DNA of 64,000 bases from Haloarchaeobius iranensis. Its GTDB lineage: Archaea > Halobacteriota > Halobacteria > Halobacteriales > Natrialbaceae. A program made the position numbers and the translations under genes. Position 1 is the first letter of the stretch. Every line of letters starts with the position of its first letter. The notes below the pieces were generated by a model. That model did not search any database, was not told the origin of the DNA, and saw nothing but the letters and a program-made list of their open reading frames with translations. Positions 1 to 64,000 of this stretch are shown here, piece after piece. The DNA lies in NCBI RefSeq assembly GCF_900103505.1, contig NZ_FNIA01000008.1:66489-130488 (forward strand), read 5' to 3'.

Positions 1-338
1 TCTTCGGCGGCGAGGACGAGCAGTTCTTCGAGGAGGACGACGACGAGGTCGGCTCCATCTTCGGTGACGAGAGCGGCGGCATCTTCAGCGGTAGTGACGA
101 CGCCGAAGCCGACGAGGACGATAGCGGGATGTTCGGCTCCAGCGTCGAGGACGCCACAGGGGAAGACGACGGGGTGTTCGACGACACCGACGGGGACGAG
201 GACAGCGTCTTCGGTGCCTCGGACGACGGGGACGACGGAGAGGACAGCGTCTTCGGCGGCGAGGACGACGGGGACGACGGAGAGGACAGCGTCTTCGGCG
301 GCGAGGACGAGGAAGGCGGCACCGGTGATGCAGAATGA
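1..338 (+). CDS. C-terminal acidic tail of an upstream protein, probably a PilB/TadA-type secretion ATPase (5'-truncated)
   Basis: The frame is open from base 3 and encodes about 111 residues made almost entirely of Asp, Glu, Gly and Ser, with recurring DSVFGG-type units. No catalytic motif lies inside the window, so the function is inferred from context. The stop overlaps the start of the PilC-like gene by ATGA, and in haloarchaea the gene immediately upstream of such a PilC is normally the type II/IV secretion ATPase that powers pilus assembly from the cytoplasmic side. The low-complexity tail would be a disordered extension beyond the ATPase core. The ATPase identity is inference; that this is a translated 3' end is well supported by frame, composition and coupling. 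Confidence 0.7.
   Translation, partial: FGGEDEQFFEEDDDEVGSIFGDESGGIFSGSDDAEADEDDSGMFGSSVEDATGEDDGVFDDTDGDEDSVFGASDDGDDGEDSVFGGEDDGDDGEDSVFGGEDEEGGTGDAE
195..308 (+). repeat. In-frame 42-bp tandem repeat encoding acidic DSVFGG units
   Basis: Bases 231-272 and 273-308 are near-identical copies of a 42-bp (14-codon) unit; the second lacks the last codons. A diverged 36-bp copy precedes them at 195-230. The encoded unit is Asp/Glu-rich around a conserved D-S-V-F-G core. Because the unit length is a multiple of three, copy number can change without breaking the frame. Confidence 0.85.
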
Positions 339-2383
339 GCCTCCAGACGCGGACCGACGCCGGTGAGAGCAGCGGGTTCGACGCGTCCACCGACTCGCTC
401 GGTGACATGTTCTACCCGCTGTACGAGCGGCTGTTCGACGAGAACTCCGACTTCGTCGCCGACGTGGAGACGAAGCTCGCGCAGGCGCGGATGGCAGACA
501 CCGTCGAGATGTACCTCTCCCGCTCGCTGGGCATCGGCGTGCTCTCGGGCGGTGCGTTGTGGGCTCTCGGGACCGTCATCGGCTACCTGCTGTTCATGAC
601 GGGCATCGTGCCGACGGACAACATCCTCGGCGCGACGATACCGAATCAGGCGCTCGTCGACCTGGTCAACGCGGTCAAGGTGCCTGCACTGGTCGTCGTG
701 ACCGGCCTGTTCCTCGGGTCCATCGGGTTCGCGATGGGCTTCGGTGCGCTCGTCGCGGTCCCGTACTCGCGTGCCTCGGCGCGCAAGCGCGAGATCAACA
801 TGCTCCTGACGGACGCGGTGTCGTTCATGTACGCGCTGTCCGTCGGCGGCCTGAACCAGCTCGAGATCCTGGAGGCGATGGCGAAGGCAGAGGACACCTA
901 CGGCGAGGTGGCGAAGGAGTTCCAGTCCATCGTCCAGGAGACCGAGTACTTCGACACGGACTACCGGACGGCGATCCGCAATCAGGCGATGGAGACCCCG
1001 AGCGACGAGGTCGCGCAGTTCCTCACGGACATGCTCTCCATCGTCAACTCCGGCGGAGACATGGAGAACTTCCTGAAGGACAAGAAGGACAAGCACATGC
1101 GGACCGCCAAGCAGCAACAGGAGATGACCCTGGAGACGCTGGAGCTGTTCGGCGAGATGTACATGACGCTGTCACTGTTCCCGCTGTTGCTCATCATCAT
1201 CCTGGTCATCATGCGGATGCTGGGCGAGGCGGACGCGATGATGCTGTACGCGACGGTGTACGGACTCATTCCGATGACCGGTGCCGGCTTCCTCGTGCTC
1301 GTCTCGACGGTCAAGCAGGACGAGCCCGGCGACGGCTACCTCAACCCAGCGGACGCCGACGACCGGCTGTCCGTCCAGAAGGGGTCGGGGCTGCTGAACC
1401 TCGGTCTCGTCGAGGAGTACACGGGCGAGTTCTCGATGTTCGACCGCATCAAGAACAAGGAGGGGACCTACGAGACGATGCAGGTGCTCAAGGCACCGCA
1501 CCTCTTCTTCCGGGACAACCCGCTGTACACGCTGGCCCTGACGGTGCCGCTGGTGCTCGTGATCACGGTCGTCGCGATGGTGTCGGGTGCGGTCCCGACG
1601 TCCTGGGACGGGATGATCGACCAGCCGGTCTGGGGCACGTTCATGTACGTCTACATGCCGACGTACATCGTCGTCTTGCCGCTCGCGGTGTTCCGCGAGT
1701 GGAACGTCCGGTCGCGTAGCGTCATCACGAACAGCATCTCCGACAACCTACGGAAGCTGTCGAGCGCGAACGACACCGGCCAGACGCTGCTGGAGTCGCT
1801 CCGGACGGTCTCCGAGACGACGAGCGGGAAGATGGCGACGGAGTTCGAGACGATGCACGCGAAGGTCAACTACGGGATGAGCCTGAAACACGCGCTCGTC
1901 GAGTTCAACAACAAGTACCACATCCCGCGCATGGCGCGGACGGTCAAGCTCATCTCGAAGGCACAGGAGGCCTCCAGTCAGATTACGGACGTGCTGACCA
2001 CCGCGGCACAGGCGTCGGAGAACCAGGACGACATCGAGCGCGAGCGCAAGTCCCGCACCCGGATGCAGGTGGTCATCATCCTGATGACGTACCTGACGCT
2101 GCTCGCGGTCATGGCCATCCTGAAGACGCAGTTCCTCGACGTCCTGACCGGGCTGAACGACGCCAGCGGCGGCGGGGGCGGCGGGGCTTCCGGAGGCCCC
2201 AGCCTCGGCGGTGCGGTGAACACCGGCCGGCTCTCGCTGCTGTTCTTCCACGCGGTGACGATGCAGGCGCTCCTGTCCGGGCTCATCGCGGGCTACATCC
2301 GCGATGCCGACATCATGAGCGGGATGAAGTTCGTCCTCGTGCTGATGACCATCGCACTCGTCGTGTGGGCGGCGGTGGCATGA
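335..2383 (+). CDS. pilC: PilC/TadC-like type II secretion system F-domain membrane protein
   Basis: This is the polytopic membrane platform of a type IV pilus-like or secretion machine, on which a PilB-type ATPase acts. The 682 residues contain two T2SSF-like cytoplasmic helical domains (roughly 155-295 and 465-600), each followed by a hydrophobic helix pair. There are further membrane segments near residues 65-92, 115-141 and 390-440, and a Gly-rich linker near 610-625. This double-domain form is usual for haloarchaeal PilC and related to archaellar FlaJ/ArlJ. The start is fixed by the ATGA overlap with the upstream frame, and the stop overlaps the next gene in the same way, so the genes are probably translationally coupled. 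Which pilus it builds cannot be told from sequence. Confidence 0.93.
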   Translation: MSLQTRTDAGESSGFDASTDSLGDMFYPLYERLFDENSDFVADVETKLAQARMADTVEMYLSRSLGIGVLSGGALWALGTVIGYLLFMTGIVPTDNILGATIPNQALVDLVNAVKVPALVVVTGLFLGSIGFAMGFGALVAVPYSRASARKREINMLLTDAVSFMYALSVGGLNQLEILEAMAKAEDTYGEVAKEFQSIVQETEYFDTDYRTAIRNQAMETPSDEVAQFLTDMLSIVNSGGDMENFLKDKKDKHMRTAKQQQEMTLETLELFGEMYMTLSLFPLLLIIILVIMRMLGEADAMMLYATVYGLIPMTGAGFLVLVSTVKQDEPGDGYLNPADADDRLSVQKGSGLLNLGLVEEYTGEFSMFDRIKNKEGTYETMQVLKAPHLFFRDNPLYTLALTVPLVLVITVVAMVSGAVPTSWDGMIDQPVWGTFMYVYMPTYIVVLPLAVFREWNVRSRSVITNSISDNLRKLSSANDTGQTLLESLRTVSETTSGKMATEFETMHAKVNYGMSLKHALVEFNNKYHIPRMARTVKLISKAQEASSQITDVLTTAAQASENQDDIERERKSRTRMQVVIILMTYLTLLAVMAILKTQFLDVLTGLNDASGGGGGGASGGPSLGGAVNTGRLSLLFFHAVTMQALLSGLIAGYIRDADIMSGMKFVLVLMTIALVVWAAVA

Positions 2384-2925
2384 GAACGATGAAGACGACG
2401 GGAAATACCATGCAGCGCGACTCGGACCGAGCGCAGACCACGCAGGACTTCGCGGTGGGAATCAGCGTCTTCCTGCTGACGGTCGGGTTCACCTTCGGCT
2501 TCCTGCCGACGCTGTTGAGTCCGTTCGGGTCGCCGGTCGGGGACGACATCACGGCCAAGTCCGACCGCGTCGCCGGGACGATGATCAACGATTTCGCCGT
2601 CGACGGCGAGCCGCGGACGCTGAACGCGACCGAACTCGATGCATGGCTCAATACAGACATCGATGGAGACGGGACGGCACTCCGAAACGACGAAGACGAT
2701 CTTCGGGAGTACTTCGGGTTGCGTGCGTCCGCAGATATCAATGTCACAGTGATGAACGTCCAGGAGGGCGGTAACAGGCCTGTGCTCCAGCCACCGACGC
2801 TCACGCGGATGACGGCAGGCGACGACTACCGCTCACAGACACCGGCCGCGTCGACGACGAGGGTCGTCCTCGTCTCGGGTGGCCACTGCGACGTCCAGTG
2901 CGTGCTGGTGGTCCGAGTGTGGTGA
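2380..2925 (+). CDS. Pilin-like protein 1 of the pilus operon (DUF7287-like)
   Basis: A 181-residue protein with a short charged N-terminus, the motif D-R-A-Q (residues 16-19), then one hydrophobic helix and a long polar domain. In haloarchaeal prepilins the PibD peptidase cuts after the small residue of R-[AG]-[QV]; Asp would then be at mature +5, where classical pilins carry Glu. Two cysteines (C-D-V-Q-C) lie just before the C-terminal strand, which ends V-L-V-V-R-V-W. I chose the ATG at 2380 because it forms an ATGA overlap with pilC; an in-frame GTG at 2365 and an ATG at 2410 are alternatives. The family name is from memory; a minor or major pilin role is inference. Confidence 0.8.
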   Translation: MRTMKTTGNTMQRDSDRAQTTQDFAVGISVFLLTVGFTFGFLPTLLSPFGSPVGDDITAKSDRVAGTMINDFAVDGEPRTLNATELDAWLNTDIDGDGTALRNDEDDLREYFGLRASADINVTVMNVQEGGNRPVLQPPTLTRMTAGDDYRSQTPAASTTRVVLVSGGHCDVQCVLVVRVW

Positions 2926-2929
2926 TACG

Positions 2930-3571
2930 ATGAACGACGACAGGTCACAGGCGTACACGTTGGAAGGGTTCATCGGGTCGATACTGCTACTGACGGCCAT
3001 CCTCTTCGCGTTCCAGTCGGTCGTCATCCTCCCCACGACGTCGGGATCGGTGAGTCTCGACATCCAGGAACAACTCCGGACGTCCGCGAACGACGTCATG
3101 ATAATCAGCGGGGACGACGGTGGGCTCTCCTGTCAGGTGCGGTACTGGAACGAATCGTCGGAGCCGTACTTCGCGGAGGGACAGTCGAAGGACCGCGGGT
3201 ACGGCGTGAACCCACCGCCGAACGTCACCACGTGTGACGCCGACGGGACGCAGTTCGGCGCGATGCTGAACGAGACGTTCGGCGAACAGGAGCAGGAGTA
3301 CAACATCATCGTCTCCTACCGGAACAACAGTTCCACGGAGGCGGTGACGATGGTCAGCCGTGGCTCGCCCAACGCGCCGGCGGTCTCGACGACCTACACG
3401 GTTACGCTGTACGACGACCAGCGCATTCTCGGTGATTGCGGTGGTGCACAGTGTCCGACGCTCCCAGCCGCGTACGCCGACAGCAACGTCTACTTCCCGA
3501 TTCCAGAGGCAGACGAGTTCGAGGATAGCCCGATCTACAACGTCGTCGTCGTCCGGGTGGTCATATGGTAG
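2930..3571 (+). CDS. Pilin-like protein 2 of the pilus operon (DUF7288-like)
   Basis: A 213-residue protein beginning M-N-D-D-R-S-Q, followed at once by a hydrophobic helix containing T-L-E-G-F, which resembles the Glu-containing N-terminus of type IV pilins. The rest is a predicted extracytoplasmic domain with four cysteines (two in a G-D-C-G-G-A-Q-C segment) and at least four N-x-S/T sequons. The C-terminus, V-V-V-V-R-V-V-I-W, matches the style of the preceding protein. The start at 2930 lies 4 nt after the upstream stop and puts the R-S-Q motif close to the N-terminus; an upstream in-frame ATG at 2879 would add 17 unlikely residues. Function beyond pilin-like is unknown. Confidence 0.8.
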   Translation: MNDDRSQAYTLEGFIGSILLLTAILFAFQSVVILPTTSGSVSLDIQEQLRTSANDVMIISGDDGGLSCQVRYWNESSEPYFAEGQSKDRGYGVNPPPNVTTCDADGTQFGAMLNETFGEQEQEYNIIVSYRNNSSTEAVTMVSRGSPNAPAVSTTYTVTLYDDQRILGDCGGAQCPTLPAAYADSNVYFPIPEADEFEDSPIYNVVVVRVVIW

Positions 3572-4584
3572 GCATCGACGACGACCCCTCGCGCGGACAG
3601 ATCGTTCTCGTGGGAGCGCTCGCCATCGCGTTCATCGTGCTCGGCATCGTCGTCGTGTTCAACACGAGTCTGTACGCCGAGAACGTCGACTCGACAGGGA
3701 CCGTCTCCTCGGTGAACCAGGCCGAACAGGTGCGACACGCCGGCGGTGACAGCGTCGCCGGCGTCGCATACCGGGTGAACCAGGGAGAGTTTGATTCGAA
3801 CAGTACTGTTGCTGCCGCAGTAAATAGGAACACGAGTAACTTCAGCGCCGTCTGGCAGTCGCTCTACGCACAGTCCCAGCCGTCCGCCGTAAACGCCTCG
3901 CTCGACGGGTCGAACTCGGAGTACGGTGTCCGGGTGTTCCAGTCAACGGACGACGACTTCCGGGCCCGCGCGGACGCTGGGCAGGAGAACTGGAACTTGA
4001 CGCCGTCGGGTGCGTCCCCGACATACTCCGACGTCGGGGAGTTCGACGTGACGCTGGACCGGGGTTCGCTCGACACGACACGGACTGGCGCCTTCCATCT
4101 CGCCGCACTCGGTGGCGATGGCACGGGCAACGAGGCCTGGCGTGTCGTCTGGTTCGTCAACGATTCGTCGAGACTGGACGTCTACGTCGCATCGGGGTCC
4201 GACCCGACAGCACCCAGCGGTTGGGAGAACCAGACGGGCTCCCAGGTCTGCAACGACGTTAGCGTCGGCACGGATATCGAGGTCGACATGGTGAACGGCT
4301 CCATCGACGGGACGTCCTGCTCGTTCGAGTTCACCGACGACCTCTCGTACGTCCCCGGCGAGAACGGCTACGCGGTGCAGTTCGTTAACGGCGACAACGC
4401 GACCGGTCAGTACGACGCACATCTGAGCCAGACGGCGTTCACCATCGGTTCGCCCGTCACGGGTGGTCCAGCACCGTACTACAGCCACATCGTCTGGGAA
4501 GCGAGTGTCGTCGTCGAGTACGACTCGCCGACCGCATCGTACACGCGTACAGTCACAGTCCCCGTCTACAACAGCACACGATGA
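3565..4584 (+). CDS. Pilin-like protein 3, large glycosylatable subunit (DUF7261-like)
   Basis: At 339 residues this is the largest of the five pilin-like proteins. S-R-G-Q (residues 9-12) directly precedes a hydrophobic helix, the haloarchaeal prepilin-type arrangement. The long polar region is very rich in N-x-S/T sequons (about ten) and contains exactly two cysteines (V-C-N-D and S-C-S-F), consistent with an extracellular, glycosylated, disulfide-bonded domain. The start overlaps the preceding stop by 7 nt, and the stop overlaps the next start by ATGA. The local GC is slightly lower around 3785-3840. The precise role is unknown; its size suggests a tip or adhesive subunit, which is speculation. 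Confidence 0.8.
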   Translation: MVGIDDDPSRGQIVLVGALAIAFIVLGIVVVFNTSLYAENVDSTGTVSSVNQAEQVRHAGGDSVAGVAYRVNQGEFDSNSTVAAAVNRNTSNFSAVWQSLYAQSQPSAVNASLDGSNSEYGVRVFQSTDDDFRARADAGQENWNLTPSGASPTYSDVGEFDVTLDRGSLDTTRTGAFHLAALGGDGTGNEAWRVVWFVNDSSRLDVYVASGSDPTAPSGWENQTGSQVCNDVSVGTDIEVDMVNGSIDGTSCSFEFTDDLSYVPGENGYAVQFVNGDNATGQYDAHLSQTAFTIGSPVTGGPAPYYSHIVWEASVVVEYDSPTASYTRTVTVPVYNSTR

Positions 4585-5117
4585 TACGACAACCGACCGA
4601 CGACCGTGGTGTCTCCATCGCACTGACGCACGTCCTGACTATCGGCATCACGACGATCCTCGTCGCAGGCCTGCTCCTCGGTGCGAGTGGCCTGCTCGAG
4701 GAGCGCAAGACCGGAGCCGCACAGACCGAGCTCCGGACGCTGGGGAACCGGATGGCCGAGGACGTCGCGAACGTCGGCCACGAAGCCGACGGTACGAGCG
4801 GGACCATCGTCCTGCAGACCAACCACCCCGCACAGGTGTCGGGGTCCGGGTACAGCGTCTCACTGTACGGGACGTCCGCTCCGGAGTGCGGAACGTACGA
4901 GAGCGATTCGGACGTCGCCTGTCTCGTCATGGAATCGCCACAGGCCAACGTGCAGATCATCGTCCCGTTCCGGAGCACGACGCCCATCACGGAGAGCAGT
5001 GTCAGCGGCGGTGACTTCTTCGTCGTCTACGACGGCTCGACGATCAGCATCAGCGGGCAGCGGTCGCCCGCAGTGGCCCCGCCGTCGGTCCCGCAGGTCT
5101 CGGAGGTGGGCGGATGA
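4581..5117 (+). CDS. Pilin-like protein 4 (DUF7266-like)
   Basis: 178 residues. The N-terminus has D-D-R-G-V-S (residues 7-12) followed by a helix A-L-T-H-V-L-T-I-G-I, very close to the D-R-G-V-S-P-V-I-G signature of haloarchaeal type IV pilins, where PibD cuts after the Gly. Two cysteines (P-E-C-G and V-A-C-L) flank an acidic loop. The start is defined by ATGA overlap with the upstream gene, and the stop overlaps the next start. Of the five, this one looks most like a conventional pilin. Role inferred from motif and operon. Confidence 0.82.
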   Translation: MIRQPTDDRGVSIALTHVLTIGITTILVAGLLLGASGLLEERKTGAAQTELRTLGNRMAEDVANVGHEADGTSGTIVLQTNHPAQVSGSGYSVSLYGTSAPECGTYESDSDVACLVMESPQANVQIIVPFRSTTPITESSVSGGDFFVVYDGSTISISGQRSPAVAPPSVPQVSEVGG

Positions 5118-5860
5118 ACGTTCGCGACGACCGCTCGGTGAGCGACGTGCTCGCGTTCGTCCTCGTCTTCTCCATCATCATCACGTCGGTCGGACTCGTC
5201 TACAGCATCGGGTTCAGCAGCCTGAACGACTTCCAGGAGTCCGAACAGAAGACCAACGCCGCCCGCGCGTTCGACGCGTTCTCGTCGGTGTTCGACGACG
5301 TGGAGGAGGGCCGCGCTGTCGCCCGCAACGGGGAACTCAGGCTCAGCGGTGGCACCATCGAGGTGAGTCGGGAGAGCGAGTTCGACATCAGGGTGGAGAA
5401 CTCGACCGGAGACCCCATCTGGAGCGGGACCAACACCACGGGCTCGCTCCTGTACACGGTCGACGGCACCACCATCGGCTACGAGAACGGCGGCGCGTTC
5501 CGCCAGGACGGCGACGCCTCGGCGATGATCAACGAGCCCTCCTTCCTCTGCGATGGCGACCGCGCGGTCGTCTCGCTGGTCGTGCTCAGAGCCGACGACG
5601 TCACCGCCCAGAGCGGTGACGGGAACGTCCAGATCAAGGCCCGCGCCAACCGGTCCACGGTGCTGTACAGCGCACAGCGGGGTAGCGCGAACGCCGAGAG
5701 CGTCAACCTCTCGGTCACGGACAGCGAGTTCGGGGACGCCTGGGGACGCTACCTCGAGGACAACGGCTGGAGCTACGACTCCGGCGAGTACAGCTGTTCG
5801 GCCGACGTCGTCGTCATCAGAGTGACGGTCATCAACGTCGAGATTCCAGCCCCACGGTGA
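5114..5860 (+). CDS. Pilin-like protein 5 (DUF7289-like), last gene of the pilus operon
   Basis: 248 residues starting M-N-V-R-D-D-R-S-V-S, then a single hydrophobic helix and a polar domain with two cysteines (F-L-C-D-G and Y-S-C-S-A). The C-terminal region contains D-V-V-V-I-R-V-T-V, similar to the terminal strands of pilin-like proteins 1 and 2. The start is set by an ATGA overlap. It is the last gene before tRNA-Arg. The R-S-V motif at residues 7-9 fits a very short prepilin leader. Family assignment is from memory; function inferred from context. Confidence 0.8.
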   Translation: MNVRDDRSVSDVLAFVLVFSIIITSVGLVYSIGFSSLNDFQESEQKTNAARAFDAFSSVFDDVEEGRAVARNGELRLSGGTIEVSRESEFDIRVENSTGDPIWSGTNTTGSLLYTVDGTTIGYENGGAFRQDGDASAMINEPSFLCDGDRAVVSLVVLRADDVTAQSGDGNVQIKARANRSTVLYSAQRGSANAESVNLSVTDSEFGDAWGRYLEDNGWSYDSGEYSCSADVVVIRVTVINVEIPAPR

Positions 5861-5889
5861 CGCCCTCCCCCGCTCTCGAATCGCGGGAG

Positions 5890-5895
5890 TTAAAA
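5890..5895 (+). promoter_or_regulatory. TATA-like element of tRNA-Arg
   Basis: TTAAAA lies 27-32 nt upstream of the mature tRNA 5' end, the expected spacing for an archaeal TATA box. A short inverted repeat (CCCGC/GCGGG) lies immediately before it, at the end of the pilus operon, and may help terminate that transcript. Confidence 0.5.
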
Positions 5896-5921
5896 GGGAC
5901 TGTCCTCTTACCAGTAGGTAC

Positions 5922-5996
5922 GGGCGCTTAGCTCAGCCTGGACAGAGTACTTGGCTTCGGACCAAGCTGCCGCGGGTTCAAATCCTGCAGCGCCCA
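5922..5996 (+). tRNA. tRNA-Arg (anticodon UCG)
   Basis: A complete 75-nt cloverleaf. The acceptor stem GGGCGCT (5922-5928) pairs with AGCGCCC (5989-5995), followed by discriminator A. The anticodon stem CTTGG/CCAAG encloses loop CTTCGGA, giving anticodon TCG (5957-5959), which reads CGA arginine codons. The T-arm GCGGG/CCTGC has one G-U pair and a TTCAAAT loop. There is no intron, and CCA is not encoded. Confidence 0.97.
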
Positions 5997-6172
5997 TGCG
6001 AAAACTACTCGTTCCGTTGCAAAACCAGAATACTCGTTAGAGGGATCTGGACGCCTGTTTTTGAGAGGATTCGAGTTCTTCGATAGTGGCCCGAAATCGG
6101 GTCTCAAGCTGTTTCAAACGCACCCCCTCGCAGTCGAGCGGTTCTCTCTGCAAAACGGGGGTGTCGCCCAGG

Positions 6173-6322
6173 AGCGCAGACAACCTCGGCATCACCGCCG
6201 ACGAGTTGCGCTACCTGGAACAGGCGAAGCCGGAGCCGACCACCTCGCGGGAGTTCCGCTGTGACGAGTGCGGCGTGCGCTGCACGAAGTGGTGGGTGTT
6301 GGCCTTAGCTACTGAAAGATGA
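6173..6322 (+). pseudogene. Possible C-terminal remnant with a CxxCxxxC cluster
   Basis: The interval 5997-6326 between tRNA-Arg and the next gene has no convincing intact gene. Within it, one frame from about 6173 reads like real haloarchaeal coding sequence (ITADELRYLEQAKPEP, then C-D-E-C-G-V-R-C) and stops at 6322. The residues upstream in the same frame (6086-6172) are low quality and no start is convincing, so I read it as the tail of a decayed zinc-knuckle protein. I do not recognise the family. Confidence 0.3.
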
Positions 6323-6326
6323 GCAG

Positions 6327-7001
6327 TCAGGTATATGCTGAATCATCGACTGTATCTTCGCCGTATTCGTCCCGAGACCCCTGTCGTAGCTGTTCTGCCT
6401 CAACGAACTCGTCGAGTAATGCTTTCTCTTCTGCTGATTCAAATACATGATAGTCAGTGGAGAGTGAACTAGATGTCATACCAATGGAAATACCGACGAG
6501 CGAGTTATCGTTAATCTGGCGTCGATTGTTCTCAGCTCTATTTATTTCGTCCCACAGACTGAACTCACCGACCACTTCTGGCGGAGAGAGATGGGCCTCA
6601 AGTGCATAACTATCAATTCTGTTTCTGTCTTCGATCGTTATCGTATGTGCTTCAATAAGTTGTTCGTGCCATCGATCAGTATCGACACCAGTGCCGCCAG
6701 GAAGGACACCGTAATGAATACTTCCGCCAGTTGTTGTTAAAATATTCATCGGGGCTCTAGCTGGTGGTATCTCTCCGTACTTTCTATCGAGAACAGTCCC
6801 GCCATCGTATGTGAGTTCGATACTAAATTCACGCTCATACTCTCTAGATTGGTTGACTAGCCGAACAAACGCCAAGGAAATATCTCTATCAAGATCTGGT
6901 CTGCCCGAAAGACAGCCCGTTCCAGTGCCAATAGTTGTAGTACCCAAAATACCAAATAGACGTCGTCGAGAAACTTGTTTGACACTTGATCCAGAGACCA
7001 T
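6327..7001 (-). CDS. Orphan Tat lipoprotein of unknown function, AT-rich
   Basis: 224 residues. The N-terminus has S-R-R-R-L-F-G, a twin-arginine motif, then a hydrophobic stretch and a lipobox-like G-T-G-C, so it is predicted to be exported by Tat and lipid-anchored outside the membrane. I recognise no domain in the rest. Base composition is visibly AT-richer than every neighbour, with AT-ending codons common, which suggests recent acquisition. A TATA-like TTTAATTAA lies 22-30 nt upstream of the ATG, supporting this start and a leaderless message. It sits just downstream of tRNA-Arg in a disturbed region. Confidence 0.75.
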   Translation of the reverse strand: MVSGSSVKQVSRRRLFGILGTTTIGTGTGCLSGRPDLDRDISLAFVRLVNQSREYEREFSIELTYDGGTVLDRKYGEIPPARAPMNILTTTGGSIHYGVLPGGTGVDTDRWHEQLIEAHTITIEDRNRIDSYALEAHLSPPEVVGEFSLWDEINRAENNRRQINDNSLVGISIGMTSSSLSTDYHVFESAEEKALLDEFVEAEQLRQGSRDEYGEDTVDDSAYT

Positions 7002-7022
7002 GATACTATATCTAATATCTGA

Positions 7023-7031
7023 TTTAATTAA
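7023..7031 (-). promoter_or_regulatory. TATA-like promoter of the AT-rich lipoprotein gene
   Basis: On the minus strand the AT-rich block contains TTAATTAAA, 22-30 nt upstream of the ATG at 7001. This matches a leaderless haloarchaeal promoter. Confidence 0.5.
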
Positions 7032-7130
7032 CTTTTTCTAGTCTGGTGTTTTACTGCCGCACCCCAGTACTGACCTTCCAGTCCTTCGCCTCACTGCTCG
7101 CCCACTCGCCGGAGCCGCTTTCGTCGCGGC

Positions 7131-7337
7131 TCACGGTTCCTCACCACCGCCGGTGACAGCGTCGGTCATCTGGTCATGGTCAGCGGGCTGGCCGAGGTCC
7201 CCCTTCGCCTCTCGAAGCCACTGTCTCTCTTGGTCGGGCGCGGAAGCGTCGGGGAGATCTTCGGCTTCGTGCTCCATCTCGTCGATGAGTGCCTGGAACT
7301 CCGCCTCGGGGGCGACGGCCGTCTCGTCTTCCGCCAC
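7131..7337 (-). CDS. Small acidic hypothetical protein, possibly a 3' remnant
   Basis: 68 residues from a GTG, acidic and probably helical (EAEFQALIDEMEHEAEDLP), ending G-G-G-E-E-P. Composition is haloarchaeal-like, but no family is recognised. The frame stays open upstream of the GTG into poorly conserved sequence, and a neighbouring frame there (minus strand, about 7350-7450) looks more protein-like. This could therefore be the surviving 3' end of a frameshifted longer gene rather than an intact small gene. Confidence 0.35.
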   Translation of the reverse strand: MAEDETAVAPEAEFQALIDEMEHEAEDLPDASAPDQERQWLREAKGDLGQPADHDQMTDAVTGGGEEP

Positions 7338-7654
7338 CGCCAGCAGTAGCGTGGAGACGTTCGCCGGGGTCGACGTTGCACGCGAGCCTGGCGCGCCCGA
7401 CCCCGACGAAGCGGGCCGTCGGGCGTTCGAACGGCCACGAATGGACCAGGTCGAGAACTGAGGATGCAGTTCTGGAGGACCGGAACGCGATGTCGCGACT
7501 GCGGTGCTGGCTGAGGTGGCTCGAGGGGCGGCCGCGGTTCTCCGGGTAGCTGGCCGCGTCGGAGTACTACGTGGTCACGGCTCACCAGTCGGGGGCGTGC
7601 CGAAAGCAGGTATGTCCGCTCGTTCCCTCGGGTCATCGCCGCGCAGTCGGGAGG
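7338..7654 (-). other. Gene-free stretch with decayed coding character
   Basis: No intact gene is seen in these 317 bases. On the minus strand one frame reads plausible protein (WPFERPTARFVGVGRARLAC and neighbours), while the downstream small acidic ORF continues in another frame. This is consistent with a frameshifted pseudogene that I cannot assign to a family. Confidence 0.3.
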
Positions 7655-8326
7655 TTACCGTGGCTCGAACGAGTTCGCGACACGGTGGCAGATGTCGTGG
7701 TAGGCATCCGGGCAGGCGTCACCGATGCCCTGCTCTGCGAAGACCTCGAACTCGTACGTGGCGTCGTCGTCGGGGGCGCTGAAGATCCAGATATCCTGAG
7801 TGTCCGTCACGCGGTTGACTGCGGCGGTCCGTTCCCGGCCCTCGTAGGTGACGGTCGTGGCGGACCAGGAGTCGGACTCGGCGTACGCAGCGCCGGCGTC
7901 GCGCCCGTCGTCTACGATTCGCTCGCGGACGCTCAGGTACTGCTCGTACTGTGCGTCGTCGGACGCTGGGTAGCCAAAGCGGGTCAGCCGGCCACCGATA
8001 TCGTCGTCGTCCGTGACGACGACTTCGCCGCCGAGCGGGTAGAGGAACGTGTGGTCGAGCTCCCGGTCGCCCGGCTCGTATCGCCGGTCGGTGTCGCCGA
8101 AGGCGACGGCACAGCTGCCGGAAGGGCTGGTGTCTCCGGCCGGGTCCTCCGACTGCGTCGGGAGGCCGTCGGTCGTCGTTCCGGGAGCAGGCGTGTCCGT
8201 GGCGTCGGTGGCTCCGGCCGGCGCGTCGTCCGATGCTCCGTCGCTGTCGCCGAGGCAACCGGCGAGACCCGTGGCAGCCAGCGCAGCGAGGACCCGTCGC
8301 CGAGATGTAGTTGAACCAGTTGTCAT
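7655..8326 (-). CDS. Putative Tat-exported lipoprotein of unknown function
   Basis: 223 residues. The N-terminus carries S-R-R-R-V-L-A-A-L, a Tat motif, then A-G-C as lipobox, followed by a long Asp/Ala/Thr-rich low-complexity linker (about residues 26-70), as in many haloarchaeal surface lipoproteins. The distal domain contains three further cysteines (S-C-A-V, D-A-C-P, D-I-C-H), so one may be unpaired. I recognise no domain. It is a monocistronic minus-strand gene between decayed sequence and aIF-1A. Composition is normal for the genome, unlike the AT-rich lipoprotein nearby. Confidence 0.7.
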   Translation of the reverse strand: MTTGSTTSRRRVLAALAATGLAGCLGDSDGASDDAPAGATDATDTPAPGTTTDGLPTQSEDPAGDTSPSGSCAVAFGDTDRRYEPGDRELDHTFLYPLGGEVVVTDDDDIGGRLTRFGYPASDDAQYEQYLSVRERIVDDGRDAGAAYAESDSWSATTVTYEGRERTAAVNRVTDTQDIWIFSAPDDDATYEFEVFAEQGIGDACPDAYHDICHRVANSFEPR

Positions 8327-8452
8327 GACAGCCAGCGCTCACCCCCTGCTGATAACGGTATCGACTGGGAGACACGAACCGGCTGCGGTGCCGTCGCTCT
8401 CTCGTCAGCTTCGGTGAGAAGTCGGTCCCTCGGTCGACGCGCGGCGGCGGGT

Positions 8453-8737
8453 CTACTGGATGTGCCCTTCGGCGCGGAGCTGGTCGGCGTCCTGGCTGGT
8501 GTAGCGCCACTCGATGTTGGCCTTCTCGTCCTGCCAGGACCACGGCTCGACGAGCACCACGTCGTCTACTTCGATCCAGTTCCGGTACTTCATCCGGCCG
8601 GGGATTCGGCCGAGTCGCGTCTCGCCGTCCTGACAGTGGACGCGCACGTGGTTCCCACCGAGGTGCTCTGTCACTGTCGCGAACAGCTCGTCGTCGTTGG
8701 GCATCCGCAGGTTTCGCCGCTCTTCGTTTTCACTCAC
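8453..8737 (-). CDS. eif1A: Translation initiation factor aIF-1A
   Basis: 94 residues forming one S1-like OB fold. The typical features are an N-terminal basic/acidic tail followed by R-M-P-N-D-D-E-L-F, then V[17 protein letters not shown], W-I-E-x-D-D-V-V-L-V and the C-terminal W-R-Y-T. It binds the A site of the small ribosomal subunit and promotes initiator tRNA binding and start-codon selection. Length and motifs match archaeal IF-1A throughout, and the ATG gives the normal N-terminus. An essential housekeeping gene in an otherwise disturbed neighbourhood. Confidence 0.96.
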
Positions 8738-8902
8738 ACTCTCAATACGTCGGAACGACGGTTAAATCCTCCGAGAGAGAGTCCACCACCCATCCCTGGT
8801 CGACCGCCCGGCGCTACCGGAATCGAGAACCACGGCAGCACGTGTATCTGAGTCCCGAAACCGGGCGTCTGTCTTCTCGCACCGAAGCGCTTTCCTTTGA
8901 GA

Positions 8903-9264
8903 AATGGCGTCCAAGACCAGGGACTTCGCGAGGTGGTCGAGACGGTGCCGATGGAGATCGCGATACTGAACGCGTCCGGACCCACCGTCTACGAACGAGC
9001 ACTGGCGGCCGTTCGACCTCGAGAACGGCCTCGTGGCTGAACGACCTCGGCGAGAACTACCTCGACATCCTGCGTGAGGGGCCGGAGGAAACGGGCACCG
9101 AGAAGCTCAACGACGCCCTCCTGACGGTTCTCGAACGCGACGACAGCGTCCACCGGTTCGAGTACTCCTGTCACTCGGCGGCGGCGGACCGCTGGGTCGC
9201 GCTGTACGTCACCCCGCCGGTGGACGCTGGGGAGCGCTACGTCCACGTCGACCTGGTCGAGGAG
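8903..9264 (+). pseudogene. Frameshifted PAS-domain fragment (sensor or regulator remnant)
   Basis: Three successive frames assemble one haloarchaeal PAS domain. The first (from 8903) gives LREVVETVPMEIAILNASG. The next (from about 8991) gives TNEHWRPFDLENGL. The third (from about 9033) gives NDLGENYLDILREGPEE and continues to RFEYSCHSAAADRWVAL and [10 protein letters not shown]. Two frameshifts, no start and no downstream output domain make it a pseudogene. The fragment stops where the oppositely oriented cobT-like gene ends, suggesting that the rest was deleted at that junction. This accounts for most of the gene-free stretch 8738-9264. Confidence 0.65.
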
Positions 9265-10284
9265 TCACGGAACCTGACGACGCTCTCCCGCGGTCCGGGC
9301 GGCCAGCAGGTCGTCGACGAGGTCGACCACCGTCTCCCGGACCGTCGCCATCGGGAGGTCGTCGCGCGCGGCCATCGCGAGTGCGCCACCCATCCCGACG
9401 CCCTCCTTCGCCTCGCCGGCGACGTAGGCGTTCGTCGCCGGGTGGTCCAGCGCCGTGAAACCGGGATCAGTCGCACGGAGCGTCAGGCCCAGGTCGTCTG
9501 CGAGGCCGTGGACCGCCGCGCTGTCGTCGTCGGCCACGAACGACGTGGTCTCGAGTGACAGCGGTTCGTCGACGCCGGCGTGACGGGCGAGCGCTGCAGC
9601 GGCGGCGAGCTGGGTTCCCCCGGCGAGCCTGACCGTGGTACCCGCCTCGCTCGCACCGACGACGACCCCGGCGACGACCGCGAGGACGGGGTCCCCGACG
9701 CGCCGCACGGCCCGGACGGGTTCGCCGGCCGCTCCACCGGGCGCGAGGTCGCTCGTCGCGAGCGCCGCGTCGACGACACGTCGCTTCCGCGGCAGCGGGT
9801 TCTCCGGGAGCGACGAGGAGACGGCGGGCCGCTCGCCCAGCGCAGTCAGCACGCCGAGCGCCGTGGTCGTGCCCCCGGGGATGGACTCCGCGACTGCGAT
9901 TTCGTCGTCGGGGAGGCCGGCGGCGAACGACCGCGCTCGCTCGAACAGCCGCTCCGCGTCCGGCACCGGGTCGACGTCCCTGATATCGGCGCCCGGGCCG
10001 TCTCCGATGTCCACGGTCGGTGCGGCAGTCGGCCGCGCCAGCCCGGCGTCGATGGCGGTCACGTCGAAGCCGACGTGCTCGCGCACCGCGCGGGTGACGA
10101 CCGCCGGCGTGGGACAGCCCGTCGGGCTGACCGGGACGACCGGCGACTGGACCGGCTCGCCGTAGTCCAGTATCTCCAGGTCCGCACTCGGGGTGTGGCG
10201 GAGGGCGTCCGCGTCGGCACCGGCGGCGCTGATACCGTCGATGGCCGCCGTCCGCGTCGACCCCGCGACCACGACGAGCCTCAT
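9265..10284 (-). CDS. cobT: CobT-like nicotinate mononucleotide-dependent phosphoribosyltransferase (UPF0284 type)
   Basis: 339 residues from the ATG at 10284 (MRLVVVAG); a GTG 15 nt upstream is less likely. The protein resembles the archaeal CobT-like/UPF0284 family, with S-P-T-G-C-P-T-P early, [13 protein letters not shown] in the middle, [14 protein letters not shown], and near the C-terminus [13 protein letters not shown]. Bacterial CobT activates the lower ligand of cobalamin. The archaeal paralogue is thought to act in the same pathway, but its exact substrate is less certain. A B12 role would fit the B12-dependent methylmalonyl-CoA mutase later in the window. Divergent from nhaC. Confidence 0.85.
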
Positions 10285-10424
10285 GGCGTCCTCACCCACC
10301 GCGTCGGGTCGTCATCGCCCAAGACCCGGTCCCGGCTCGCTCGAAACATCACTACGCCGTATCTAGCACAACTTCACTTTAATTAGTCGGTCGTCGGCGG
10401 TCGCTTCGCGGCCAGGAGGGCGAC

Positions 10425-10439
10425 CACCCCGGCGGGGTG
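10425..10439. repeat. Perfect hairpin CACCCC-GGC-GGGGTG in the cobT/nhaC intergenic region
   Basis: Six-base inverted arms around a 3-nt loop, about 23 nt upstream of the nhaC TATA box and about 140 nt upstream of the cobT start. It could be an operator or a transcript hairpin; GC-rich DNA also produces such repeats by chance. Confidence 0.35.
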
Positions 10440-10461
10440 CCGGGCATGGACGGGAAAACTC

Positions 10462-10467
10462 TTTAAA
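10462..10467 (+). promoter_or_regulatory. TATA-like element of nhaC
   Basis: TTTAAA lies 23-28 nt upstream of the ATG at 10490, the spacing expected for a leaderless transcript. It decides against the in-frame GTG at 10469, which falls between the box and the expected transcription start. Confidence 0.55.
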
Positions 10468-10489
10468 CGTGACTCGGGGTTTATGGGCC

Positions 10490-12208
10490 ATGGTATCCGG
10501 AATCGAGGCGGGCTGGATGTCGGTCGTTCCGGCACTCGTGGCCATCAGCCTGGCCTGGAGCACGCGTGATGCACAGATCGGCCTGTTTATCGGGGTGGTG
10601 GTCGCCGGGATGGTGTACGGCGCACTGAACCCGGCCTCCGTCGGGGTTCCGGCGGACCTGATAACCGCTGGCCCGGAGATACTGGAGGTCGCACCGCAAG
10701 GCGACGGCGATCCGTGGTCCGTCGGGCTGGGTGGAGTGCTGCTCGGATTCGTGTTCGGTCTGAAGGCGGTCCCCGAGATAATCGCCACGGCACCGCTGTT
10801 CGGGCCCTGGTACGTCGAGAACGTCCTGCTGGCAATCTTCGCTATCGGCGGCATGATCGGCCTGATGATCCGCTCGGGTGCCATCCAGGGCGTCCTCGAG
10901 GCACTGAGCGAGCGGGTCGACGACGCCGCTGACGCCGAGAAGGCGGCGTTCCTCGCGGGTATCGCCGTCCACATCGACGACTACTTCAACTGCCTGGTGG
11001 TCGGCTCGATGATGCGTCCGCTGACCGACCGGTTCAACGTCTCGCGGGCGAAGCTCGCCTACTACGTCGACTCCGCGGGCTCGCCCGCCGCTCGGCTCGC
11101 GTTCTACTCGACGTGGGGCGCGGCGATGGTCGGCTTCATCGGCGGTGGACTCGAGAACGCGGCCTCTCGCGGCTCGCTCCCCGCGGGCATGAGCGAGTTC
11201 GTCGTGGACGGTGAGGCGGTCACCGGTGCTATCTGGCCGCTCTTCTTCAACACGCTGTTCACCGGCTTCTACTCGTGGGTCGCCCTCGGGCTCGCGGCGC
11301 TGGTCGCCTGGCAGATCGCGCCCAACTTCCTCGAGATGGGCGAAGAGGAGTCCCGTGCCCGTGCCGGCGAGGGCGTCATCGGCGAGGACGCCGACCCGAT
11401 GATCTCCGAGGAGATGGACAGCTACCAGGTGTACGAGGGTGCGAACCCGAACTGGGTGAACTTCGCCGTCCCCATCCTGACGATGATCGTCGTCGGGCTC
11501 GGGGCGATGTTCTGGCGGGCGAGTCCCGTCGTCTACGTCGTCGGCAAGAGCGGGACCGAACTGCTCGCGCTCGGGAGCTGGCAGCTCATCCTCCCGCCCA
11601 CGGGACCGTGGTCGTTCAACATCGGCGGGGTCCGGCTCGGCGTCGCCTCCATCTCGGCGCTCGCCCTGGCGTTCATCATGTACCGGCTGCAGGGGAACGT
11701 CCCCTCGCTGAAGGACGGCACCGACGCGACGCTCGTCGGGTTCAAGGGCATCCTGCTCGCGGCGGTCATCCTGATGTTCGCGAGCTCCATCCAGAACGCC
11801 GTCTCCCTGCTCGGCATCGGTGCGTTCATCACCGAGACGTTCGGCGACATCCCCGCGTTCATCGTCCCAGTCGCGGTGTTCGCGACGACCAGCTTCGTCA
11901 GCTTCTCCGACGGCTCGTCCTGGTCGACCTACGGTATCATGTTCCCCATCGCCATCCCGCTCGCGTTCGCCACGGGTGCGAACCTGCCGCTCGTGCTCGG
12001 GGCCGTGTTCAGCGGCGGTATCTTCGGTGACCACACGTCGCCCATCAGCGACACGACGGTGCTGGCGTCCTCGACCTCCGGCAGCGACCACATGGTCCAC
12101 GTCCGGTCGCAGATCCCCTACGCGCTCATCAGCGCCGGGGTGGCCGCACTGCTGTTCCTCGTGCTCGGGCTCGTTCTCCCCGAGAGCTTCCGGGTCATCC
12201 CCTACTGA
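10490..12208 (+). CDS. nhaC: NhaC-family Na+/H+ antiporter
   Basis: A 572-residue integral membrane protein with about a dozen hydrophobic segments, predicted to exchange Na+ for H+ for pH and sodium homeostasis. Family-like motifs are H-I-D-D-Y-F-N-C-L-V-V-G-S-M-M-R-P near residues 161-177 and G-I-F-G-D-H-T-S-P-I-S-D-T-T-V-L near 510-525, the latter typical of NhaC-type ion transporters. An acidic cytoplasmic loop (about 280-310, EEESRAR and following) is a haloarchaeal feature. The start at 10490 agrees with the TATA position. The members of this superfamily are hard to tell apart, so the transported ion is inferred. Confidence 0.87.
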   Translation: MVSGIEAGWMSVVPALVAISLAWSTRDAQIGLFIGVVVAGMVYGALNPASVGVPADLITAGPEILEVAPQGDGDPWSVGLGGVLLGFVFGLKAVPEIIATAPLFGPWYVENVLLAIFAIGGMIGLMIRSGAIQGVLEALSERVDDAADAEKAAFLAGIAVHIDDYFNCLVVGSMMRPLTDRFNVSRAKLAYYVDSAGSPAARLAFYSTWGAAMVGFIGGGLENAASRGSLPAGMSEFVVDGEAVTGAIWPLFFNTLFTGFYSWVALGLAALVAWQIAPNFLEMGEEESRARAGEGVIGEDADPMISEEMDSYQVYEGANPNWVNFAVPILTMIVVGLGAMFWRASPVVYVVGKSGTELLALGSWQLILPPTGPWSFNIGGVRLGVASISALALAFIMYRLQGNVPSLKDGTDATLVGFKGILLAAVILMFASSIQNAVSLLGIGAFITETFGDIPAFIVPVAVFATTSFVSFSDGSSWSTYGIMFPIAIPLAFATGANLPLVLGAVFSGGIFGDHTSPISDTTVLASSTSGSDHMVHVRSQIPYALISAGVAALLFLVLGLVLPESFRVIPY

Positions 12209-12233
12209 GCCGGGAGCAACCGCGGTTCGATAC

Positions 12234-13553
12234 TCAGTCGTCGCCGGGGTCGATACCGAGCTCGCTGTTCACGAGGTCGACCGCGTTCCGCACGGCTCCG
12301 ACCGACGAGAGGTAGCCGCCGCCGACGGTCGCCTTCAGCGCCAGCGCGGCCGTTCCCGTGAACACAGTCGGCCCGACCTGTGCGACCGCGCCGTCGCCGA
12401 CCGAGACGAGCCAGCCCGGTGAATCGAAGTCGAACCGGTCGAGCCGCGGGTCGAAGTCGCCCGGGTCGCCGTCGCGCAGGTGGTCGACCATCCGGTCGAT
12501 GTTCTCCGCGGCGACACGGGCGGCGCGGATGGCCGACTGGGAGCTCGCCGGGACGGCCTCGCCGTCGTCGTCGACCATCCGGGCGGCGTCGCCGACCACG
12601 AACGTCGTCCGGTCGAGCGAGAGCGTGCTCCGGACGACCGGTCGGTCGCCCGCCATCGCGTCCGGCCCGCGGATGCCGCCGGTCCAGATGAACTGGTCGT
12701 ACTCGATGGTCGTGCCGTCCGCGAGGTGGACCGCGTCCGCGGTCGCGCGCTCGACCGTCGCGCCCGTCTGCACGTCGACGCCGCGCTCGACGAGTTCGTC
12801 GTGGACCGCGCGCTGGAAGCGCTCGGGGAAGTTCGGCGCGACGCTGTCGAACTGTTCGAGCAGCGTCACGGTCACGCCCTCCTCGGGCAGCGTGTCGACC
12901 TCGCCGAAGTCCTCGAACCCCTGGTCGAACTCGTCGTCCGTCGGCCCGACCGCGTCGACGGCCTCGTCGGTCTCGGACTCGGCGTCGGCCTCGTCGAGCG
13001 AGATGCGGACCTCCTCCTGTTCGGCCGCCTCCGCCTGCGCCGTCGCCTCGCGGTCGTCCGCGGCGACCTGTGCCAGCTCGCCGGCGACCTGTACGCCGGA
13101 GAGGCCCGCGCCACCGACGACGACGTGGCCGTCGCGCTCGCGCACCGCGTCGAACTCCTCGCGGATGTGGGTGGCGTGTTCGAGGCGCTTCAGGGGCGTC
13201 GCGTGCTCCTCGACACCCGGAAGGTCGTAGAACGCGGTCTCCGCACCGAGACAGACCGCGGCCACGTCGTAGGACAGGGTCGTCCCGTCCGCGAAACGGA
13301 CGACGCGGTCCCCGCGGTCGACCTCGGTGACGCGACGCTCGCGCACCTCGGCACGGTCCACGAGGTCGGTCAGCGGGATGGTGATGACGTCGGCGAGGGA
13401 GGGACGGCGGACGAGCCGATGGAGCTCGTGCTGGACGAGGTGGACCCCCGTATCGTCGACGAGGACCAGCTCCACGTCCTCCGGGAGCCGCTTCTCGAGC
13501 TGCTTCGTGAGTGTGACACCGGCGTAACCGGCACCGAGTACGGCGACTCGCAT
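12234..13553 (-). CDS. FAD-dependent NAD(P)H dehydrogenase, NDH-2-like
   Basis: 439 residues with two Rossmann folds: G-A-G-Y-A-G-V near residue 7 for FAD, and V-V-G-G-A-G-L-S-G-V-Q-V-A-G-E-L near 145-160 for NAD(P)H. The flavin-binding F-V-V-G-D-A-A lies in the C-terminal part. This is the layout of type II (non-pumping) NADH dehydrogenases and related disulfide oxidoreductase-fold flavoproteins. An unusual acidic insertion of about 45 residues (around 170-220) interrupts the NAD domain. No transmembrane helix is obvious, so membrane association would be peripheral. It could pass NADH electrons to menaquinone, bypassing the complex-I-like enzyme also in this window, though other acceptors are possible. 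Confidence 0.83.
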   Translation of the reverse strand: MRVAVLGAGYAGVTLTKQLEKRLPEDVELVLVDDTGVHLVQHELHRLVRRPSLADVITIPLTDLVDRAEVRERRVTEVDRGDRVVRFADGTTLSYDVAAVCLGAETAFYDLPGVEEHATPLKRLEHATHIREEFDAVRERDGHVVVGGAGLSGVQVAGELAQVAADDREATAQAEAAEQEEVRISLDEADAESETDEAVDAVGPTDDEFDQGFEDFGEVDTLPEEGVTVTLLEQFDSVAPNFPERFQRAVHDELVERGVDVQTGATVERATADAVHLADGTTIEYDQFIWTGGIRGPDAMAGDRPVVRSTLSLDRTTFVVGDAARMVDDDGEAVPASSQSAIRAARVAAENIDRMVDHLRDGDPGDFDPRLDRFDFDSPGWLVSVGDGAVAQVGPTVFTGTAALALKATVGGGYLSSVGAVRNAVDLVNSELGIDPGDD

Positions 13554-13664
13554 GGCTCACCCTTGGGTCTGGGACTCCTTAGCCAGCCGGGTCGGTGAAC
13601 CGTCCGTGTCCGACCGCCCGTCGAGACCGAAAGAGCGTAAAACGGGGACGGCGAACCGGTGGGT

Positions 13665-14384
13665 ATGCTCCCCCGGTTCGTCGGTCGGCTCGGCCCCGCC
13701 GACGCGGTGACGACCGCCAACGCCGCACTCGGGTTCGTGGCCGTCGTCGTCGCGTTCAGCGACGTCGAACTCGCCGCGCGGCTCGTGCTGCTCGGGGCCA
13801 TCGCCGACGGGCTGGACGGCGTCGTCGCGCGCTACGCCGGCGGCTCGCAGGTCGGCCCGTACCTCGATTCGCTGGCGGACGTGGCGACGTTCTGTGTCGC
13901 GCCGGCGGTGCTCGTCTACGCGACGGTCGACGCCGCGTGGGTGGTCTCCTTCGACCCGCTCACCGCCAGGACCGCCGCGACGGCGGTACTGCCGGCGCTG
14001 TTCGTCGCCATGGGCGTCGTCAGGCTCGGGATGTACACGGCCTACGACGCCGCCGACGAGTACACCGAGGGCGTGCCGACGACGCTCGCCGCGACCATCA
14101 TCGGCTCGACGGTGCTCTGTGGCGTCCACGACCCGACGCTGCTGCTCGTCGGCACCGCCGCCTTCGTCTATCTGATGGTCTCGACCATCCGCTACCCGGA
14201 CCTGCTCGCCCGCGATGCCCTCATCATGGGCGTCGTCCACGCCCTCGCCGTGCTCGTCCCGTACCAGTTCGGACGCACCTTCCCGTGGGCGTTGCTCACC
14301 CTGGGCCTCGCGTACCTCGTCGCAGGGCCTCTGTTCTACTGGCGTGGCGGGTGGGCCGTCACGAAATTGTATGGAAACGCTTAG
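13665..14384 (+). CDS. pssA: CDP-alcohol phosphatidyltransferase, probably archaetidylserine synthase
   Basis: 239 residues, almost entirely membrane helices. The diagnostic D-G-x2-A-R-x8-G-x3-D-x3-D motif is present as D-G-V-V-A-R-Y-A-G-G-S-Q-V-G-P-Y-L-D-S-L-A-D, whose aspartates bind the metal ions and the CDP-archaeol substrate. In haloarchaea the PssA homologue makes archaetidylserine, a precursor of archaetidylethanolamine needed for archaeosortase-dependent lipid anchoring of surface proteins. I chose the ATG at 13665 over a GTG 6 nt upstream. The head-group alcohol (serine rather than glycerol or inositol) is inferred from similarity to PssA and is not certain. Confidence 0.85.
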   Translation: MLPRFVGRLGPADAVTTANAALGFVAVVVAFSDVELAARLVLLGAIADGLDGVVARYAGGSQVGPYLDSLADVATFCVAPAVLVYATVDAAWVVSFDPLTARTAATAVLPALFVAMGVVRLGMYTAYDAADEYTEGVPTTLAATIIGSTVLCGVHDPTLLLVGTAAFVYLMVSTIRYPDLLARDALIMGVVHALAVLVPYQFGRTFPWALLTLGLAYLVAGPLFYWRGGWAVTKLYGNA

Positions 14385-14438
14385 GGAGACGCTGGCCCGA
14401 CACTCGCGCATGAACGTGACGGTAACGGGTGGTACCCT

Positions 14439-15671
14439 ATGAGCGAGGACGAGGGCGACGCCGGCGACGAGAGCAGCGAGGAGGTCGCTGTCGCGGACGT
14501 CGAGTCCCTGCGCGAGCGCCTCGACGCCATCAGCGAGGCCCTGGACGCAGCCGAGACCGAGCCGGAGCTCGACGAGGTCGAGGCAGACATCGAGGCCCTC
14601 GAGGAGGACCTCGAGGCCGCCGAACTCCCCGAGCCGGACGACGAGGACGAGGAGGACCCCGCCGAGGCACTCGAGAGCGACCTCTCCGAGGCGCGTGACG
14701 ACCTCGAAGAGCAGCGCGGCCCCTACGGCGAGGACATCGTCGCGAACGTCGAGGAGGCACGGTCCACGGTCGCGGACACGCGCTGGACGGAGGACGGCGA
14801 GCCCGACGTCCTCGACGCCGTGAACGACTTCCTCGGCATGGACCTGCTCGATGTCAGCGGGGGCGCGGACAGCATCGAGGACGCCGAGACGTTCCTCGAG
14901 GACGCCGCCGCCACCGTCGAGGCGATGGCGCTCGACGCCGACGACGACGCCGAGGACATCGCGAGCCTGCTGGAGGCCAGCGAGACGCTGCTCGCCGGGC
15001 TCGAGGACGCCGAGGAGTGGGACGACCTCTCCCAGAGGGAGATGCTCGACTACCACGGCTTCTACGACGTCGTCGACCACCGCAAGGACTTCCCGCCGGA
15101 GTGGAACGCCATCAAGACCTTCGAGCGCGACATGGACGCCGAGAAGATCCTCATCGGGCTCGACATGTTCGAGTCCGACTTCATGGAGCGCCACTGCCTC
15201 GAGTCCCTGGAGAACTTCGGGCCCGAGGAGGCGCTCGACCCCATGCTGCAGCGCGCCCAGCGCCGCGACAAGAAGGCCATCAGCATCCTCGGCAAGATCG
15301 GCAGCGACGAGCCCGTCGAGACGCTCGTCGAGTACGTCGACGCCGACTCCGACAAGGAGCTCCAGAAGGTGACCTTCCGCGCGCTCGGCGAGATCGGCAG
15401 CGAGGAGGCGACCCAGGCAATCGCGGACAAGCTCGTCGCCGAGGACGCGATGACCCGCTCGCGGGCCGCCCGGTCGCTCGGCCTCATCGGCGACACCCGC
15501 GCCGTCGAACCGCTCGCGGATGTCCTCGAGAACGACGAGGACGACACGGTCCGCTCCAGCGCCGCGTGGGCGCTGAACCGCATCGGCACCGAGGCTGCGC
15601 TCGACGCCGTCGCCGAGTACACCGACGACCGCTCCTTCCTCGTCCAGGAAGAGGCGAAGAAGGCGGTCTGA
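14439..15671 (+). CDS. HEAT-repeat protein with acidic coiled-coil N-terminus
   Basis: 410 residues. Residues 1-95 are highly acidic and heptad-like (L-x-x-R-L-D-A-I-S-E-A-L, then I-E-A-L-E-E-D-L), suggesting a coiled coil. The C-terminal half (about 255-410) contains HEAT/PBS-lyase-like repeats with the usual A-x-x-x-L-G-x-I-G-(S/D) periodicity: I-S-I-L-G-K-I-G, A-L-G-E-I-G, S-L-G-L-I-G, A-L-N-R-I-G. Such repeats form solenoids that bind other proteins. No catalytic motif is seen. It is intracellular, with no signal or membrane helix. Partner and role are unknown; the gene follows pssA by 54 nt and may be cotranscribed. Confidence 0.85.
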   Translation: MSEDEGDAGDESSEEVAVADVESLRERLDAISEALDAAETEPELDEVEADIEALEEDLEAAELPEPDDEDEEDPAEALESDLSEARDDLEEQRGPYGEDIVANVEEARSTVADTRWTEDGEPDVLDAVNDFLGMDLLDVSGGADSIEDAETFLEDAAATVEAMALDADDDAEDIASLLEASETLLAGLEDAEEWDDLSQREMLDYHGFYDVVDHRKDFPPEWNAIKTFERDMDAEKILIGLDMFESDFMERHCLESLENFGPEEALDPMLQRAQRRDKKAISILGKIGSDEPVETLVEYVDADSDKELQKVTFRALGEIGSEEATQAIADKLVAEDAMTRSRAARSLGLIGDTRAVEPLADVLENDEDDTVRSSAAWALNRIGTEAALDAVAEYTDDRSFLVQEEAKKAV

Positions 15672-15677
15672 ACGCAC

Positions 15678-15693
15678 CCTTCTTGTAGGAAGG
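15678..15693 (+). terminator. Small hairpin downstream of the HEAT-repeat gene
   Basis: CCTTC (15678-15682) and GAAGG (15689-15693) form a 5-bp stem around TTGTAG, just after the stop codon and before the next gene. There is no T-tract, so a terminator role is tentative. Confidence 0.25.
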
Positions 15694-15709
15694 CGGGGCC
15701 AGACCCCGC

Positions 15710-17371
15710 GTGTCCGGTTCGAGAACACTCGCTACGGTCGTGCTCCTCTGTCTGCTGGCGACCGCTGGTGCGGTCGCGACCGGCAGCGATGTCCCCACCG
15801 ATGATGTCGACAGCCCGCCGAACGGGACCGGCAGCGACGACCCTGAACTCGTCGCGGTGCTCCCGAACCCCGTCGCGGACGGCGACGCAGGCGAGTACGC
15901 CGTCGCGTCGTTACCCGAGCCGACCCCCCTCGACGGCTGGAGCGTCGGCGACGACGACGGCACCGCGGCGCTCCCGAACGTCACCGTCTCGGGACGGGTC
16001 GCGTTCACCGGACAGCCGGCTGCCCTCCCTCCGGGCGTGAACGAGTCGGTGGCGCGTGTCGTCGCCGTCGAGGACTTCCCGCGGCTCGCCAACGGGGGCG
16101 AACGGGTCGCACTCGCACGGAACGGCTCCCGGGTGGACACGCTGGCCTACGAGGACGCGCCGGCGGCCGAACGCTGGACGGGGGACAGCTGGGTCCCGCG
16201 CGGTGCGACCGACTTCGAGCCGGCGCGCGGCGGCCCGGGGCAGGTCCGGGCGTTCGTGACGCCCGACACGGCGGTCCCGCTGGACGCCATCGCGACCGCG
16301 GACGACCGCGTCCTCCTAGCTGGCTACACCTTCACCTCCGACCGGGTGACCGACGCGCTGCTCGCCGCGGCCGAGCGTGGGGTCACGGTGCGGGTCATGG
16401 TCGACGACGCGCCCGTCGGCGGGCTCTCCGCACGCGAGGTCGCCGCACTCGACAGACTGCGGGCCGGTGGCGTCTCCGTGCGACTCCTCGGCGGCGAGGC
16501 CGCCCGCTACGACTTCCACCACGCCAAGTACCTCGTCGCCGACGACCGGGCGCTCGTGCTCACCGAGAACTGGAAGCCCTCCGGCACCGGCGGGCACGCG
16601 AACCGCGGCTGGGGCGTCGTCCTGAACGGCTCCGAGCCGGTCGGTACCCTCAATCGGACGTTCCACGCCGACTGGACGGCACACGACGCCGCGCCCTGGC
16701 TCGACCGACGCGAGGCTGTCGACCCGGTGCTTCGCGAACCCGCGACGAGCTCGTACCCGAGCCGCATCGAGTCCAGCACGGTCCCGGTGGAATCGACGAC
16801 AGTCATCGTCGCGCCGGACAACGCCGAGGCGTCACTTGTCTCGCTGGTCTCCGGCGCGGAGTCCTCCGTCCGCGTCGAGCAGATGAGCGTCGGTGGCGTC
16901 GATACGCCGCTCGTGCAGGCTGCTCTCGCCGCGGCCCGGAACGGCACGCGGGTCCGCTTCCTGCTGAGCAGCGCGTGGTACGCCGAGGAGGAGAACGGAC
17001 GCGTCGTCGACCGCCTGAACGCAATCGCGGAGCGCGAGGGGCTGGACCTAAAAGCCAGACTGGTCGACCCCGGTGGTCGGTTCGAGAAGCTCCACGCGAA
17101 GGGGGTCGTCGTGGACGAGCGCCACGTCGTCCTCGGCAGCGTGAACTGGAACACGAACTCGCTCCGGGAGAACCGCGAGGTCGCGGTCGTCCTGACGGGT
17201 GGCGAGGTCGGACGGTACTACGCCGACGCATTCGACGCGGACTGGTGCGGCGGGAGCGGCGACCGCCGACCGCGGCTCCTCTGGGTGGCCGCTATCGCCG
17301 CTGCCGCGGTCGCGGTTCTGGTCTGCTGGCGACGGGTGCAGTTCGAGTACGAGGGCGAGCTACGGGGGTGA
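15710..17371 (+). CDS. Secreted, membrane-anchored phospholipase D/nuclease-like protein with lamin-tail-type N-terminal domain
   Basis: 553 residues starting at a GTG. There is an N-terminal signal sequence (about 1-25), a beta-rich domain resembling lamin-tail (LTD) modules (about 45-170), and two PLD catalytic units. Their HxKxxxxD motifs are H-A-K-Y-L-V-A-D near residue 270 and H-A-K-G-V-V-V-D near 462, followed by L-T-E-N-W and L-G-S-V-N-W respectively. A hydrophobic helix and a basic tail near 520-553 anchor the C-terminus, leaving the catalytic part outside. PLD-fold enzymes cleave phosphodiesters in lipids or nucleic acids; an LTD partner suggests extracellular DNA or phospholipid processing. 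The substrate cannot be decided from sequence. Confidence 0.85.
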   Translation: MSGSRTLATVVLLCLLATAGAVATGSDVPTDDVDSPPNGTGSDDPELVAVLPNPVADGDAGEYAVASLPEPTPLDGWSVGDDDGTAALPNVTVSGRVAFTGQPAALPPGVNESVARVVAVEDFPRLANGGERVALARNGSRVDTLAYEDAPAAERWTGDSWVPRGATDFEPARGGPGQVRAFVTPDTAVPLDAIATADDRVLLAGYTFTSDRVTDALLAAAERGVTVRVMVDDAPVGGLSAREVAALDRLRAGGVSVRLLGGEAARYDFHHAKYLVADDRALVLTENWKPSGTGGHANRGWGVVLNGSEPVGTLNRTFHADWTAHDAAPWLDRREAVDPVLREPATSSYPSRIESSTVPVESTTVIVAPDNAEASLVSLVSGAESSVRVEQMSVGGVDTPLVQAALAAARNGTRVRFLLSSAWYAEEENGRVVDRLNAIAEREGLDLKARLVDPGGRFEKLHAKGVVVDERHVVLGSVNWNTNSLRENREVAVVLTGGEVGRYYADAFDADWCGGSGDRRPRLLWVAAIAAAAVAVLVCWRRVQFEYEGELRG

Positions 17372-17395
17372 GAATCGGCCGCGAGAAGGGAGCTG

Positions 17396-19300
17396 TTACT
17401 CCGTCAGCGGCGAGGTGCTGCTGAGGTCTTCGTCGAGGTCGGCCTCGGCCATCTTCTCGACCAGCGAGTCGATGACCTCCTCACGACGACCCTTCACGAA
17501 CTTGATGGAGCCGACGACGAGGTGGCCGCCGCCGGAGACGCCGCCGCCGACGATCTCCTCGTCGAGCTCCGTCACCATCTGCGGGATGTCCAGCCGGACG
17601 CCGTCGGAGCGGAGGACGGCGAAGTCGGGACCGTACCCGATGGTGATGACGGGGTCGCCCGTCTCCTCGACCTTCCGGTCGTGTATCTCTCCGGTGGTCT
17701 TGCCCGGTGCGGGGTAGGTGAACCGGTGCGCGTGGTTCTCGACGTCGATGGTGTAGAGGTGTGCGCCGTTGTCGAGCGGGTCGTGCTCGACGTGTGACAT
17801 CGCGGCGTCGAGCTGTTCGTCGACGGCCTCCTCGGCCCGGGTCGAGAGCACGTCGACGAGCCGGCGGTGCCGGGACTCGTCGTCGACGCCGATGTTGAGC
17901 ACGTCGTCGATGAGGTGCCGACCCGAGTCGTAGCGGAGCCAGTGCGCGCCGTAGTCGAGCGCCTCGCTGATGTCCTGCAGGTCGTCCTCGTCGTAGCCCT
18001 CGGCGGCGGCGAGTTCGAGGTAGTCGTCCATGGCCTCGGCCTTCGAGCGGTCCGAGAGCCCGGCGACGGCGGGGACGTGCCGCAGGTCGTTGGTGAGGTC
18101 CGGGTAGATCATCCGAGCGAGCTCGACGCACATCATGCCGGTCGTGATGCGGTAGTCCTCGTCGTAGAGGTAGGGGTTGACGTGGGCGTCGAGCAGCGGG
18201 TCGACCGCCTCCGGGTCGGGGTGGTGGTGGTCGAGCGCGACGATGGGGATGTCGTAGTGCGCCAGCGTCCGGTAGGCGGGGACGTCCTCCTCGGTCGACC
18301 CGTTGTCGAGCATCAGGACGAGCGGGAGCTTCTGACCGTGTTTCGCGCGGTCCTCGAGCGCGAAGTTGAGGTCGCGCGTCGCGTCCTCCATCTCGTAGAA
18401 CGGCGCCTTGCTGGGGAGGCGCTTGAACAGGTGTCGCGGCGCGCTCGGGTCCTGGTGGACCTCGGCGATGAAGCCTTCGAGCGCCCGCTGGACCGGCACC
18501 GAAGCGCACATCCCGTCGCCGTCGGCGTGGTGCCGGACGCGGATGGGGCGGCCCTCGATGACCGTCTTGCGGAGCATGCGGGCGACCTCGCGGATGTCCT
18601 CCCGGAGCTTCTCGAAGGCGTCCCACTCGACGAGCGGCTCGACGTCGTGTGGTTCGGCCCACTCCTCGGTGGCGTCGTCGATGCGGTCGCGGACCTCGGA
18701 CGCGTCGTCACCCTCGAGTGCGGTGAGGGAACCGACCTCGAGTTGGACCGCGTCCTCGCGGCTCTCGACGACGCCGGTCACGCGGACCACGTCGTCGACG
18801 GCGACCTCGGGGTAGGCACGGACGCCCGCGGCCTCGAACGCGGCCGCGGGGACGACCCCGTGCTCGTCGCGGACCTGGAAGATGGTCGGGCCACCGGTCT
18901 GCTTTATCTGCGTGACGATGCCCTCGACGTGGACCTGCTCGCCGAGGTTGGTGTCGAGCGCGGTCGTCGCGGTCGGACGGTAGTCGTGGTCGACGGCCTC
19001 GACGCGGTAGTCCTCGAGTTCGACGGGTTCGAAGGAGATGTCGCCGTCGTCGCGGACGTTGTCGACCTCGACGACGAGTTCGTCGTCGACGGCGTACGTG
19101 CCGTCGAGGGTCGATTCGTGCACGAGACCCGAGACAGAGTCGGAGAGGTCGACGAAGATACCGTACTCGACGATGCCGTTGACGGTGGCGAGGTAGGGCG
19201 TGTCGGATTCGATGTCTTCGACCGTGCAGTCGGGCGCGAGGTCGTAGACGACCGGCACGTCCCCGTCGCCAGCGTCGTCGCCGACGGAGTCGGTTGTCAT
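17396..19300 (-). CDS. RecJ-like DHH phosphoesterase with N-terminal S1 and OB domains
   Basis: 634 residues. An S1-type RNA-binding fold occupies about 25-90 (ATVNGIVEYGIFVDLSDSVS), an OB fold about 110-190, then the DHH phosphoesterase core with V-R-H-H-A-D-G-D-G-M near 265 and L-D-H-H-H-P-D-P-E near 365. The DHHA1 end has G-G-G-V-S-G-G-G-H near 605. These residues bind two metal ions for 5'-3' nuclease activity in RecJ-family enzymes. I believe this corresponds to the haloarchaeal RecJ4 type, from memory. The start (MTTDSV) is placed just before the S1 domain; a longer reading frame upstream runs antisense through the JAMM gene and is rejected. Divergent from the JAMM-ribL pair. Confidence 0.88.
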   Translation of the reverse strand: MTTDSVGDDAGDGDVPVVYDLAPDCTVEDIESDTPYLATVNGIVEYGIFVDLSDSVSGLVHESTLDGTYAVDDELVVEVDNVRDDGDISFEPVELEDYRVEAVDHDYRPTATTALDTNLGEQVHVEGIVTQIKQTGGPTIFQVRDEHGVVPAAAFEAAGVRAYPEVAVDDVVRVTGVVESREDAVQLEVGSLTALEGDDASEVRDRIDDATEEWAEPHDVEPLVEWDAFEKLREDIREVARMLRKTVIEGRPIRVRHHADGDGMCASVPVQRALEGFIAEVHQDPSAPRHLFKRLPSKAPFYEMEDATRDLNFALEDRAKHGQKLPLVLMLDNGSTEEDVPAYRTLAHYDIPIVALDHHHPDPEAVDPLLDAHVNPYLYDEDYRITTGMMCVELARMIYPDLTNDLRHVPAVAGLSDRSKAEAMDDYLELAAAEGYDEDDLQDISEALDYGAHWLRYDSGRHLIDDVLNIGVDDESRHRRLVDVLSTRAEEAVDEQLDAAMSHVEHDPLDNGAHLYTIDVENHAHRFTYPAPGKTTGEIHDRKVEETGDPVITIGYGPDFAVLRSDGVRLDIPQMVTELDEEIVGGGVSGGGHLVVGSIKFVKGRREEVIDSLVEKMAEADLDEDLSSTSPLTE

Positions 19301-19414
19301 GTTGGGCAAGAGTTCGAAACGACCGCGTATAACCCTTGTCAAGACGAACGCGCGCGCCGACCGCCGACCGCTGCTTTCGGAACGTTTAGCACCGGCGAGG
19401 CGTGAGTGGAGGAC

Positions 19415-19918
19415 ATGGGATTGTTCGACCGGCTCTTCCAGCGCCAGGGTGTCGTCGGTATCGCCCGCGACACCATCGACTTCGCGCTGGAGTCCGCCGA
19501 CGACACCCACCCCAACGAGTACATGGGGATGCTCCGCGGGACGCCCGCGAAGCACCTCGGGATGGACCAGCGGGGCTACGTCATCACCGACATCCTCGTC
19601 ATCCCCGGGACCCGGTCGAACCCGGTGAGCGCGACGGTCGACTCGAACATGATTCCGAACGACATGCGCTCGCTCGGCAGCATCCACTCGCACCCGAACG
19701 GCGTCCTCCGGCCGAGCGACGAGGACCTCGGGACGTTCACCTCGGGCACCGTCCACGTCATCATGGGCGCCCCGTACGGCCGCAACGACTGGCGGGCGTT
19801 CGATCAGCACGGCGAGTACCGGGACCTCCCGGTGCTCGACGTCGACCTGGAGGACCACGAGGAGTTCTTCGATTTCACACAGGCAGACATCGACGCGGAA
19901 CTGCGACGAGACAAATGA
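19415..19918 (+). CDS. JAMM/MPN+ metalloprotease, candidate desampylase
   Basis: 167 residues with the zinc-protease signature [14 protein letters not shown] (H-x-H-P-x5-P-S-x2-D) near residues 90-103. Archaeal JAMM proteins remove ubiquitin-like SAMP modifiers from proteins or process SAMPs. The sequence resembles the Haloferax JAMM2 type more than the characterised desampylase JAMM1, but this is from memory. The ATG at 19415 is preferred over a GTG 9 nt upstream. The stop overlaps the ribL start by ATGA, so the two are probably translated together. It shares a 114-bp divergent promoter region with the RecJ-like gene. Confidence 0.87.
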
Positions 19919-20355
19919 CTGCAAATCCGACGACCATCATCGCACAGGGAACGTTCGACATCCTCCACCCGGGACACCTCCACTACTTCTCGGAGGCCGC
20001 CTCGCTGGGCGACGAGCTCCACGTCATCATCGCACGGCGGGAGAACGTCACCCACAAGGAGAAACCCGTCCTCCCCGACCGCCAGCGACGCGACATGGTC
20101 GCGGCGCTCGAGATGGTCGACGAGGCGCATCTCGGCCACACCGAGGACATCTTCGTCCCCATCGAACGCATCGACCCGGACTGCATCGTCCTCGGCCACG
20201 ACCAGCACCACGACGAGGCCGCCATCGCCGACGCGCTGGCGGGCCGCGGCATCGACTGCGAGGTGCGCCGGGCGAGCGCCCGGGAGCCGAGGTACGACGG
20301 CGAGCTGCTCTCGACGGGTCACATCGTCGACCGGATTCTGGAGCTCCGGGGCTGA
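19915..20355 (+). CDS. ribL: FAD synthase (FMN adenylyltransferase)
   Basis: 146 residues of the nucleotidylyltransferase superfamily. The N-terminus has [14 protein letters not shown], with the HxGH nucleotide-binding signature, and [10 protein letters not shown] appears later. The family converts FMN and ATP (or CTP) to FAD and pyrophosphate; the archaeal enzyme is small and specific for this step. The ATG lies in an ATGA overlap with the JAMM gene, and the N-terminus is of typical length. The related ribH gene is about 1.2 kb downstream on the other strand. Confidence 0.92.
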
Positions 20356-20391
20356 GGGCCCTCGGGACGTAAAAGCGAGTCCGAGACGGCC

Positions 20392-21540
20392 CTACAGGTA
20401 GCCGTGCTCGGCGAGACGCTCGACGCCCTCGCGGAGCCGCTCCTCGCTGGCCGCGTAGGAGAGCCGGGCGTAGCCGGGCGTGCCGAACGCACTGCCCGGC
20501 ACCGTGGCGACGTGGGCCTCGTCGATGGCGCCCTGGCACCAGGCGGCGTCGTCGTCGTCCACGGGGAGCATCATGTAGAACGCACCCTCGGGAACGGCGA
20601 CGTCGACGCCGTGGTCGGCGAACAGGTCGACCAGCATGTCGCGGCGGGCCTCGAACGCCTCGGTCATCTCCGCGACGGCCTCGTCGCAGTTCTCCAGCGC
20701 CTCGACGCCGGCGTGCTGGACGAAGTTCACGGCCGAGGACACCGAGTGACTGTGTATCTTCCCGGCCTGGGAGACGAGCTCCTCGGGCCCGGCGAAGTAG
20801 CCGAGCCGCCAGCCGGTCATCGAGTACGCCTTCGAGAAGCCGTTGAGGGTGATGGTGCGGTCGCCCATCCCGTCGAGCGTGCCCAGCGAGATGGCCTCCG
20901 CGCCGTAGGTGATCTCCTTGTATATCTCGTCGGAGATGACGAGGATGTCGTGCTCGACGGCGAGGTCGCGCACGCCCTCCAGCGCCTCGCGGGAGTACAC
21001 CGCACCGTGGGGGTTGCCCGGCGAGTTGACGACGAGCAGCTCCGTCTCGTCGGACACTGCGTCGGCGAGGTCGTCCAGCGCGGGCTCGAGCGCGAAGTCG
21101 TGTGCGGCGGTGTCGACGCGGGTGAGCGAGCCGCCCGAGAGCTTCACCATCGCCTCGTAGGAGACCCACGCCGGGTCGAGCAGGGCGACCTCGTCACCGT
21201 CGTCGACGAGCGCGTTGATGATCTCGTACAGCCCCTGCTTCCCGCCGGGCGTGACGATGACCTGGTCGGGGTCGTAGTCGAGCCCATCGTCGGCCAGCTT
21301 CTCGGCGATGGCCGCCTTCAGCTCGGGGATGCCGTTCGACGGCGCGTAGCCGGTGTGGCCGGCGTCCATCGCGTCCTTCGCGGCCTGTACGACGTTCTCC
21401 GGGGTGGGGAAGTCCGGTTCGCCGACGCTCAGGTCCACCACGTCGACGCCCTCGGCCTCCAGCTCGGAGGCGGCGTCGGAGATGGCGAGCGTCGCGGACG
21501 GTTCGACTCTCTCGACTCGTGCGGCGAAATCCATGCTCAT
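20392..21540 (-). CDS. aspC: PLP-dependent aminotransferase, class I (aspartate aminotransferase type)
   Basis: 382 residues of fold-type I. Features seen are L-S-V-G-E-P-D-F-P-T-P near residue 40, the V-V-N-S-P-G-N-P-H-G substrate/PLP loop near 175, and N-G-F-S-K-A-Y-S-M-T-G-W-R-L-G-Y near 232-247, with the Schiff-base lysine and phosphate-binding Arg. Transfers amino groups between aspartate (or aromatic/aliphatic amino acids) and 2-oxoglutarate; exact specificity is uncertain in this class. The start overlaps the ribH stop by ATGA, so it is translated downstream of ribH. A second Met at residue 3 is an alternative start. Confidence 0.9.
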   Translation of the reverse strand: MSMDFAARVERVEPSATLAISDAASELEAEGVDVVDLSVGEPDFPTPENVVQAAKDAMDAGHTGYAPSNGIPELKAAIAEKLADDGLDYDPDQVIVTPGGKQGLYEIINALVDDGDEVALLDPAWVSYEAMVKLSGGSLTRVDTAAHDFALEPALDDLADAVSDETELLVVNSPGNPHGAVYSREALEGVRDLAVEHDILVISDEIYKEITYGAEAISLGTLDGMGDRTITLNGFSKAYSMTGWRLGYFAGPEELVSQAGKIHSHSVSSAVNFVQHAGVEALENCDEAVAEMTEAFEARRDMLVDLFADHGVDVAVPEGAFYMMLPVDDDDAAWCQGAIDEAHVATVPGSAFGTPGYARLSYAASEERLREGVERLAEHGYL

Positions 21541-21938
21541 AGTCGTTCTACCAGTTTGACAGCACCCTCGACGGCCTTGGCGGCGTTCTCGACGCGCTCT
21601 CGCGCTTCGGCCCCGCTCATGCCGGGACCGGTGACGCCGAGTGTGACCGGCAGGTCCCGGTCGAGGCTCACGTCGGTGAGCTTCTGGGCGGTCGCGTGCC
21701 CGATGACCTGGTCGTGGTCCGTGTCGCCGGTGACGATGGCACCGAGCACGGCGACCGCGTCGACGTCGTCCCGGCGCGCCAGCCGGTCGGCGGCCAGCGG
21801 GGCGTCGTACACCCCCGGGACGTGGACGGTCTCCGCGACCGTCGCGTCCGCCTCGGCCGCCGCATCTCGCGCGACCGACTCCATCTCCTCGGTGACCGAG
21901 GCGTTGAACTCCGCGACCACCAGTCCGAGCGAGGTCAT
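21537..21938 (-). CDS. ribH: 6,7-dimethyl-8-ribityllumazine synthase
   Basis: 133 residues starting MTSLGLVVAEFNASVTEEM, typical of archaeal lumazine synthase. The family motifs V-P-G-V-Y-D-A-P-L-A, A-V-L-G-A-I-V-T-G-D-T-D-H-D (catalytic His) and L-G-V-T-G-P-G-M are present. It condenses ribityl-aminouracil with dihydroxybutanone phosphate in riboflavin synthesis; the product assembles as large oligomers. The ATG at 21938 is chosen over an in-frame start 27 nt upstream because it begins right at the first beta strand. First gene of a two-gene operon with the aminotransferase. Confidence 0.94.
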   Translation of the reverse strand: MTSLGLVVAEFNASVTEEMESVARDAAAEADATVAETVHVPGVYDAPLAADRLARRDDVDAVAVLGAIVTGDTDHDQVIGHATAQKLTDVSLDRDLPVTLGVTGPGMSGAEARERVENAAKAVEGAVKLVERL

Positions 21939-22180
21939 GCGAGAGTGGTCGGAACCGTCCGCCAAAGGTCTACCGTTATGGACAATGCGGGGCGGTAGCG
22001 AGGGGCTCGAGAGTGGCCGACGCTGGCTCCGAACCCCGGGTCGGCGGTGTTATCTACCAAACCGGATGGCGCGCGGCTGGCGAGCGTGCCGAACGAGGTG
22101 GTGTCTCGGCGTCCCCGATCGACACACAAGCTAGACGGGAACGGAAAGCGTATGCCGGAGGGGTGGACAGTTCGACAGCA

Positions 22181-24259
22181 ATGGCAGATGCGGCGGCAGC
22201 ATCGGCTGGCGACGACGGCCACGGAACCGACGGCGGGACCGGCACGGAGTCCGAGTCGGCCGACCGGCCCCTCCTGGGGACGGTCGTCGGCCTCTCGCTC
22301 CTCGCGACCGCCCTCAGGCTGCTCGACCTCGGCGCACGGACGGCGCACTGGGACGAGGGCCGCCACGGATACGCGGTCCTCCGGTACGGCGCGACCGGCG
22401 TCTGGGAGTACCGGCCCATCCTGCACGGACCGCTGCTCGCGCACGCGAACGAACTGCTGTTCTACGTCCTCGGCGCGAGCGACGCCGCTTCCCGTCTCCT
22501 TCCGGCGCTCCTCGGTGGCCTGCTCCCACTGGCGGCGTGGCTGTTCCGGGAGCGTCTCCGCCGGAGCGAGGTCGTCGCACTCGCCGCCCTGTTCGCGGTG
22601 ACCCCCGCGCTGCTCTACTACTCGCGGTTCGCCCGCTCGGACCTGCTCGTGGCGACCTTCGCGTTCGTCACGGTCGGGCTGCTCGTCCGGCTGCTCGATA
22701 CGCGCGACCCGGGCTACCTGTACGCCGCGAGCGTCTCGTTCGCCCTCGCCGTCACCTCGAAGGAGAACGCGCTGGTGTACCTCGCGTGCTGGCTCGGGGC
22801 CGGCGCGCTGCTCGTCGACCATCGACTGTTCTGGAAGCGCTGGTCGCTGGTCGGCGACGGCGACCGGCGACTCGCCGCGCCGGCGTGGTTCCGCGACCGC
22901 GTCGACGAGGCCGTCCTCCTGTTCGCCGTGCTCAACCCGGTCGTGGTCGCACTGCTCCCCGGCGTCGGGCGGGTCGTCGCCATCGTGCTGCTGCTGGTCG
23001 CGCTGCGCTGTGCGCTCTGGGTCGTGCCCGACGAGGGGGAGGCGTTCCCGGTCATCGTGGGCGTCGGGGTCGCCGCGCTCTCGGTGCTGGTGTTCGTCGG
23101 CGACGCCGTCCTGGCGACGTACGCGGTGGCGTGGCTCGTCGCCGGGGCGTACGTGCTCGGCGTGCTCCTCCGGGGCTCCGACGCGGGGCGGACGCTCAGC
23201 CTGTGGCGCGGGCCGGTGTTCCTCTCGGGCGTCGTGTTCACCGTCCTCGTCGCCGGGCTGTACCTCCCACGCGGGCAGGGGCTCGATGCGGTCGCCGGCG
23301 ACCCGCTGCTGCTGGCGGACCTCGTCGAGCAGGCCTTGTTCGGAAGCTGGACCGCCGCCAGCGAGCTCTGGTTCGGCGCGGTGCAGGACCAGTCCATCCT
23401 CCCGTACACCACGTTCTTCCTGCGGACGCTGCTCGCCGGCGCAGCCGTGACCTGCGTGTTCGGCGTCGCGGGTTTTCTGCTCGACCGCTACCGCGACGGC
23501 GGGTCGCGCGACCTCGTCGCCTTCTGTGGCTACTGGGGGCTCGTCAGCGTGCTCGTCTACCCCATCGTCATGTACGGGACGGGCCCCTGGCACGCGGTCC
23601 ACGTCGCGGTCCCGCTCGCGGTGCCGGCCGCGGTCGCTCTCTCGCAGGTCTACCGCTGGGGCCGCGACGCCGTCACGGACCGCCGGGCAGTCCCAGCCGC
23701 GCTCGCGGTCCTCGTTCTCACCGGTGCCGCGGGCACGGCTGTCGGGGCAGCTGTGACGACCGCCTACCTCGGGCCGACGTCGCCCGACAACGGGCTCGTC
23801 CAGACCGGCCAGCCCGGCACGGACCTCGACCCGGTGCTCGCGCAGGTCTCGGCCGCCACCGACGGCCACGACGACGGCCCGGAGGTGCTCTACTACGGCG
23901 CGTCCTTCGCGATGGACGACGAGAGTGCCGCCGACAGGCTTCCCGTGACCGACGAGTACGGCTGGCGGAACGACAGCTACCGCCAGCTCGCCCGCAACGA
24001 GGCGTGGTACGACCGGCTCCCGCTGCCCTGGTACTTCGAACAGCAGGGACTGGAGACGGAGAGCGTCCGGAACGCGACCGCACTCCGTGCCGCGCTGGCA
24101 TCCCCGCCGCCCGTCATCGTGACGCGGGCAGTCCACCGGGACACCGTCGCCCGCGAGCTCGGCGGCGGCTACGAGCAGTACGAGCTGCAGCTGACGGTGA
24201 ACGGGACCGACACCGTCGTCTTCGTCAACGCGTCGACCGGCCGAGAGAGCAAGCGTTAA
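22181..24259 (+). CDS. agl23: Agl23-like flippase-associated membrane protein
   Basis: A 692-residue polytopic membrane protein resembling the haloarchaeal Agl23 family (flippase activity-associated, TIGR03663) within the oligosaccharyltransferase/PMT-like superfamily. Near residue 55 it has H-W-D-E-G-R-H-G-Y, an Asp-Glu pair in the first external loop as in GT-C enzymes. Then come Y-S-R-F-A-R-S-D-L and about a dozen hydrophobic helices, and finally a soluble C-terminal domain (about 520-692). Agl23 has been linked to dolichol-phosphate-sugar handling in N-glycosylation. I start at 22181 because residues encoded upstream are low quality. No other agl gene is nearby. Confidence 0.83.
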   Translation: MADAAAASAGDDGHGTDGGTGTESESADRPLLGTVVGLSLLATALRLLDLGARTAHWDEGRHGYAVLRYGATGVWEYRPILHGPLLAHANELLFYVLGASDAASRLLPALLGGLLPLAAWLFRERLRRSEVVALAALFAVTPALLYYSRFARSDLLVATFAFVTVGLLVRLLDTRDPGYLYAASVSFALAVTSKENALVYLACWLGAGALLVDHRLFWKRWSLVGDGDRRLAAPAWFRDRVDEAVLLFAVLNPVVVALLPGVGRVVAIVLLLVALRCALWVVPDEGEAFPVIVGVGVAALSVLVFVGDAVLATYAVAWLVAGAYVLGVLLRGSDAGRTLSLWRGPVFLSGVVFTVLVAGLYLPRGQGLDAVAGDPLLLADLVEQALFGSWTAASELWFGAVQDQSILPYTTFFLRTLLAGAAVTCVFGVAGFLLDRYRDGGSRDLVAFCGYWGLVSVLVYPIVMYGTGPWHAVHVAVPLAVPAAVALSQVYRWGRDAVTDRRAVPAALAVLVLTGAAGTAVGAAVTTAYLGPTSPDNGLVQTGQPGTDLDPVLAQVSAATDGHDDGPEVLYYGASFAMDDESAADRLPVTDEYGWRNDSYRQLARNEAWYDRLPLPWYFEQQGLETESVRNATALRAALASPPPVIVTRAVHRDTVARELGGGYEQYELQLTVNGTDTVVFVNASTGRESKR

Positions 24260-24286
24260 GCGCGCTCCTTCGGAACCCCCGACCAC

Positions 24287-25441
24287 ATGCCCGCGAGCCT
24301 ACCAGGCCCGACAGTCGGCGTGGTCGGCGGTGGCCAGCTCGGACGCATGCTCGGGGAGGCGGCGGCCCCCCTGGGTATCGAACTCGTCGTCCTCGACCCG
24401 ACGCCGGACGCACCGGCGGCCCAGGTCGCGACGGACCAGCTCGTCGCCGACTTCGACGACGCCGACGCCATCCGCGACCTCGCCGAACGGTCGGACTTCC
24501 TCACCTTCGAGATCGAACTCGCCGACCAGGAGCGCCTCGACGAGGTCAGCGAGGCGACCGGCGTGCCCTGTCACCCGGACCCGGCGACGCTGGCGCTCAT
24601 TCACGACAAGCTCCACCAGAAAGCGGCCCTCGCCGAGGCCGGAATCCCGGTGCCGCCGTTCCGCCGCGTCGACGACGCCGACGACCTCCGGGCGGCGCTG
24701 GACGAGCTCGGCACACCGGCGATGCTGAAGGCCCGGACGGGCGGCTACGACGGCCGGGGGAACGTCCCGGTCGAATCCGTCGACGACGCCGAGTCGGCGA
24801 TGGACGCCGTCGGCGGCCCGGCGATGGTCGAGGCGTTCGTCGACTACGAGCGCGAGATATCGGTGGTCGCCGCACAGGGCGACGGCGAGGTGTCCACCTT
24901 CCCGGTCGGGGAGAACATCCACGAGGAAGAGATACTCCGCGAGATGGTCGTCCCGTCGCACTCCCCGGAGGCGGTGCTCGAGGAAGCCGAGCAGGTGGGC
25001 CGGGACGTGCTCGACCTGCTCGACGGCCGCGGCGTCTTCGCCATCGAGCTGTTCGAGGCGGCCGACGGCCGCATCCTCGTCAACGAGATCGCTCCCCGGC
25101 CGCACAACTCCGGGCACTGGTCCATCGAGGGCGCACACACCTCGCAGTTCGAGCAACACCTGCGCGCGGTCGTCGGCTGGCCGCTCGGTGCGACCGACCT
25201 CCGTGCCCCGACCGTGACGAAGAACGTCCTCGCCGACGGCGACGGGTCGCGTCCGGCCCGGGTCGACGGCGTCGAGGAGCCGCTCGCGACCCCGGGCGCC
25301 AACCTGCACTGGTACGGCAAGCGCGAGGCCCGACCGCTCCGGAAGATGGGCCACGTCACCCAGGTCGCGACGGACGACGAATCGCGGGCGGAACTGCTCG
25401 CCAGCGCCCGCTCGCTGGTGGACGGCCTCAGCTTCGAGTAG
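24287..25441 (+). CDS. purK: 5-(carboxyamino)imidazole ribonucleotide synthase
   Basis: 384 residues, an ATP-grasp enzyme that uses ATP and bicarbonate to carboxylate aminoimidazole ribonucleotide in purine synthesis. Seen are G-G-G-Q-L-G-R-M-L near the N-terminus, A-R-T-G-G-Y-D-G-R-G-N in the ATP-binding loop, and E-I-A-P-R-P-H-N-S-G-H-W-S for metal/substrate binding. Full length for PurK. It is followed after 6 nt by purE, which uses its product, so the two form an operon. Confidence 0.95.
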   Translation: MPASLPGPTVGVVGGGQLGRMLGEAAAPLGIELVVLDPTPDAPAAQVATDQLVADFDDADAIRDLAERSDFLTFEIELADQERLDEVSEATGVPCHPDPATLALIHDKLHQKAALAEAGIPVPPFRRVDDADDLRAALDELGTPAMLKARTGGYDGRGNVPVESVDDAESAMDAVGGPAMVEAFVDYEREISVVAAQGDGEVSTFPVGENIHEEEILREMVVPSHSPEAVLEEAEQVGRDVLDLLDGRGVFAIELFEAADGRILVNEIAPRPHNSGHWSIEGAHTSQFEQHLRAVVGWPLGATDLRAPTVTKNVLADGDGSRPARVDGVEEPLATPGANLHWYGKREARPLRKMGHVTQVATDDESRAELLASARSLVDGLSFE

Positions 25442-25447
25442 CAACCC

Positions 25448-26089
25448 ATGACAGACGAACTCGACGACCTCATCGACGACCTGCACGCGGAGGCACAGCG
25501 CGACCGACCCGACGCGGACACCCCTGACGTGGGCATCGTCATGGGCTCGGACTCCGACCTCGACGTGATGATGGGCTCGGAGACCGGGCGTGGTGGCGCC
25601 TACGACGCCCTGGTGGACGAGCTCGGCTTCGCAGAGGTGACCGACTACGACGACCCACCCGAGGAGCGGTTCACGTTCGAGACGTACGTCGTCTCGGCCC
25701 ATCGCACGCCCGAGCTCATGTACGCCTACGCCGAGACCGCCGAGGACCGCGGCATCGACGTCATCATCGCCGGGGCGGGCGGGAAGTCCGCCGACCTGCC
25801 GAACATGACAGCGTCCATCGCCTATCCGGTCCCGGTCGTCGGCGTCCCGGTCCAGGAGAAGAGCGTCGACTCGGTCATCGGGATGCCCCAGGGTGCGCCG
25901 CTGACCGCCGTCGACGCCGGCAAGTCGTTCAACGCCGCGCTGTCGGCGGCGCAGATTCTCGCACGTGAGCACGACGAGCTGCGCGACCGCCTCGTCGACT
26001 ACCACGAGGGGCTCAAGGGCGACGTGGCGCGCGTCTCGCGGGACCTCCACGAGCTCGGGACGCCCGGGTTCAAGGACCGGCGGGGCTGA
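25448..26089 (+). CDS. purE: N5-carboxyaminoimidazole ribonucleotide mutase
   Basis: 213 residues. The mutase moves the carboxylate from N5-CAIR to C4, giving CAIR. Class I PurE motifs are present: G-I-V-M-G-S-D-S-D-L-D-V-M, V-S-A-H-R-T-P-E (active-site His), G-A-G-G-K-S-A-D-L-P and G-V-P-V. Relative to bacterial PurE (about 165 residues) there is an acidic N-terminal extension of about 27 residues and an insertion after the first loop (SETGRGGAYDALVDELGF region), as is common in haloarchaea. It immediately follows purK. Confidence 0.94.
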   Translation: MTDELDDLIDDLHAEAQRDRPDADTPDVGIVMGSDSDLDVMMGSETGRGGAYDALVDELGFAEVTDYDDPPEERFTFETYVVSAHRTPELMYAYAETAEDRGIDVIIAGAGGKSADLPNMTASIAYPVPVVGVPVQEKSVDSVIGMPQGAPLTAVDAGKSFNAALSAAQILAREHDELRDRLVDYHEGLKGDVARVSRDLHELGTPGFKDRRG

Positions 26090-26189
26090 CCAAGCCACCT
26101 CCGGGCCCCGATTACCCCCCGGTACGCCCTCGCTGGCGCCGAGCCGCCCTGGTTTGCTTAAAAATGCCCGCACCCACGCGGCCGTGAAC

Positions 26190-26216
26190 GTTTCCCGGAC
26201 CGGAACCGGGGCAAAC
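26190..26216. promoter_or_regulatory. Imperfect palindrome upstream of the nuo operon (candidate operator)
   Basis: GTTTCCCGG and CCGGGgcAAAC face each other across ACCGGAA (arms 26190-26198 and 26206-26216, with a 2-nt bulge). It lies 26 nt upstream of the nuo TATA element, in the 198-nt purE-nuoA gap, and could bind an activator or repressor. A role is not demonstrated. Confidence 0.35.
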
Positions 26217-26237
26217 CTCGGGAAATCGCAAGAATCA

Positions 26238-26251
26238 ACCCTTATATGGGT
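26238..26251 (+). promoter_or_regulatory. nuo operon promoter: TATA element inside a short inverted repeat
   Basis: ACCC-TTATAT-GGGT: a TATA-like core (26242-26247) bracketed by 4-nt inverted arms, 41-46 nt upstream of the nuoA ATG, leaving a leader of about 20 nt. A second AT-rich element (TTAAAAAT, about 26158) lies further upstream. Confidence 0.5.
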
Positions 26252-26287
26252 GCGCTTCAAAGCCCCGGATGTTACGGAGAATACGGC

Positions 26288-26698
26288 ATGAATCCATGGA
26301 TAGCCATTGGGGCGCTCGCGCTCGTCGGCGTGCTGATTCCGGTCGGCATGATGTCGGTCTCGGCACTGCTCAGGCCGAGCGTTCCTGAAGACAGCAAGCG
26401 CGCCACCTACGAGAGTGGTGAGGTCCCGACTGGTGGGACTCGCATCCGTTTCAACATCCAGTACTACATGGTCGCACTGCTGTTCACCATCTTCGACATC
26501 GAGACCGTCCTGATCTTCCCGTGGACGGTCATCTACGGCTCTGCACTCGAAGGTGGGGTAGCACTCGGCCCCGTACTGGTCCCGATGCTGGTGTTCATCA
26601 CCGTGCTCGTCGCTGGTCTGGCATGGGCCTGGCACAACGGCGCGGTGAAGTGGGCCAAGAGCGCGCGTTCGGAATCGCAGGTACAGGCAAAACGATGA
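26288..26698 (+). CDS. nuoA: NADH-quinone oxidoreductase-like complex, subunit A
   Basis: 136 residues with three membrane helices. The conserved loop Y-E-S-G-E-x-P-x-G (Y-E-C-G in bacteria, here Ser for Cys) and the segment R-F-N-I-Q-Y-Y-M-V-A-L-L-F-T-I-F-D-I-E-T-V are diagnostic for NuoA/ND3. The subunit sits at the quinone-site end of the membrane arm. The ATG at 26288 gives a normal length; an upstream in-frame ATG at 26246 overlaps the promoter. First gene of the operon; its stop overlaps nuoB by ATGA. Confidence 0.95.
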   Translation: MNPWIAIGALALVGVLIPVGMMSVSALLRPSVPEDSKRATYESGEVPTGGTRIRFNIQYYMVALLFTIFDIETVLIFPWTVIYGSALEGGVALGPVLVPMLVFITVLVAGLAWAWHNGAVKWAKSARSESQVQAKR

Positions 26699-27396
26699 GT
26701 AGCGACAACCCTATCGACGGCGGGAGTACAGACATGCTGACAGACACACGAGACGCCCGGATGGGCGAAGGGCTGGACGACCGCTTCAACTCGCGGCTCC
26801 GTGAGGCGTTCGGCTCGTCCCCGTTCATCCTCACCAAGTTCGACAAGTTCATGAACTGGGTCCGGGGGTCGTCGATGTTCATGCTGCAGTTCGGGATCGC
26901 CTGCTGCAGCATCGAGATGATACACACGTACGCGATCAAGCACGACCTCGACCGCTTCGGGGCGGGCATCCCGCGTGCGTCGCCGCGACAGGCCGACGTG
27001 ATCATCGTGCCGGGGACCATCGTCTCCAAGTTCGCCCCGCGCATGAAGCGCGTCTACGACCAGATGCCCGAGCCGAAGTTCGTCGTCGGGATGGGCTCGT
27101 GTACCATCTCCGGTGGCCCGTTCCAGGAGGGGTACAACGTCATCAAGGGTGCCGAGGAGGTCATCCCGGTTGACATCCACGTCCCGGGCTGCCCGCCCCG
27201 CCCCGAGGCACTGGTCTACGGCGTCGCCAAGCTGCAGGAGCGTATCGCCAACGGCGAGTCCTCGCCCGTCGTGGTCAAGCCGTACGAGCTCGAGCAGTTC
27301 GGCGACATGGAGAGCGACGAGGTCGTCGACAAGCTCGCCGACCAGATCGACGAAGATACCCTCGCAATGCGGTACAACTGGGCTGATTCGCCATGA
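26695..27396 (+). CDS. nuoB: NADH-quinone oxidoreductase-like complex, subunit B
   Basis: 233 residues. It carries the ligands of cluster N2: A-C-C-S-I-E-M, G-S-C-T-I-S-G-G and P-G-C-P-P-R-P-E, the last iron-sulfur centre before quinone. An acidic N-terminal extension of about 45 residues and a C-terminal acidic tail go beyond the bacterial core, as expected in haloarchaea. Peripheral subunit at the junction with the membrane arm. The start is set by ATGA overlap with nuoA, and the stop overlaps nuoCD in the same way. Confidence 0.96.
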   Translation: MSSDNPIDGGSTDMLTDTRDARMGEGLDDRFNSRLREAFGSSPFILTKFDKFMNWVRGSSMFMLQFGIACCSIEMIHTYAIKHDLDRFGAGIPRASPRQADVIIVPGTIVSKFAPRMKRVYDQMPEPKFVVGMGSCTISGGPFQEGYNVIKGAEEVIPVDIHVPGCPPRPEALVYGVAKLQERIANGESSPVVVKPYELEQFGDMESDEVVDKLADQIDEDTLAMRYNWADSP

Positions 27397-29063
27397 GCGT
27401 CGAGGAGACCGAGGAGACACCGGAGATCGAGGCCGGCGTCACGGTCGAGGACGAGGTGCTCGAGACGCTCGGCGACACCGCCCAGGACACCGAGGAGCAC
27501 CTCAACGCGGACGCCTCCGTGGTCGTCCGTCCGGATCAGGTGCAGGACACGCTGTTCGCACTGCGGGACGAGATGGGCTACGACCACCTCTCGTGTGTCA
27601 CCGCCCAGGAGTACGAGGACCGCTACGAGTCCATCTACCACATGAAGCAGTACGACGACCCGACCCAGGAGGTCAGCGTCGTCGTCCCGGCCTCGAAGGA
27701 CGAGCCGATCAGCCAGTCCGCGGAGCCGGTGTTCCGGACCGCCGACTGGCACGAGCGCGAGGCGTACGACCTCGTCGGCATCAACTACGAGGACCACCCG
27801 GACCCGCGGCGCATCCTGCTCCCGGAGACGTGGCAGGGCCACCCGCTCGGCCACGACTACGACCAGGACAGCCCGCAGATCGTCACGCTGGGCGAGTGGG
27901 ACAACCCCCTCCGTGACGACCACGTGGACAACGAGGCGGACACGATGTTCCTCAACATCGGCCCGCACCACCCGGCGACCCACGGCGTGTTGCACGTCAA
28001 GACGGTGCTCGACGGCGAGACCGTCGCGGACGTGGACCCGGACATCGGCTACCTCCACCGCTGCGAGGAGCAGATGTGCCAGCAGGGGACCTACCGACAC
28101 CAGATCATGCCGTACCCCGACCGCTGGGACTACGTCTCGGCCGGCATCCTCAACGAGTGGGCGTACGCTCGCGCCGCGGAGGACCTCGCGGACATCGAGG
28201 TGCCGGAGTACGCACAGGTCATCCGGACGATGTCCGCAGAGCTGTGCCGCATCGCCGCGCACATGCTCGCCCTCGGGACGTTCGCGCTCGACGTCTTCGG
28301 CGACTTCACGGCCATCTTCCAGTACTCCTTCCGCGACCGCGAGGTCATCCAGAACATCCTGGAGGACCTCACCGGCCAGCGGATGATGTTCAACTACTTC
28401 CGCCTCGGCGGGGTCGCCTGGGACCTGCCCGAGCCCCGCGAGGAGTTCTTCGAGAAGACGCGGGACTTCCTCGAGGAGCTGCCGGCGAAGCTGGAGGAGT
28501 ACCACGACCTCATCACGGGCAACGAGATCTTCCAGCTCCGCTGTGTCGACACGGGCATCCTCGAGCCCGAGGTCGCCAAGAGCTACGGCGCGACCGGTCC
28601 GGTCGCCCGCGCCTCCGGCATCGACTACGACCTGCGCCGCGACGACCCGTACGGCTACTACGACGAGCTCGACTGGGACGTCATCACCGAGGACGGCTGC
28701 GACAACTTCTCGCGCGTCCTCGTGCGCATGCAGGAGGTCGAGGAGTCCGCGAAGATCATCGAGCAGTGCATCGACCTGCTCGAGGAGTGGCCCGAGGACG
28801 ACCGGACCATCCAGTCCAACGTCCCCCGGACGCTCAAGCCCGAGGCAGACACCGAGACCTACCGCGCCGTCGAGGCCGCGAAGGGGGAACTCGGCATCTA
28901 CATCCGCTCGGACGGCACGGACAAGCCCGGTCGGTTCAAGATCCGGAGTCCGTGCTTCTCGAACCTGCAGACGCTGGGCGAGATGTCCGAGGGTGAGTAC
29001 ATCCCGGACCTCATCGCCTCGCTCGGTAGCCTCGACATCGTGCTCGGCGAGGTGGACCGCTGA
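27393..29063 (+). CDS. nuoCD: NADH-quinone oxidoreductase-like complex, fused subunits C and D
   Basis: 556 residues. Residues about 35-175 are the 30-kDa subunit C fold (ending D-P-R-R-I-L-L-P-E-T-W). From about 187 the 49-kDa subunit D begins with N-I-G-P-H-H-P-A-T-H-G-V-L-H, the quinone-binding loop, followed by G-Y-L-H-R-C-E-E-Q-M. The NiFe-hydrogenase cysteine pairs are absent, so it is a respiratory subunit and not a hydrogenase. C-D fusion also occurs in E. coli. It starts with an acidic leader of about 30 residues. ATGA overlap upstream; TGATG overlap with nuoH. Confidence 0.96.
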   Translation: MSVEETEETPEIEAGVTVEDEVLETLGDTAQDTEEHLNADASVVVRPDQVQDTLFALRDEMGYDHLSCVTAQEYEDRYESIYHMKQYDDPTQEVSVVVPASKDEPISQSAEPVFRTADWHEREAYDLVGINYEDHPDPRRILLPETWQGHPLGHDYDQDSPQIVTLGEWDNPLRDDHVDNEADTMFLNIGPHHPATHGVLHVKTVLDGETVADVDPDIGYLHRCEEQMCQQGTYRHQIMPYPDRWDYVSAGILNEWAYARAAEDLADIEVPEYAQVIRTMSAELCRIAAHMLALGTFALDVFGDFTAIFQYSFRDREVIQNILEDLTGQRMMFNYFRLGGVAWDLPEPREEFFEKTRDFLEELPAKLEEYHDLITGNEIFQLRCVDTGILEPEVAKSYGATGPVARASGIDYDLRRDDPYGYYDELDWDVITEDGCDNFSRVLVRMQEVEESAKIIEQCIDLLEEWPEDDRTIQSNVPRTLKPEADTETYRAVEAAKGELGIYIRSDGTDKPGRFKIRSPCFSNLQTLGEMSEGEYIPDLIASLGSLDIVLGEVDR

Positions 29064-30133
29064 TGGCGACGGAGCAGATGCTCCCGGAGACACTCCGGAC
29101 GATGATCGGGTTGCCCGACTCGGTGCTCGGGCAGGCGATCGCGGCGTTCATCGCCGCGTTCCTCGTCGGGAACGTGATGCTCGCCTACACGGGCGTCGCT
29201 GGCCCGTGGGCGAAGCGGAAGATTACCGCCGCGTTCACCGACCGCATCGCGGTCGACCGCATCGGACCGTTCGGTCTGCTCATCATCGTGGCCGACGCGG
29301 TTCGGCTCCTCGCGAAGGAGCTCATCATCCCCGAGAACGCCGACCGCCCGGCGTACGACCTCGCACCGGTCGTCGTCGCCGGCTCGGCGATGCTCGGCTT
29401 CGCCGTCATCCCGATGGGCGGACTCGGCCCGCTGAACATCCAGCTGGCCGACCCCGAGTCTGGGCTGGTGTACGTCTTCGCGGTGGCATCGATCGCGACG
29501 CTCGGCCTGACGATGGCCGGCTACGCGTCCTCGAACAAGTACTCGATGCTCGGCGCGCTGCGCGCCATCGCACAGAACGTCGCGTACGAGATCCCGCTCG
29601 TCCTCACGGGCGCGTCCGTCGTGCTGTTCACGCAGTCGCTCCAGATGAGCGAGATCGTCGCCGTCCAGCAGCAGACCCTGGTGACCGTCGCCGGGTTCTC
29701 GATTCCCTCGTGGTTCGCGTTCGTGAACCCGTTCGCGTTCGCGCTGTTCATGATCGCGAACCTCGCCGAGGTCGGCCGTAACCCGTTCGACATCCCGGAG
29801 GCGCCGACCGAGATCGTCGCAGGCTACCAGACCGAGTACTCCTCGGTCTACTTCGTCCTCATCTATCTGGGCGAGTTCCTGCACATCTTCCTCGGCGGCG
29901 CCATCATCGCCACGCTGTTCCTGGGCGGCGCTGCCGGCCCGGGTCCGGAGTCCATCGGGTTCCTCTGGTTCACGGCGAAGATCTGGGGTGTGTTCCTCTT
30001 TACCCAGTGGGCACGCTCTGCGGTCCCGCGCGTTCGCATCGACCAGCTCATCGAGATCGGCTGGAAGGGGATGCTCGTGCTCTCCTTCGCGAACCTGCTG
30101 CTGACCGCACTCCTTGTCGGGGTGATTGCATGA
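29063..30133 (+). CDS. nuoH: NADH-quinone oxidoreductase-like complex, subunit H
   Basis: 356 residues, about eight membrane helices. The heel subunit of the membrane arm, lining the quinone chamber. Diagnostic motifs are D-R-I-G-P-F-G-L-L-x(4)-D-A-V-R-L-L-A-K-E and R-N-P-F-D-I-P-E-A-P-T-E-I-V-A-G-Y-Q-T-E-Y, with conserved acidic residues proposed to couple quinone reduction to proton pumping. The start overlaps the nuoCD stop (TGATG), and the stop overlaps nuoI (ATGA). Confidence 0.96.
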   Translation: MATEQMLPETLRTMIGLPDSVLGQAIAAFIAAFLVGNVMLAYTGVAGPWAKRKITAAFTDRIAVDRIGPFGLLIIVADAVRLLAKELIIPENADRPAYDLAPVVVAGSAMLGFAVIPMGGLGPLNIQLADPESGLVYVFAVASIATLGLTMAGYASSNKYSMLGALRAIAQNVAYEIPLVLTGASVVLFTQSLQMSEIVAVQQQTLVTVAGFSIPSWFAFVNPFAFALFMIANLAEVGRNPFDIPEAPTEIVAGYQTEYSSVYFVLIYLGEFLHIFLGGAIIATLFLGGAAGPGPESIGFLWFTAKIWGVFLFTQWARSAVPRVRIDQLIEIGWKGMLVLSFANLLLTALLVGVIA

Positions 30134-30591
30134 TCGGCATACTCAAATCCATGGCGACCACGATGAAGCACGCGCTGGACGGCGAGACGTTCACCGTCGA
30201 GTACCCGGAGACACCGCCCGAGGTCTCGCCGCGGTTCCGCGGCGTCCACAAGTTCAGCCAGGAGCGGTGTATCTGGTGCCGCCAGTGCGAGAACGTGTGT
30301 CCGAACGACACCATCCACATCGTGACCGACGCACAGCGCAACGGCGAGCAGTACAACCTTCACATCGGGCAGTGCATCTACTGCCGGCTCTGTGAGGAGG
30401 TCTGCCCGGTGGACGCCATCCTGCTGACGCAGAACTTCGAGTTCACCGGCGACACGAAGGACGACCTCGTCTACAACAAAGAACAGCTCAAGAGCGTCCC
30501 CTGGTACAAGGACATCGACCCCCTCGAGTCCCGCGAACCGGACCGCGGCGCGTGGATCGGCGAGGGCGACGGCGAGGTCGATTACCAGTAG
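30130..30591 (+). CDS. nuoI: NADH-quinone oxidoreductase-like complex, subunit I (2x[4Fe-4S])
   Basis: 153 residues with two ferredoxin motifs, C-I-W-C-R-Q-C-E-N-V-C-P and C-I-Y-C-R-L-C-E-E-V-C-P, which ligate clusters N6a and N6b. Since NuoE, F and G are absent, NuoI is the likely entry point for electrons from an unidentified donor. An acidic C-terminal tail follows. The start is set by ATGA overlap with nuoH. About 53 nt separate it from the next gene, the longest gap in the operon. Confidence 0.96.
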   Translation: MIGILKSMATTMKHALDGETFTVEYPETPPEVSPRFRGVHKFSQERCIWCRQCENVCPNDTIHIVTDAQRNGEQYNLHIGQCIYCRLCEEVCPVDAILLTQNFEFTGDTKDDLVYNKEQLKSVPWYKDIDPLESREPDRGAWIGEGDGEVDYQ

Positions 30592-30644
30592 ACGGTACGG
30601 CCGTCTCGAAATCTTCAACATACAGCGATAGGAGAACCCAAACA

Positions 30645-30914
30645 ATGGCACTCGCAGAACTCGTCGCCTTCGCGCTCTTCGCCATCGTCACGGTGGCAAG
30701 TAGCGTCGGCGTCGTCCTCGTGGAAGACGTGTGGCACTCCGCACTCTTCCTGGGCGTCGCGCTACTCAGCGTCGCGGTACACTACGTGATGCAACAGGCA
30801 GAGTTCCTCGCCGCGATGCAGATTCTGGTCTACGTCGGCGGGGTACTCATCCTGATCACGTTCGCCGTGATGCTGGTTCGTGAAGACGACAATACGGAGG
30901 TGGTAGAGGCATGA
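30645..30914 (+). CDS. nuoJ1: NADH-quinone oxidoreductase-like complex, subunit J N-terminal part (J1)
   Basis: 89 residues with three membrane helices, matching the first half of NuoJ: V-W-H-S-A-L-F-L-G-V-A and A-E-F-L-A-A-M-Q-I-L-V-Y-V-G-G-V-L-I-L, the conserved pi-bulge helix region of subunit J. NuoJ is split into two coupled genes here. A GGAG sequence (30630-30633) precedes the ATG at 30645 and fits a ribosome binding site, consistent with the larger gap after nuoI. The stop overlaps the J2 start by ATGA. Confidence 0.93.
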   Translation: MALAELVAFALFAIVTVASSVGVVLVEDVWHSALFLGVALLSVAVHYVMQQAEFLAAMQILVYVGGVLILITFAVMLVREDDNTEVVEA

Positions 30915-31522
30915 CAACACGCCCGAAACTACGGCTCGGCGGCCATCTGGCCCCGGGAATCATCGCGGTCGCCCTGTTCGTCATCATGGCGGTCGTGTTC
31001 GTCGGCGCACCGCTCGGTGACCCCGTCGGCTTCGACGAAGCGACGGCTATCCAGAACGAGACGTTGCAGTCCGAGTCGCCGACCGGCGACTACGGCACCG
31101 TCTCGGCGAACGGGCAGACGTACGCGGTCGCATACAACGGCAGCGAGGAGGCGGCCAACGTCTCTGTCGCGAACGACCCCGGTGTCGGGGTGGACTTCAG
31201 GGAGGCCGACACGACCGGTGACGGCCAGAGCGACACCGTCTACGCGATCTCCCGGACGAGCATCACCGAGAACATCGGCTACCTGATGTTCGCCATCGAG
31301 AGCGACCAGCGCTCGGCACCCGGCGAGACGTTCCTCGTCGCGTTCGAGATCATCGACCTGGTGCTCGTCGGCGCACTGGTCGGCGCGGTCGTCCTCGCTC
31401 GCCGCGACGAAGACGGCGAGGTCGTCACGGCACTCGGCCTGCACAGCTCGGACGAGCCGGCCGGCACCAGCGCTGGGCAGGTCGCCGCCGACGGCGGCAC
31501 GGAAGACGGAGGTGACAACTGA
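30911..31522 (+). CDS. nuoJ2: NADH-quinone oxidoreductase-like complex, subunit J C-terminal part (J2) with large external insertion
   Basis: 203 residues. One N-terminal membrane helix (about 14-36) and one C-terminal helix (about 142-161) with the preceding N-I-G-Y-L-M-F and F-L-V-A-F-E-I-I-D-L-V match the second half of NuoJ. Between them lie about 100 polar residues (about 38-140) containing three N-x-S/T sequons, predicted to be outside the membrane; bacterial NuoJ has only a short loop here. An acidic tail of about 40 residues follows. Coupled to J1 by ATGA; nuoK starts directly after the stop. Confidence 0.9.
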   Translation: MTTRPKLRLGGHLAPGIIAVALFVIMAVVFVGAPLGDPVGFDEATAIQNETLQSESPTGDYGTVSANGQTYAVAYNGSEEAANVSVANDPGVGVDFREADTTGDGQSDTVYAISRTSITENIGYLMFAIESDQRSAPGETFLVAFEIIDLVLVGALVGAVVLARRDEDGEVVTALGLHSSDEPAGTSAGQVAADGGTEDGGDN

Positions 31523-31828
31523 ATGGCAGTCGACACGACCTACTATCTCATCCTCTCGGCGGCGGTGTTCTGTACCGGCCTGTTCGGTATCCTGACCAGG
31601 CGGAACGCCCTGTTGTTCCTGATGTCGGTCGAGCTGATGCTCAACGCGGCGAACATCAACCTCGTCGCGTTCAGCCAGTACTACGGGAACCTCACCGGCC
31701 AGGTGTTCGCCCTGTTCACGATGGCACTCGCCGCCGCGGAGGTCGCCGTCGGTATCGGCATCATCCTCGTCCTGTATCGCAACTTCGAAGATGTCGACGT
31801 GGCTGACGCCGCAACAATGAGGTGGTAA
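31523..31828 (+). CDS. nuoK: NADH-quinone oxidoreductase-like complex, subunit K
   Basis: 101 residues, three membrane helices, the normal size for NuoK/ND4L. The conserved buried glutamates appear in M-S-V-E-L-M-L-N-A-A-N-I-N and A-A-A-E-V-A-V-G; these are the proton-channel residues of the subunit. It starts immediately after the J2 stop and ends 2 nt before the nuoL ATG. Confidence 0.96.
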   Translation: MAVDTTYYLILSAAVFCTGLFGILTRRNALLFLMSVELMLNAANINLVAFSQYYGNLTGQVFALFTMALAAAEVAVGIGIILVLYRNFEDVDVADAATMRW

Positions 31829-31830
31829 CG

Positions 31831-33909
31831 ATGGCAGGAGAACTCGCATTCGACATCGCGCCCGCTATCGTGGCGCTCCCGTTCGCGTCGTTCCTCGTCG
31901 CACTCGCGCTCGGTAACTACATGCCGAAGAAGGGCGCGTCGGCGGGCATCGCCGCGACGGCCGGCTCGCTCGTGCTCTCGCTGTTCGCACTCGTGACGGT
32001 CGCGGGTGGGAGCACGTACCAGCAGGACCTGTTCACGTGGTCCGCGGCCGAGGAGGTGCCGCTGCACTTCGGTATCTTCATCGACCCGCTCTCGGCGATG
32101 ATGCTCGTCATCGTCTCGCTCATCGCGCTGCTCGTCCACGTGTTCAGCCTGGGCTACATGAACGACGAGGGCGAGACGGGACTGCCCCGTTACTACTCCG
32201 AACTCGGGCTGTTCACGTTCTCGATGCTCGCGTTCGTCATGGCGGACAACCTGCTGATGGCGTTCATGTTCTTCGAGCTGGTCGGGCTCTGCTCGTACCT
32301 GCTCATCGGCTTCTGGTTCCGCCAGGACGGCCCGCCGTCGGCGGCGAAGAAGGCGTTCCTGGTCACCCGCTTCGGTGACTACTTCTTCCTCATCGGCGTC
32401 GTCGGCATCGTCGCGACGTTCGGCACCGCCCGGTTCGTCAGCACGGATGGCCAGACCGCGTTCCCGGTGCTGGCTGAAGAGGCGCTCGTCGAGGGTGGCC
32501 ACGGTGTGACGACCTTCCTCGGGTTCGGTCCCGAGGCGTGGTTCAGCATCCTCGGCCTGCTCGTTCTCGGCGGCGTCATCGGCAAGTCCGCGCAGTTCCC
32601 GCTGCACACGTGGCTGCCCGACGCGATGGAGGGTCCGACGCCCGTCTCCGCGCTCATCCACGCTGCGACGATGGTCGCGGCCGGCGTCTACCTCGTCGCC
32701 CGGATGTACGGCTTCTACGCGCTGCTGCCCACCGTGCTCGCCATCATCGCGCTCACGGGCGGGTTCACCGCGCTCTTCGCGGCGACGATGGGCGTCGTCA
32801 AGCGGGAGATCAAGCAGGTGCTGGCGTACTCCACCATCTCCCAGTACGGGTATATGATGCTCGCGCTGGGCGGCGGTGGCTACGTCGCAGCGACCTTCCA
32901 CCTGATGACCCACGCCTTCTTCAAGGCGCTGCTGTTCCTCGGTGCGGGCTCGGTCATCATCGCGATGCACCACAACGAGGACATGTGGGACATGGGCGGG
33001 CTGAAGAACAGGATGCCCGTCACCTACTACACGTTCCTCGCCGGGTCGCTCGCGCTCGCGGGCATCGTTCCGTTCGCGGGCTTCTGGTCGAAGGACGAGG
33101 TCCTCTACGAGGTGCTCGTCCACGGTCTCGGCAGCGCCGGCACGACCGGCACGATGCTGCTGGCCGCGTACGCGATGGGGCTCGTCGCCGTGCTGTTCAC
33201 GGGGTTCTACACCTTCCGGATGGTGTTCCTCACCTTCCACGGTGAGCCCCGCACGGAGACGGCACGGGACCCCGAACCGGTCCGGTGGAACGTCAAGGTC
33301 CCCCTCGTCGTCCTGGGGGCGCTGGCGACCGTCGCCGGTGTCGTCAACATGGTCCCCGTCGAGAAGGTGCTGGGGATCAAGGGCATCGACTACCTCCACC
33401 AGTTCCTCGACCCCGAGTCGGAGCTGGTGACGAACCTGACCGCACACCACTACGGCGAGGTGCTCCACGACGTCTCTGGCTACACCGCCGACGCGACGGC
33501 GTTCGGTAGCGAGTCGGTGACCGTGCTGGTCTCGGCCGGCCTCTCGCTGGGGCTGGCCCTCGCTGGGGTCGGCCTCGCGTACGCCCTCTACGGGCGTTCC
33601 CCGACCCCGGAGGAGCACACCGACAAGCTCGGCGGTCTCAAGACGCTCTGGTACAACAACTACTACCAGGACGAGTACCAGGTCTGGCTGGCCTCGGGGC
33701 TGACGCTGCCCCTCGCGAAGGTCGCCGACCGGTTCGACCAGGGCATCATCGACGGCGTCGTCAACGGCGTCGGTCGCACGAGCCTCACCGGTGGCTCGTA
33801 CGTCAAGCGGATACAGACCGGTATCGTCACCAACTACGCCGCGCTGCTCGCGCTGGGCCTCGTCGCCCTGCTTCTCATCGTCGGCGTCACAGGAGGGTGG
33901 TTCGCATGA
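31831..33909 (+). CDS. nuoL: NADH-quinone oxidoreductase-like complex, subunit L
   Basis: 692 residues, an antiporter-like proton-pumping subunit with about 16 helices. The H-T-W-L-P-D-A-M-E-G-P-T-P-V-S-A-L-I-H-A-A-T-M-V-style helix 7-8 region and the broken helix with key lysines (I-K-Q-V-L-A-Y-S-T-I-S-Q) are typical. The long lateral helix expected near the C-terminus corresponds to the region after about residue 600. The ATG at 31831 is preferred; an upstream GTG at 31822 overlaps the nuoK stop. The stop overlaps nuoM by ATGA. Confidence 0.96.
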   Translation: MAGELAFDIAPAIVALPFASFLVALALGNYMPKKGASAGIAATAGSLVLSLFALVTVAGGSTYQQDLFTWSAAEEVPLHFGIFIDPLSAMMLVIVSLIALLVHVFSLGYMNDEGETGLPRYYSELGLFTFSMLAFVMADNLLMAFMFFELVGLCSYLLIGFWFRQDGPPSAAKKAFLVTRFGDYFFLIGVVGIVATFGTARFVSTDGQTAFPVLAEEALVEGGHGVTTFLGFGPEAWFSILGLLVLGGVIGKSAQFPLHTWLPDAMEGPTPVSALIHAATMVAAGVYLVARMYGFYALLPTVLAIIALTGGFTALFAATMGVVKREIKQVLAYSTISQYGYMMLALGGGGYVAATFHLMTHAFFKALLFLGAGSVIIAMHHNEDMWDMGGLKNRMPVTYYTFLAGSLALAGIVPFAGFWSKDEVLYEVLVHGLGSAGTTGTMLLAAYAMGLVAVLFTGFYTFRMVFLTFHGEPRTETARDPEPVRWNVKVPLVVLGALATVAGVVNMVPVEKVLGIKGIDYLHQFLDPESELVTNLTAHHYGEVLHDVSGYTADATAFGSESVTVLVSAGLSLGLALAGVGLAYALYGRSPTPEEHTDKLGGLKTLWYNNYYQDEYQVWLASGLTLPLAKVADRFDQGIIDGVVNGVGRTSLTGGSYVKRIQTGIVTNYAALLALGLVALLLIVGVTGGWFA

Positions 33910-35471
33910 TGGATGGAACGATAGAGGCGCTCATCGCAGTCACACTGGTCGGATCGCTCGTCGTCATGGCTGGCTCCGACCGCTACGCGGCGAAGCTGGC
34001 GACGGCCTGGAGCCTGATTCCCCTCGTCGGGAGTCTGGGCATGTGGGCCACGTACGACGCAACAGGCAACGCGCTGCTCGGCGGCGAGACCGCGTTCACG
34101 AGCCGGGAGACCTGGCTCGGGCTCGGCCCGCTGCCGGACATCGAGTGGTTCGTCGGCATCGACGGCATCAGCATGCCGCTCGTCGTCCTGACGACCGTGC
34201 TCGTCACGCTCGCTCTCGTGAGCGCGTGGACGCCCATCGACGAGCGTCAGTCCCAGTTCTACGGCCTCGTGCTGTTCCTCGAGGCCGGACTGCTCGGCGT
34301 CTTCACGGCGCTCGACTTCTTCGTCTGGTTCGTCTTCTGGGAGGCCGTCCTCGTCCCGATGTACTTCCTCATCGGTGTCTGGGGTGGCCCGCGCCGGAAG
34401 TACGCGGCCATCAAGATGTTCGTCTACACGAACATCGCCTCGCTGGTGATGTTCGTCGGATACACCGCGCTCGTCTTCGGGCTCGGTGACGCCGTCTCGA
34501 CGTTCGCGATGCCCGAGACCGCGGAGGCGCTCGTCGTCGAGAACGTCCAGCCCGACGCGCTGGCGTTCGTCGGCGCTGAGACGCTGAAGGTCGCCGCGTT
34601 CGCGGCCATGTTCGCTGGCTTCGCGGTGAAGGTCCCGGTCGTCCCGGTCCACACCTGGCTGCCGGACGCCCACGTCGAGGCACCGACGCCCGTGTCGGTG
34701 CTCCTGGCGGGTGTCCTGCTGAAGATGGGGACCTACGCGCTGCTGCGCTTCAACTTCACGATGCTGCCGGACGTGGCCCGGGCGAACATGCCCATCATCG
34801 CCGCGTTCGCGGTCATCTCCATCATCTACGGCGCGATGCTCGCGCTGGCACAGACGGACCTCAAGCGCATCGTCGCGTACTCGTCCGTCTCGTCGATGGG
34901 GTACGTCATCCTCGGACTCGCCGCCTACACGCTGTACGGCGTCGGCGGCGCGACGTTCCAGATGATCTCCCACGGGCTCATCTCGGGCCTGATGTTCATG
35001 GCAGTCGGCGTCATCTACAACACGACCCACACGCGCATGGTGACCGACATGTCCGGTATGGCTTCGAAGATGCCGTACACGGTCGGCATCCTCATCGCCG
35101 GCGCGTTCGGCTACATGGGACTGCCCCTCATGTCCGGGTTCGCCGCCGAGTTCTACGTGTTCCTCGGCGCGTTCCAGGCCGGCGCGTTCGACGTGGCGAA
35201 CTACAACCTCATGCCGGCCTTCACCGCGGTGGCGATGTTCGGTATCGTCATCGTCGCCGGCTACCTGCTGTTTGCGATGCAGCGCACGCTGTTCGGCGAG
35301 TTCAGCCTCGAGACCGACTACGAGGTCGGTCGCGCACCGCTGCACGACATCGCACCGCTCGCGGTGCTGCTCGTGCTGATCATCGCGCTCGGCTCGCAGC
35401 CGGAGATCTTCTTCGAGATGATCCGTGAGGCGAGTGGACCGGTCGCGGACCTCGTCGGAGGTGGTGCCTGA
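33906..35471 (+). CDS. nuoM: NADH-quinone oxidoreductase-like complex, subunit M
   Basis: 521 residues, an antiporter-like proton-pumping subunit. The H-T-W-L-P-D-A-H-V-E-A-P-T-P-V-S-V helix and L-K-R-I-V-A-Y-S-S-V-S-S-M-G-Y with the pumping lysine are present, as is the early membrane Glu in F-W-E-A-V-L-V-P-M-Y-F-L-I-G. Length and motifs match NuoM/ND4. Start by ATGA overlap with nuoL; TGATG overlap with nuoN. Confidence 0.96.
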   Translation: MMDGTIEALIAVTLVGSLVVMAGSDRYAAKLATAWSLIPLVGSLGMWATYDATGNALLGGETAFTSRETWLGLGPLPDIEWFVGIDGISMPLVVLTTVLVTLALVSAWTPIDERQSQFYGLVLFLEAGLLGVFTALDFFVWFVFWEAVLVPMYFLIGVWGGPRRKYAAIKMFVYTNIASLVMFVGYTALVFGLGDAVSTFAMPETAEALVVENVQPDALAFVGAETLKVAAFAAMFAGFAVKVPVVPVHTWLPDAHVEAPTPVSVLLAGVLLKMGTYALLRFNFTMLPDVARANMPIIAAFAVISIIYGAMLALAQTDLKRIVAYSSVSSMGYVILGLAAYTLYGVGGATFQMISHGLISGLMFMAVGVIYNTTHTRMVTDMSGMASKMPYTVGILIAGAFGYMGLPLMSGFAAEFYVFLGAFQAGAFDVANYNLMPAFTAVAMFGIVIVAGYLLFAMQRTLFGEFSLETDYEVGRAPLHDIAPLAVLLVLIIALGSQPEIFFEMIREASGPVADLVGGGA

Positions 35472-37153
35472 TGGCGGACACGACGTGGCTCACGCTGGCA
35501 CCGGCGTTCCTGCTGGGCCTGACGGGCCTGCTCGTGCTGTACGTCGACAGCATCGGTCACTCGACGAAGGGCCCCATTGCCGTGCTGTCGCTGCTCGGCT
35601 CGCTCGGCGTGGCGGGCGTGGCCATCGCACTGCCCGACGTGCTCGGGCTGGGTCCCGCCGGCTGGTCGTTCGTCAGCGTCACGCTGCTGGCGATGTTCGC
35701 GCTCGCGCTGTTCGTCGAGCCGGGGTCACAGAACCGGCGGCTCATCGCGGGCCTCTCGACGGCGGGCGCGGTCGGCGCACTCGGCGTCGCCGCCGCGTTC
35801 CTGTTCACCTTCGACGGTGAGCCGGTCAACCCGTTCGGCGACGCGCTCGTCGTCGACGGCATGAGCCTGTTCTTCGCGGTCATCGTCGCCAGCGTCACGG
35901 CGATGGTGACCGTCGCGAGCTACAACTACATCGCCGAGCACAGCTACCAGGCGGAGTACTACGCGCTGGTGCTGCTCGCGGCGACCGGTATGACCCTGAT
36001 GGCGTCGGCGAACTCGCTCGTGACGGTGTTCGTCGCGCTCGAACTCGCGTCGCTGCCGTCGTACGCGCTCGTCGCGTTCCTGAAGGAGAACAAGGGCAGC
36101 GTCGAGGCGGGGCTGAAGTACTTCCTCGTCGGCGCGCTGTCGAGTGCCGTGTTCGCCTACGGCGTCAGCCTGGTGTACGGCGCGACTGGCTCGCTCCAGT
36201 TGACGGCGGTGCAGAACGCCGTCACCGGCGAGTTCACCGGCATGCTCGGGATGGGCGTCGTGATGGTCGTCGGCGGCATCGCGTTCAAGACCGCCTCCGT
36301 CCCGTTCCACTTCTGGGCGCCGGAGGCGTACGAGGGCGCGCCCGCACCTATCAGCGCGTTCCTCTCGTCGGCGTCGAAGGCGGCCGGCTTCGTCATCGCC
36401 TTCCGCGTGTTCACCGAGGCGTTCCTGCAGGTCTCCGAGTCCGCAGGTGAGTTCCTCGTCCTCGGTGCCGACTGGGTGCTCGTCTTCCAGATCCTCGCGG
36501 TCGTCACGATGACGCTCGGCAACCTCGCCGCAGTCACCCAGGACAAGGTCAAGCGGATGCTCGCGTACTCCTCCGTGGGGCACGCGGGCTACGTCCTGAT
36601 GTCGCTGGCGGCGCTCTCCGGTGGCGGCGCGACCGCCACCGCGAAGATCGAGGCCGGCCAGTTCGTCCTCGCCGGCGGGATGATGCACCTGTTCGTCTAC
36701 GGGTTCATGAACACCGGGGCGTTCCTGTTCATCGCGCTGGCGGAGTACTGGGACGTCGGCCGCACCTTCGAGGACTTCACCGGCCTCGGCCGGCAGGCAC
36801 CCGTCGCCTCCGTGGCGATGACGGTGTTCATGTTCTCGCTGGCCGGACTGCCGCCGTTCGGTGGCTTCCTGAGCAAGTACCTGCTGTTCGGCGCGACCGT
36901 CAACAGCGGGTTCGTCTGGCTTGCCGCCGTCGCCATCGTCAACAGCGCCGTGAGCCTCTACTACTACTCGAAGCTCGTCAAGGCGCTGTGGTTCGACGAG
37001 CGGCCGGACGACAAGAAGCCGCTCGAGATATCGAGCCGTCCGACCGGCCTGTACGCCGCCGTCATCTTCGCCGCGGTCGTCACGACCGCGATGTACGGCG
37101 TGTTCGGTCCGGTGTCCGACGCGGCCGTCGAGGCCGCTGCGGCGCTGCTGTAG
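35471..37153 (+). CDS. nuoN: NADH-quinone oxidoreductase-like complex, subunit N
   Basis: 560 residues, the third antiporter-like proton-pumping subunit. Motifs are V-F-V-A-L-E-L-A-S-L-P-S-Y-A-L-V (membrane Glu), L-K-Y-F-L-V-G-A-L-S-S-A, P-F-H-F-W-A-P-E-A-Y-E-G-A-P and V-K-R-M-L-A-Y-S-S-V-G-H-A-G-Y, all typical of NuoN/ND2. It ends the nuo operon: the next gene starts 58 nt later with its own promoter-like element and is unrelated. Confidence 0.96.
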   Translation: MADTTWLTLAPAFLLGLTGLLVLYVDSIGHSTKGPIAVLSLLGSLGVAGVAIALPDVLGLGPAGWSFVSVTLLAMFALALFVEPGSQNRRLIAGLSTAGAVGALGVAAAFLFTFDGEPVNPFGDALVVDGMSLFFAVIVASVTAMVTVASYNYIAEHSYQAEYYALVLLAATGMTLMASANSLVTVFVALELASLPSYALVAFLKENKGSVEAGLKYFLVGALSSAVFAYGVSLVYGATGSLQLTAVQNAVTGEFTGMLGMGVVMVVGGIAFKTASVPFHFWAPEAYEGAPAPISAFLSSASKAAGFVIAFRVFTEAFLQVSESAGEFLVLGADWVLVFQILAVVTMTLGNLAAVTQDKVKRMLAYSSVGHAGYVLMSLAALSGGGATATAKIEAGQFVLAGGMMHLFVYGFMNTGAFLFIALAEYWDVGRTFEDFTGLGRQAPVASVAMTVFMFSLAGLPPFGGFLSKYLLFGATVNSGFVWLAAVAIVNSAVSLYYYSKLVKALWFDERPDDKKPLEISSRPTGLYAAVIFAAVVTTAMYGVFGPVSDAAVEAAAALL

Positions 37154-37211
37154 GCCGGCGGTTCTCTTTCGTGTCGATACGTTTTAGCCCGCGGAGTGGA
37201 ACCACCGGAGT

Positions 37212-38672
37212 ATGGTAACCCGGCTCTTCCTCGGCTGTGGGGCCGTCGGCCAGCAACTGCTGGAGGCCACCGAGGGGTGGACCGGGAAGACACGCGCCGT
37301 CTGCACGAGCGAGAGCCGCGTCAAGACGCTGCGCGAGGAGGGTGTCGACGCGACGGTCGGCGACCCGAGCGAGCGCGAGAGCCTGGCGGCGTTCGAGGAC
37401 GTGGGAGTGGTCGTCGTCGCGAGCGACGACGCCGACAAGAACCAGCGCGTCGCTGCGGTCGCCCGTCGCTGCTTTCCCGACGCCTTCCTGCTGGCGTACG
37501 CAGGGCACGACGCTGACACTGCGGCGATCCGGTCGGTCGCCGACCGAGTCGTGGACCCGACGGCCGTGGTCGCGACGGCGGCAGCCAGCCACGTGTCCGG
37601 TGAGGCGGCGGAGGACTCCCTCCGGCTGCAGCAGGTGATCACCGAGATCGACGGCACGCTCGCGGTCGTGATGCACGACAACCCGGACCCGGACGCTATC
37701 GCGAGCGGGGTCGCGATGTGCCGGCTGGCCGAGGCGACGGGGACCGACGCCGAGGCCTGCTACTACGGGGAGATATCGCATCAGGAGAACCGGGCGATGG
37801 TGAACCTGCTCGACCTGGACCTGCGGACGCTCGGCCCCGAGGACGACCTCGCCCAGTTCGGCGGCTTCGCCCTGGTCGACCACGCCCGGCCGAGCGTCAA
37901 CAATCAGCTGCCGGAGGAGCTCCACGTCGACGTCGTCGTCGACCACCACCCGCCACGTGGGCCGGTCCAGGGTCGCTATCAGGACATCCGGACGGACGTC
38001 GGTTCGACGAGTACGCTGTTGACGGACCACTGTCACCGGCTCGGCGTACGGCTCGACGAGTCGGTCGCGACGGCGTTGCTGTACGGGATTCAGATCGACA
38101 CGAACGAGTTCAGGCGGGAGGCCTCGCGGCTTGACTTCGAGGCCGCGGCACGACTGCTCCCGTACGTCGACGAGGCGGTGCTGGACCGTATCGAGTCGCC
38201 GAGCGTCGACGGGGAGACGCTCGACACGCTCTCCCGGGCCATCGAGAACCGGGAGGTGCGTGGCTCGGTCATCGTCACGGGTGTCGGCTCAGTCTCGGAC
38301 CGTGACGCGCTCCCGCAGGCCGCGGACAAACTACTGACGATGTCCGGCATCACCTGCACGCTGGTGTACGGCTTCATCGACGACACGACGTACGTCTCCG
38401 CCAGGGCTCGCGGGACCGACGTGGACCTCGGCGAGACGCTCCGGGCCGCCTTCGACCAGATCGGCAGCGCGGGCGGGCACGCCGACATGGCCGGGGCGCA
38501 GATACCGGTGACGCAGGCGTTCGGCGAGTTCGCGGGCGAGGAGGAGCGCGACGAGGCCATCCGCGACGTCCTCACCGACCGGTTCTTCGACGCGTGGTAC
38601 GAACGGCCGCGCGACAGCGACATCGTGAAGGCTCCCCGTGGGAGCTCGGGCCTCCCCTACGACCGGGAGTGA
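37212..38672 (+). CDS. TrkA_N-DHH phosphoesterase fusion
   Basis: 486 residues. The N-terminal 125 residues form a Rossmann TrkA_N fold (G-C-G-A-V-G-Q-Q-L-L near residue 9). A DHH domain follows, with V-M-H-D-N-P-D-P-D-A near 155, V-D-H-A-R-P and V-D-H-H-P-P near 255 and a DHHA1 end G-S-A-G-G-H-A-D-M near 425. Archaeal proteins with this layout are annotated as RecJ-like or NrnA/c-di-AMP phosphodiesterase-like. TrkA_N domains bind NAD or related nucleotides, so a nucleotide-regulated nano-RNase or cyclic dinucleotide hydrolase is plausible but unproven. TTTTAG about 25 nt upstream of the ATG suggests a leaderless message. Confidence 0.88.
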   Translation: MVTRLFLGCGAVGQQLLEATEGWTGKTRAVCTSESRVKTLREEGVDATVGDPSERESLAAFEDVGVVVVASDDADKNQRVAAVARRCFPDAFLLAYAGHDADTAAIRSVADRVVDPTAVVATAAASHVSGEAAEDSLRLQQVITEIDGTLAVVMHDNPDPDAIASGVAMCRLAEATGTDAEACYYGEISHQENRAMVNLLDLDLRTLGPEDDLAQFGGFALVDHARPSVNNQLPEELHVDVVVDHHPPRGPVQGRYQDIRTDVGSTSTLLTDHCHRLGVRLDESVATALLYGIQIDTNEFRREASRLDFEAAARLLPYVDEAVLDRIESPSVDGETLDTLSRAIENREVRGSVIVTGVGSVSDRDALPQAADKLLTMSGITCTLVYGFIDDTTYVSARARGTDVDLGETLRAAFDQIGSAGGHADMAGAQIPVTQAFGEFAGEEERDEAIRDVLTDRFFDAWYERPRDSDIVKAPRGSSGLPYDRE

Positions 38673-39127
38673 GTCAGGGGGTCGTGGTGGCGGAGTCCCG
38701 TCCCGAGGGGGAAGGTAGCGGCGACCGGGAGACCCACCATCGCGAGCACGGGGAGGGCCACCGATGGGAGTCTGAAGCCGAGCGGGGGCAAAGAGAGGTC
38801 GGCAAGACCGGAGACGACGAGGACGAGCTGGAAGCCCGTACACGCCGAGAGCCCCGCTCCGGTTACCGCGAGCGCCGCCGCGGCGAGCGTGGGCGAGCGC
38901 TCGTCGCCGTCACGAACCCCACAGCGGTAGCGCCGCGCGACGGCCGGGGCGACCGCCAGCCCGCCGACGGTCCCGAGCACCGGCGCGACCAGGTCCGTCC
39001 CGAGCGGAACGACCCCGATCGCGACACCCAGCAGGAGGACCACGCTCGGGACGCGGGCGACTGGGCCGAGGAGGCACGGGAGGTGTCGCCGTCGCCCCGA
39101 CCACCGCGTCGGATAACTATCAATCAA
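38657..39127 (-). CDS. Small hypothetical membrane protein
   Basis: Up to 156 residues, with four hydrophobic segments (about 27-45, 46-65, 80-106, 122-142), predicted to be membrane-embedded. No family recognised. The most upstream start is a TTG at 39127, but an AT-rich TATA-like block (39131-39146) is so close that transcription may begin inside the frame, and a GTG about 28 codons downstream may be the true start. Its 3' end overlaps the convergent TrkA_N-DHH gene by 16 nt. Confidence 0.5.
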   Translation of the reverse strand: MIDSYPTRWSGRRRHLPCLLGPVARVPSVVLLLGVAIGVVPLGTDLVAPVLGTVGGLAVAPAVARRYRCGVRDGDERSPTLAAAALAVTGAGLSACTGFQLVLVVSGLADLSLPPLGFRLPSVALPVLAMVGLPVAATFPLGTGLRHHDPLTHSRS

Positions 39128-39240
39128 ATTTTACTATAATATTTAGTCTCAATATCCGAAAGAGGTTCATTCCGGAGAATTGACGCGAATCTCGGCGGCG
39201 AGAACGCAGGTTTTTGCCCACGGGCGGGCAACCGACCGCT

Positions 39241-40041
39241 ATGGACGAGGAGCCGAGCGACCACGGGAAACCCCGCGTCCGGGACTACATGACCCAGGAC
39301 GTGGTGACGGTGTCGCCGGACGCGACCGTACGCGAGGTCGCAGAGCGCATCGACGAGAGCGACGAGCACAGCGGATTCCCGGTGTGTGACCGCCGTCGAG
39401 TCGAGGGGTTCGTGAGCGCCCGCGACCTGCTGCTGTCCGGCGACAAAGAACCGATATTCAAGGTGATGACGACGGACCTCATCGTCGCCCACCCGGAGAT
39501 GAAGGTGACCGACGCCGCCCGGGTCATCCTCCGGTCGGGCATCCAGAAGCTGCCGGTGGTGGACGACGCGGGCAACCTCGTCGGCATCATCTCGAACGCC
39601 GACGTCATCCGCAGCCAGATCGAGCGCGCGACGCCCGAGAAGGTCGGGAAACTCCGGCGCACGCTCGAGAACATCCACGGCGTGGAGCTGGAGCAGGAGC
39701 GCCGGCAGGTCGAGCTCGACCGGCTCATCCCCACCCAGGAGAAGGTGTACGCGGACGAGCTGGAGGGCCGGCGATACGAGCTGGAACGCGGGCTCGCGGA
39801 GCCGCTGGTCGTCATCAACAACGCGGGGACGCTGCTGCTGGCGGACGGACACCACCGCGTGATGGCCGCCGACCAACTCGACATGACCGAGATGGACGCC
39901 TACATCATCGTCGTCGACGAGTCCCTGGAGCTCGGGATGGCCGAGACCGCACGCAAGGGGGGGTTGCGTTCGCTGGAGGACGTCCAGGTCGTGGACTACG
40001 CACGGCACCCGCTGGTGGAGACGACGAAGCGGCTCCAGTGA
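39241..40041 (+). CDS. CBS-domain pair fused to a ParB-like nuclease-fold domain
   Basis: 266 residues. Two CBS motifs (about 13-65 and 75-130; V-R-D-Y-M-T-Q-D-V-V-T-V and K-L-P-V-V-D-D-A-G-N-L-V-G-I-I-S-N-A-D-V) form an adenine-nucleotide-sensing module. A ParB/sulfiredoxin-like segment follows at about 160-225, with L-L-A-D-G-H-H-R-V-M-A-A, the characteristic G-H-H-R box. ParB-fold domains are now known to bind or hydrolyse CTP, so the fusion suggests a nucleotide-responsive regulator. No DNA-binding HTH is seen, unlike chromosome-partition ParB. The ATG at 39241 is preferred over a start 27 nt upstream. Target unknown. Confidence 0.87.
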   Translation: MDEEPSDHGKPRVRDYMTQDVVTVSPDATVREVAERIDESDEHSGFPVCDRRRVEGFVSARDLLLSGDKEPIFKVMTTDLIVAHPEMKVTDAARVILRSGIQKLPVVDDAGNLVGIISNADVIRSQIERATPEKVGKLRRTLENIHGVELEQERRQVELDRLIPTQEKVYADELEGRRYELERGLAEPLVVINNAGTLLLADGHHRVMAADQLDMTEMDAYIIVVDESLELGMAETARKGGLRSLEDVQVVDYARHPLVETTKRLQ

Positions 40042-40047
40042 GCAGCG

Positions 40048-41049
40048 CTACCGCGAGCCGGCCGGGGCGGTCTCGGTTCCGACGACGGTCGTCTCCTCGT
40101 CGAGCGTGAGGACGAGCGCCTCGTCGGCGTCCCCGACCAGTACTTCGACCTCGATGCGTACCGGGGCCTCCGAGACGACCGTGCCGTTCGAGCCGGTCGC
40201 GTGCTCCATGTCGAGGTAGTCGCCGTCCATCTCGACGCCGTTGTCGTGGTAGTAGGCGACGACGGCGGGGTGGTGGGCCACACAGACCGACACCGGGAGC
40301 CAGAAGGTCATCCCGCAGTCCTCACAGGCACATTCCGCGAGCACGGCGTCGTCCTCGGAGTCGTACTCGACGTCACAGTCCTCGGGCTCACCTTCGCCCC
40401 GGGCCGAGAGCGCGCGGAGGTAGGCTTCGCTCGGCTCCGCCGGCGCGCGTACCGTGCTCCGCCCCCAGCAGTGGGGACAGCCCCCGGCACGGACGCGTTC
40501 GACCTGGTCTCGCGTCCGCGCGTTCGCGAGGTCGACGACCGTCGCCATCTCCCGGCCGCGGACCGCCGCTGGCGGGAGGGTGGTCGTCAGAATCCGGTCG
40601 TGCTCGGGACAGAGTACCCGAAGGTAGCCGTGCTCGTACACCGCCTCGAGTGTCGCCTCGCAGATGGGGCAGGTCCGGTCGAGTGCCGTCCGGCGCTCGA
40701 CACGCGTGTCCGTCTGGTCGAACGTTCCGGCCCGGAGCGCCCCCGCGAGTTCGAACCCGGCGTTGGTCAGCACGTACTCCTCGCCGAACTGGTTCACGAA
40801 GGAGCCCCGGAGCTTGTCGAGGTGGTAGTTGAACTTCCCGGTGTCGCGGACGCCGACGGCGCTCCGGAGCTCCGAGAAGCGAAGCCCGCGTGGAATCCAC
40901 GACTCGCGACGCTCCTCGGCGAGTGCCTCGATGGTCGCGAGGCGGATCTCGTGGCCGAGGACCTCGAAGGCGTCGGCGGGCGGCACCGGCTCGTCCGGTG
41001 GGACGGATTCGTCGGACGACCCGTCTCCCGTTCGCTCTCCATCTCCCAT
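40048..41049 (-). CDS. Winged-HTH (ArsR-like) regulator with zinc-ribbon effector domain (DUF7351-like)
   Basis: 333 residues from MGDGER. An ArsR-like winged helix lies at about 25-90 (F-E-V-L-G-H-E-I-R-L-A-T-I-E-A-L, then R-F-S-E-L-R and K-F-N-Y-H-L-D-K-L). The C-terminal part has several Cys/His pairs (C-P-I-C, C-P-E-H, C-P-H-C, C-E-D-C, H-H) that could bind zinc, arranged like the haloarchaeal DUF7351 domain. It probably binds DNA as a dimer. It is divergent from the ABC exporter at 41160, with a palindrome between them, so that exporter is the likeliest target. A 14-codon longer start exists but is less likely. Confidence 0.85.
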   Translation of the reverse strand: MGDGERTGDGSSDESVPPDEPVPPADAFEVLGHEIRLATIEALAEERRESWIPRGLRFSELRSAVGVRDTGKFNYHLDKLRGSFVNQFGEEYVLTNAGFELAGALRAGTFDQTDTRVERRTALDRTCPICEATLEAVYEHGYLRVLCPEHDRILTTTLPPAAVRGREMATVVDLANARTRDQVERVRAGGCPHCWGRSTVRAPAEPSEAYLRALSARGEGEPEDCDVEYDSEDDAVLAECACEDCGMTFWLPVSVCVAHHPAVVAYYHDNGVEMDGDYLDMEHATGSNGTVVSEAPVRIEVEVLVGDADEALVLTLDEETTVVGTETAPAGSR

Positions 41050-41092
41050 GGTTCGGGCCCCGTGTCGGGGGGTAGAAAGGGTTTCGACCAAA

Positions 41093-41108
41093 GTATAAAG
41101 TTCTATAC
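41093..41108. promoter_or_regulatory. Perfect inverted repeat GTATA-N6-TATAC, candidate operator of the ABC exporter/regulator pair
   Basis: Five-base perfect arms around AAGTTC in the 110-nt gap between the divergent wHTH regulator and the ABC exporter. It overlaps a TATA-like TTTATACT on the minus strand (44-51 nt before the regulator ATG) and lies just upstream of a weaker GTTAATGG element (23-30 nt before the exporter ATG). A dimeric regulator bound here could repress its own gene and control the exporter. Confidence 0.5.
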
Positions 41109-41159
41109 AGAAGAGCCGTTCTGAAAACCGTTAATGGTGGGGTCACACAACGGGAAAGC

Positions 41160-42185
41160 ATGAGTGCGAACGCGTCGCTCGAACGAGAACGGGACGGGGC
41201 GGCCGACGCGGCCGCGGAAGTGCCCGCCATCTCGGTCGAGGGGCTCACGAAGGTCTACGGCGAGGGACAGGACGCTGTGCGTGCGGTCGACGACGTCGAC
41301 CTGAGCATCGAGCGGGGGACGACCGTCGGCGTCCTCGGCCCGAACGGTGCGGGGAAGACGACGACGATCAAGTCGCTCCTGGGGTTGGTCCTCCCCGACG
41401 ACGGGACGGTCGAGATAGCCGGCATCGACGCTCACGAGCAGCCCCGCGCGGTGTACCGCCACGTCGGGGCGATGCTCGAGGGGGCACGGAACGTCTACTG
41501 GAAGCTCAGCGTCAGGGAGAACCTCGAGTTCTTCGCGGCCCTCGGCGGCCAGTCGGTCGCGGCGGCCAGGGACCGACACGACCGGCTGCTCGACGCCTTC
41601 GACCTCGCCGGGAAGGCCGACGAGCCGGTGAACGACCTCTCCCGGGGACAGAAGCAGAAGGTGTCGCTGGCCTGCACCCTCGCCCGCGGGACCGACGTGG
41701 TCTTCCTCGACGAGCCGACGCTCGGCCTCGACGTGGAGGCGTCGCTCGAACTCCGGCGAGAGCTCCGCCGCCTCGCCGAAGAGGAGGACATCACCATCGT
41801 GCTCTCGAGCCACGACATGGACGTCGTCGAGGACATCTGCGACCGTGTCGTCATCCTCTCCGAGGGGTCGGTCATCGCCGACGACCCGGTCGACGAACTC
41901 GTCGGTGTCTTCGAGACACAGGCCTACCGCATCACCGTCGAGGGACCCGTCGACGGTGCCACGCGGGAACTGCTCGACGTCGAGTTCGACGCCGGCGAGT
42001 GGACCGAGACCGGCGACCGCACCCAGTTCGACGTGACGCTCGCGGACGGCGACGCGCTGTACGACGTGCTCGACGTGCTCCGCGACGCGGGCCTGAGCCT
42101 CGCCGACATCGACGGTCACGACCCGGACCTGGAGGAGGTCTTCCTCGAAGTCACCGGGCGAGCCGAGGGGGGTGAGGACGCGTGA
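41160..42185 (+). CDS. ABC transporter ATP-binding protein (export type)
   Basis: 341 residues, the ATPase of a two-component ABC-2 exporter. Walker A is G-P-N-G-A-G-K-T-T near residue 62, the Q-loop region follows, the signature is L-S-R-G-Q-K-Q-K-V near 160 and Walker B is V-V-F-L-D-E-P-T near 180. The H-loop is S-S-H-D near 219. A C-terminal domain of about 90 residues is of the DUF4162/drug-exporter type. An acidic leader of about 22 residues precedes the fold. It is coupled by overlap to the permease gene downstream and divergent from the wHTH regulator. The substrate is unknown. Confidence 0.93.
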   Translation: MSANASLERERDGAADAAAEVPAISVEGLTKVYGEGQDAVRAVDDVDLSIERGTTVGVLGPNGAGKTTTIKSLLGLVLPDDGTVEIAGIDAHEQPRAVYRHVGAMLEGARNVYWKLSVRENLEFFAALGGQSVAAARDRHDRLLDAFDLAGKADEPVNDLSRGQKQKVSLACTLARGTDVVFLDEPTLGLDVEASLELRRELRRLAEEEDITIVLSSHDMDVVEDICDRVVILSEGSVIADDPVDELVGVFETQAYRITVEGPVDGATRELLDVEFDAGEWTETGDRTQFDVTLADGDALYDVLDVLRDAGLSLADIDGHDPDLEEVFLEVTGRAEGGEDA

Positions 42186-42982
42186 GCACCGCGGCCGTCG
42201 ACACCGGCGTGCGGGGCTACCTCGGCTTCCTCCGGCAGTCGGCCCGCAAGCAGCTCGTCCTGCTGTGGCGCTACCCCGTCAACACCCTCTCGCAGCTCGG
42301 AACCATCTTCCTCGTGTTCCTCGTGCTGTTCTTCGGCGGACAGGCCCTCGCGCCGGCGGCGATGGAGGACACCATCGGCGGGCTCGTCGTCGGCTACCTC
42401 CTGTGGAGCATGTCCATCTCCGCCTACTCCGGCCTCGCGTGGAACGTGACCCGCGAGGCGCAGTGGGGCACCCTCGAACAGCTGTTCATGTCGCCGTTCG
42501 GGTTCGGCCGGGTGATGCTCGGGAGGACCGTCGTCAACCTCGCCGAGTCGTTCCTCTGGGGCGCGGCGACGCTGGTGTTCATGCTCGCGGTCACGGGCCA
42601 GTCGCTCGCGCTCGACCCGCTGACGGTGGTCCCGCTCGGCCTGCTGGCCATCATGCCCGCCGTCGGCGTCGGCTTCGTCTTCGGCGGGCTGGCCATCCGG
42701 TTCAAGCGCATCGAGAACGCGTTCCAGCTCGTGCAGTTCCTGTTCATCGGGCTCATCTCCGCCCCCGTCGGGGAGTACCCCCTGCTGGGGTGGCTCCCGC
42801 TGGCCCAGGGCAGCTACCTCCTCCGGCGCGCGATGGAGGACGGGACGGCGCTCTGGGAGCTGCCCGCGAACGAGCTCGGCGTGCTCGTCCTCACCGCGGT
42901 GCTCTACCTCGGGCTCGGCTACGCCGCGTTCACCTACTGCCAGCGGTGGGCCCGCCGCGCAGGCGTGATGGGCCACTACTGA
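42182..42982 (+). CDS. ABC-2 type exporter permease
   Basis: 266 residues, six predicted membrane helices of the ABC-2 family, with the conserved W-S-M-S-I-S-A-Y-S, E-A-Q-W-G-T-L-E-Q-L-F-M-S-P segment (coupling region) and a helix L-V-Q-F-L-F-I-G-L-I-S-A-P. It forms the membrane path for the ATPase encoded just upstream. The GTG start overlaps the ATPase stop by 4 nt. No substrate clue in sequence. Confidence 0.9.
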   Translation: MSTAAVDTGVRGYLGFLRQSARKQLVLLWRYPVNTLSQLGTIFLVFLVLFFGGQALAPAAMEDTIGGLVVGYLLWSMSISAYSGLAWNVTREAQWGTLEQLFMSPFGFGRVMLGRTVVNLAESFLWGAATLVFMLAVTGQSLALDPLTVVPLGLLAIMPAVGVGFVFGGLAIRFKRIENAFQLVQFLFIGLISAPVGEYPLLGWLPLAQGSYLLRRAMEDGTALWELPANELGVLVLTAVLYLGLGYAAFTYCQRWARRAGVMGHY

Positions 42983-43028
42983 CACCGCTGGCCGACACTT
43001 CTTACACCGGGAGCGACGTACGAGGGGT

Positions 43029-44081
43029 ATGACCGACCGGACCGAGCACGCCGTCCTCGACGGGCTCTACGACGCCCTCCAGGACGCGCTCTACGTCTTC
43101 GACGACGACAGGGTCCTCATCGACGCCAACGCACGCGTCGGGGAGGTGAGCGGACTCCCCCGCGAGGAACTGGTCGGCTGGCAGCTCGAGGAGTTCCAGA
43201 CCCGGTACGTCGCGCCCGCCGACCGCGAGCGACTCACCGCCGCCTTCGACCGTATCGAGGGCGGGGACTCGGAGGCCGAGCGGCTCACCTTCACCCTCGA
43301 GACCGACGAGGAGTCGGTCCCGGTCGACGGGCGTTTCGTCCGCTACGACAACAAGACGGTCGTCCTCGTCCGGAACCTCACCGAGCAGAAGGAGCGCGAG
43401 CGGCGTCTCAGCGAGCTCTCCGAGGAGCTGGACGTGCTCAACCGGGTGCTCCGCCACGACATCAGGAACGACATGAACGTCGTCCTCGGCTGGGCCGAAG
43501 AGCTGGACCCACACGTCGCTCCGGAGGGTCGCAAACCGTTCGAGAACATCGTCGACGCCGTCGAGCACACGGTCGGGCTCACGAGGGAAGTCCGGGACCT
43601 CGCCGAGGCGATCACCCGCGGCGAGACGTTCCCGACCCGGCCGACGCCCCTCGCCGACGTGCTCTCCGAGCAACTCGCCAAGAACCGCAAGAAGTTCGAG
43701 ACGGCGACGTTCGAGCTGACCGGCGAGCTGCCGCCCGTCGAGGTCGTCGGCAACGAGATGCTCTCCTCGGTGTTCGACAACCTGTTCAGCAACGCCGTCA
43801 TCCACCACGACGGCGACCACCCGACCGTCACGGTAGACGTCACGGTCGAGGAGGAGGCCGCGGTCGTCCGCGTGGCCGACGACGGTCCCGGCATCCCCGA
43901 CTCGCAGAAGACGGTCGTCTTCGGGCGTGGCGAACAGGGCATCGACAGCCCCGGCGCAGGTATCGGGCTGTTCCTCGTCGACAGCCTCGTCACCGGCTTC
44001 GGGGGCACCGTCGCTATCGAGGACAACGAGCCCCGCGGCGCGGTCTTCGTCGTCACCTTGCCGCTGGCGACCGCGGAGTAG
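43029..44081 (+). CDS. Soluble PAS-domain sensor histidine kinase
   Basis: 350 residues. A PAS domain (about 8-118) is followed by a HisKA-type helix with the phospho-acceptor in R-V-L-R-H-D-I-R-N-D-M-N near residue 143. The HATPase core (about 225-345) has N-box N-L-F-S-N-A-V-I-H-H, G1 A-D-D-G-P-G-I-P and G2 G-A-G-I-G-L-F-L. There are no membrane helices, so it senses a cytoplasmic signal. No response regulator is adjacent, as is common in haloarchaea, where partners are dispersed. The start at 43029 puts the PAS domain at the N-terminus. Signal unknown. Confidence 0.92.
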   Translation: MTDRTEHAVLDGLYDALQDALYVFDDDRVLIDANARVGEVSGLPREELVGWQLEEFQTRYVAPADRERLTAAFDRIEGGDSEAERLTFTLETDEESVPVDGRFVRYDNKTVVLVRNLTEQKERERRLSELSEELDVLNRVLRHDIRNDMNVVLGWAEELDPHVAPEGRKPFENIVDAVEHTVGLTREVRDLAEAITRGETFPTRPTPLADVLSEQLAKNRKKFETATFELTGELPPVEVVGNEMLSSVFDNLFSNAVIHHDGDHPTVTVDVTVEEEAAVVRVADDGPGIPDSQKTVVFGRGEQGIDSPGAGIGLFLVDSLVTGFGGTVAIEDNEPRGAVFVVTLPLATAE

Positions 44082-44164
44082 CCGAGCGGCTCGGGGGCGT
44101 CGGGGCGACCCGAATCGACGCCCAACCGACCGACTTTTGACGACCACCTCGGTATCGAACCGCA

Positions 44165-44923
44165 GTGCCGACGGAAACGCACGAGAACCCGGCGCCGGAG
44201 ACGATCGAGCGCGTGGTCCGCGAGGGCCAGCTCGACGGGGCGATAGTCACCTGCCTCGCGGCGTGCGAGGTGGAGTACGACGGGCGAAGCGGCGGCTACC
44301 TCGGGCCCGGCGACCGGCTGGTCGTCGCCAAACCCGATGGCACCCTCCTGGTCCACCGGCCCTCGGGCCACCAGCCGGTGAACTGGATGCCAGGCGGCGC
44401 GACCATCAAGGTCGAGGAGGACGGCGGGTCGGCGCTGCTGTACGCTCGCCGGTCCAACCCGAACGAGTACCTGCGGGTGTACCTCCACGAGCCGCACCTG
44501 CTGACTCGGTTCGACGCGGACGACACCGCCACGTACCAGGAGCGCGGGACCGAGGCGGAGATGCACGAGTACATCGAGCAGAACCCCGAGACGGCCATCG
44601 AGGACGGCTTCCGCGTGGTGGAGCACGAGCGCGAGAGCGTCTACGGCTACATCGACTTCTTCGGGAAGGACGCCGAGGGCCGGCCGGTGGTCGTCGAGGT
44701 CAAGCGCCGACAGGCGACGCTGAACAACGTCGACCAGCTGAAGCGGTACATGGGACTCTACAGGGAATCGAACCCCGATGTCAGGGGGATCCTCGTCGCG
44801 CCGTCGGCGAGCGACCGGGTGCAACGCGCCCTGCGCGACGACGGCCTGGAGTTCGTCGAACTGTCGGAGTTCGCGGTCGAGACGCGCGAGTCGAGCGAGA
44901 AGACCCTCTCGGATTTCCTCTAG
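44165..44923 (+). CDS. nucS: Endonuclease NucS
   Basis: 252 residues from a GTG. An N-terminal DNA-binding half sandwich (about 20-115) precedes a RecB-like nuclease domain (about 125-252) with catalytic-type residues in Y-G-Y-I-D-F-F-G-K-D and V-V-V-E-V-K-R-R-Q-A. NucS/EndoMS cuts branched DNA or introduces double-strand breaks at mismatches, and provides mismatch repair in species lacking MutS/MutL activity; it works with the PCNA clamp. The 3' end overlaps the convergent ABC permease gene by 4 nt. Confidence 0.95.
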   Translation: MPTETHENPAPETIERVVREGQLDGAIVTCLAACEVEYDGRSGGYLGPGDRLVVAKPDGTLLVHRPSGHQPVNWMPGGATIKVEEDGGSALLYARRSNPNEYLRVYLHEPHLLTRFDADDTATYQERGTEAEMHEYIEQNPETAIEDGFRVVEHERESVYGYIDFFGKDAEGRPVVVEVKRRQATLNNVDQLKRYMGLYRESNPDVRGILVAPSASDRVQRALRDDGLEFVELSEFAVETRESSEKTLSDFL

Positions 44924-45693
44924 TCCGTCACCGGAATCGCCCGTGCACCGAGGGCGAAGAAGGCCACGCCGAGCACGGCGAGCACCGCCAGCGACTCGAC
45001 GGCGTTCAGCCCCAGCAACACCGTGCCCGCGTCTGTGCCGGTCCAGATGGCCTGCCGGAGGCCGTGCGCGAAGTACGTCAGCGGCGAGAGCGCGACGAGC
45101 GGGTGGAACCAGTCGGGGAGCATCGACGGCGGGACGAACGTCTCGGAGAGGAAGAGCAGGGGGAGCCCGATGGCGTTGGCGGCCGTGATAGCGCCGTCCT
45201 GGGAGTCGGCGAGGGCACCGAGCAGCGCACCGACGCCGCAGAAGCAGACGACCCCGACGGGGACGTACAGCAGGAGCAGCGGCGAGAACGTGATGCTCGC
45301 ACCCGTCAGTCCGACCGTCAGCACGAGCAGCGCGAAGCCCGCGATGGCGATGATGACCGTGTTGACCAGCGTGTGGGCGAGCAGCCACTCGGCCCGCGAG
45401 AGCGGCGTCGTCGCCAGCTTCTCGAACCGGCTGCCCTCGCGGTGCCGGGCGACCTCCGAGCCCATCCGGGAGAGCGGCGTCTGGAGCACCACGGTCGCCA
45501 GGTAGCCGGGGACGTAGTACGCGGGGTCCTCCGCGAACAGCCCGCCGCCGGCGGGGTTGGTCTGGACCAGCGCGCCGAAGATACCGACGAGCAGGACCGG
45601 GAAGAAGAACGTGAAGAAGACCGCGACTCGCCGACGGAGGAAGGAGTGCCAGGCCGCGACGAACTCCGACTGGACGCGTCTCGTCGTCGTCAT
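44920..45693 (-). CDS. ABC-2 type exporter permease (second system)
   Basis: 257 residues with six predicted membrane helices. Typical ABC-2 features are an early F-F-F-P-V-L-L-V-G-I-F-G helix, R-F-E-K-L-A-T-T-P-L-S-R-A-E-W in the coupling segment and L-S-P-L-T-Y-F-A-H-G-L-R-Q near the end. It partners with the ATPase encoded 124 nt upstream on the same strand. The pattern resembles daunorubicin/drug-type exporters, but the substrate is unknown. Confidence 0.88.
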   Translation of the reverse strand: MTTTRRVQSEFVAAWHSFLRRRVAVFFTFFFPVLLVGIFGALVQTNPAGGGLFAEDPAYYVPGYLATVVLQTPLSRMGSEVARHREGSRFEKLATTPLSRAEWLLAHTLVNTVIIAIAGFALLVLTVGLTGASITFSPLLLLYVPVGVVCFCGVGALLGALADSQDGAITAANAIGLPLLFLSETFVPPSMLPDWFHPLVALSPLTYFAHGLRQAIWTGTDAGTVLLGLNAVESLAVLAVLGVAFFALGARAIPVTD

Positions 45694-45817
45694 GCGCGAG
45701 CCTGGGGTCCGGGGGCGCTAAGGCCCACCGGTTTCGGCGCGGCCGAGCAGGAGCCGTGTCCTTCTCTCACGCGAGGCGGTCGACTCTCACCGGTCGCGGT
45801 GGCTCCCGCGTCCGCAC

Positions 45818-46741
45818 TCAGTCGTCCCCCGCGACCGGCCGCCCGGCTCTCGGCTCGAACCGTTCTCCCGCGAGTGCCAGGTAGACGTCCTCCAGCGACG
45901 GTTCGGCCCAGGACAGCTCGGTGTACTCGACGCCGGCGCGGTCGAGCGCGTCGACGATGTCGCCGATGGCGGCCGGTTCAACGCCCCGTGCGACGACGCG
46001 GTCGCCGTCGGTCATCGCCTCGCGTCCGAGGGCATCCGCCGCGGCGGTCGGGTCGCCGTCGACCGTGACGGTGAGCCGTCTGTCGCCGCCGTGCTCGCGG
46101 ACGAGCTCCCCCGGGCTCCCGACGGCGACGAGATCGCCGTCCGCGAGCAGGCCGACCCGGTCGGCGAGGCGCTCGGCCTCGTTCATGTCGTGGGTCGTGA
46201 GGAACACCGTCGTCCCGCCCGCTGCCAACGCCTCGATGCGGTCCCAGAGCGTGCGCCGTCCGGCGGGGTCGATGCCTGTCGTCGGCTCGTCGAGGAAGAG
46301 CACGTCGGGGTCGTTGACCAAGGTGGCCCCGAGACAGACCCGTCGCTGCTGGCCGCCCGAGCAGTTCTCGTACCAGGTGTCCGCGGCGTCGCTGACGCCG
46401 ACCTCAGCCAGTACCGCGTCCACGTCACGGGCGTCCTCGTACAGCCCGGCGTAGTACGCGACGACCTCCCGCGCGGTGAGCCGGCCGGGCGGCGAGAACG
46501 ACTGGGGTAGCACGCCCAGCCTGTCCTCGTCGGCCTCGCGCGGTGCCGTCCCGAGCAGTTCGACAGTCCCCCCGTCGGGGTCGACCGTCCCGGTCAGCGA
46601 GCGGACGAGCGTCGTCTTCCCGGCGCCGTTCGGGCCGATGAGCGCGAACACCTCGCCCGCCTCGACCGACAGCGAGACGCCGTCGAGCGCGGTCGTCTCA
46701 CCGTACGTCTTCCGGACACCGTCGGTGGCGAGTACCGTCAT
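45818..46741 (-). CDS. ABC transporter ATP-binding protein (second exporter)
   Basis: 307 residues from MTVLATDG. Walker A is G-P-N-G-A-G-K-T-T near residue 36 and Walker B is V-L-F-L-D-E-P-T-T-G near 155-164. The ABC signature reads C-S-G-G-Q-Q-R-R instead of the usual L-S-G-G-Q, a conservative oddity also seen in related exporters. The H-loop is T-T-H-D, and a C-terminal regulatory domain of about 90 residues follows. An upstream 18-codon extension is poorly supported. It is transcribed ahead of its permease, with a 124-nt intergenic stretch in which I see no gene. Confidence 0.9.
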   Translation of the reverse strand: MTVLATDGVRKTYGETTALDGVSLSVEAGEVFALIGPNGAGKTTLVRSLTGTVDPDGGTVELLGTAPREADEDRLGVLPQSFSPPGRLTAREVVAYYAGLYEDARDVDAVLAEVGVSDAADTWYENCSGGQQRRVCLGATLVNDPDVLFLDEPTTGIDPAGRRTLWDRIEALAAGGTTVFLTTHDMNEAERLADRVGLLADGDLVAVGSPGELVREHGGDRRLTVTVDGDPTAAADALGREAMTDGDRVVARGVEPAAIGDIVDALDRAGVEYTELSWAEPSLEDVYLALAGERFEPRAGRPVAGDD

Positions 46742-46848
46742 GTCCCCTCGTTCGGGTGCCATCGGGTAAGGCCCTCCGACTTCCGGTGCTGGCATCGGAA
46801 AATTCCAACTGTCGGCAAGATTAAGTTACAGCGCACCGAAGTTCAGGT

Positions 46849-47928
46849 ATGAACCTCAAGAGGGCGCTCGCGTCGGCAGGCATCGCGGTCGGTGCCGTGG
46901 CAGCGACGAACGAGCTACTGTCGCGACGCGCCGAGCCGCTGGCACCCGCACTCGAGGGCGAACAGCGAACGTACCGCTGGCGCGGGATGGACGTGGCGTA
47001 CACGGAGGCGGGCGACCCCGAAGCCCCCGACCTGCTGTTCGTCCACGGCGTCAACGCCGCCGGCTCCAGCCAGGAGTGGCACGAGATCTTCGAGCCGCTC
47101 TCGAAGGCCTACCACGTCGTCGCCGTGGACCTCCCCGGCTTCGGCCGCTCCGACCGACCGCCCATCGACTACACCGCCGAGCTCTACGAGGACTTCGTGA
47201 CGGACTTCGTCGCGGACGTCACCGACGAGCCCGAGATACTCGCCTCGTCGCTGTCGGGGGCGTACGCCGCCACCGCCGCCAGCCGGACCGACGTCTCGCG
47301 GCTCGTGCTCGTCTGTCCGACCGACTCCTCGATGCCCGGCGGGAAGAAGCCCCTGCTCAAGCGGGCCGTCCGGTCGCCCCTCCTCGGCGAGACCATCTTC
47401 AACGGCATCGCCTCGAACCCGTCGCTCGAGTACTTCAGCGCCGACCACGGCTACTACGACATGACCGGCTACAGCCGCTCGAAGCAGTCCTACCAGTGGC
47501 AGACCACCCACCAGGAGGGTGCTCGCTTCGCGCCGGCCTCGTTCATCAGCGGCTACCTCGACCCCTCGGCCGACCTGGAGTCCACGCTGGCCGAGCTGGA
47601 CGTCCCCGTGACGCTGGTCTGGGGCCGCGAGACCGACATCACGCCGCTCGCGGAGGGCCGACAGCTGGCCGACGCGACCGGGGCACGGCTGGTCGTCATC
47701 GACTACGCGCGACTGCTCCCCCACGACGAACACCCCGACAAGTTCGTCGAGGCCATCGAGGACGACCTGCCCGAGATAAGCAGCGGGGTGTTCGCGGAGG
47801 AACGCCGCAAGAGCCTCGAACGCGAGCGCGCCGAGGGGCACGAACCGGACCCCGACGTCGCCGTCGAGTCCGAACACGACGCCGACACCGTCGAGATCGA
47901 CGTCGAGGACACCGGCTCGGAGAACTGA
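46849..47928 (+). CDS. Alpha/beta-fold hydrolase
   Basis: 359 residues. The oxyanion-hole motif F-V-H-G-V-N is near residue 65. The nucleophile elbow is S-L-S-G-A near 128, the acid is probably Asp in R-E-T-D-I-T-P-L near 266, and the His lies in L-P-H-D-E-H-P near 290. A lid-like insertion follows strand 6, and a disordered acidic tail covers about 310-359. The first 20 residues are hydrophobic (ALASAGIAVGAVAATNELL) and could be a membrane anchor or uncleaved signal. Esterase, lipase or haloalkane-type specificity cannot be decided. A TTAAGTTACA element 19-28 nt upstream supports the start. Confidence 0.85.
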   Translation: MNLKRALASAGIAVGAVAATNELLSRRAEPLAPALEGEQRTYRWRGMDVAYTEAGDPEAPDLLFVHGVNAAGSSQEWHEIFEPLSKAYHVVAVDLPGFGRSDRPPIDYTAELYEDFVTDFVADVTDEPEILASSLSGAYAATAASRTDVSRLVLVCPTDSSMPGGKKPLLKRAVRSPLLGETIFNGIASNPSLEYFSADHGYYDMTGYSRSKQSYQWQTTHQEGARFAPASFISGYLDPSADLESTLAELDVPVTLVWGRETDITPLAEGRQLADATGARLVVIDYARLLPHDEHPDKFVEAIEDDLPEISSGVFAEERRKSLERERAEGHEPDPDVAVESEHDADTVEIDVEDTGSEN

Positions 47929-47934
47929 GCTCCC

Positions 47935-48321
47935 TTACTGCGGCCTGAAGACGACCGCGCGGTCGCCGGTCGTCTCCGTCTCCATCACGCCGACGGTGAC
48001 CGCCATCCCGACCTCGACGTCGGACGGGTCGGCCTCGACGATACCGGTGATCCGCGCCGGGCCGAACCGCGCGATGGCCGTGGCGAACGGTGCGTCCTGC
48101 TCGAACGCCGGCGTCGGTACGTGGACGACGGTGAACGTCTCCACCTCGCCCGTCTCCGGCAGCCGCTTCTCGGTCAGCTGTCGCGAGCCCGTGGCGGGGT
48201 CGACCCGCCGCGGCGGCAGCCAGCCGTCGCCCTCGGGGCCTTCGAGGTAGTACGCCTCGCCCTCCTCGACGGCGTCGAGCCAGTCGTCGTAGCCTGCGTC
48301 GTAGGTCTCGTCGTCGCTCAT
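47935..48321 (-). CDS. DUF35 OB-fold protein, partner of the adjacent thiolase
   Basis: 128 residues of the DUF35 type, normally a rubredoxin-like zinc ribbon followed by an OB fold. Here the OB part (about 55-128, V-E-T-F-T-V-V-H-V-P and V-G-M-A-V-T-V) is clear, but the zinc-ribbon segment (about 25-50) contains no cysteine at all, so no zinc can be bound there. In archaea, DUF35 proteins complex with thiolase and HMG-CoA synthase and bridge acyl-CoA channelling. The start overlaps the thiolase stop by ATGA, supporting a stable pair. Confidence 0.88.
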   Translation of the reverse strand: MSDDETYDAGYDDWLDAVEEGEAYYLEGPEGDGWLPPRRVDPATGSRQLTEKRLPETGEVETFTVVHVPTPAFEQDAPFATAIARFGPARITGIVEADPSDVEVGMAVTVGVMETETTGDRAVVFRPQ

Positions 48322-49484
48322 TGTTCGACCTCCAGCACGTGGACCACGGCACTCGCGACCGTGCCACCAGCGTTGTGGGTGACGCCGGTCGTCGCTCCCT
48401 CGACGTACTCGCTGTTGGGGTGGTCACCCCGGAGCAGCGAGGTCATCTCCGCGAGCTGTGACGCGCCGGTCGCGCCGACCGGGTGGCCCTTCGCCTTCAG
48501 GCCGCCCGAGAGGTTCACGGGGAGCTCGCCCTCCCGCGTCGTCTTCCCCTCGCTCGCCGCCGAGATGCCCTCGCCGACCTCGAACAGGCCGAGCGACTCC
48601 ATGGCGAGCACCTCCGCGATGGTGAAGCAGTCGTGCACCTCCGCGACGTCCACGTCGGCCGCCGAGACACCGGCGTCCGCGTACGCCGCCGCCGCTGCCT
48701 CGTCCGCCGCGGGCGAGCGAGCCAGGTAGTCGCGGTCGTGCAGCGCCATCAGGTCACCGCCCTGCCCGGTCCCGGTGATGGAGACCGGCGCGTCGAGGTC
48801 GTGCTCCTCGGCGAAGGCCTCGGACGTGAGCACGAGCGCACTCGCCCCGTCCGAGATGGGACAGGAGTCGTACAGCCCGAGCGGTTCCGCGACCATCGGA
48901 GCCTCGACGACGTCGGCGATCGATATCTCCCGCTGGTACTGTGCCTTCTCGTTCGGGACGGCGTTCTCGTGGTTCTTCACCGCGATGGCGGCGAGGTCCT
49001 CCTGGTCGCCACCGTACTCGCTGAAGTACGCGTTCGCCATCAGTGCGTACGCGCCGGGGAACGTCATCCCGGCCTTGACCTCCCAGAGGTCGTCGGCCGC
49101 GATGGCGAGCGCCTCCGTCGCGCCCGCAGTCCCGAGGTTGGTCATCCGCTCGGCGCCGCCGACGAGCACCACGTCCCGCTCGCCGTTGCGGATGTTCTTC
49201 ACCGCCTCGGCCACTGCCACCCCCGAGGAGGCACACGCCGCCTCGTATCGGGTTGCCGGGGCGTCGACACCGACGGCCTCGGCCATGAGCGGCCCCTGGT
49301 GGCCCTGATGCTCGGCGAGCTCCCCCATGAAGTTCCCGTAGAACAACGCCTCGACCGCGTCCTGATCGACACCGGCGTCGTCCAGCGCGTCTAACCCGGC
49401 CTCCGCGAAGAGGTCCCGGCCGGTCCGTTCCGGTGACGCACCGAACTTGGTCAGCCCAACACCGGCGATTCGTACGTCGGTCAT
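48318..49484 (-). CDS. Thiolase-family acetyl-CoA acetyltransferase (SCP2-like)
   Basis: 388 residues. The nucleophile is in Y-E-A-A-C-A-S-S-G near residue 86. The second-half catalytic elements are E-V-H-D-C-F-T near 288 and N-L-S-G-G-L-K-A-K-G-H-P-V-G-A-T-G near 338-354, with N-x-G-G-T near the end. This non-decarboxylating thiolase type condenses two acetyl-CoA or cleaves 3-ketoacyl-CoA. With the coupled DUF35 gene it resembles archaeal thiolase complexes feeding mevalonate synthesis, but no HMG-CoA synthase is nearby, so a degradative role is equally possible. ATG at 49484 gives the usual N-terminus. Confidence 0.92.
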   Translation of the reverse strand: MTDVRIAGVGLTKFGASPERTGRDLFAEAGLDALDDAGVDQDAVEALFYGNFMGELAEHQGHQGPLMAEAVGVDAPATRYEAACASSGVAVAEAVKNIRNGERDVVLVGGAERMTNLGTAGATEALAIAADDLWEVKAGMTFPGAYALMANAYFSEYGGDQEDLAAIAVKNHENAVPNEKAQYQREISIADVVEAPMVAEPLGLYDSCPISDGASALVLTSEAFAEEHDLDAPVSITGTGQGGDLMALHDRDYLARSPAADEAAAAAYADAGVSAADVDVAEVHDCFTIAEVLAMESLGLFEVGEGISAASEGKTTREGELPVNLSGGLKAKGHPVGATGASQLAEMTSLLRGDHPNSEYVEGATTGVTHNAGGTVASAVVHVLEVEQ

Positions 49485-49607
49485 CAGGCAGTGATTGTCG
49501 ACACACGGTTTAATATGTCGTGGTTAATGGGTCAACCCGCGCACGACCGACCCCGGTCGGCTCGACACGGTCGCGAACGCTCGGCCTCGAACGGGGTTCG
49601 TGACGTG

Positions 49608-49613
49608 TTTATA
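49608..49613 (+). promoter_or_regulatory. TATA-like element of the first cox-cluster gene
   Basis: TTTATA lies 23-28 nt upstream of the ATG at 49636, consistent with a leaderless transcript. Confidence 0.5.
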
Positions 49614-49635
49614 GCTCCATTCCTTACGCACGCCC

Positions 49636-50052
49636 ATGGCAGACGAGTCCAGCGAGACGGCGACGCCGCCGCGCCCGAAGGCGAGCGTCTGGCCGATGCT
49701 CATCGCGTTCGGGCTGGCGATCTCCGAGGTCGGCGTGCTGTTCGCCGTCCTCCCGCTGTCGGTGTTCGGCATCCTGCTCCTGGTTGGTGGCATCGCCGGC
49801 ATCGTCACCGAGACCGGCTACGTCGACCAGCCCTGGCCCACGTTGGGCGGGCTCGCACTCGTCTTCGTCGCGGTCGGCGGCGCACTGTTCGCGGCCAACG
49901 GCGGCGGCATCATGCAGAACGGCGACCTCATCGCGGTCCCGAACGGCGTCGCGTACCGCGGGGTCTCCATCGCCGTCGCGGGCGTCCTCGGCCTCCTGCT
50001 CTCGGTCTACGGCCGCCTCCGGCTGGAGATACAGCCGACGCCCGGCCGCTGA
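49636..50052 (+). CDS. Cox-cluster small membrane protein (DUF7541-like)
   Basis: 138 residues with four hydrophobic helices (about 20-42, 43-60, 69-88, 108-124). It resembles a haloarchaeal family found beside terminal-oxidase genes; family name from memory. No catalytic or heme-ligand motif is evident, although the helix-loop N-G-G-G-I-M-Q-N-G-D is Gly/Asn rich. Located 619 nt upstream of coxA in the same direction. A role in oxidase assembly or as an accessory subunit is inferred from position only. Confidence 0.75.
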   Translation: MADESSETATPPRPKASVWPMLIAFGLAISEVGVLFAVLPLSVFGILLLVGGIAGIVTETGYVDQPWPTLGGLALVFVAVGGALFAANGGGIMQNGDLIAVPNGVAYRGVSIAVAGVLGLLLSVYGRLRLEIQPTPGR

Positions 50053-50145
50053 CCGACCGCGACGGAGCAGCAGCTCCCGGTTCGACGCTCGACCGGTCCG
50101 GAAACGACAACCTATTTGGTCGCCCGTCCGAAGCCTCCCCCAACG

Positions 50146-50535
50146 ATGGAGCAAGACCGGACGATATTCGACAAGGACACGTTCCTCGACCTGACGGTGA
50201 ACATGATCCCGCTGTTCATCATGGCGTTCTTCTTCGTGCTGTTCCTGCCGATGGTGTACGGCCCCTTCGGCTGGGACTCGACGTACTCGCTGCTCCAGAT
50301 CGGGCTCATCCTCGTTCCCTTCGGGCTGCTGGCGCTTCTGACGTACTTCTCCGCGGTCGCCATCGAGGGTGACGCCAACGAGACGGAGGCCCGCGAGGCA
50401 GCCGAGGCAGCGGCCGAACCGGAGACCGAGGTCGACGACGCCTCCGCGTCCGACGAGGCCGAAACCGTCGGGACTTCGACGACGAGCGACGAGACCGCAG
50501 CTGACGAGACCGCTGCCGAAGACGACGAGGAGTAG
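50146..50535 (+). CDS. Cox-cluster small membrane protein (DUF6684-like)
   Basis: 129 residues from MEQDRTIFD. Two membrane helices (about 17-38 and 46-68) are followed by an acidic, Thr/Glu/Ala-rich disordered tail of about 55 residues. The N-terminal segment D-L-T-V-N-M-I-P-L-F-I-M-A-F-F is typical of a small family found beside cox genes in haloarchaea. The ATG at 50146 is chosen over a start 30 nt upstream. Function unknown; probably an oxidase accessory subunit or assembly factor. Confidence 0.75.
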   Translation: MEQDRTIFDKDTFLDLTVNMIPLFIMAFFFVLFLPMVYGPFGWDSTYSLLQIGLILVPFGLLALLTYFSAVAIEGDANETEAREAAEAAAEPETEVDDASASDEAETVGTSTTSDETAADETAAEDDEE

Positions 50536-50643
50536 CCGTCACAACCGCCGCTCGCGTCTTCTCCCTCTCCCCATTCGAGAGTGCCATCTCACGACGCCGG
50601 GTTGCGTCGAGAGACCGACACCCGACGAGCATCCCGAACCTTT

Positions 50644-50648
50644 CTTTA
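50644..50648 (+). promoter_or_regulatory. TATA-like element of coxA
   Basis: CTTTA lies 24-28 nt upstream of the coxA ATG, in an otherwise GC-rich gap, the normal distance for a leaderless haloarchaeal gene. Confidence 0.4.
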
Positions 50649-50671
50649 GGGAGTAATCCTCAGAGACTCAC

Positions 50672-52504
50672 ATGGATATTAGCGGACAGATAGTGCTGAC
50701 AGCCCTCATGGCGGTGTTCCTGTTCGGGGTCGTGCTGTTTCTGGCACGGGCCGCGGACTGGCGCACGTACACGCCGCTGGCTGGTGCCGGCTCCGGCATC
50801 GTCAGTCGCGAGGGCGGGTACGGACACGCTGAGAAACCGGCCGGGATATTCCGGTGGCTCACCACCGTCGACCACAAGGACATCGGCATCCTCTACGGCG
50901 TCTACGCCATACTCGCGTTCGCGTGGGGCGGCATCGCCGTCATCATCATGCGGGCGGAGCTCATCACGCCCGGCATCGACGTGACCCAGGCGCTCGCGTC
51001 CTCCATGGGCGTCAGCAACGGGCAGAACCTCTACAACGGCCTCCTCACGAGCCACGGCATCACGATGCTGTTCCTGTTCGGGACGCCCATCCTCGCCGCC
51101 TTCTCCAACTACCTCGTCCCGCTGCTCATCGACGCGGACGACATGGCGTTCCCGCGCATCAACGCCATCGCGTTCTGGATGCTCCCGCCGGGTGCGGTGC
51201 TCATCTGGGCCGGCTTCTTCATCGCGCCGTTCGTCGACAGCGTCGCACCGTCGATGGCGTCCTGGACGATGTACCCGCCGCAGTCCACCGCCCAGACCGC
51301 GCAGGGAGGGGCTGCGTCGACCATCTCCCAGCTCAACGCCGGGACCGACCTGATGCTGCTCGGGCTGCATCTCACCGGCGTCTCGGCGACGATGGGTGCG
51401 ATCAACTTCATCGCGACCATCTTCGCGGAGCGCGGTCCCGACGTCGGCTGGGACAAGCTCGACATCTTCTCGTGGACCATCCTCACGCAGTCCGCGCTCA
51501 TCCTGTTCTCGTTCCCGCTGCTCGGGAGCGCGCTGGTCATGCTGCTGCTCGACCGTAACTTCGCGACGACGTTCTTCACCACCGACGGCGGTGGCACGAT
51601 CCTCTACCAGCACCTGTTCTGGTTCTTCGGCCACCCCGAGGTGTACATCCTCGTCCTGCCCCCGATGGGAATCATCAGCTACGTCCTCCCGCGGTTCTCC
51701 GGGCGGAAGCTGTTCGGCTTCAAGTTCGTCGTCTACTCCACGCTGGCCATCGGCGTGCTCTCGTTCGGCGTGTGGGCTCACCACATGTTCTCGACGGGCA
51801 TCGACCCGCGCATCCGCGCCTCGTTCATGGCCGTCTCACTGGCCATCGCGATACCGAGTGCGGTGAAGACGTTCAACTGGATCACGACGATGTGGAACGG
51901 GAAGATCCGACTGACGACCCCGATGCTGTTCTGCATCGGCTTCGTCGGGAACTTCATCATCGGCGGTGTGACGGGCGTCTTCCTCGCCTCCATCCCCGTC
52001 GACCTCATCCTGCACGACACCTACTACGTCGTCGGCCACTTCCACTACGTCATCATGGGCGCCATCGCGTTCGCCGTCTTCGCGGGCGTCTACTACTGGT
52101 TCCCGCTCGTCACCGGGCGGATGTACCAGGTCACGCTCGCCAAGGCCCACTTCTGGCTCACGATGGTCGGGACGAACCTGACCTTCTTCGCGATGATCCT
52201 GATGGGCTACGCCGGCATGCCGCGTCGCTACGCGACGTACAACCTCATCACGGTCGGCCCCATCGACTTCATCCAGCTGCTGCACGTCCTCGCGACCGTC
52301 GGGGCGTTCATCCTGCTGGTCGCCCAGATCATCTGGCTCTGGAACATGGTGCAGTCCTACCTGGAGGGACCGCGCGTCGGCCCCGACCCGTGGAACCTCG
52401 AAGAGGACGGCGTCGACTCCCGCGAGTGGGACTGGTTCGAGGACCGTCTCGACACGGCGCTCACCGACGGCGGGGAGCCCGAGGACGCAGAAACGGACGC
52501 CTGA
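50672..52504 (+). CDS. coxA: Heme-copper terminal oxidase subunit I
   Basis: 610 residues, about 12-14 membrane helices. Conserved ligands are in L-L-T-S-H-G-I-T near residue 127 (low-spin heme), F-F-G-H-P-E-V-Y-I near 320 (CuB His, and the XGHPEV Glu of A1-type enzymes), W-A-H-H-M-F near 369 (the CuB His pair) and V-V-G-H-F-H-Y near 456 (high-spin and low-spin heme His). It reduces oxygen to water and pumps protons. No subunit II (CuA) or III gene is adjacent. The 60-residue N-terminal extension includes an extra helix, and an acidic tail ends the protein. Confidence 0.96.
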   Translation: MDISGQIVLTALMAVFLFGVVLFLARAADWRTYTPLAGAGSGIVSREGGYGHAEKPAGIFRWLTTVDHKDIGILYGVYAILAFAWGGIAVIIMRAELITPGIDVTQALASSMGVSNGQNLYNGLLTSHGITMLFLFGTPILAAFSNYLVPLLIDADDMAFPRINAIAFWMLPPGAVLIWAGFFIAPFVDSVAPSMASWTMYPPQSTAQTAQGGAASTISQLNAGTDLMLLGLHLTGVSATMGAINFIATIFAERGPDVGWDKLDIFSWTILTQSALILFSFPLLGSALVMLLLDRNFATTFFTTDGGGTILYQHLFWFFGHPEVYILVLPPMGIISYVLPRFSGRKLFGFKFVVYSTLAIGVLSFGVWAHHMFSTGIDPRIRASFMAVSLAIAIPSAVKTFNWITTMWNGKIRLTTPMLFCIGFVGNFIIGGVTGVFLASIPVDLILHDTYYVVGHFHYVIMGAIAFAVFAGVYYWFPLVTGRMYQVTLAKAHFWLTMVGTNLTFFAMILMGYAGMPRRYATYNLITVGPIDFIQLLHVLATVGAFILLVAQIIWLWNMVQSYLEGPRVGPDPWNLEEDGVDSREWDWFEDRLDTALTDGGEPEDAETDA

Positions 52505-52543
52505 GCGGTCGATACTCCTTCGTATTCTTCCGGACGGCCGGCG

Positions 52544-52630
52544 CTAGCTCAGGACGAGCACGAAGCCGGTGACGAACATCAGCGTGACGATGCTGCCGAG
52601 GACGAGTCCGATCAGTTCCTTCTCGCTCAT
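52544..52630 (-). CDS. 28-residue single-helix membrane protein between coxA and the DUF7520-like gene
   Basis: Minus-strand ATG at 52630 to TAG at 52544 encodes M-S-E-K-E-L-I-G-L-V and a further 18 mostly hydrophobic residues ending L-V-L-S. It has a charged N-terminal cap and one transmembrane helix of about 22 residues. The size and pattern match small accessory subunits of terminal oxidases (CydX/subunit IV type), and it lies inside the cox cluster. It opposes coxA, ending 39 nt after its stop, and is divergent from the next gene. Too short for standard gene calling. No homologue is known to me; translation is inferred. Confidence 0.5.
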   Translation of the reverse strand: MSEKELIGLVLGSIVTLMFVTGFVLVLS

Positions 52631-52690
52631 ACCCCGTCCTATGGCGTACAGAGGGAAAGGCTAATCGTTGGCCAGCCCCCAGTCTCGCAC

Positions 52691-52974
52691 GTGACAGAGA
52701 CCGTCAGCGACCGGTTCCGGGGCAGACGAATCGTCGTCGCCATCTACCTGGCTGTCGTCGCACTCGCAGGTGTCTTCGGTGCATCCGTCGGCGTGCTGCT
52801 GCCCGTCGAGTCCGGGCGCGACATCCAGCAGGCGAGCTTCGCGGGCGCCGAGTTCGCGGTGACGCCGCTGAACTTCGCCATCTACGGCATCGTGATGGTC
52901 GGCGTGAGCCTCGGCGTCCTCCTCCTCGCGGTCCGGTTCGTCTCGCGGTTCGACGACGAGTCGGTCGACGAGGG

Positions 52975-52978
<4 letters not shown>
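52691..52978 (+). CDS. Cox-cluster small membrane protein (DUF7520-like)
   Basis: 95 residues from a GTG, with two membrane helices (about 14-38 and 62-83) joined by a polar loop containing G-R-D-I-Q-Q-A-S-F-A-G. Resembles a short haloarchaeal family next to cox genes; family name from memory. The 3' end overlaps the convergent acetyl-CoA synthetase gene by 4 nt (CTAG). Possible accessory subunit of the oxidase; no mechanism visible. Confidence 0.75.
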
Positions 52979-54954
<1,976 letters not shown>

Positions 54955-55080
54955 AGTTCGTTGTAGACCGACGGCGATAACCGGGATAAGCGTTCCCCCG
55001 ACGCCGGTGGCCGGTTAGCAGTCTGGCAGACGAGTCGGAAATGGACAGCTACTCGGTCCTCCGTCGGCGACCTGCACCCG

Positions 55081-56472
55081 ATGAGTTCAGCGTACACGGT
55101 CCACGATGACCGCCTCGACGCCCGCCTCGCCGACGCCGAGTTCGCCATCGCCGTCGTGACGGCGACCAAGCCCGACTTCTACAAGCAGGCCCCCGTCGTC
55201 ACCGCTGCCGACGAGCTGGGCGTCCCCTGCTTCATCCTCCACACCGGCCAGCACTACGACGACCTGCTCGGCCACGGGCTGGCGGAGTACGGCGTCGAGG
55301 ACCACATCGGCGTCGACCTCGGCGTCCGCGGCGGACTCTCCCAGAAGACCGCCGAGGTGACGGAACGGGTCGACCGGTTCACCGACTACCTCGACGAACA
55401 CCACCCGGAGACGACGGTCGTCCCGCTCGTCCACGGCGACACGCACGCCGCCGCGACCGTTCCGCAAGCCTGGGCGTTCGCCACCGGGAACAAGGTCGCG
55501 CACAACGAGGCCGGCCTGCGCGGGATGGCCCCCGACTACGATTCGGTCGACCGCGAGGCGCTGGCAGTTGGGGACGACGATGCGGTCGACGACTTCATCG
55601 ACACCCAGTGGGACGGCGACTGGCACGTCGACCGCTCCGAGCCGTTCCCCGAGCAGTACGACACGTTCGTCGGTTCTGCGGCGTCGCTGTACCACTTCGC
55701 CCCCGTCGAGCTGAACCGCGAGCACCTCCGCCGCGAGGGCTACCCGGAGGAGCGAGTGCCCGTCGTCGGCAACAGCGTCGTCGACGCCATCGCGGCCAAG
55801 CGCGAGGCCGACCTGGACGAGAGCGTCTTCGACGTCTACCCCGTGCTCGAGGAACGCGACGACTGGCTCCGCGTCGACATCCACCGACGCGCGAACCTGC
55901 TCCCCGGCCGGTTCCGCGCCATCGTCGAGGGCGTGATCTCCCTCGTCGAGGACGGCTACAACGTCAACTTCGTCGAGCTCACGGCGACCCGGAACGCCCT
56001 CGAGGCGACGGGGCTGCGCGAGAGGCTGCTCGAACTCGACGAGACGCGGGCGAACTTCCTCTTCACCGGACTCTGGAAGAAGCACGCCCACGTCTACGAG
56101 TTCCTCGAATCGGGACAGTGCATGGCGGAGTTCACGGACTCCGGCAGCATGCAGGAGGAGCTGAACCACATCGACGAGGCGGCGTGCCTCACTGCGCGGT
56201 TCAACACCGACCGCCCGGAGACGGTGTTCGAGGCGAACACGAACCTGCTCGTGCCGCCCATCTCCGGCGAGTTCGTGGCGACGGCGGTCCGCCGGGTCTG
56301 CGAGGACGACGCGCTGCTGGCGACGATGCGGGACGGACCGGCCCTCTACGGTGAGAACGTCGGGCGGGAGCTCGTCTCGTTCATGGACGAGCACCGCGAC
56401 GAGCCCGTGGAGTGGTCCCACGAGCGCGCCGGCTTCGATCTCGGCGAGACGACCGGGATGGACTACCTGTAA
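55081..56472 (+). CDS. wecB: UDP-N-acetylglucosamine 2-epimerase-like protein
   Basis: 463 residues with a GT-B-like epimerase fold. Seen are K-P-D-F-Y-K-Q-A-P-V, T-G-Q-H-Y-D-D-L-L, V-H-G-D-T-H-A-A, H-N-E-A-G-L-R (catalytic Glu), D-I-H-R-R-A-N near 270 and T-D-S-G-S-M-Q-E-E near 352, corresponding to the family's T-x-H-R-x-E-N and T-D-S-G-G-x-Q-E-E. Longer than bacterial WecB (about 375 residues), mainly through an acidic N-terminus and an insertion around 160-200. It would make UDP-ManNAc for surface glycans. No other sugar-nucleotide gene is adjacent, so the true substrate is unproven. Confidence 0.85.
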   Translation: MSSAYTVHDDRLDARLADAEFAIAVVTATKPDFYKQAPVVTAADELGVPCFILHTGQHYDDLLGHGLAEYGVEDHIGVDLGVRGGLSQKTAEVTERVDRFTDYLDEHHPETTVVPLVHGDTHAAATVPQAWAFATGNKVAHNEAGLRGMAPDYDSVDREALAVGDDDAVDDFIDTQWDGDWHVDRSEPFPEQYDTFVGSAASLYHFAPVELNREHLRREGYPEERVPVVGNSVVDAIAAKREADLDESVFDVYPVLEERDDWLRVDIHRRANLLPGRFRAIVEGVISLVEDGYNVNFVELTATRNALEATGLRERLLELDETRANFLFTGLWKKHAHVYEFLESGQCMAEFTDSGSMQEELNHIDEAACLTARFNTDRPETVFEANTNLLVPPISGEFVATAVRRVCEDDALLATMRDGPALYGENVGRELVSFMDEHRDEPVEWSHERAGFDLGETTGMDYL

Positions 56473-58173
56473 TCAGGCCAGCCCGATCTGCTCGGAGTAC
56501 GCGCCGTACTCCGCCTCGAACACCTTCATGATCTCGCCCATCGTCGCGTACTCCTTGACCGCCTCGACGATGGACGGCATCACGTTCTCCCCGGCGTCGA
56601 TGGCGGCTTCGAGGTCCTCGAGTGCGGCCGCGACGGCCTCGTCGTCACGCTCTGACTTCACCTGCTCGAGCCGGTCGAGCTGGCGCTCCTGGGTCTCCTC
56701 GTCGACCTTCAGTATCTCGGGCTCGGTGTCCTCCTCGATGGTGTACTTGTTCACGCCGACGACGATCTCCTCGTCTGCTTCGACGCGCTCCTGGTACTCG
56801 TAGGATGCCTCCTGGATCTCGCGGAGGAAGAAGCCCTGGTCGATGCCCTCGAGCACGCCGTCGCGCACGGACCCCTCGCCCATCTCCCTTATCTCGTCGA
56901 TGTACGCCATCGCCTGCTGTTCGACCTGGTCGGTCAGCGCCTCGATGGCGTAGCTCCCGCCCATCGGGTCGACGATGTCTGCCGCCCCCGACTCCTCGGC
57001 GATGATCTGCTGGGTGCGCAGCGCGACCCGGACCGCACGCTCGGAGGGCAGCGCGAGCGCCTCGTCGAAGCTGTTCGTGTGCAGCGACTGGGTGCCGCCC
57101 ATGACGCCCGCGAGCGCCTGGATGGTGACGCGAACGACGTTGTTCAGGGGCTGCTGTGCGGTGAGGCTCTGGCCGGCGGTCTGCGTGTGGAACTTCAGGC
57201 GCTTGGATTCGGGCTTCTCGGCGTCGTACCACTCGTCCATCACCCGGGCGTAGATGCGCCGTGCGGCGCGGAACTTCGCGATCTCCTCGAAGATGGAGTT
57301 GTGGGAGTTGAAGAAGAAGGAGAGCCGCGGGGCGAACTCGTCGATGTCGAGTCCGCGGTCCATTGCGTCCTCGACGTACGCGAAGCCGTCGGCGAGGGTG
57401 AAGGCCAGCTCCTGTACCGCCGTCGAGCCGGCCTCGCGGATGTGGTACCCCGAGATGGAGATAGGGTGGATGCGGGGAGTCTCCTCGGTGGCGAACTCGA
57501 CGGTGTCGGTGACCAGGTCGAGGCTCGGCTCCGGTGGGATGACCCACTCCTTCTGTGCGATGAACTCCTTCAGCATGTCGTTCTGCATGGTCCCACTGAT
57601 CTCGTCGCGCGGGACGCCACGCTGGTCGGCCAGGGCGACGTACATGGCGAAGATGACCGGCGCGGACGGGTTGATGGTGAAGGAGGTCGAGATCTCGCTC
57701 AGGTCGATGCCGTCGAACAGGATCTCCATGTCCCGCAGCGTGTCGACCGCGACGCCCTCCTTGCCGACCTCGCCGTCCGACAGCGGGTCGTCCGAGTCCT
57801 TGCCCATCAGGCTCGGCATGTCGAACGCGGTCGAGAGCCCGGTCTGGCCCTCGTCGATGAGGTAGTGGAACCGCTCGTTGGTCTCCTCGGCGGTGCCGAA
57901 GCCGGCGAACTGGCGCATCGTCCACGTCCGACCGCGGTACATGGTCGGGTAGGGCCCGCGCGTGTACGGCTCCTCGCCCGGGAAGCCGAGGTCCTCGTCG
58001 TAGTCCAGGTCGGCGACGTCCTCGGGCGTGTACAGCCGGTCCACGTCCATGTTCGACACCGTAGCGAACCGGTCCTTGCGCTCCCCGAAGCGGTCCAGTA
58101 CCGGCTCCAGCGTCTCGGACTCCCACTCCTCGCGCCCCTCGCGAATCTCGGCGAGGTCGTCGTCGTCGTACAT
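56473..58173 (-). CDS. mcmA1: Methylmalonyl-CoA mutase, large (catalytic) subunit
   Basis: 566 residues from MYDDDDL. A TIM-barrel mutase domain without the B12-binding domain, the usual archaeal split. Seen are Y-P-T-M-Y-R-G-R-T-W-T-M-R-Q-F-A-G-F (substrate entry), D-M-P-S-L-M-G-K-D-S-D and H-T-Q-T-A-G-Q-S-L-T-A-Q-Q-P-L-N-N. It interconverts methylmalonyl-CoA and succinyl-CoA using adenosylcobalamin held by the small subunit. A 30-codon upstream extension is rejected. The small subunit and MeaB are 2.2 kb away on the other strand. The stop abuts the epimerase stop. Confidence 0.95.
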   Translation of the reverse strand: MYDDDDLAEIREGREEWESETLEPVLDRFGERKDRFATVSNMDVDRLYTPEDVADLDYDEDLGFPGEEPYTRGPYPTMYRGRTWTMRQFAGFGTAEETNERFHYLIDEGQTGLSTAFDMPSLMGKDSDDPLSDGEVGKEGVAVDTLRDMEILFDGIDLSEISTSFTINPSAPVIFAMYVALADQRGVPRDEISGTMQNDMLKEFIAQKEWVIPPEPSLDLVTDTVEFATEETPRIHPISISGYHIREAGSTAVQELAFTLADGFAYVEDAMDRGLDIDEFAPRLSFFFNSHNSIFEEIAKFRAARRIYARVMDEWYDAEKPESKRLKFHTQTAGQSLTAQQPLNNVVRVTIQALAGVMGGTQSLHTNSFDEALALPSERAVRVALRTQQIIAEESGAADIVDPMGGSYAIEALTDQVEQQAMAYIDEIREMGEGSVRDGVLEGIDQGFFLREIQEASYEYQERVEADEEIVVGVNKYTIEEDTEPEILKVDEETQERQLDRLEQVKSERDDEAVAAALEDLEAAIDAGENVMPSIVEAVKEYATMGEIMKVFEAEYGAYSEQIGLA

Positions 58174-58305
58174 GCGCGTAAGTATTGCCGGACCGGGCAA
58201 TAATGGTTCGGTACCGGTCACCGGGCGGCCAGTGGCCCTGCTGCCCGCGGTCGGCCTCGCCAATCGGGCACCACCTGCCGCCGACAGCTCGGTCCGACTC
58301 GCGCG

Positions 58306-59019
58306 TCAGAACCCGCCGAAGACGGTCTCGAAGTACGGTTCGACGAGCGGTGCGATGCCGGCCACGTCGAACACGACGAGCAGGTAGTAGAGCGCGACGG
58401 GGAGCATGACCGCCCCGGTGAGCCGGTTGATGGCGCTGCTTCGCTGTGCGAGCCACCGGGTCGCCCGTTCGCCGCTGGACTGTGAGACGATACCGAAGAC
58501 GAGCAGGGGCAGGCCCATGCCGAAGCCGAAGGAGAGGAAGCCCACGAAGCCCGCGAGCGGGGTCGCGAACAGCCCCGAGGCGCGAGCGAAGAAGAGCGCG
58601 AGCAGCCCCGGGTTGCAGGGCAGCACGATGGCCCCGAAGAAGAACCCGTACGCGAACGCGGTGACGACGGGATGGCGGGACTGCGGTGGCTCCGTCGTTG
58701 GCAGCCAGCTCACGACGTCGCGGTCGGCCAGCAGCCCGAGGCTGACGGCGGCGAGCACACCGAAGGCGACGGGCGAGACGACCTCGACGACGAGCGTGAG
58801 CGACACCTCCAGCAGGAAGGAGAACACGACGCCGACGCTGGCCATGAACGCGACGACGCCGAGGACGACCAGCCCGGCGAGGCCCGCGCTCGGGACGGGT
58901 CCGTCCTCCGCCTGCGCGGAGAGGTACGCGAGAAACCCGGGGTACAGGGGCAGCGCACAGGCCGCGGTGAGCGGCGTCGCGACCCCGATGAGGAACACCT
59001 CGACGAACCGCTCTAGCAT
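58306..59019 (-). CDS. ccdA: CcdA-like thiol-disulfide membrane transporter
   Basis: 237 residues, six predicted membrane helices, with the two characteristic cysteines in T-A-A-C-A-L-P-L-Y-P-G (near residue 21) and V-L-P-C-N-P-G (near 135). CcdA/DsbD-beta passes reducing electrons from cytoplasmic thioredoxin across the membrane to extracytoplasmic thioredoxin-like proteins, often for cytochrome maturation. It is overlapped by 7 nt with the upstream TlpA-like lipoprotein gene, its obvious electron acceptor. Confidence 0.93.
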   Translation of the reverse strand: MLERFVEVFLIGVATPLTAACALPLYPGFLAYLSAQAEDGPVPSAGLAGLVVLGVVAFMASVGVVFSFLLEVSLTLVVEVVSPVAFGVLAAVSLGLLADRDVVSWLPTTEPPQSRHPVVTAFAYGFFFGAIVLPCNPGLLALFFARASGLFATPLAGFVGFLSFGFGMGLPLLVFGIVSQSSGERATRWLAQRSSAINRLTGAVMLPVALYYLLVVFDVAGIAPLVEPYFETVFGGF

Positions 59020-59558
59020 CCATCGACCTGTTCGCGGAGGAACGAGGCGGACTTGTGACCGTCCTTCAGCCGGCGGGTGCAGCCGTCGGCACAGCGCAGC
59101 AGCATCGGTACCTGTGGCGGGTTCGTCATCGACACGCCGAACTGGCTCACCAGCGAGTCGGTCACGTCCGACGGGGAGACCGCGTAGCGCCAGTCGTAGC
59201 CGTGCTCCCGGGCGTGCCGTCGGACCGCCTCGGCGTCCTCGTTCGGGTCGGTGTCGAGGGCGACGCTGACGACATCGTCACCGACCGCCTCGTGGAACGC
59301 GATGAGTTCGTCCTGCTGGCGCTTGCAGTTCGAACACCAGACGGCGAACGTCTCGACGAGGACCGGCTTCTCGAAGGCGTCGATGGTGAACGTCTCGTCG
59401 GTGAGTACGTCCGTCAGTTCGGTCGAGCGCCACGCGCCGTCCTCTGTCGTACAGTCTCCGCCCCCACCGAGGCCGAGGCTGCTCGTACAGCCCGCCAGGC
59501 TGGCTGTCGCACCGAGGCCGGCGAGGCGGAGGGCGTCCCGACGGGAGAAGTCGCTCAT
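59013..59558 (-). CDS. TlpA/ResA-like thioredoxin lipoprotein
   Basis: 181 residues from MSDFSRRDAL. A Tat motif (S-R-R-D-A-L-R) and lipobox L-A-G-C place it outside, lipid-anchored. The thioredoxin fold has active site W-C-S-N-C near residue 74 and the cis-Pro in Q-V-P. Unusually there is a second pair, R-C-A-D-G-C, near 160, and a final cysteine at the C-terminus, so it may carry a second redox disulfide. It likely receives electrons from the overlapping CcdA and reduces apocytochrome or CuA/CuB-site thiols. The ATG at 59558 is preferred because it leads directly into the Tat motif. Confidence 0.93.
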   Translation of the reverse strand: MSDFSRRDALRLAGLGATASLAGCTSSLGLGGGGDCTTEDGAWRSTELTDVLTDETFTIDAFEKPVLVETFAVWCSNCKRQQDELIAFHEAVGDDVVSVALDTDPNEDAEAVRRHAREHGYDWRYAVSPSDVTDSLVSQFGVSMTNPPQVPMLLRCADGCTRRLKDGHKSASFLREQVDGC

Positions 59559-59643
59559 GTCGGGTACTGGCGATGGATGTGACATAACGACGCGTCTCTC
59601 GTGTGCGAGTCACGCACGACCGGCAGGGGAGAGGGCGAGTCGT

Positions 59644-60246
59644 TCAGACGAGGAGGCTCACGAGCCGCATCTCCGCGCTGTAGACGTGGTTCAGCATGAC
59701 GTAGGTGACGACGCCGAGTGTCAGCGAGAGGATCCACGAACCCGCGGCGATGCGCCCGATGCGCTTGTGGGCCGTGTTCCGGAGCTCCGCGGGCGAGTGC
59801 GTCAGCCCGAGCACCAGCGCGTACAGCACCACCGGCACGGACACCACGGAGAGCACGATGTGGATGGCGAGCATGACGAGGTACGCGCCGTAGACGAGGT
59901 CGGGCGCTCCGACCATCGCCTTCTCGCCGCCGCCGCCGACCTTCGTGAGGTAGAGCACCAGGAACACGAGGATGAGGCTGAACGAGGTCGTCATCGCGGC
60001 CCGGTGCTTGTCGACCTCCCCGTTGCGGATCCAGTACCAGCCGAGCGCGAGCGATATCGTCGCGATGGTGTTGACGACCGCGATAGCGTGCGAGAGCAGG
60101 TCCGTCGTCTCCCTGCCGAGCTCGGGGTAGATGGGGAAGAGCCCGGCGAACGTGCCGAGGACGAGCGCGTAGCCGAGGGCGGAGAGGACGACCGTCGTGG
60201 TCAGTACGTTCTCCCGGACCGTCCCGCGTACGTCTGAGGTGGCCAT
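59644..60246 (-). CDS. DUF420 membrane protein, CtaM-like oxidase assembly factor
   Basis: 200 residues with six predicted helices. Conserved histidines are in L-L-S-H-A-I-A-V-V-N, D-K-H-R-A-A-M and A-H-K-R-I-G-R, together with L-A-I-H-I-V-L and L-N-H-V-Y, the pattern of the DUF420/YozB family. In Bacillus the homologue CtaM is needed to assemble an aa3 oxidase; a metal- or heme-handling role is likely. It fits the terminal oxidase and the thiol-redox genes in this region. It is transcribed in the same direction as tlpA-ccdA, 85 nt upstream of them. Confidence 0.88.
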   Translation of the reverse strand: MATSDVRGTVRENVLTTTVVLSALGYALVLGTFAGLFPIYPELGRETTDLLSHAIAVVNTIATISLALGWYWIRNGEVDKHRAAMTTSFSLILVFLVLYLTKVGGGGEKAMVGAPDLVYGAYLVMLAIHIVLSVVSVPVVLYALVLGLTHSPAELRNTAHKRIGRIAAGSWILSLTLGVVTYVMLNHVYSAEMRLVSLLV

Positions 60247-60370
60247 TGTCGGGGGTTAGGAGTCGGGTGTCATCGTCCTTGCGCTTCCGGCGGGCCGACC
60301 GAACCGCCACTCTCGTTGATTTACTACAGCTATAGTTGAAAAACGGGCGGCGGAGGCGTCGTCGGTTCCG

Positions 60371-60381
60371 TTAAAGTAAAA
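60371..60381 (+). promoter_or_regulatory. TATA-like element of the mutase small subunit-meaB operon
   Basis: TTAAAGTAAAA lies 25-35 nt upstream of the ATG at 60406, matching a leaderless promoter. It shares a 159-nt divergent gap with the DUF420 gene. Confidence 0.5.
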
Positions 60382-60405
60382 CGCGGGCGACCGGAAGGTG
60401 GACGT

Positions 60406-60822
60406 ATGAGTACCGACCAGTCGCAGCGGTCGATTCGGTGTCTCGTGGCCAAGGTCGGGCTGGACGGCCACGACCGCGGCGCACACGTCATCGCACGGGC
60501 GTTCCGCGACGCCGGCTTCGAGGTCATCTACTCCGGACTGCACAAGGCCCCCGACGAGATCGTCCAGGCGGCGGTCCAGGAGGACGTGAACGTCCTGGGC
60601 ATCTCCATCCTCTCGGGTGCCCACAACACGCTCGTCCCGAAGATCATCGAGGGCCTGAAAGAGTACGACGCGTTCGAGGACACGCTCATCCTCGTCGGCG
60701 GGGTCATCCCCGACGACGACAAGGCCGAGCTGAAGGCGCTGGGCGTCGCCGAGGTGTTCGGTCCCGGCACGCCGATGGAGGAGACGGTCGAGTACGTCCG
60801 CCAGAACGCGCCGGAACGATGA
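60406..60822 (+). CDS. mcmA2: Methylmalonyl-CoA mutase, small (cobalamin-binding) subunit
   Basis: 138 residues, a stand-alone B12-binding domain. The D-x-H-x-x-G motif is present as G-L-D-G-H-D-R-G-A-H near residue 18, followed by the conserved S-I-L-S-G-A-H near 68 and G-G-V-I-P near 102. The His replaces the lower axial base of cobalamin. It pairs with the catalytic subunit encoded at 56473-58173. The stop overlaps meaB by ATGA, so chaperone and B12 subunit are made together. Confidence 0.95.
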   Translation: MSTDQSQRSIRCLVAKVGLDGHDRGAHVIARAFRDAGFEVIYSGLHKAPDEIVQAAVQEDVNVLGISILSGAHNTLVPKIIEGLKEYDAFEDTLILVGGVIPDDDKAELKALGVAEVFGPGTPMEETVEYVRQNAPER

Positions 60823-61853
60823 GCGAGTCGGCGGCACTGCTGGACGACCTGCTCGCGGGGAAACACCGCGCGCTGGCCCGGGTCATCACGAAGATAGAGA
60901 ACCGCGACCCCGGCTACCGCGAGCTCGTCTCCGGGCTCTACGAGCACACCGGCAACGCCGAGGTCATCGGCATCACGGGGAGCCCCGGCGCGGGCAAGTC
61001 GACGCTGGTCGACAAGCTGGCCGAGCACTACCGCGAGCAGGGCGAGACCGTCGGCGTCGTCGCCATCGACCCCTCGTCGCCGTACACCGGGGGCGCGGTG
61101 CTCGGCGACCGCATCCGCATGGCCTCGAACGTCGGCGACATGGACGTGTTCTTCCGGTCGATGTCCGCCCGCGGCAACCTCGGCGGGCTGTCGACCGCGA
61201 CCGCGGACGCCGTCAAAGCGATGGACGCCTTCGGCAAGGACAAGGTCATCATCGAGACCGTCGGCGCGGGCCAGAACGAGATCGACATCGTCGGTGCGGC
61301 AGACACCGTCACCGTCCTCGTCCCGCCCGGCGCGGGCGACAACGTCCAGATGCTCAAGGCCGGCATCCTCGAGATAGCCGACATCTTCGTCGTCAACAAG
61401 GCGGACATGGACGGCGCGGACAGGACGGTCCAGGAGCTCACCGAGATGGTCCACCTCGGCCAGGGCTCGACGACGGTCGACGCCGGGCACCACGGCTTCG
61501 ACGAGGTCGAGATGGACCTCGAGATGCCGGCGGACACCGACCCGTGGAAGCCACCCATCGTGGAGACCGTCGCCACCGACGGCGAGGGTGTCGTCGACCT
61601 CGTCGAGACGTTCGCCGAGCACCGTGCGTTCCTCGAGTCGTCCGGCGAACTCACCCGCCGCCGCCGCCAGCGCGTCGCCGAGGAGATTCGGACCCTCCTG
61701 CGCGACGACGCGGCGGGACTGGTCGCGGACGAGCTCGAAGACAGCGGTGGAGTCGGCGCGTTCGTCGACGGCGTGATGTCAGGCGACACCGACCCGTACA
61801 CCATCGCCGACGACGTGATGGCACCCATCCGCGACTGCGTCGAGGACCAGTAG
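60819..61853 (+). CDS. meaB: MeaB/ArgK-type G3E GTPase, mutase chaperone
   Basis: 344 residues. GTPase motifs are G-S-P-G-A-G-K-S-T-L near residue 52 (P-loop), E-T-V-G-A-G-Q-N-E-I-D near 146 and N-K-A-D near 188. MeaB loads and protects methylmalonyl-CoA mutase, controlling adenosylcobalamin delivery and removal of damaged cofactor. A C-terminal helical dimerisation region (about 290-344) is present. The start is set by ATGA overlap with the small subunit; an upstream in-frame extension antisense to nothing conserved is rejected. Confidence 0.95.
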   Translation: MSESAALLDDLLAGKHRALARVITKIENRDPGYRELVSGLYEHTGNAEVIGITGSPGAGKSTLVDKLAEHYREQGETVGVVAIDPSSPYTGGAVLGDRIRMASNVGDMDVFFRSMSARGNLGGLSTATADAVKAMDAFGKDKVIIETVGAGQNEIDIVGAADTVTVLVPPGAGDNVQMLKAGILEIADIFVVNKADMDGADRTVQELTEMVHLGQGSTTVDAGHHGFDEVEMDLEMPADTDPWKPPIVETVATDGEGVVDLVETFAEHRAFLESSGELTRRRRQRVAEEIRTLLRDDAAGLVADELEDSGGVGAFVDGVMSGDTDPYTIADDVMAPIRDCVEDQ

Positions 61854-61925
61854 CCCGTCTCCGCCAGTTCTCACCTCGCTGGAGGAACCGTGACGCCTAT
61901 GTCCGGCTCTTCCCTAGCCGCGGCT

Positions 61926-62357
61926 ATGGACCGTCGGACACTCCTCGCGTCGGTCGGCACCGCCACCGCAGTCGGGCTCTCGGGCTGCCTCGCGCTCTCC
62001 TCGAATTCCCGAACCAACTGCGGCGAGGCCTGCGACATCGGTATGTCGGCGAACGCCTTCCGCCCGGCCGAGTTCGAGGTCACCGTCGGCGACACCGTCG
62101 TCTGGAAGAACACCTCCAGCAAGGCCCACACCGTCACCGCCTACGAGGCGGCCATCCCCGAGGACGCCGCCTACTTCGCCTCGGGCGAGTTCGACGGCGA
62201 GGACGCCGCTCGCGACGCCTGGTTCGACAGCCGGGGCGGCGCGATTCCCGTCGGCGAGACCTACGAACACACCTTCGAGGTGGCCGGCGAGCACAACTAC
62301 GTCTGTATCCCTCACGAGCGCGGCGGCATGACCGGAAAAATCGTCGTGACGGAGTAG
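61926..62357 (+). CDS. Halocyanin-like type I copper lipoprotein
   Basis: 143 residues. A signal with lipobox (L-S-G-C) lies near residue 20, then a cupredoxin fold. Copper ligands are His in K-A-H-T-V-T near 65, and Cys, His and Met in N-Y-V-C-I-P-H-E-R-G-G-M near 128-139. Two extra cysteines, N-C-G-E-A-C, may form a disulfide. Halocyanins are membrane-anchored one-electron carriers outside the cell that can donate to terminal oxidases. The ATG at 61926 is preferred over a GTG 36 nt upstream, since it starts at the signal sequence. Confidence 0.9.
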   Translation: MDRRTLLASVGTATAVGLSGCLALSSNSRTNCGEACDIGMSANAFRPAEFEVTVGDTVVWKNTSSKAHTVTAYEAAIPEDAAYFASGEFDGEDAARDAWFDSRGGAIPVGETYEHTFEVAGEHNYVCIPHERGGMTGKIVVTE

Positions 62358-62369
62358 TCCGTCGACCGA

Positions 62370-63023
62370 TTACGCTTCGTCGTCGGCCTCGACGTCGACG
62401 TCCTCGTCGTCGACGTCGACCGCGGCCTCTTCCTCTGCGGCGACTTCCTCGGGACGGGCCTCGAGGGTCGCCTTCTTGATCTCGACGCGGCGTAGCGGGT
62501 AGATGGTCTTCGCCTCGCCGTAGATGGCGGAGGAGAGACGCCCTTCGACGACGGAGTCGATGAGCTCCTCGAAGGTGCGCTCTGCGGCGGCCTCCTCGAC
62601 GATGTCGACCATCGTCTCGCGGATGGCGCGCTCCTGGCTGTGGTCCGCCTTCTTGGTCGTGAACGCGACGGGCTGGATCTGGACGCGGTAGTCGTCCGTC
62701 GTCAGCACGGTCACGTAGGCGTCGATCTTCGACGCGCCGCGGCGGACCAGGCTGCGCAGGTAGTCACGGGTGAGCTCGTGCTTCACGAACTCGGTGTACG
62801 CGGCGTCGGAGCCGACGTCCGTGATCTTGAACTTCAGCTTGGTGTTGTTCTCGCTGGCGTTGTCGGTCAGGTCGCCCAGCGTGGTCTCGATGGTGCGGTC
62901 GAGCACCTTCTCCGGTTCGTCTGCGGGTGTGTCACCGAGTTCGGCCCGGTCGAACTGCTCCGGGGCGTGCACGGTGTACCACCGCTTCTCTTGTTTCTTG
63001 CGGGAAACGGATCGTTCGCTCAT
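62370..63023 (-). CDS. rps3ae: 30S ribosomal protein S3Ae (eS1)
   Basis: 217 residues from MSERSVSRKKQEKRWYTV, the characteristic N-terminus of archaeal S3Ae, with H-A-P-E-Q-F-D-R, E-L-T-R-D-Y-L-R-S-L-V-R-R-G and I-Y-P-L-R-R-V-E-I-K-K later. A small-subunit protein unique to archaea and eukaryotes, near the mRNA exit. The C-terminal 25 residues are an acidic tail. It is translationally coupled to pcc1 (ATGA). Confidence 0.96.
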   Translation of the reverse strand: MSERSVSRKKQEKRWYTVHAPEQFDRAELGDTPADEPEKVLDRTIETTLGDLTDNASENNTKLKFKITDVGSDAAYTEFVKHELTRDYLRSLVRRGASKIDAYVTVLTTDDYRVQIQPVAFTTKKADHSQERAIRETMVDIVEEAAAERTFEELIDSVVEGRLSSAIYGEAKTIYPLRRVEIKKATLEARPEEVAAEEEAAVDVDDEDVDVEADDEA

Positions 63024-63256
63024 GATTTGGATTTGCTGTGTCGGTCTGCGTGCTGTACCACTCTGTCCGCGACGTCGACGTTCACGACGTAGTCGTCGAC
63101 GGTCGACTGGAGGCCGCCGGTCGTCTCGCGCTCGATGTGCGTGACCACCGCGTCTCCCTCGACCGTCGTCCGCATCTCGTCGGTGTTGTCCGGGCAAAGC
63201 GCTGCCGCGATCAGCTGCGGGTCTGCGTGCTCCGTCCGGACCGTCGCTCGTCTCAT
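63020..63256 (-). CDS. pcc1: KEOPS complex subunit Pcc1
   Basis: 78 residues, the small dimer-forming subunit of the KEOPS complex that makes the universal N6-threonylcarbamoyladenosine at tRNA position 37. The sequence V-E-G-D-A-V-V-T-H-I-E-R-E-T-T-G-G-L-Q-S plus D-D-Y-V-V-N and a helical C-terminus fits the Pcc1/CTAG-like fold. The ATG at 63256 overlaps the upstream RecJ-like stop by ATGA; its own stop overlaps rps3ae. Confidence 0.87.
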   Translation of the reverse strand: MRRATVRTEHADPQLIAAALCPDNTDEMRTTVEGDAVVTHIERETTGGLQSTVDDYVVNVDVADRVVQHADRHSKSKS

Positions 63257-64000
63257 AGTACCTCCCTGAACGCGTGGATGAACTCCTTCGTCTCGCACTC
63301 GTAGGTCGCGTAGCCCGTCGTGGCGGTGCCGTCGTAGCTGCCCCCGGTGCGCGTGACCGTCCGGCCCATCGCACCGGCGATGTCCCGGTTCTCGACCGCC
63401 GCTGCGGCCGCGGCGTCGTCGGCGAGCGCCAGCGCGACCGGCTCCGGCGACCGGAAGTCCCGGAGCAGTCGCGCCACCACCGGGGCGGGCGCGTCGTCGT
63501 CGACGCGCGCGACGAACAGTCCGTCGTACCGCCCCGTCGTCGCCGTCGCCAGCGCCTGGTGGGCGTGTGCGGCGGTCTCCCGCCACGCTTCGACGGCCGC
63601 ATCGGCCACGTCGTGCCCGAGCGCCAGCGCGACGCCGGTCCCGGGTGCGGTCACGGCCGTACACGAGAGCAGGTCGGCGAGCCCGGCGACCGACGCGGTC
63701 GCCGAATCGGGCGTCGCGTACGGCCTGAGCCCGCGCTCGACGGCGGTGCCGGCGCGGTCGGTCGCGTCGTCGTCCGTGACGGTCTCGACCGCGGCCAGCG
63801 ACGCGAACCGGCGGTGGGCCGACTCGTCGGCGTCGACGAGGTCGTCGGCCGCCCCGGTCAGCGCCGACGCCGCGTCGACGCCCGCCGAGAACGGCCCGTG
63901 CAGCCACGTCGAGTGGGCCACGTCCGCCGGGTCGTCGGTCGGCAGGGCGACACCGGGACGGCGGACCACGCGGCCCGTCGTCTCCGCGGCATCGACCAAC
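63253..64000 (-). CDS. RecJ-like exonuclease, C-terminal part (5'-truncated by window end)
   Basis: The frame is open to the window edge, so the N-terminal DHH motifs lie outside. About 249 residues are seen, acidic and Ala-rich, ending in N-R-D-I-A-G-A-M-G-R-T-V and E-T-K-E-F-I-H-A-F-R-E-V-L. In haloarchaea the gene between ribosomal protein S15 and pcc1-rps3ae is annotated as a RecJ-like exonuclease, and this sequence fits that type. The assignment rests mainly on gene order. ATGA overlap with pcc1. Confidence 0.65.
   Translation of the reverse strand, partial: LVDAAETTGRVVRRPGVALPTDDPADVAHSTWLHGPFSAGVDAASALTGAADDLVDADESAHRRFASLAAVETVTDDDATDRAGTAVERGLRPYATPDSATASVAGLADLLSCTAVTAPGTGVALALGHDVADAAVEAWRETAAHAHQALATATTGRYDGLFVARVDDDAPAPVVARLLRDFRSPEPVALALADDAAAAAAVENRDIAGAMGRTVTRTGGSYDGTATTGYATYECETKEFIHAFREVL

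Follow-up and report, generated by a model that had tools for sequence, protein, structure and literature searches.

Five predicted prepilins of fixed gene order, one of them modular, in a predicted PilB4-type pilus operon of Haloarchaeobius iranensis

The analysed window, a stretch of 64,000 nucleotides from Haloarchaeobius iranensis, opens within what its sequence very strongly indicates to be a PilB4-type type IV pilus operon, and the five proteins encoded behind the motor genes are, with slightly greater assurance still, prepilins with predicted PibD-type sites; taken jointly, and leaving aside the model of the filament tip discussed below, this explanation is one we hold with good confidence. 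New here are the near-universality of DUF7288 in haloarchaea and the fixed order of the five genes, together with the family-specific positions of acidic residues, the modularity of DUF7261 and the occurrence of Ig-like and vWA domains in the same slots outside haloarchaea. All genes lie on the forward strand and, from pilC onwards, overlap or nearly touch. The window begins in the 3' end of pilB (positions 1–338, open-ended frame 3–338), which encodes a PilB4-type ATPase with an acidic low-complexity C-terminal extension exhibiting a repeated (E)DSVFG motif: the whole frame comprises 1302 aa, starts approximately 3.6 kb upstream of the window and shows a T2SSE match of 113.5 bits, with 555 residues before the Walker A motif and 747 after it (in four further pilB paralogues of the same genome, 236–269 residues follow it). 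The platform protein PilC follows (335–2383; Pfam T2SSF over two stretches, 3.4e-27), and behind it lie prepilin 1 (DUF7287; 2380–2925; Pfam 5.9e-42), which is 181 aa long from an ATGA-coupled start and 178 or 170 aa if it begins at a later ATG, prepilin 2 (DUF7288; 2930–3571; Pfam 4.4e-54; 213 aa), prepilin 3 (DUF7261 in its long modular form; 3565–4584; Pfam 2.8e-07; 339 aa), prepilin 4 (DUF7266; 4581–5117; Pfam 1.6e-16; 178 aa) and prepilin 5 (DUF7289; 5114–5860; Pfam 1.3e-53; 248 aa). With pilB and pilC directly upstream, the claim of the initial annotation that the five share an operon with a PilB/PilC-like machine was borne out.

Directly before their single N-terminal hydrophobic helix, prepilins 1 to 5 read, in order, SDRA/QTTQDFAVG, NDDRS/QAYTLEGF, DPSRG/QIVLVGAL, DDRG/VSIALTHV and DDRS/VSDVLAFV (slash: predicted cleavage), all with a charged residue at position -2 and G, A or S at -1: this is exactly the R-[A/S/G]-[Q/V] arrangement that had been described for them. 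Counted over approximately 130 distinct haloarchaeal cassettes, [RK][AGS] stands at the foot of the helix in 127/129 members of DUF7287, 129/130 of DUF7288, 120/128 of DUF7261, 128/132 of DUF7266 and 129/130 of DUF7289, with ORFs called in the wrong frame making up most of the misses. Amongst the site-bearing members, arginine occupies -2 in 99–100%, G/A/S at -1 is essentially fixed and most have Q or V at +1. As the motif is found at the same position in each family over these cassettes, its presence in all five window proteins is far from a chance event, and the proposal that they are PibD-type prepilins, with a motif conserved in homologous operons, is upheld. The core of the site is kept in other classes of the phylum too; there, the residue at -2 is not always R or K, which makes the automatic site finder unreliable, and aligned starts were read instead.

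Transmembrane helices are often preceded by arginine in any case (the positive-inside rule), and the five could thus be ordinary signal-anchored membrane proteins that carry it by chance or for reasons of membrane topology. This we regard as barely credible: the residues at -2 and -1 are essentially fixed and +1 is mostly Q or V, three of the families place an acidic residue inside an otherwise hydrophobic start, and the background rate of the motif is low, albeit estimated from a small set. The window and approximately 398 kb more of this genome yielded 33 gene-like ORFs whose N-terminus includes a hydrophobic segment, and 6 of these carry the motif; sorted by identity, they are two window prepilins (the gene finder caught just two of the five), two archaellin-like proteins, one ORF in a stretch belonging to another pilB and a probably spurious one, which leaves a chance rate of about 1 in 28 among the rest. 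A FlaFind-type check had a mixed outcome. The strict core motif is [KR][GA][ALIFQMVED][ILMVTAS], and three of the five window proteins fit it, whilst prepilins 2 and 5, with Ser at -1, do not; among homologues with sites passing the [QV] filter, it fits 56/59 (DUF7287), 55/59 (DUF7288), 53/55 (DUF7261), 41/59 (DUF7266) and 48/59 (DUF7289). Serine at -1 is permitted in archaeal prepilin processing (PMC4371748).

The operon type itself has a history. A 2015 review proposed a pilus-like structure from two FlaFind-positive pilins of the PilB4 operon (PMC4371748), and the main text of a computational study of 2016 (Makarova et al.) models the PilB4-type operon (clade 2, HVO_1160 locus) as a type IV pilus of euryarchaea that has a pilin set of its own and a PilB exhibiting halobacteria-specific N- and C-terminal extensions, found in Haloferax and most haloarchaea (PMC4858521). 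The present locus shares with this type the extended PilB, PilC, the dedicated downstream pilin set and an order in common with Haloferax; Haloferax elongans has the same operon with the same gene order. However, the 2016 model, in its main text, leaves most of the pilins without clear roles and makes no mention of the optional DUF7261 module (PMC4858521), and whereas the review counted two FlaFind-positive pilins, all five carry sites here. The initial annotation knew of no assigned function for this gene set, which is only partly right since the operon had already been predicted as a type IV pilus (PMC4371748, PMC4858521); the role of that pilus is indeed predicted only. PilB4 is reported to be detectable in H. 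volcanii grown in glycerol minimal medium (PMC7305310). The best documented adhesion role in H. volcanii belongs to PilB3/PilC3 with PilA1-6 (PMC6491452). The PilB3/PilC3 system likewise displays PibD-type sites ([RD]AVS) and a PilB/PilC motor, and its V-S start is shared by DUF7266 and DUF7289, some members of which have PilA-family N-termini, but the PilA genes are solitary and the PilB3-C3 operon is devoid of pilin genes, whilst the PilB4 operon has its own set.

DUF7288 is present in 111 of 116 haloarchaeal genomes, H. volcanii included, and the order of the five genes is identical in 133 of 134 complete haloarchaeal cassettes and in 18/21 from other classes of the phylum; PilC is encoded directly upstream of the cassette in 119/142. 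The whole quintet was also found as second copies without adjacent motor genes and inverted relative to pilB-pilC, and so it behaves as one unit. Restriction of the cassette to haloarchaea was considered and rejected, as other classes of the phylum contain full-length DUF7288 relatives together with the same cassette. Approximately 96% of the haloarchaea sampled carry this pilus cassette, which has relatives throughout the phylum and a function that has only been predicted.

The five could be alternative major pilins that form separate filaments on one shared motor. Interchangeable majors are usually close paralogues, however, which the cassette families are not: they are five different families, nearly always co-inherited in one order, three of which each keep their own acidic-residue register. 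It is true that six PilA pilins can each be assembled on their own by PilB3, that sharing of motors is possible (PMC6491452) and that cassettes without an adjacent motor exist, but on balance we find this explanation improbable. Rather, one filament probably contains all five, which would form a single dedicated set of fixed order probably made up mostly of minor pilins; the major pilin may be encoded outside the cassette.

Over the same set of approximately 130 cassettes, Asp is found at mature position +5 in 99% of DUF7287 and Glu at +6 in 100% of DUF7288, so that the acidic residue at or near +5 noticed in the first two window proteins (Asp +5, Glu +6) proves to be a property of their families. 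DUF7289 has Glu or Asp at +3 in 87% (Asp in prepilin 5), whilst DUF7261 and DUF7266 show no acidic residue near the mature N-terminus, prepilins 3 and 4 included. In bacterial pilins, Glu5 pairs with the new N-terminus of the neighbouring subunit, and by analogy the acidic residues of DUF7287, DUF7288 and DUF7289 could do the same. The route we envisage is that these proteins, as prepilins with class III signal peptides, would be cut between A/S/G and Q or V by a single PibD-like peptidase (one PF01478 match was detected in the genome), that the helix would anchor the resulting pilins in the membrane and that PilB4/PilC4 would extract and polymerise them into a surface filament.

DUF7261 is a modular pilin, consisting of a core and an independently gained or lost domain: its mature lengths are bimodal (n=133), with 22 proteins at 100–160 residues, 109 at 240 or more and a nearly empty gap between, and the difference is an insert of approximately 190 aa between the first and second core strands that comes and goes as a block. 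In prepilin 3 this insert covers residues ~117–304 (3913–4476), is missing as a block from short homologues and is modelled by AF2 as a jelly roll, set into a protein with a 64-residue first helix (8–71) followed by a beta domain. The insert may be a ConA-like or galectin-like, sugar-binding-like jelly roll, although the modelled resemblance is weak: jelly-roll lectins or related domains lead the VIA-align ranking, the best being Streptococcus sanguinis PilC (7oa7) with a Z of 8.4, a value close to the background that unmatched models give, and Foldseek gave no match at E 0.001 or better (lowest E 0.047). No lectin family was detected by Pfam in 40 full-length DUF7261 homologues, and the lectin assignment hence comes from the model. 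Of the two proteins modelled, DUF7261 agrees with the expectation of a pilin fold in its long, pilin-like first helix, whereas DUF7288 does not do so clearly: its AF2 model (pLDDT 84) has helices at 6–30 and 40–62 and then four strands, and comparison with the PDB by Foldseek and VIA-align returned no recognisable pilin, bacterial ones included. The rows obtained were ribosomal-protein-like or unrelated with Z <5 and were taken as uninformative rather than as a sign of a novel fold. Profiles of DUF7288, DUF7289 and DUF7261 likewise gave no significant match against PDB sequences.

In other classes of the phylum, Big_1/Big_7 Ig-like domains are found in the DUF7261 slot and a vWA domain with a DxSxS motif in the DUF7266 slot, and PKD is among the modules grafted in relatives. 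Modular pilins with vWA and ConA-lectin domains are part of a proposed tip complex in S. sanguinis (PMC8179133, PMC9934059). The likeness to its PilABC lies in a lectin-like module on one pilin (PilC) and a vWA module on another (PilB), the latter seen in the cassettes of related archaea; the difference is that the S. sanguinis modules are C-terminal, whilst the modelled DUF7261 module sits between core strands. The bacterial HIJK minor pilins of T4aP and T2SS are similarly a small co-operonic set of fixed order, and GspK especially resembles DUF7261 as a bulky member that lacks the acidic residue and has its pilin sheet interrupted by an insert, but sequence homology was not found, and neither was a structural match (DUF7288 model compared). 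Lacking an acidic residue and bearing a bulky jelly-roll module, DUF7261 would suit the tip, where it could serve as an adhesive subunit; that there is a tip complex with DUF7261 as its ligand-binding cap is, as far as the model goes, a possibility we advance with some doubt. Yet more tentative is the wider idea that the quintet represents an old archaeal equivalent of the tip minor-pilin complex of bacteria, related to it by descent or arrived at by convergence: its DUF7261 and DUF7266 slots would be sockets for exchangeable lectin-like, Ig-like and vWA modules, and the haloarchaeal DUF7261 module would bind surface or partner-cell glycans from the tip. Five prepilin signatures, three acidic residues and one or two module slots amount to a testable model of a nucleator, a cap and the cap's ligand.

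As for the role of such a filament, adhesion is the one we somewhat favour as the main one. The secretion pseudopilus put forward earlier as an alternative to a multi-component filament found no positive support here. Haloarchaea are not known to have an outer membrane, and the usual need for a secretion piston is thus absent; moreover the cassette is without a secreted-effector gene, and in relatives the grafted modules (vWA, Ig-like, PKD) are of adhesion type. A pseudopilus that is short, anchored in the membrane and drives proteins through the S-layer in the manner of type II secretion would fit a near-universal set, as expected of a housekeeping machine, and five subunits in fixed order with a bulky, insert-bearing member without acidic residue do recall GspK (PMC8179133), yet we deem it very improbable. 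A better, though still unlikely, candidate is a pilus for DNA uptake or mating that binds DNA or the S-layer glycans of a partner and brings cells together, with surface adhesion being secondary. In Sulfolobus, DNA exchange is preceded by the binding of Ups pili to species-specific S-layer glycans, and for Haloferax it is described as an open question whether cell fusion is started by pili or by lectins (PMC7064770); the modelled lectin-like module of DUF7261 would fit. However, none of the literature searched ties PilB4 genetically to mating or transformation, and no competence genes adjoin the operon. If the glycan-binding tip proposed above were true, the DUF7261 module would be a candidate for the lectin of haloarchaeal cell-cell recognition. 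Profile comparison suggested a weak full-length similarity between DUF7287 and DUF7288 (probability 85%), whilst DUF7261 and DUF7288 are similar in the helix alone; Pilin_N is also matched by 2/52 DUF7266 and 7/54 DUF7289 members.

The five pilin-like genes lie 3' of pilC (335–2383, +; Pfam T2SSF), which overlaps the acidic tail end of pilB (ending at 338, +; the window opens inside this gene), and all share the same strand with overlaps or gaps of a few bp between neighbours: 2380–2925, 2930–3571, 3565–4584, 4581–5117 and 5114–5860 match, in this order, the Pfam families DUF7287, DUF7288, DUF7261, DUF7266 and DUF7289, each of unknown function. An NCBIfam search of the five proteins returned nothing usable; a tRNA-Arg gene (anticodon TCG, 5922–5996) lies directly beyond the cassette. 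The initial annotation had proposed R-[A/S/G]-[Q/V] prepilin starts in all five proteins, and these were borne out: DRA/QTTQD, DRS/QAYTLE, SRG/QIVLV, DRG/VSIAL and DRS/VSDVL (slash, predicted cut by PibD, the archaeal prepilin peptidase). Our comparison set comprised 80 named loci and 60 others, nearly all of the latter centred on DUF7288 hits from a sample spanning the class, giving 128–132 distinct members per family; a site, defined as [RK][AGS] at the helix foot, was present in 127/129 members of DUF7287, 129/130 of DUF7288, 120/128 of DUF7261, 128/132 of DUF7266 and 129/130 of DUF7289, with the site-less members mostly being wrong-frame ORFs. The motif is kept in the homologous operons, with R at -2 in 99–100% across the five families; Q occupies +1 in 97–100% of DUF7287, DUF7288 and DUF7261, and DUF7266 and DUF7289 carry V at +1 in 73–74% and S at +2 in 88–90%. 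The acidic residue suggested near +5 of the first two proteins was likewise found, as Asp5 in 99% of DUF7287 and Glu6 in 100% of DUF7288; DUF7289 exhibits Glu/Asp at +3 in 87%, and DUF7261 and DUF7266 are without an acidic residue near the mature N-terminus. The predicted sites in the five proteins exceed chance. In a small sample of this genome's gene-like ORFs that have a hydrophobic segment at the N-terminus, the background rate is about 1 in 28 once likely PibD substrates are set aside. Ser at -1, seen in two of the five window sites, is permitted in archaeal prepilin processing (PMC4371748). With one detectable Peptidase_A24 gene in the genome, a single PibD would have to process Q-type and V-type sites alike; varied +1 residues are reportedly tolerated by H. 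volcanii PibD (PMC4371748).

The cassette is widespread: DUF7288 is present in 111/116 haloarchaeal genomes, the complete quintet in 134/142 cassettes (133/134 in the order 7287-7288-7261-7266-7289) and pilC directly 5' in 119/142, although these cassette counts are not fully independent, as the two fetched locus sets share some genomes. DUF7261 alone is missing from five cassettes, four in one family and one in Halarchaeum. Some genomes contain extra quintets without adjoining motor genes, and in three loci (L008, L030, L063) the quintet is reversed relative to pilC-pilB, which together argue that the five genes move as one unit. Other classes of the phylum encode full-length DUF7288 relatives in the same cassette (21 complete, 18/21 in exact order), usually without an adjoining motor, and keep the Q+1/Asp5, Q+1/Glu6, Q+1 and V-S starts (positions read partly by eye).

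The upstream ATPase frame comprises 1302 aa, with ~555 residues before Walker A and then 747, compared to 236–269 after Walker A in four other pilB paralogues measured from this genome. Makarova et al. (2016; PMC4858521) give the same picture of H. volcanii PilB4 (HVO_1160): the ATPase has additional, Halobacteria-specific N- and C-terminal domains and its own pilin set, and the system is proposed as a type IV pilus separate from PilA/PilB3. Given the extended PilB, its match to this description and the same operon in Haloferax elongans, the locus is, as judged from its sequence, a member of the PilB4-type pilus. The original observation is correct, and the system is of a known kind: the claim of no assigned function does not hold for the pilus, predicted in 2016, and stands in that no PilB4 phenotype was found in the literature searched. 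H. volcanii PilB4 was detected only in glycerol minimal medium (as we read GMM; PMC7305310), and pilB4-pilC4 is down-regulated in H. gibbonsii during HFTV1 infection (PMC12542753). New here is evidence that all five proteins are prepilins, that acidic residues hold fixed positions, that the cassette extends across the phylum and that DUF7261 is modular; a 2015 review (PMC4371748) listed two FlaFind-positive pilins in the PilB4 operon, whereas here all five have sites. The PilB C-terminal extension (window 1–338 and upstream) is a long acidic low-complexity tail in which (E)DSVFG-like units recur; PilB4 frames from other haloarchaea (~880 to 1520 aa) end in acidic tails differing in sequence and length.

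Mature lengths of haloarchaeal DUF7261 members are bimodal (100–160 aa in 22/133, at least 240 aa in 109/133, almost none between): in the alignment the long form, including the window protein, carries a block of ~190 residues (aa 117–304) between core strands 1 and 2. In an AlphaFold2 model (pLDDT 84) a first helix of 64 residues and a second helix accompany this block, which is modelled as a jelly roll. The best VIA-align match was the S. sanguinis minor pilin PilC (7oa7; Z 8.4, 129 residues, 3.1 Å), at a Z of ~8 that is near background, followed by galectin-8/9, Emp46 and ERGIC-53, the leading matches being jelly-roll lectins or related domains; as Foldseek E-values were also poor (best 0.047), the modelled fold class is likely but the matches do not show kinship. 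Pfam matches in non-haloarchaeal relatives independently support adhesive modules: Ig-like domains of the Big_7 and Big_1 families (Big_1 below the Pfam cut-off) in the DUF7261 slot, and vWA and PKD with DxSxS motifs in the DUF7266 slot, where pilins of 800–971 aa (L182, L186, L187) carry vWA with DxSxS, and PKD too in L186. A survey of modular pilins (PMC8179133) relied on a bacterial pilin signature, with archaea unmentioned in its text. We envisage that PibD would cleave every prepilin of the cassette and that PilB4/PilC4 would then build the filament. In bacteria, minor pilins initiate assembly at the tip, with a cap without Glu5 (PMC9934059, PMC10191384); by this analogy DUF7261, being bulky and without an acidic residue, would best suit the role of an outermost subunit that binds a ligand, and its modularity suggests an adhesive tip. 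DUF7266 also has no such residue, so more than one order at the tip would fit.

DUF7266 and DUF7289 have PilA-like starts; the latter, duplicated and variable in length, resembles by description the predicted minor pilin arCOG02911. In genomes from outside the window's family, the cassette commonly has a further DUF7289 gene just past it on the opposite strand (L020, L026, L071, L094, L117 and many others), and in other classes a sixth, long DUF7289 protein (~480–530 aa) follows the quintet (L168, L169, L171, L172), both of the two examined being fused to DUF7308. In L173 and L175 two unlike quintets adjoin, the second with an enlarged DUF7287-slot protein (319–356 aa) and a short DUF7261. H. 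iranensis itself encodes a second pilB-pilC pair (L150, contig C39) with DUF7289-like and DUF7266-like genes alongside; this stretch, which also encodes an R-A-Q protein, is predicted to hold a second, diverged pilus operon of the genome.
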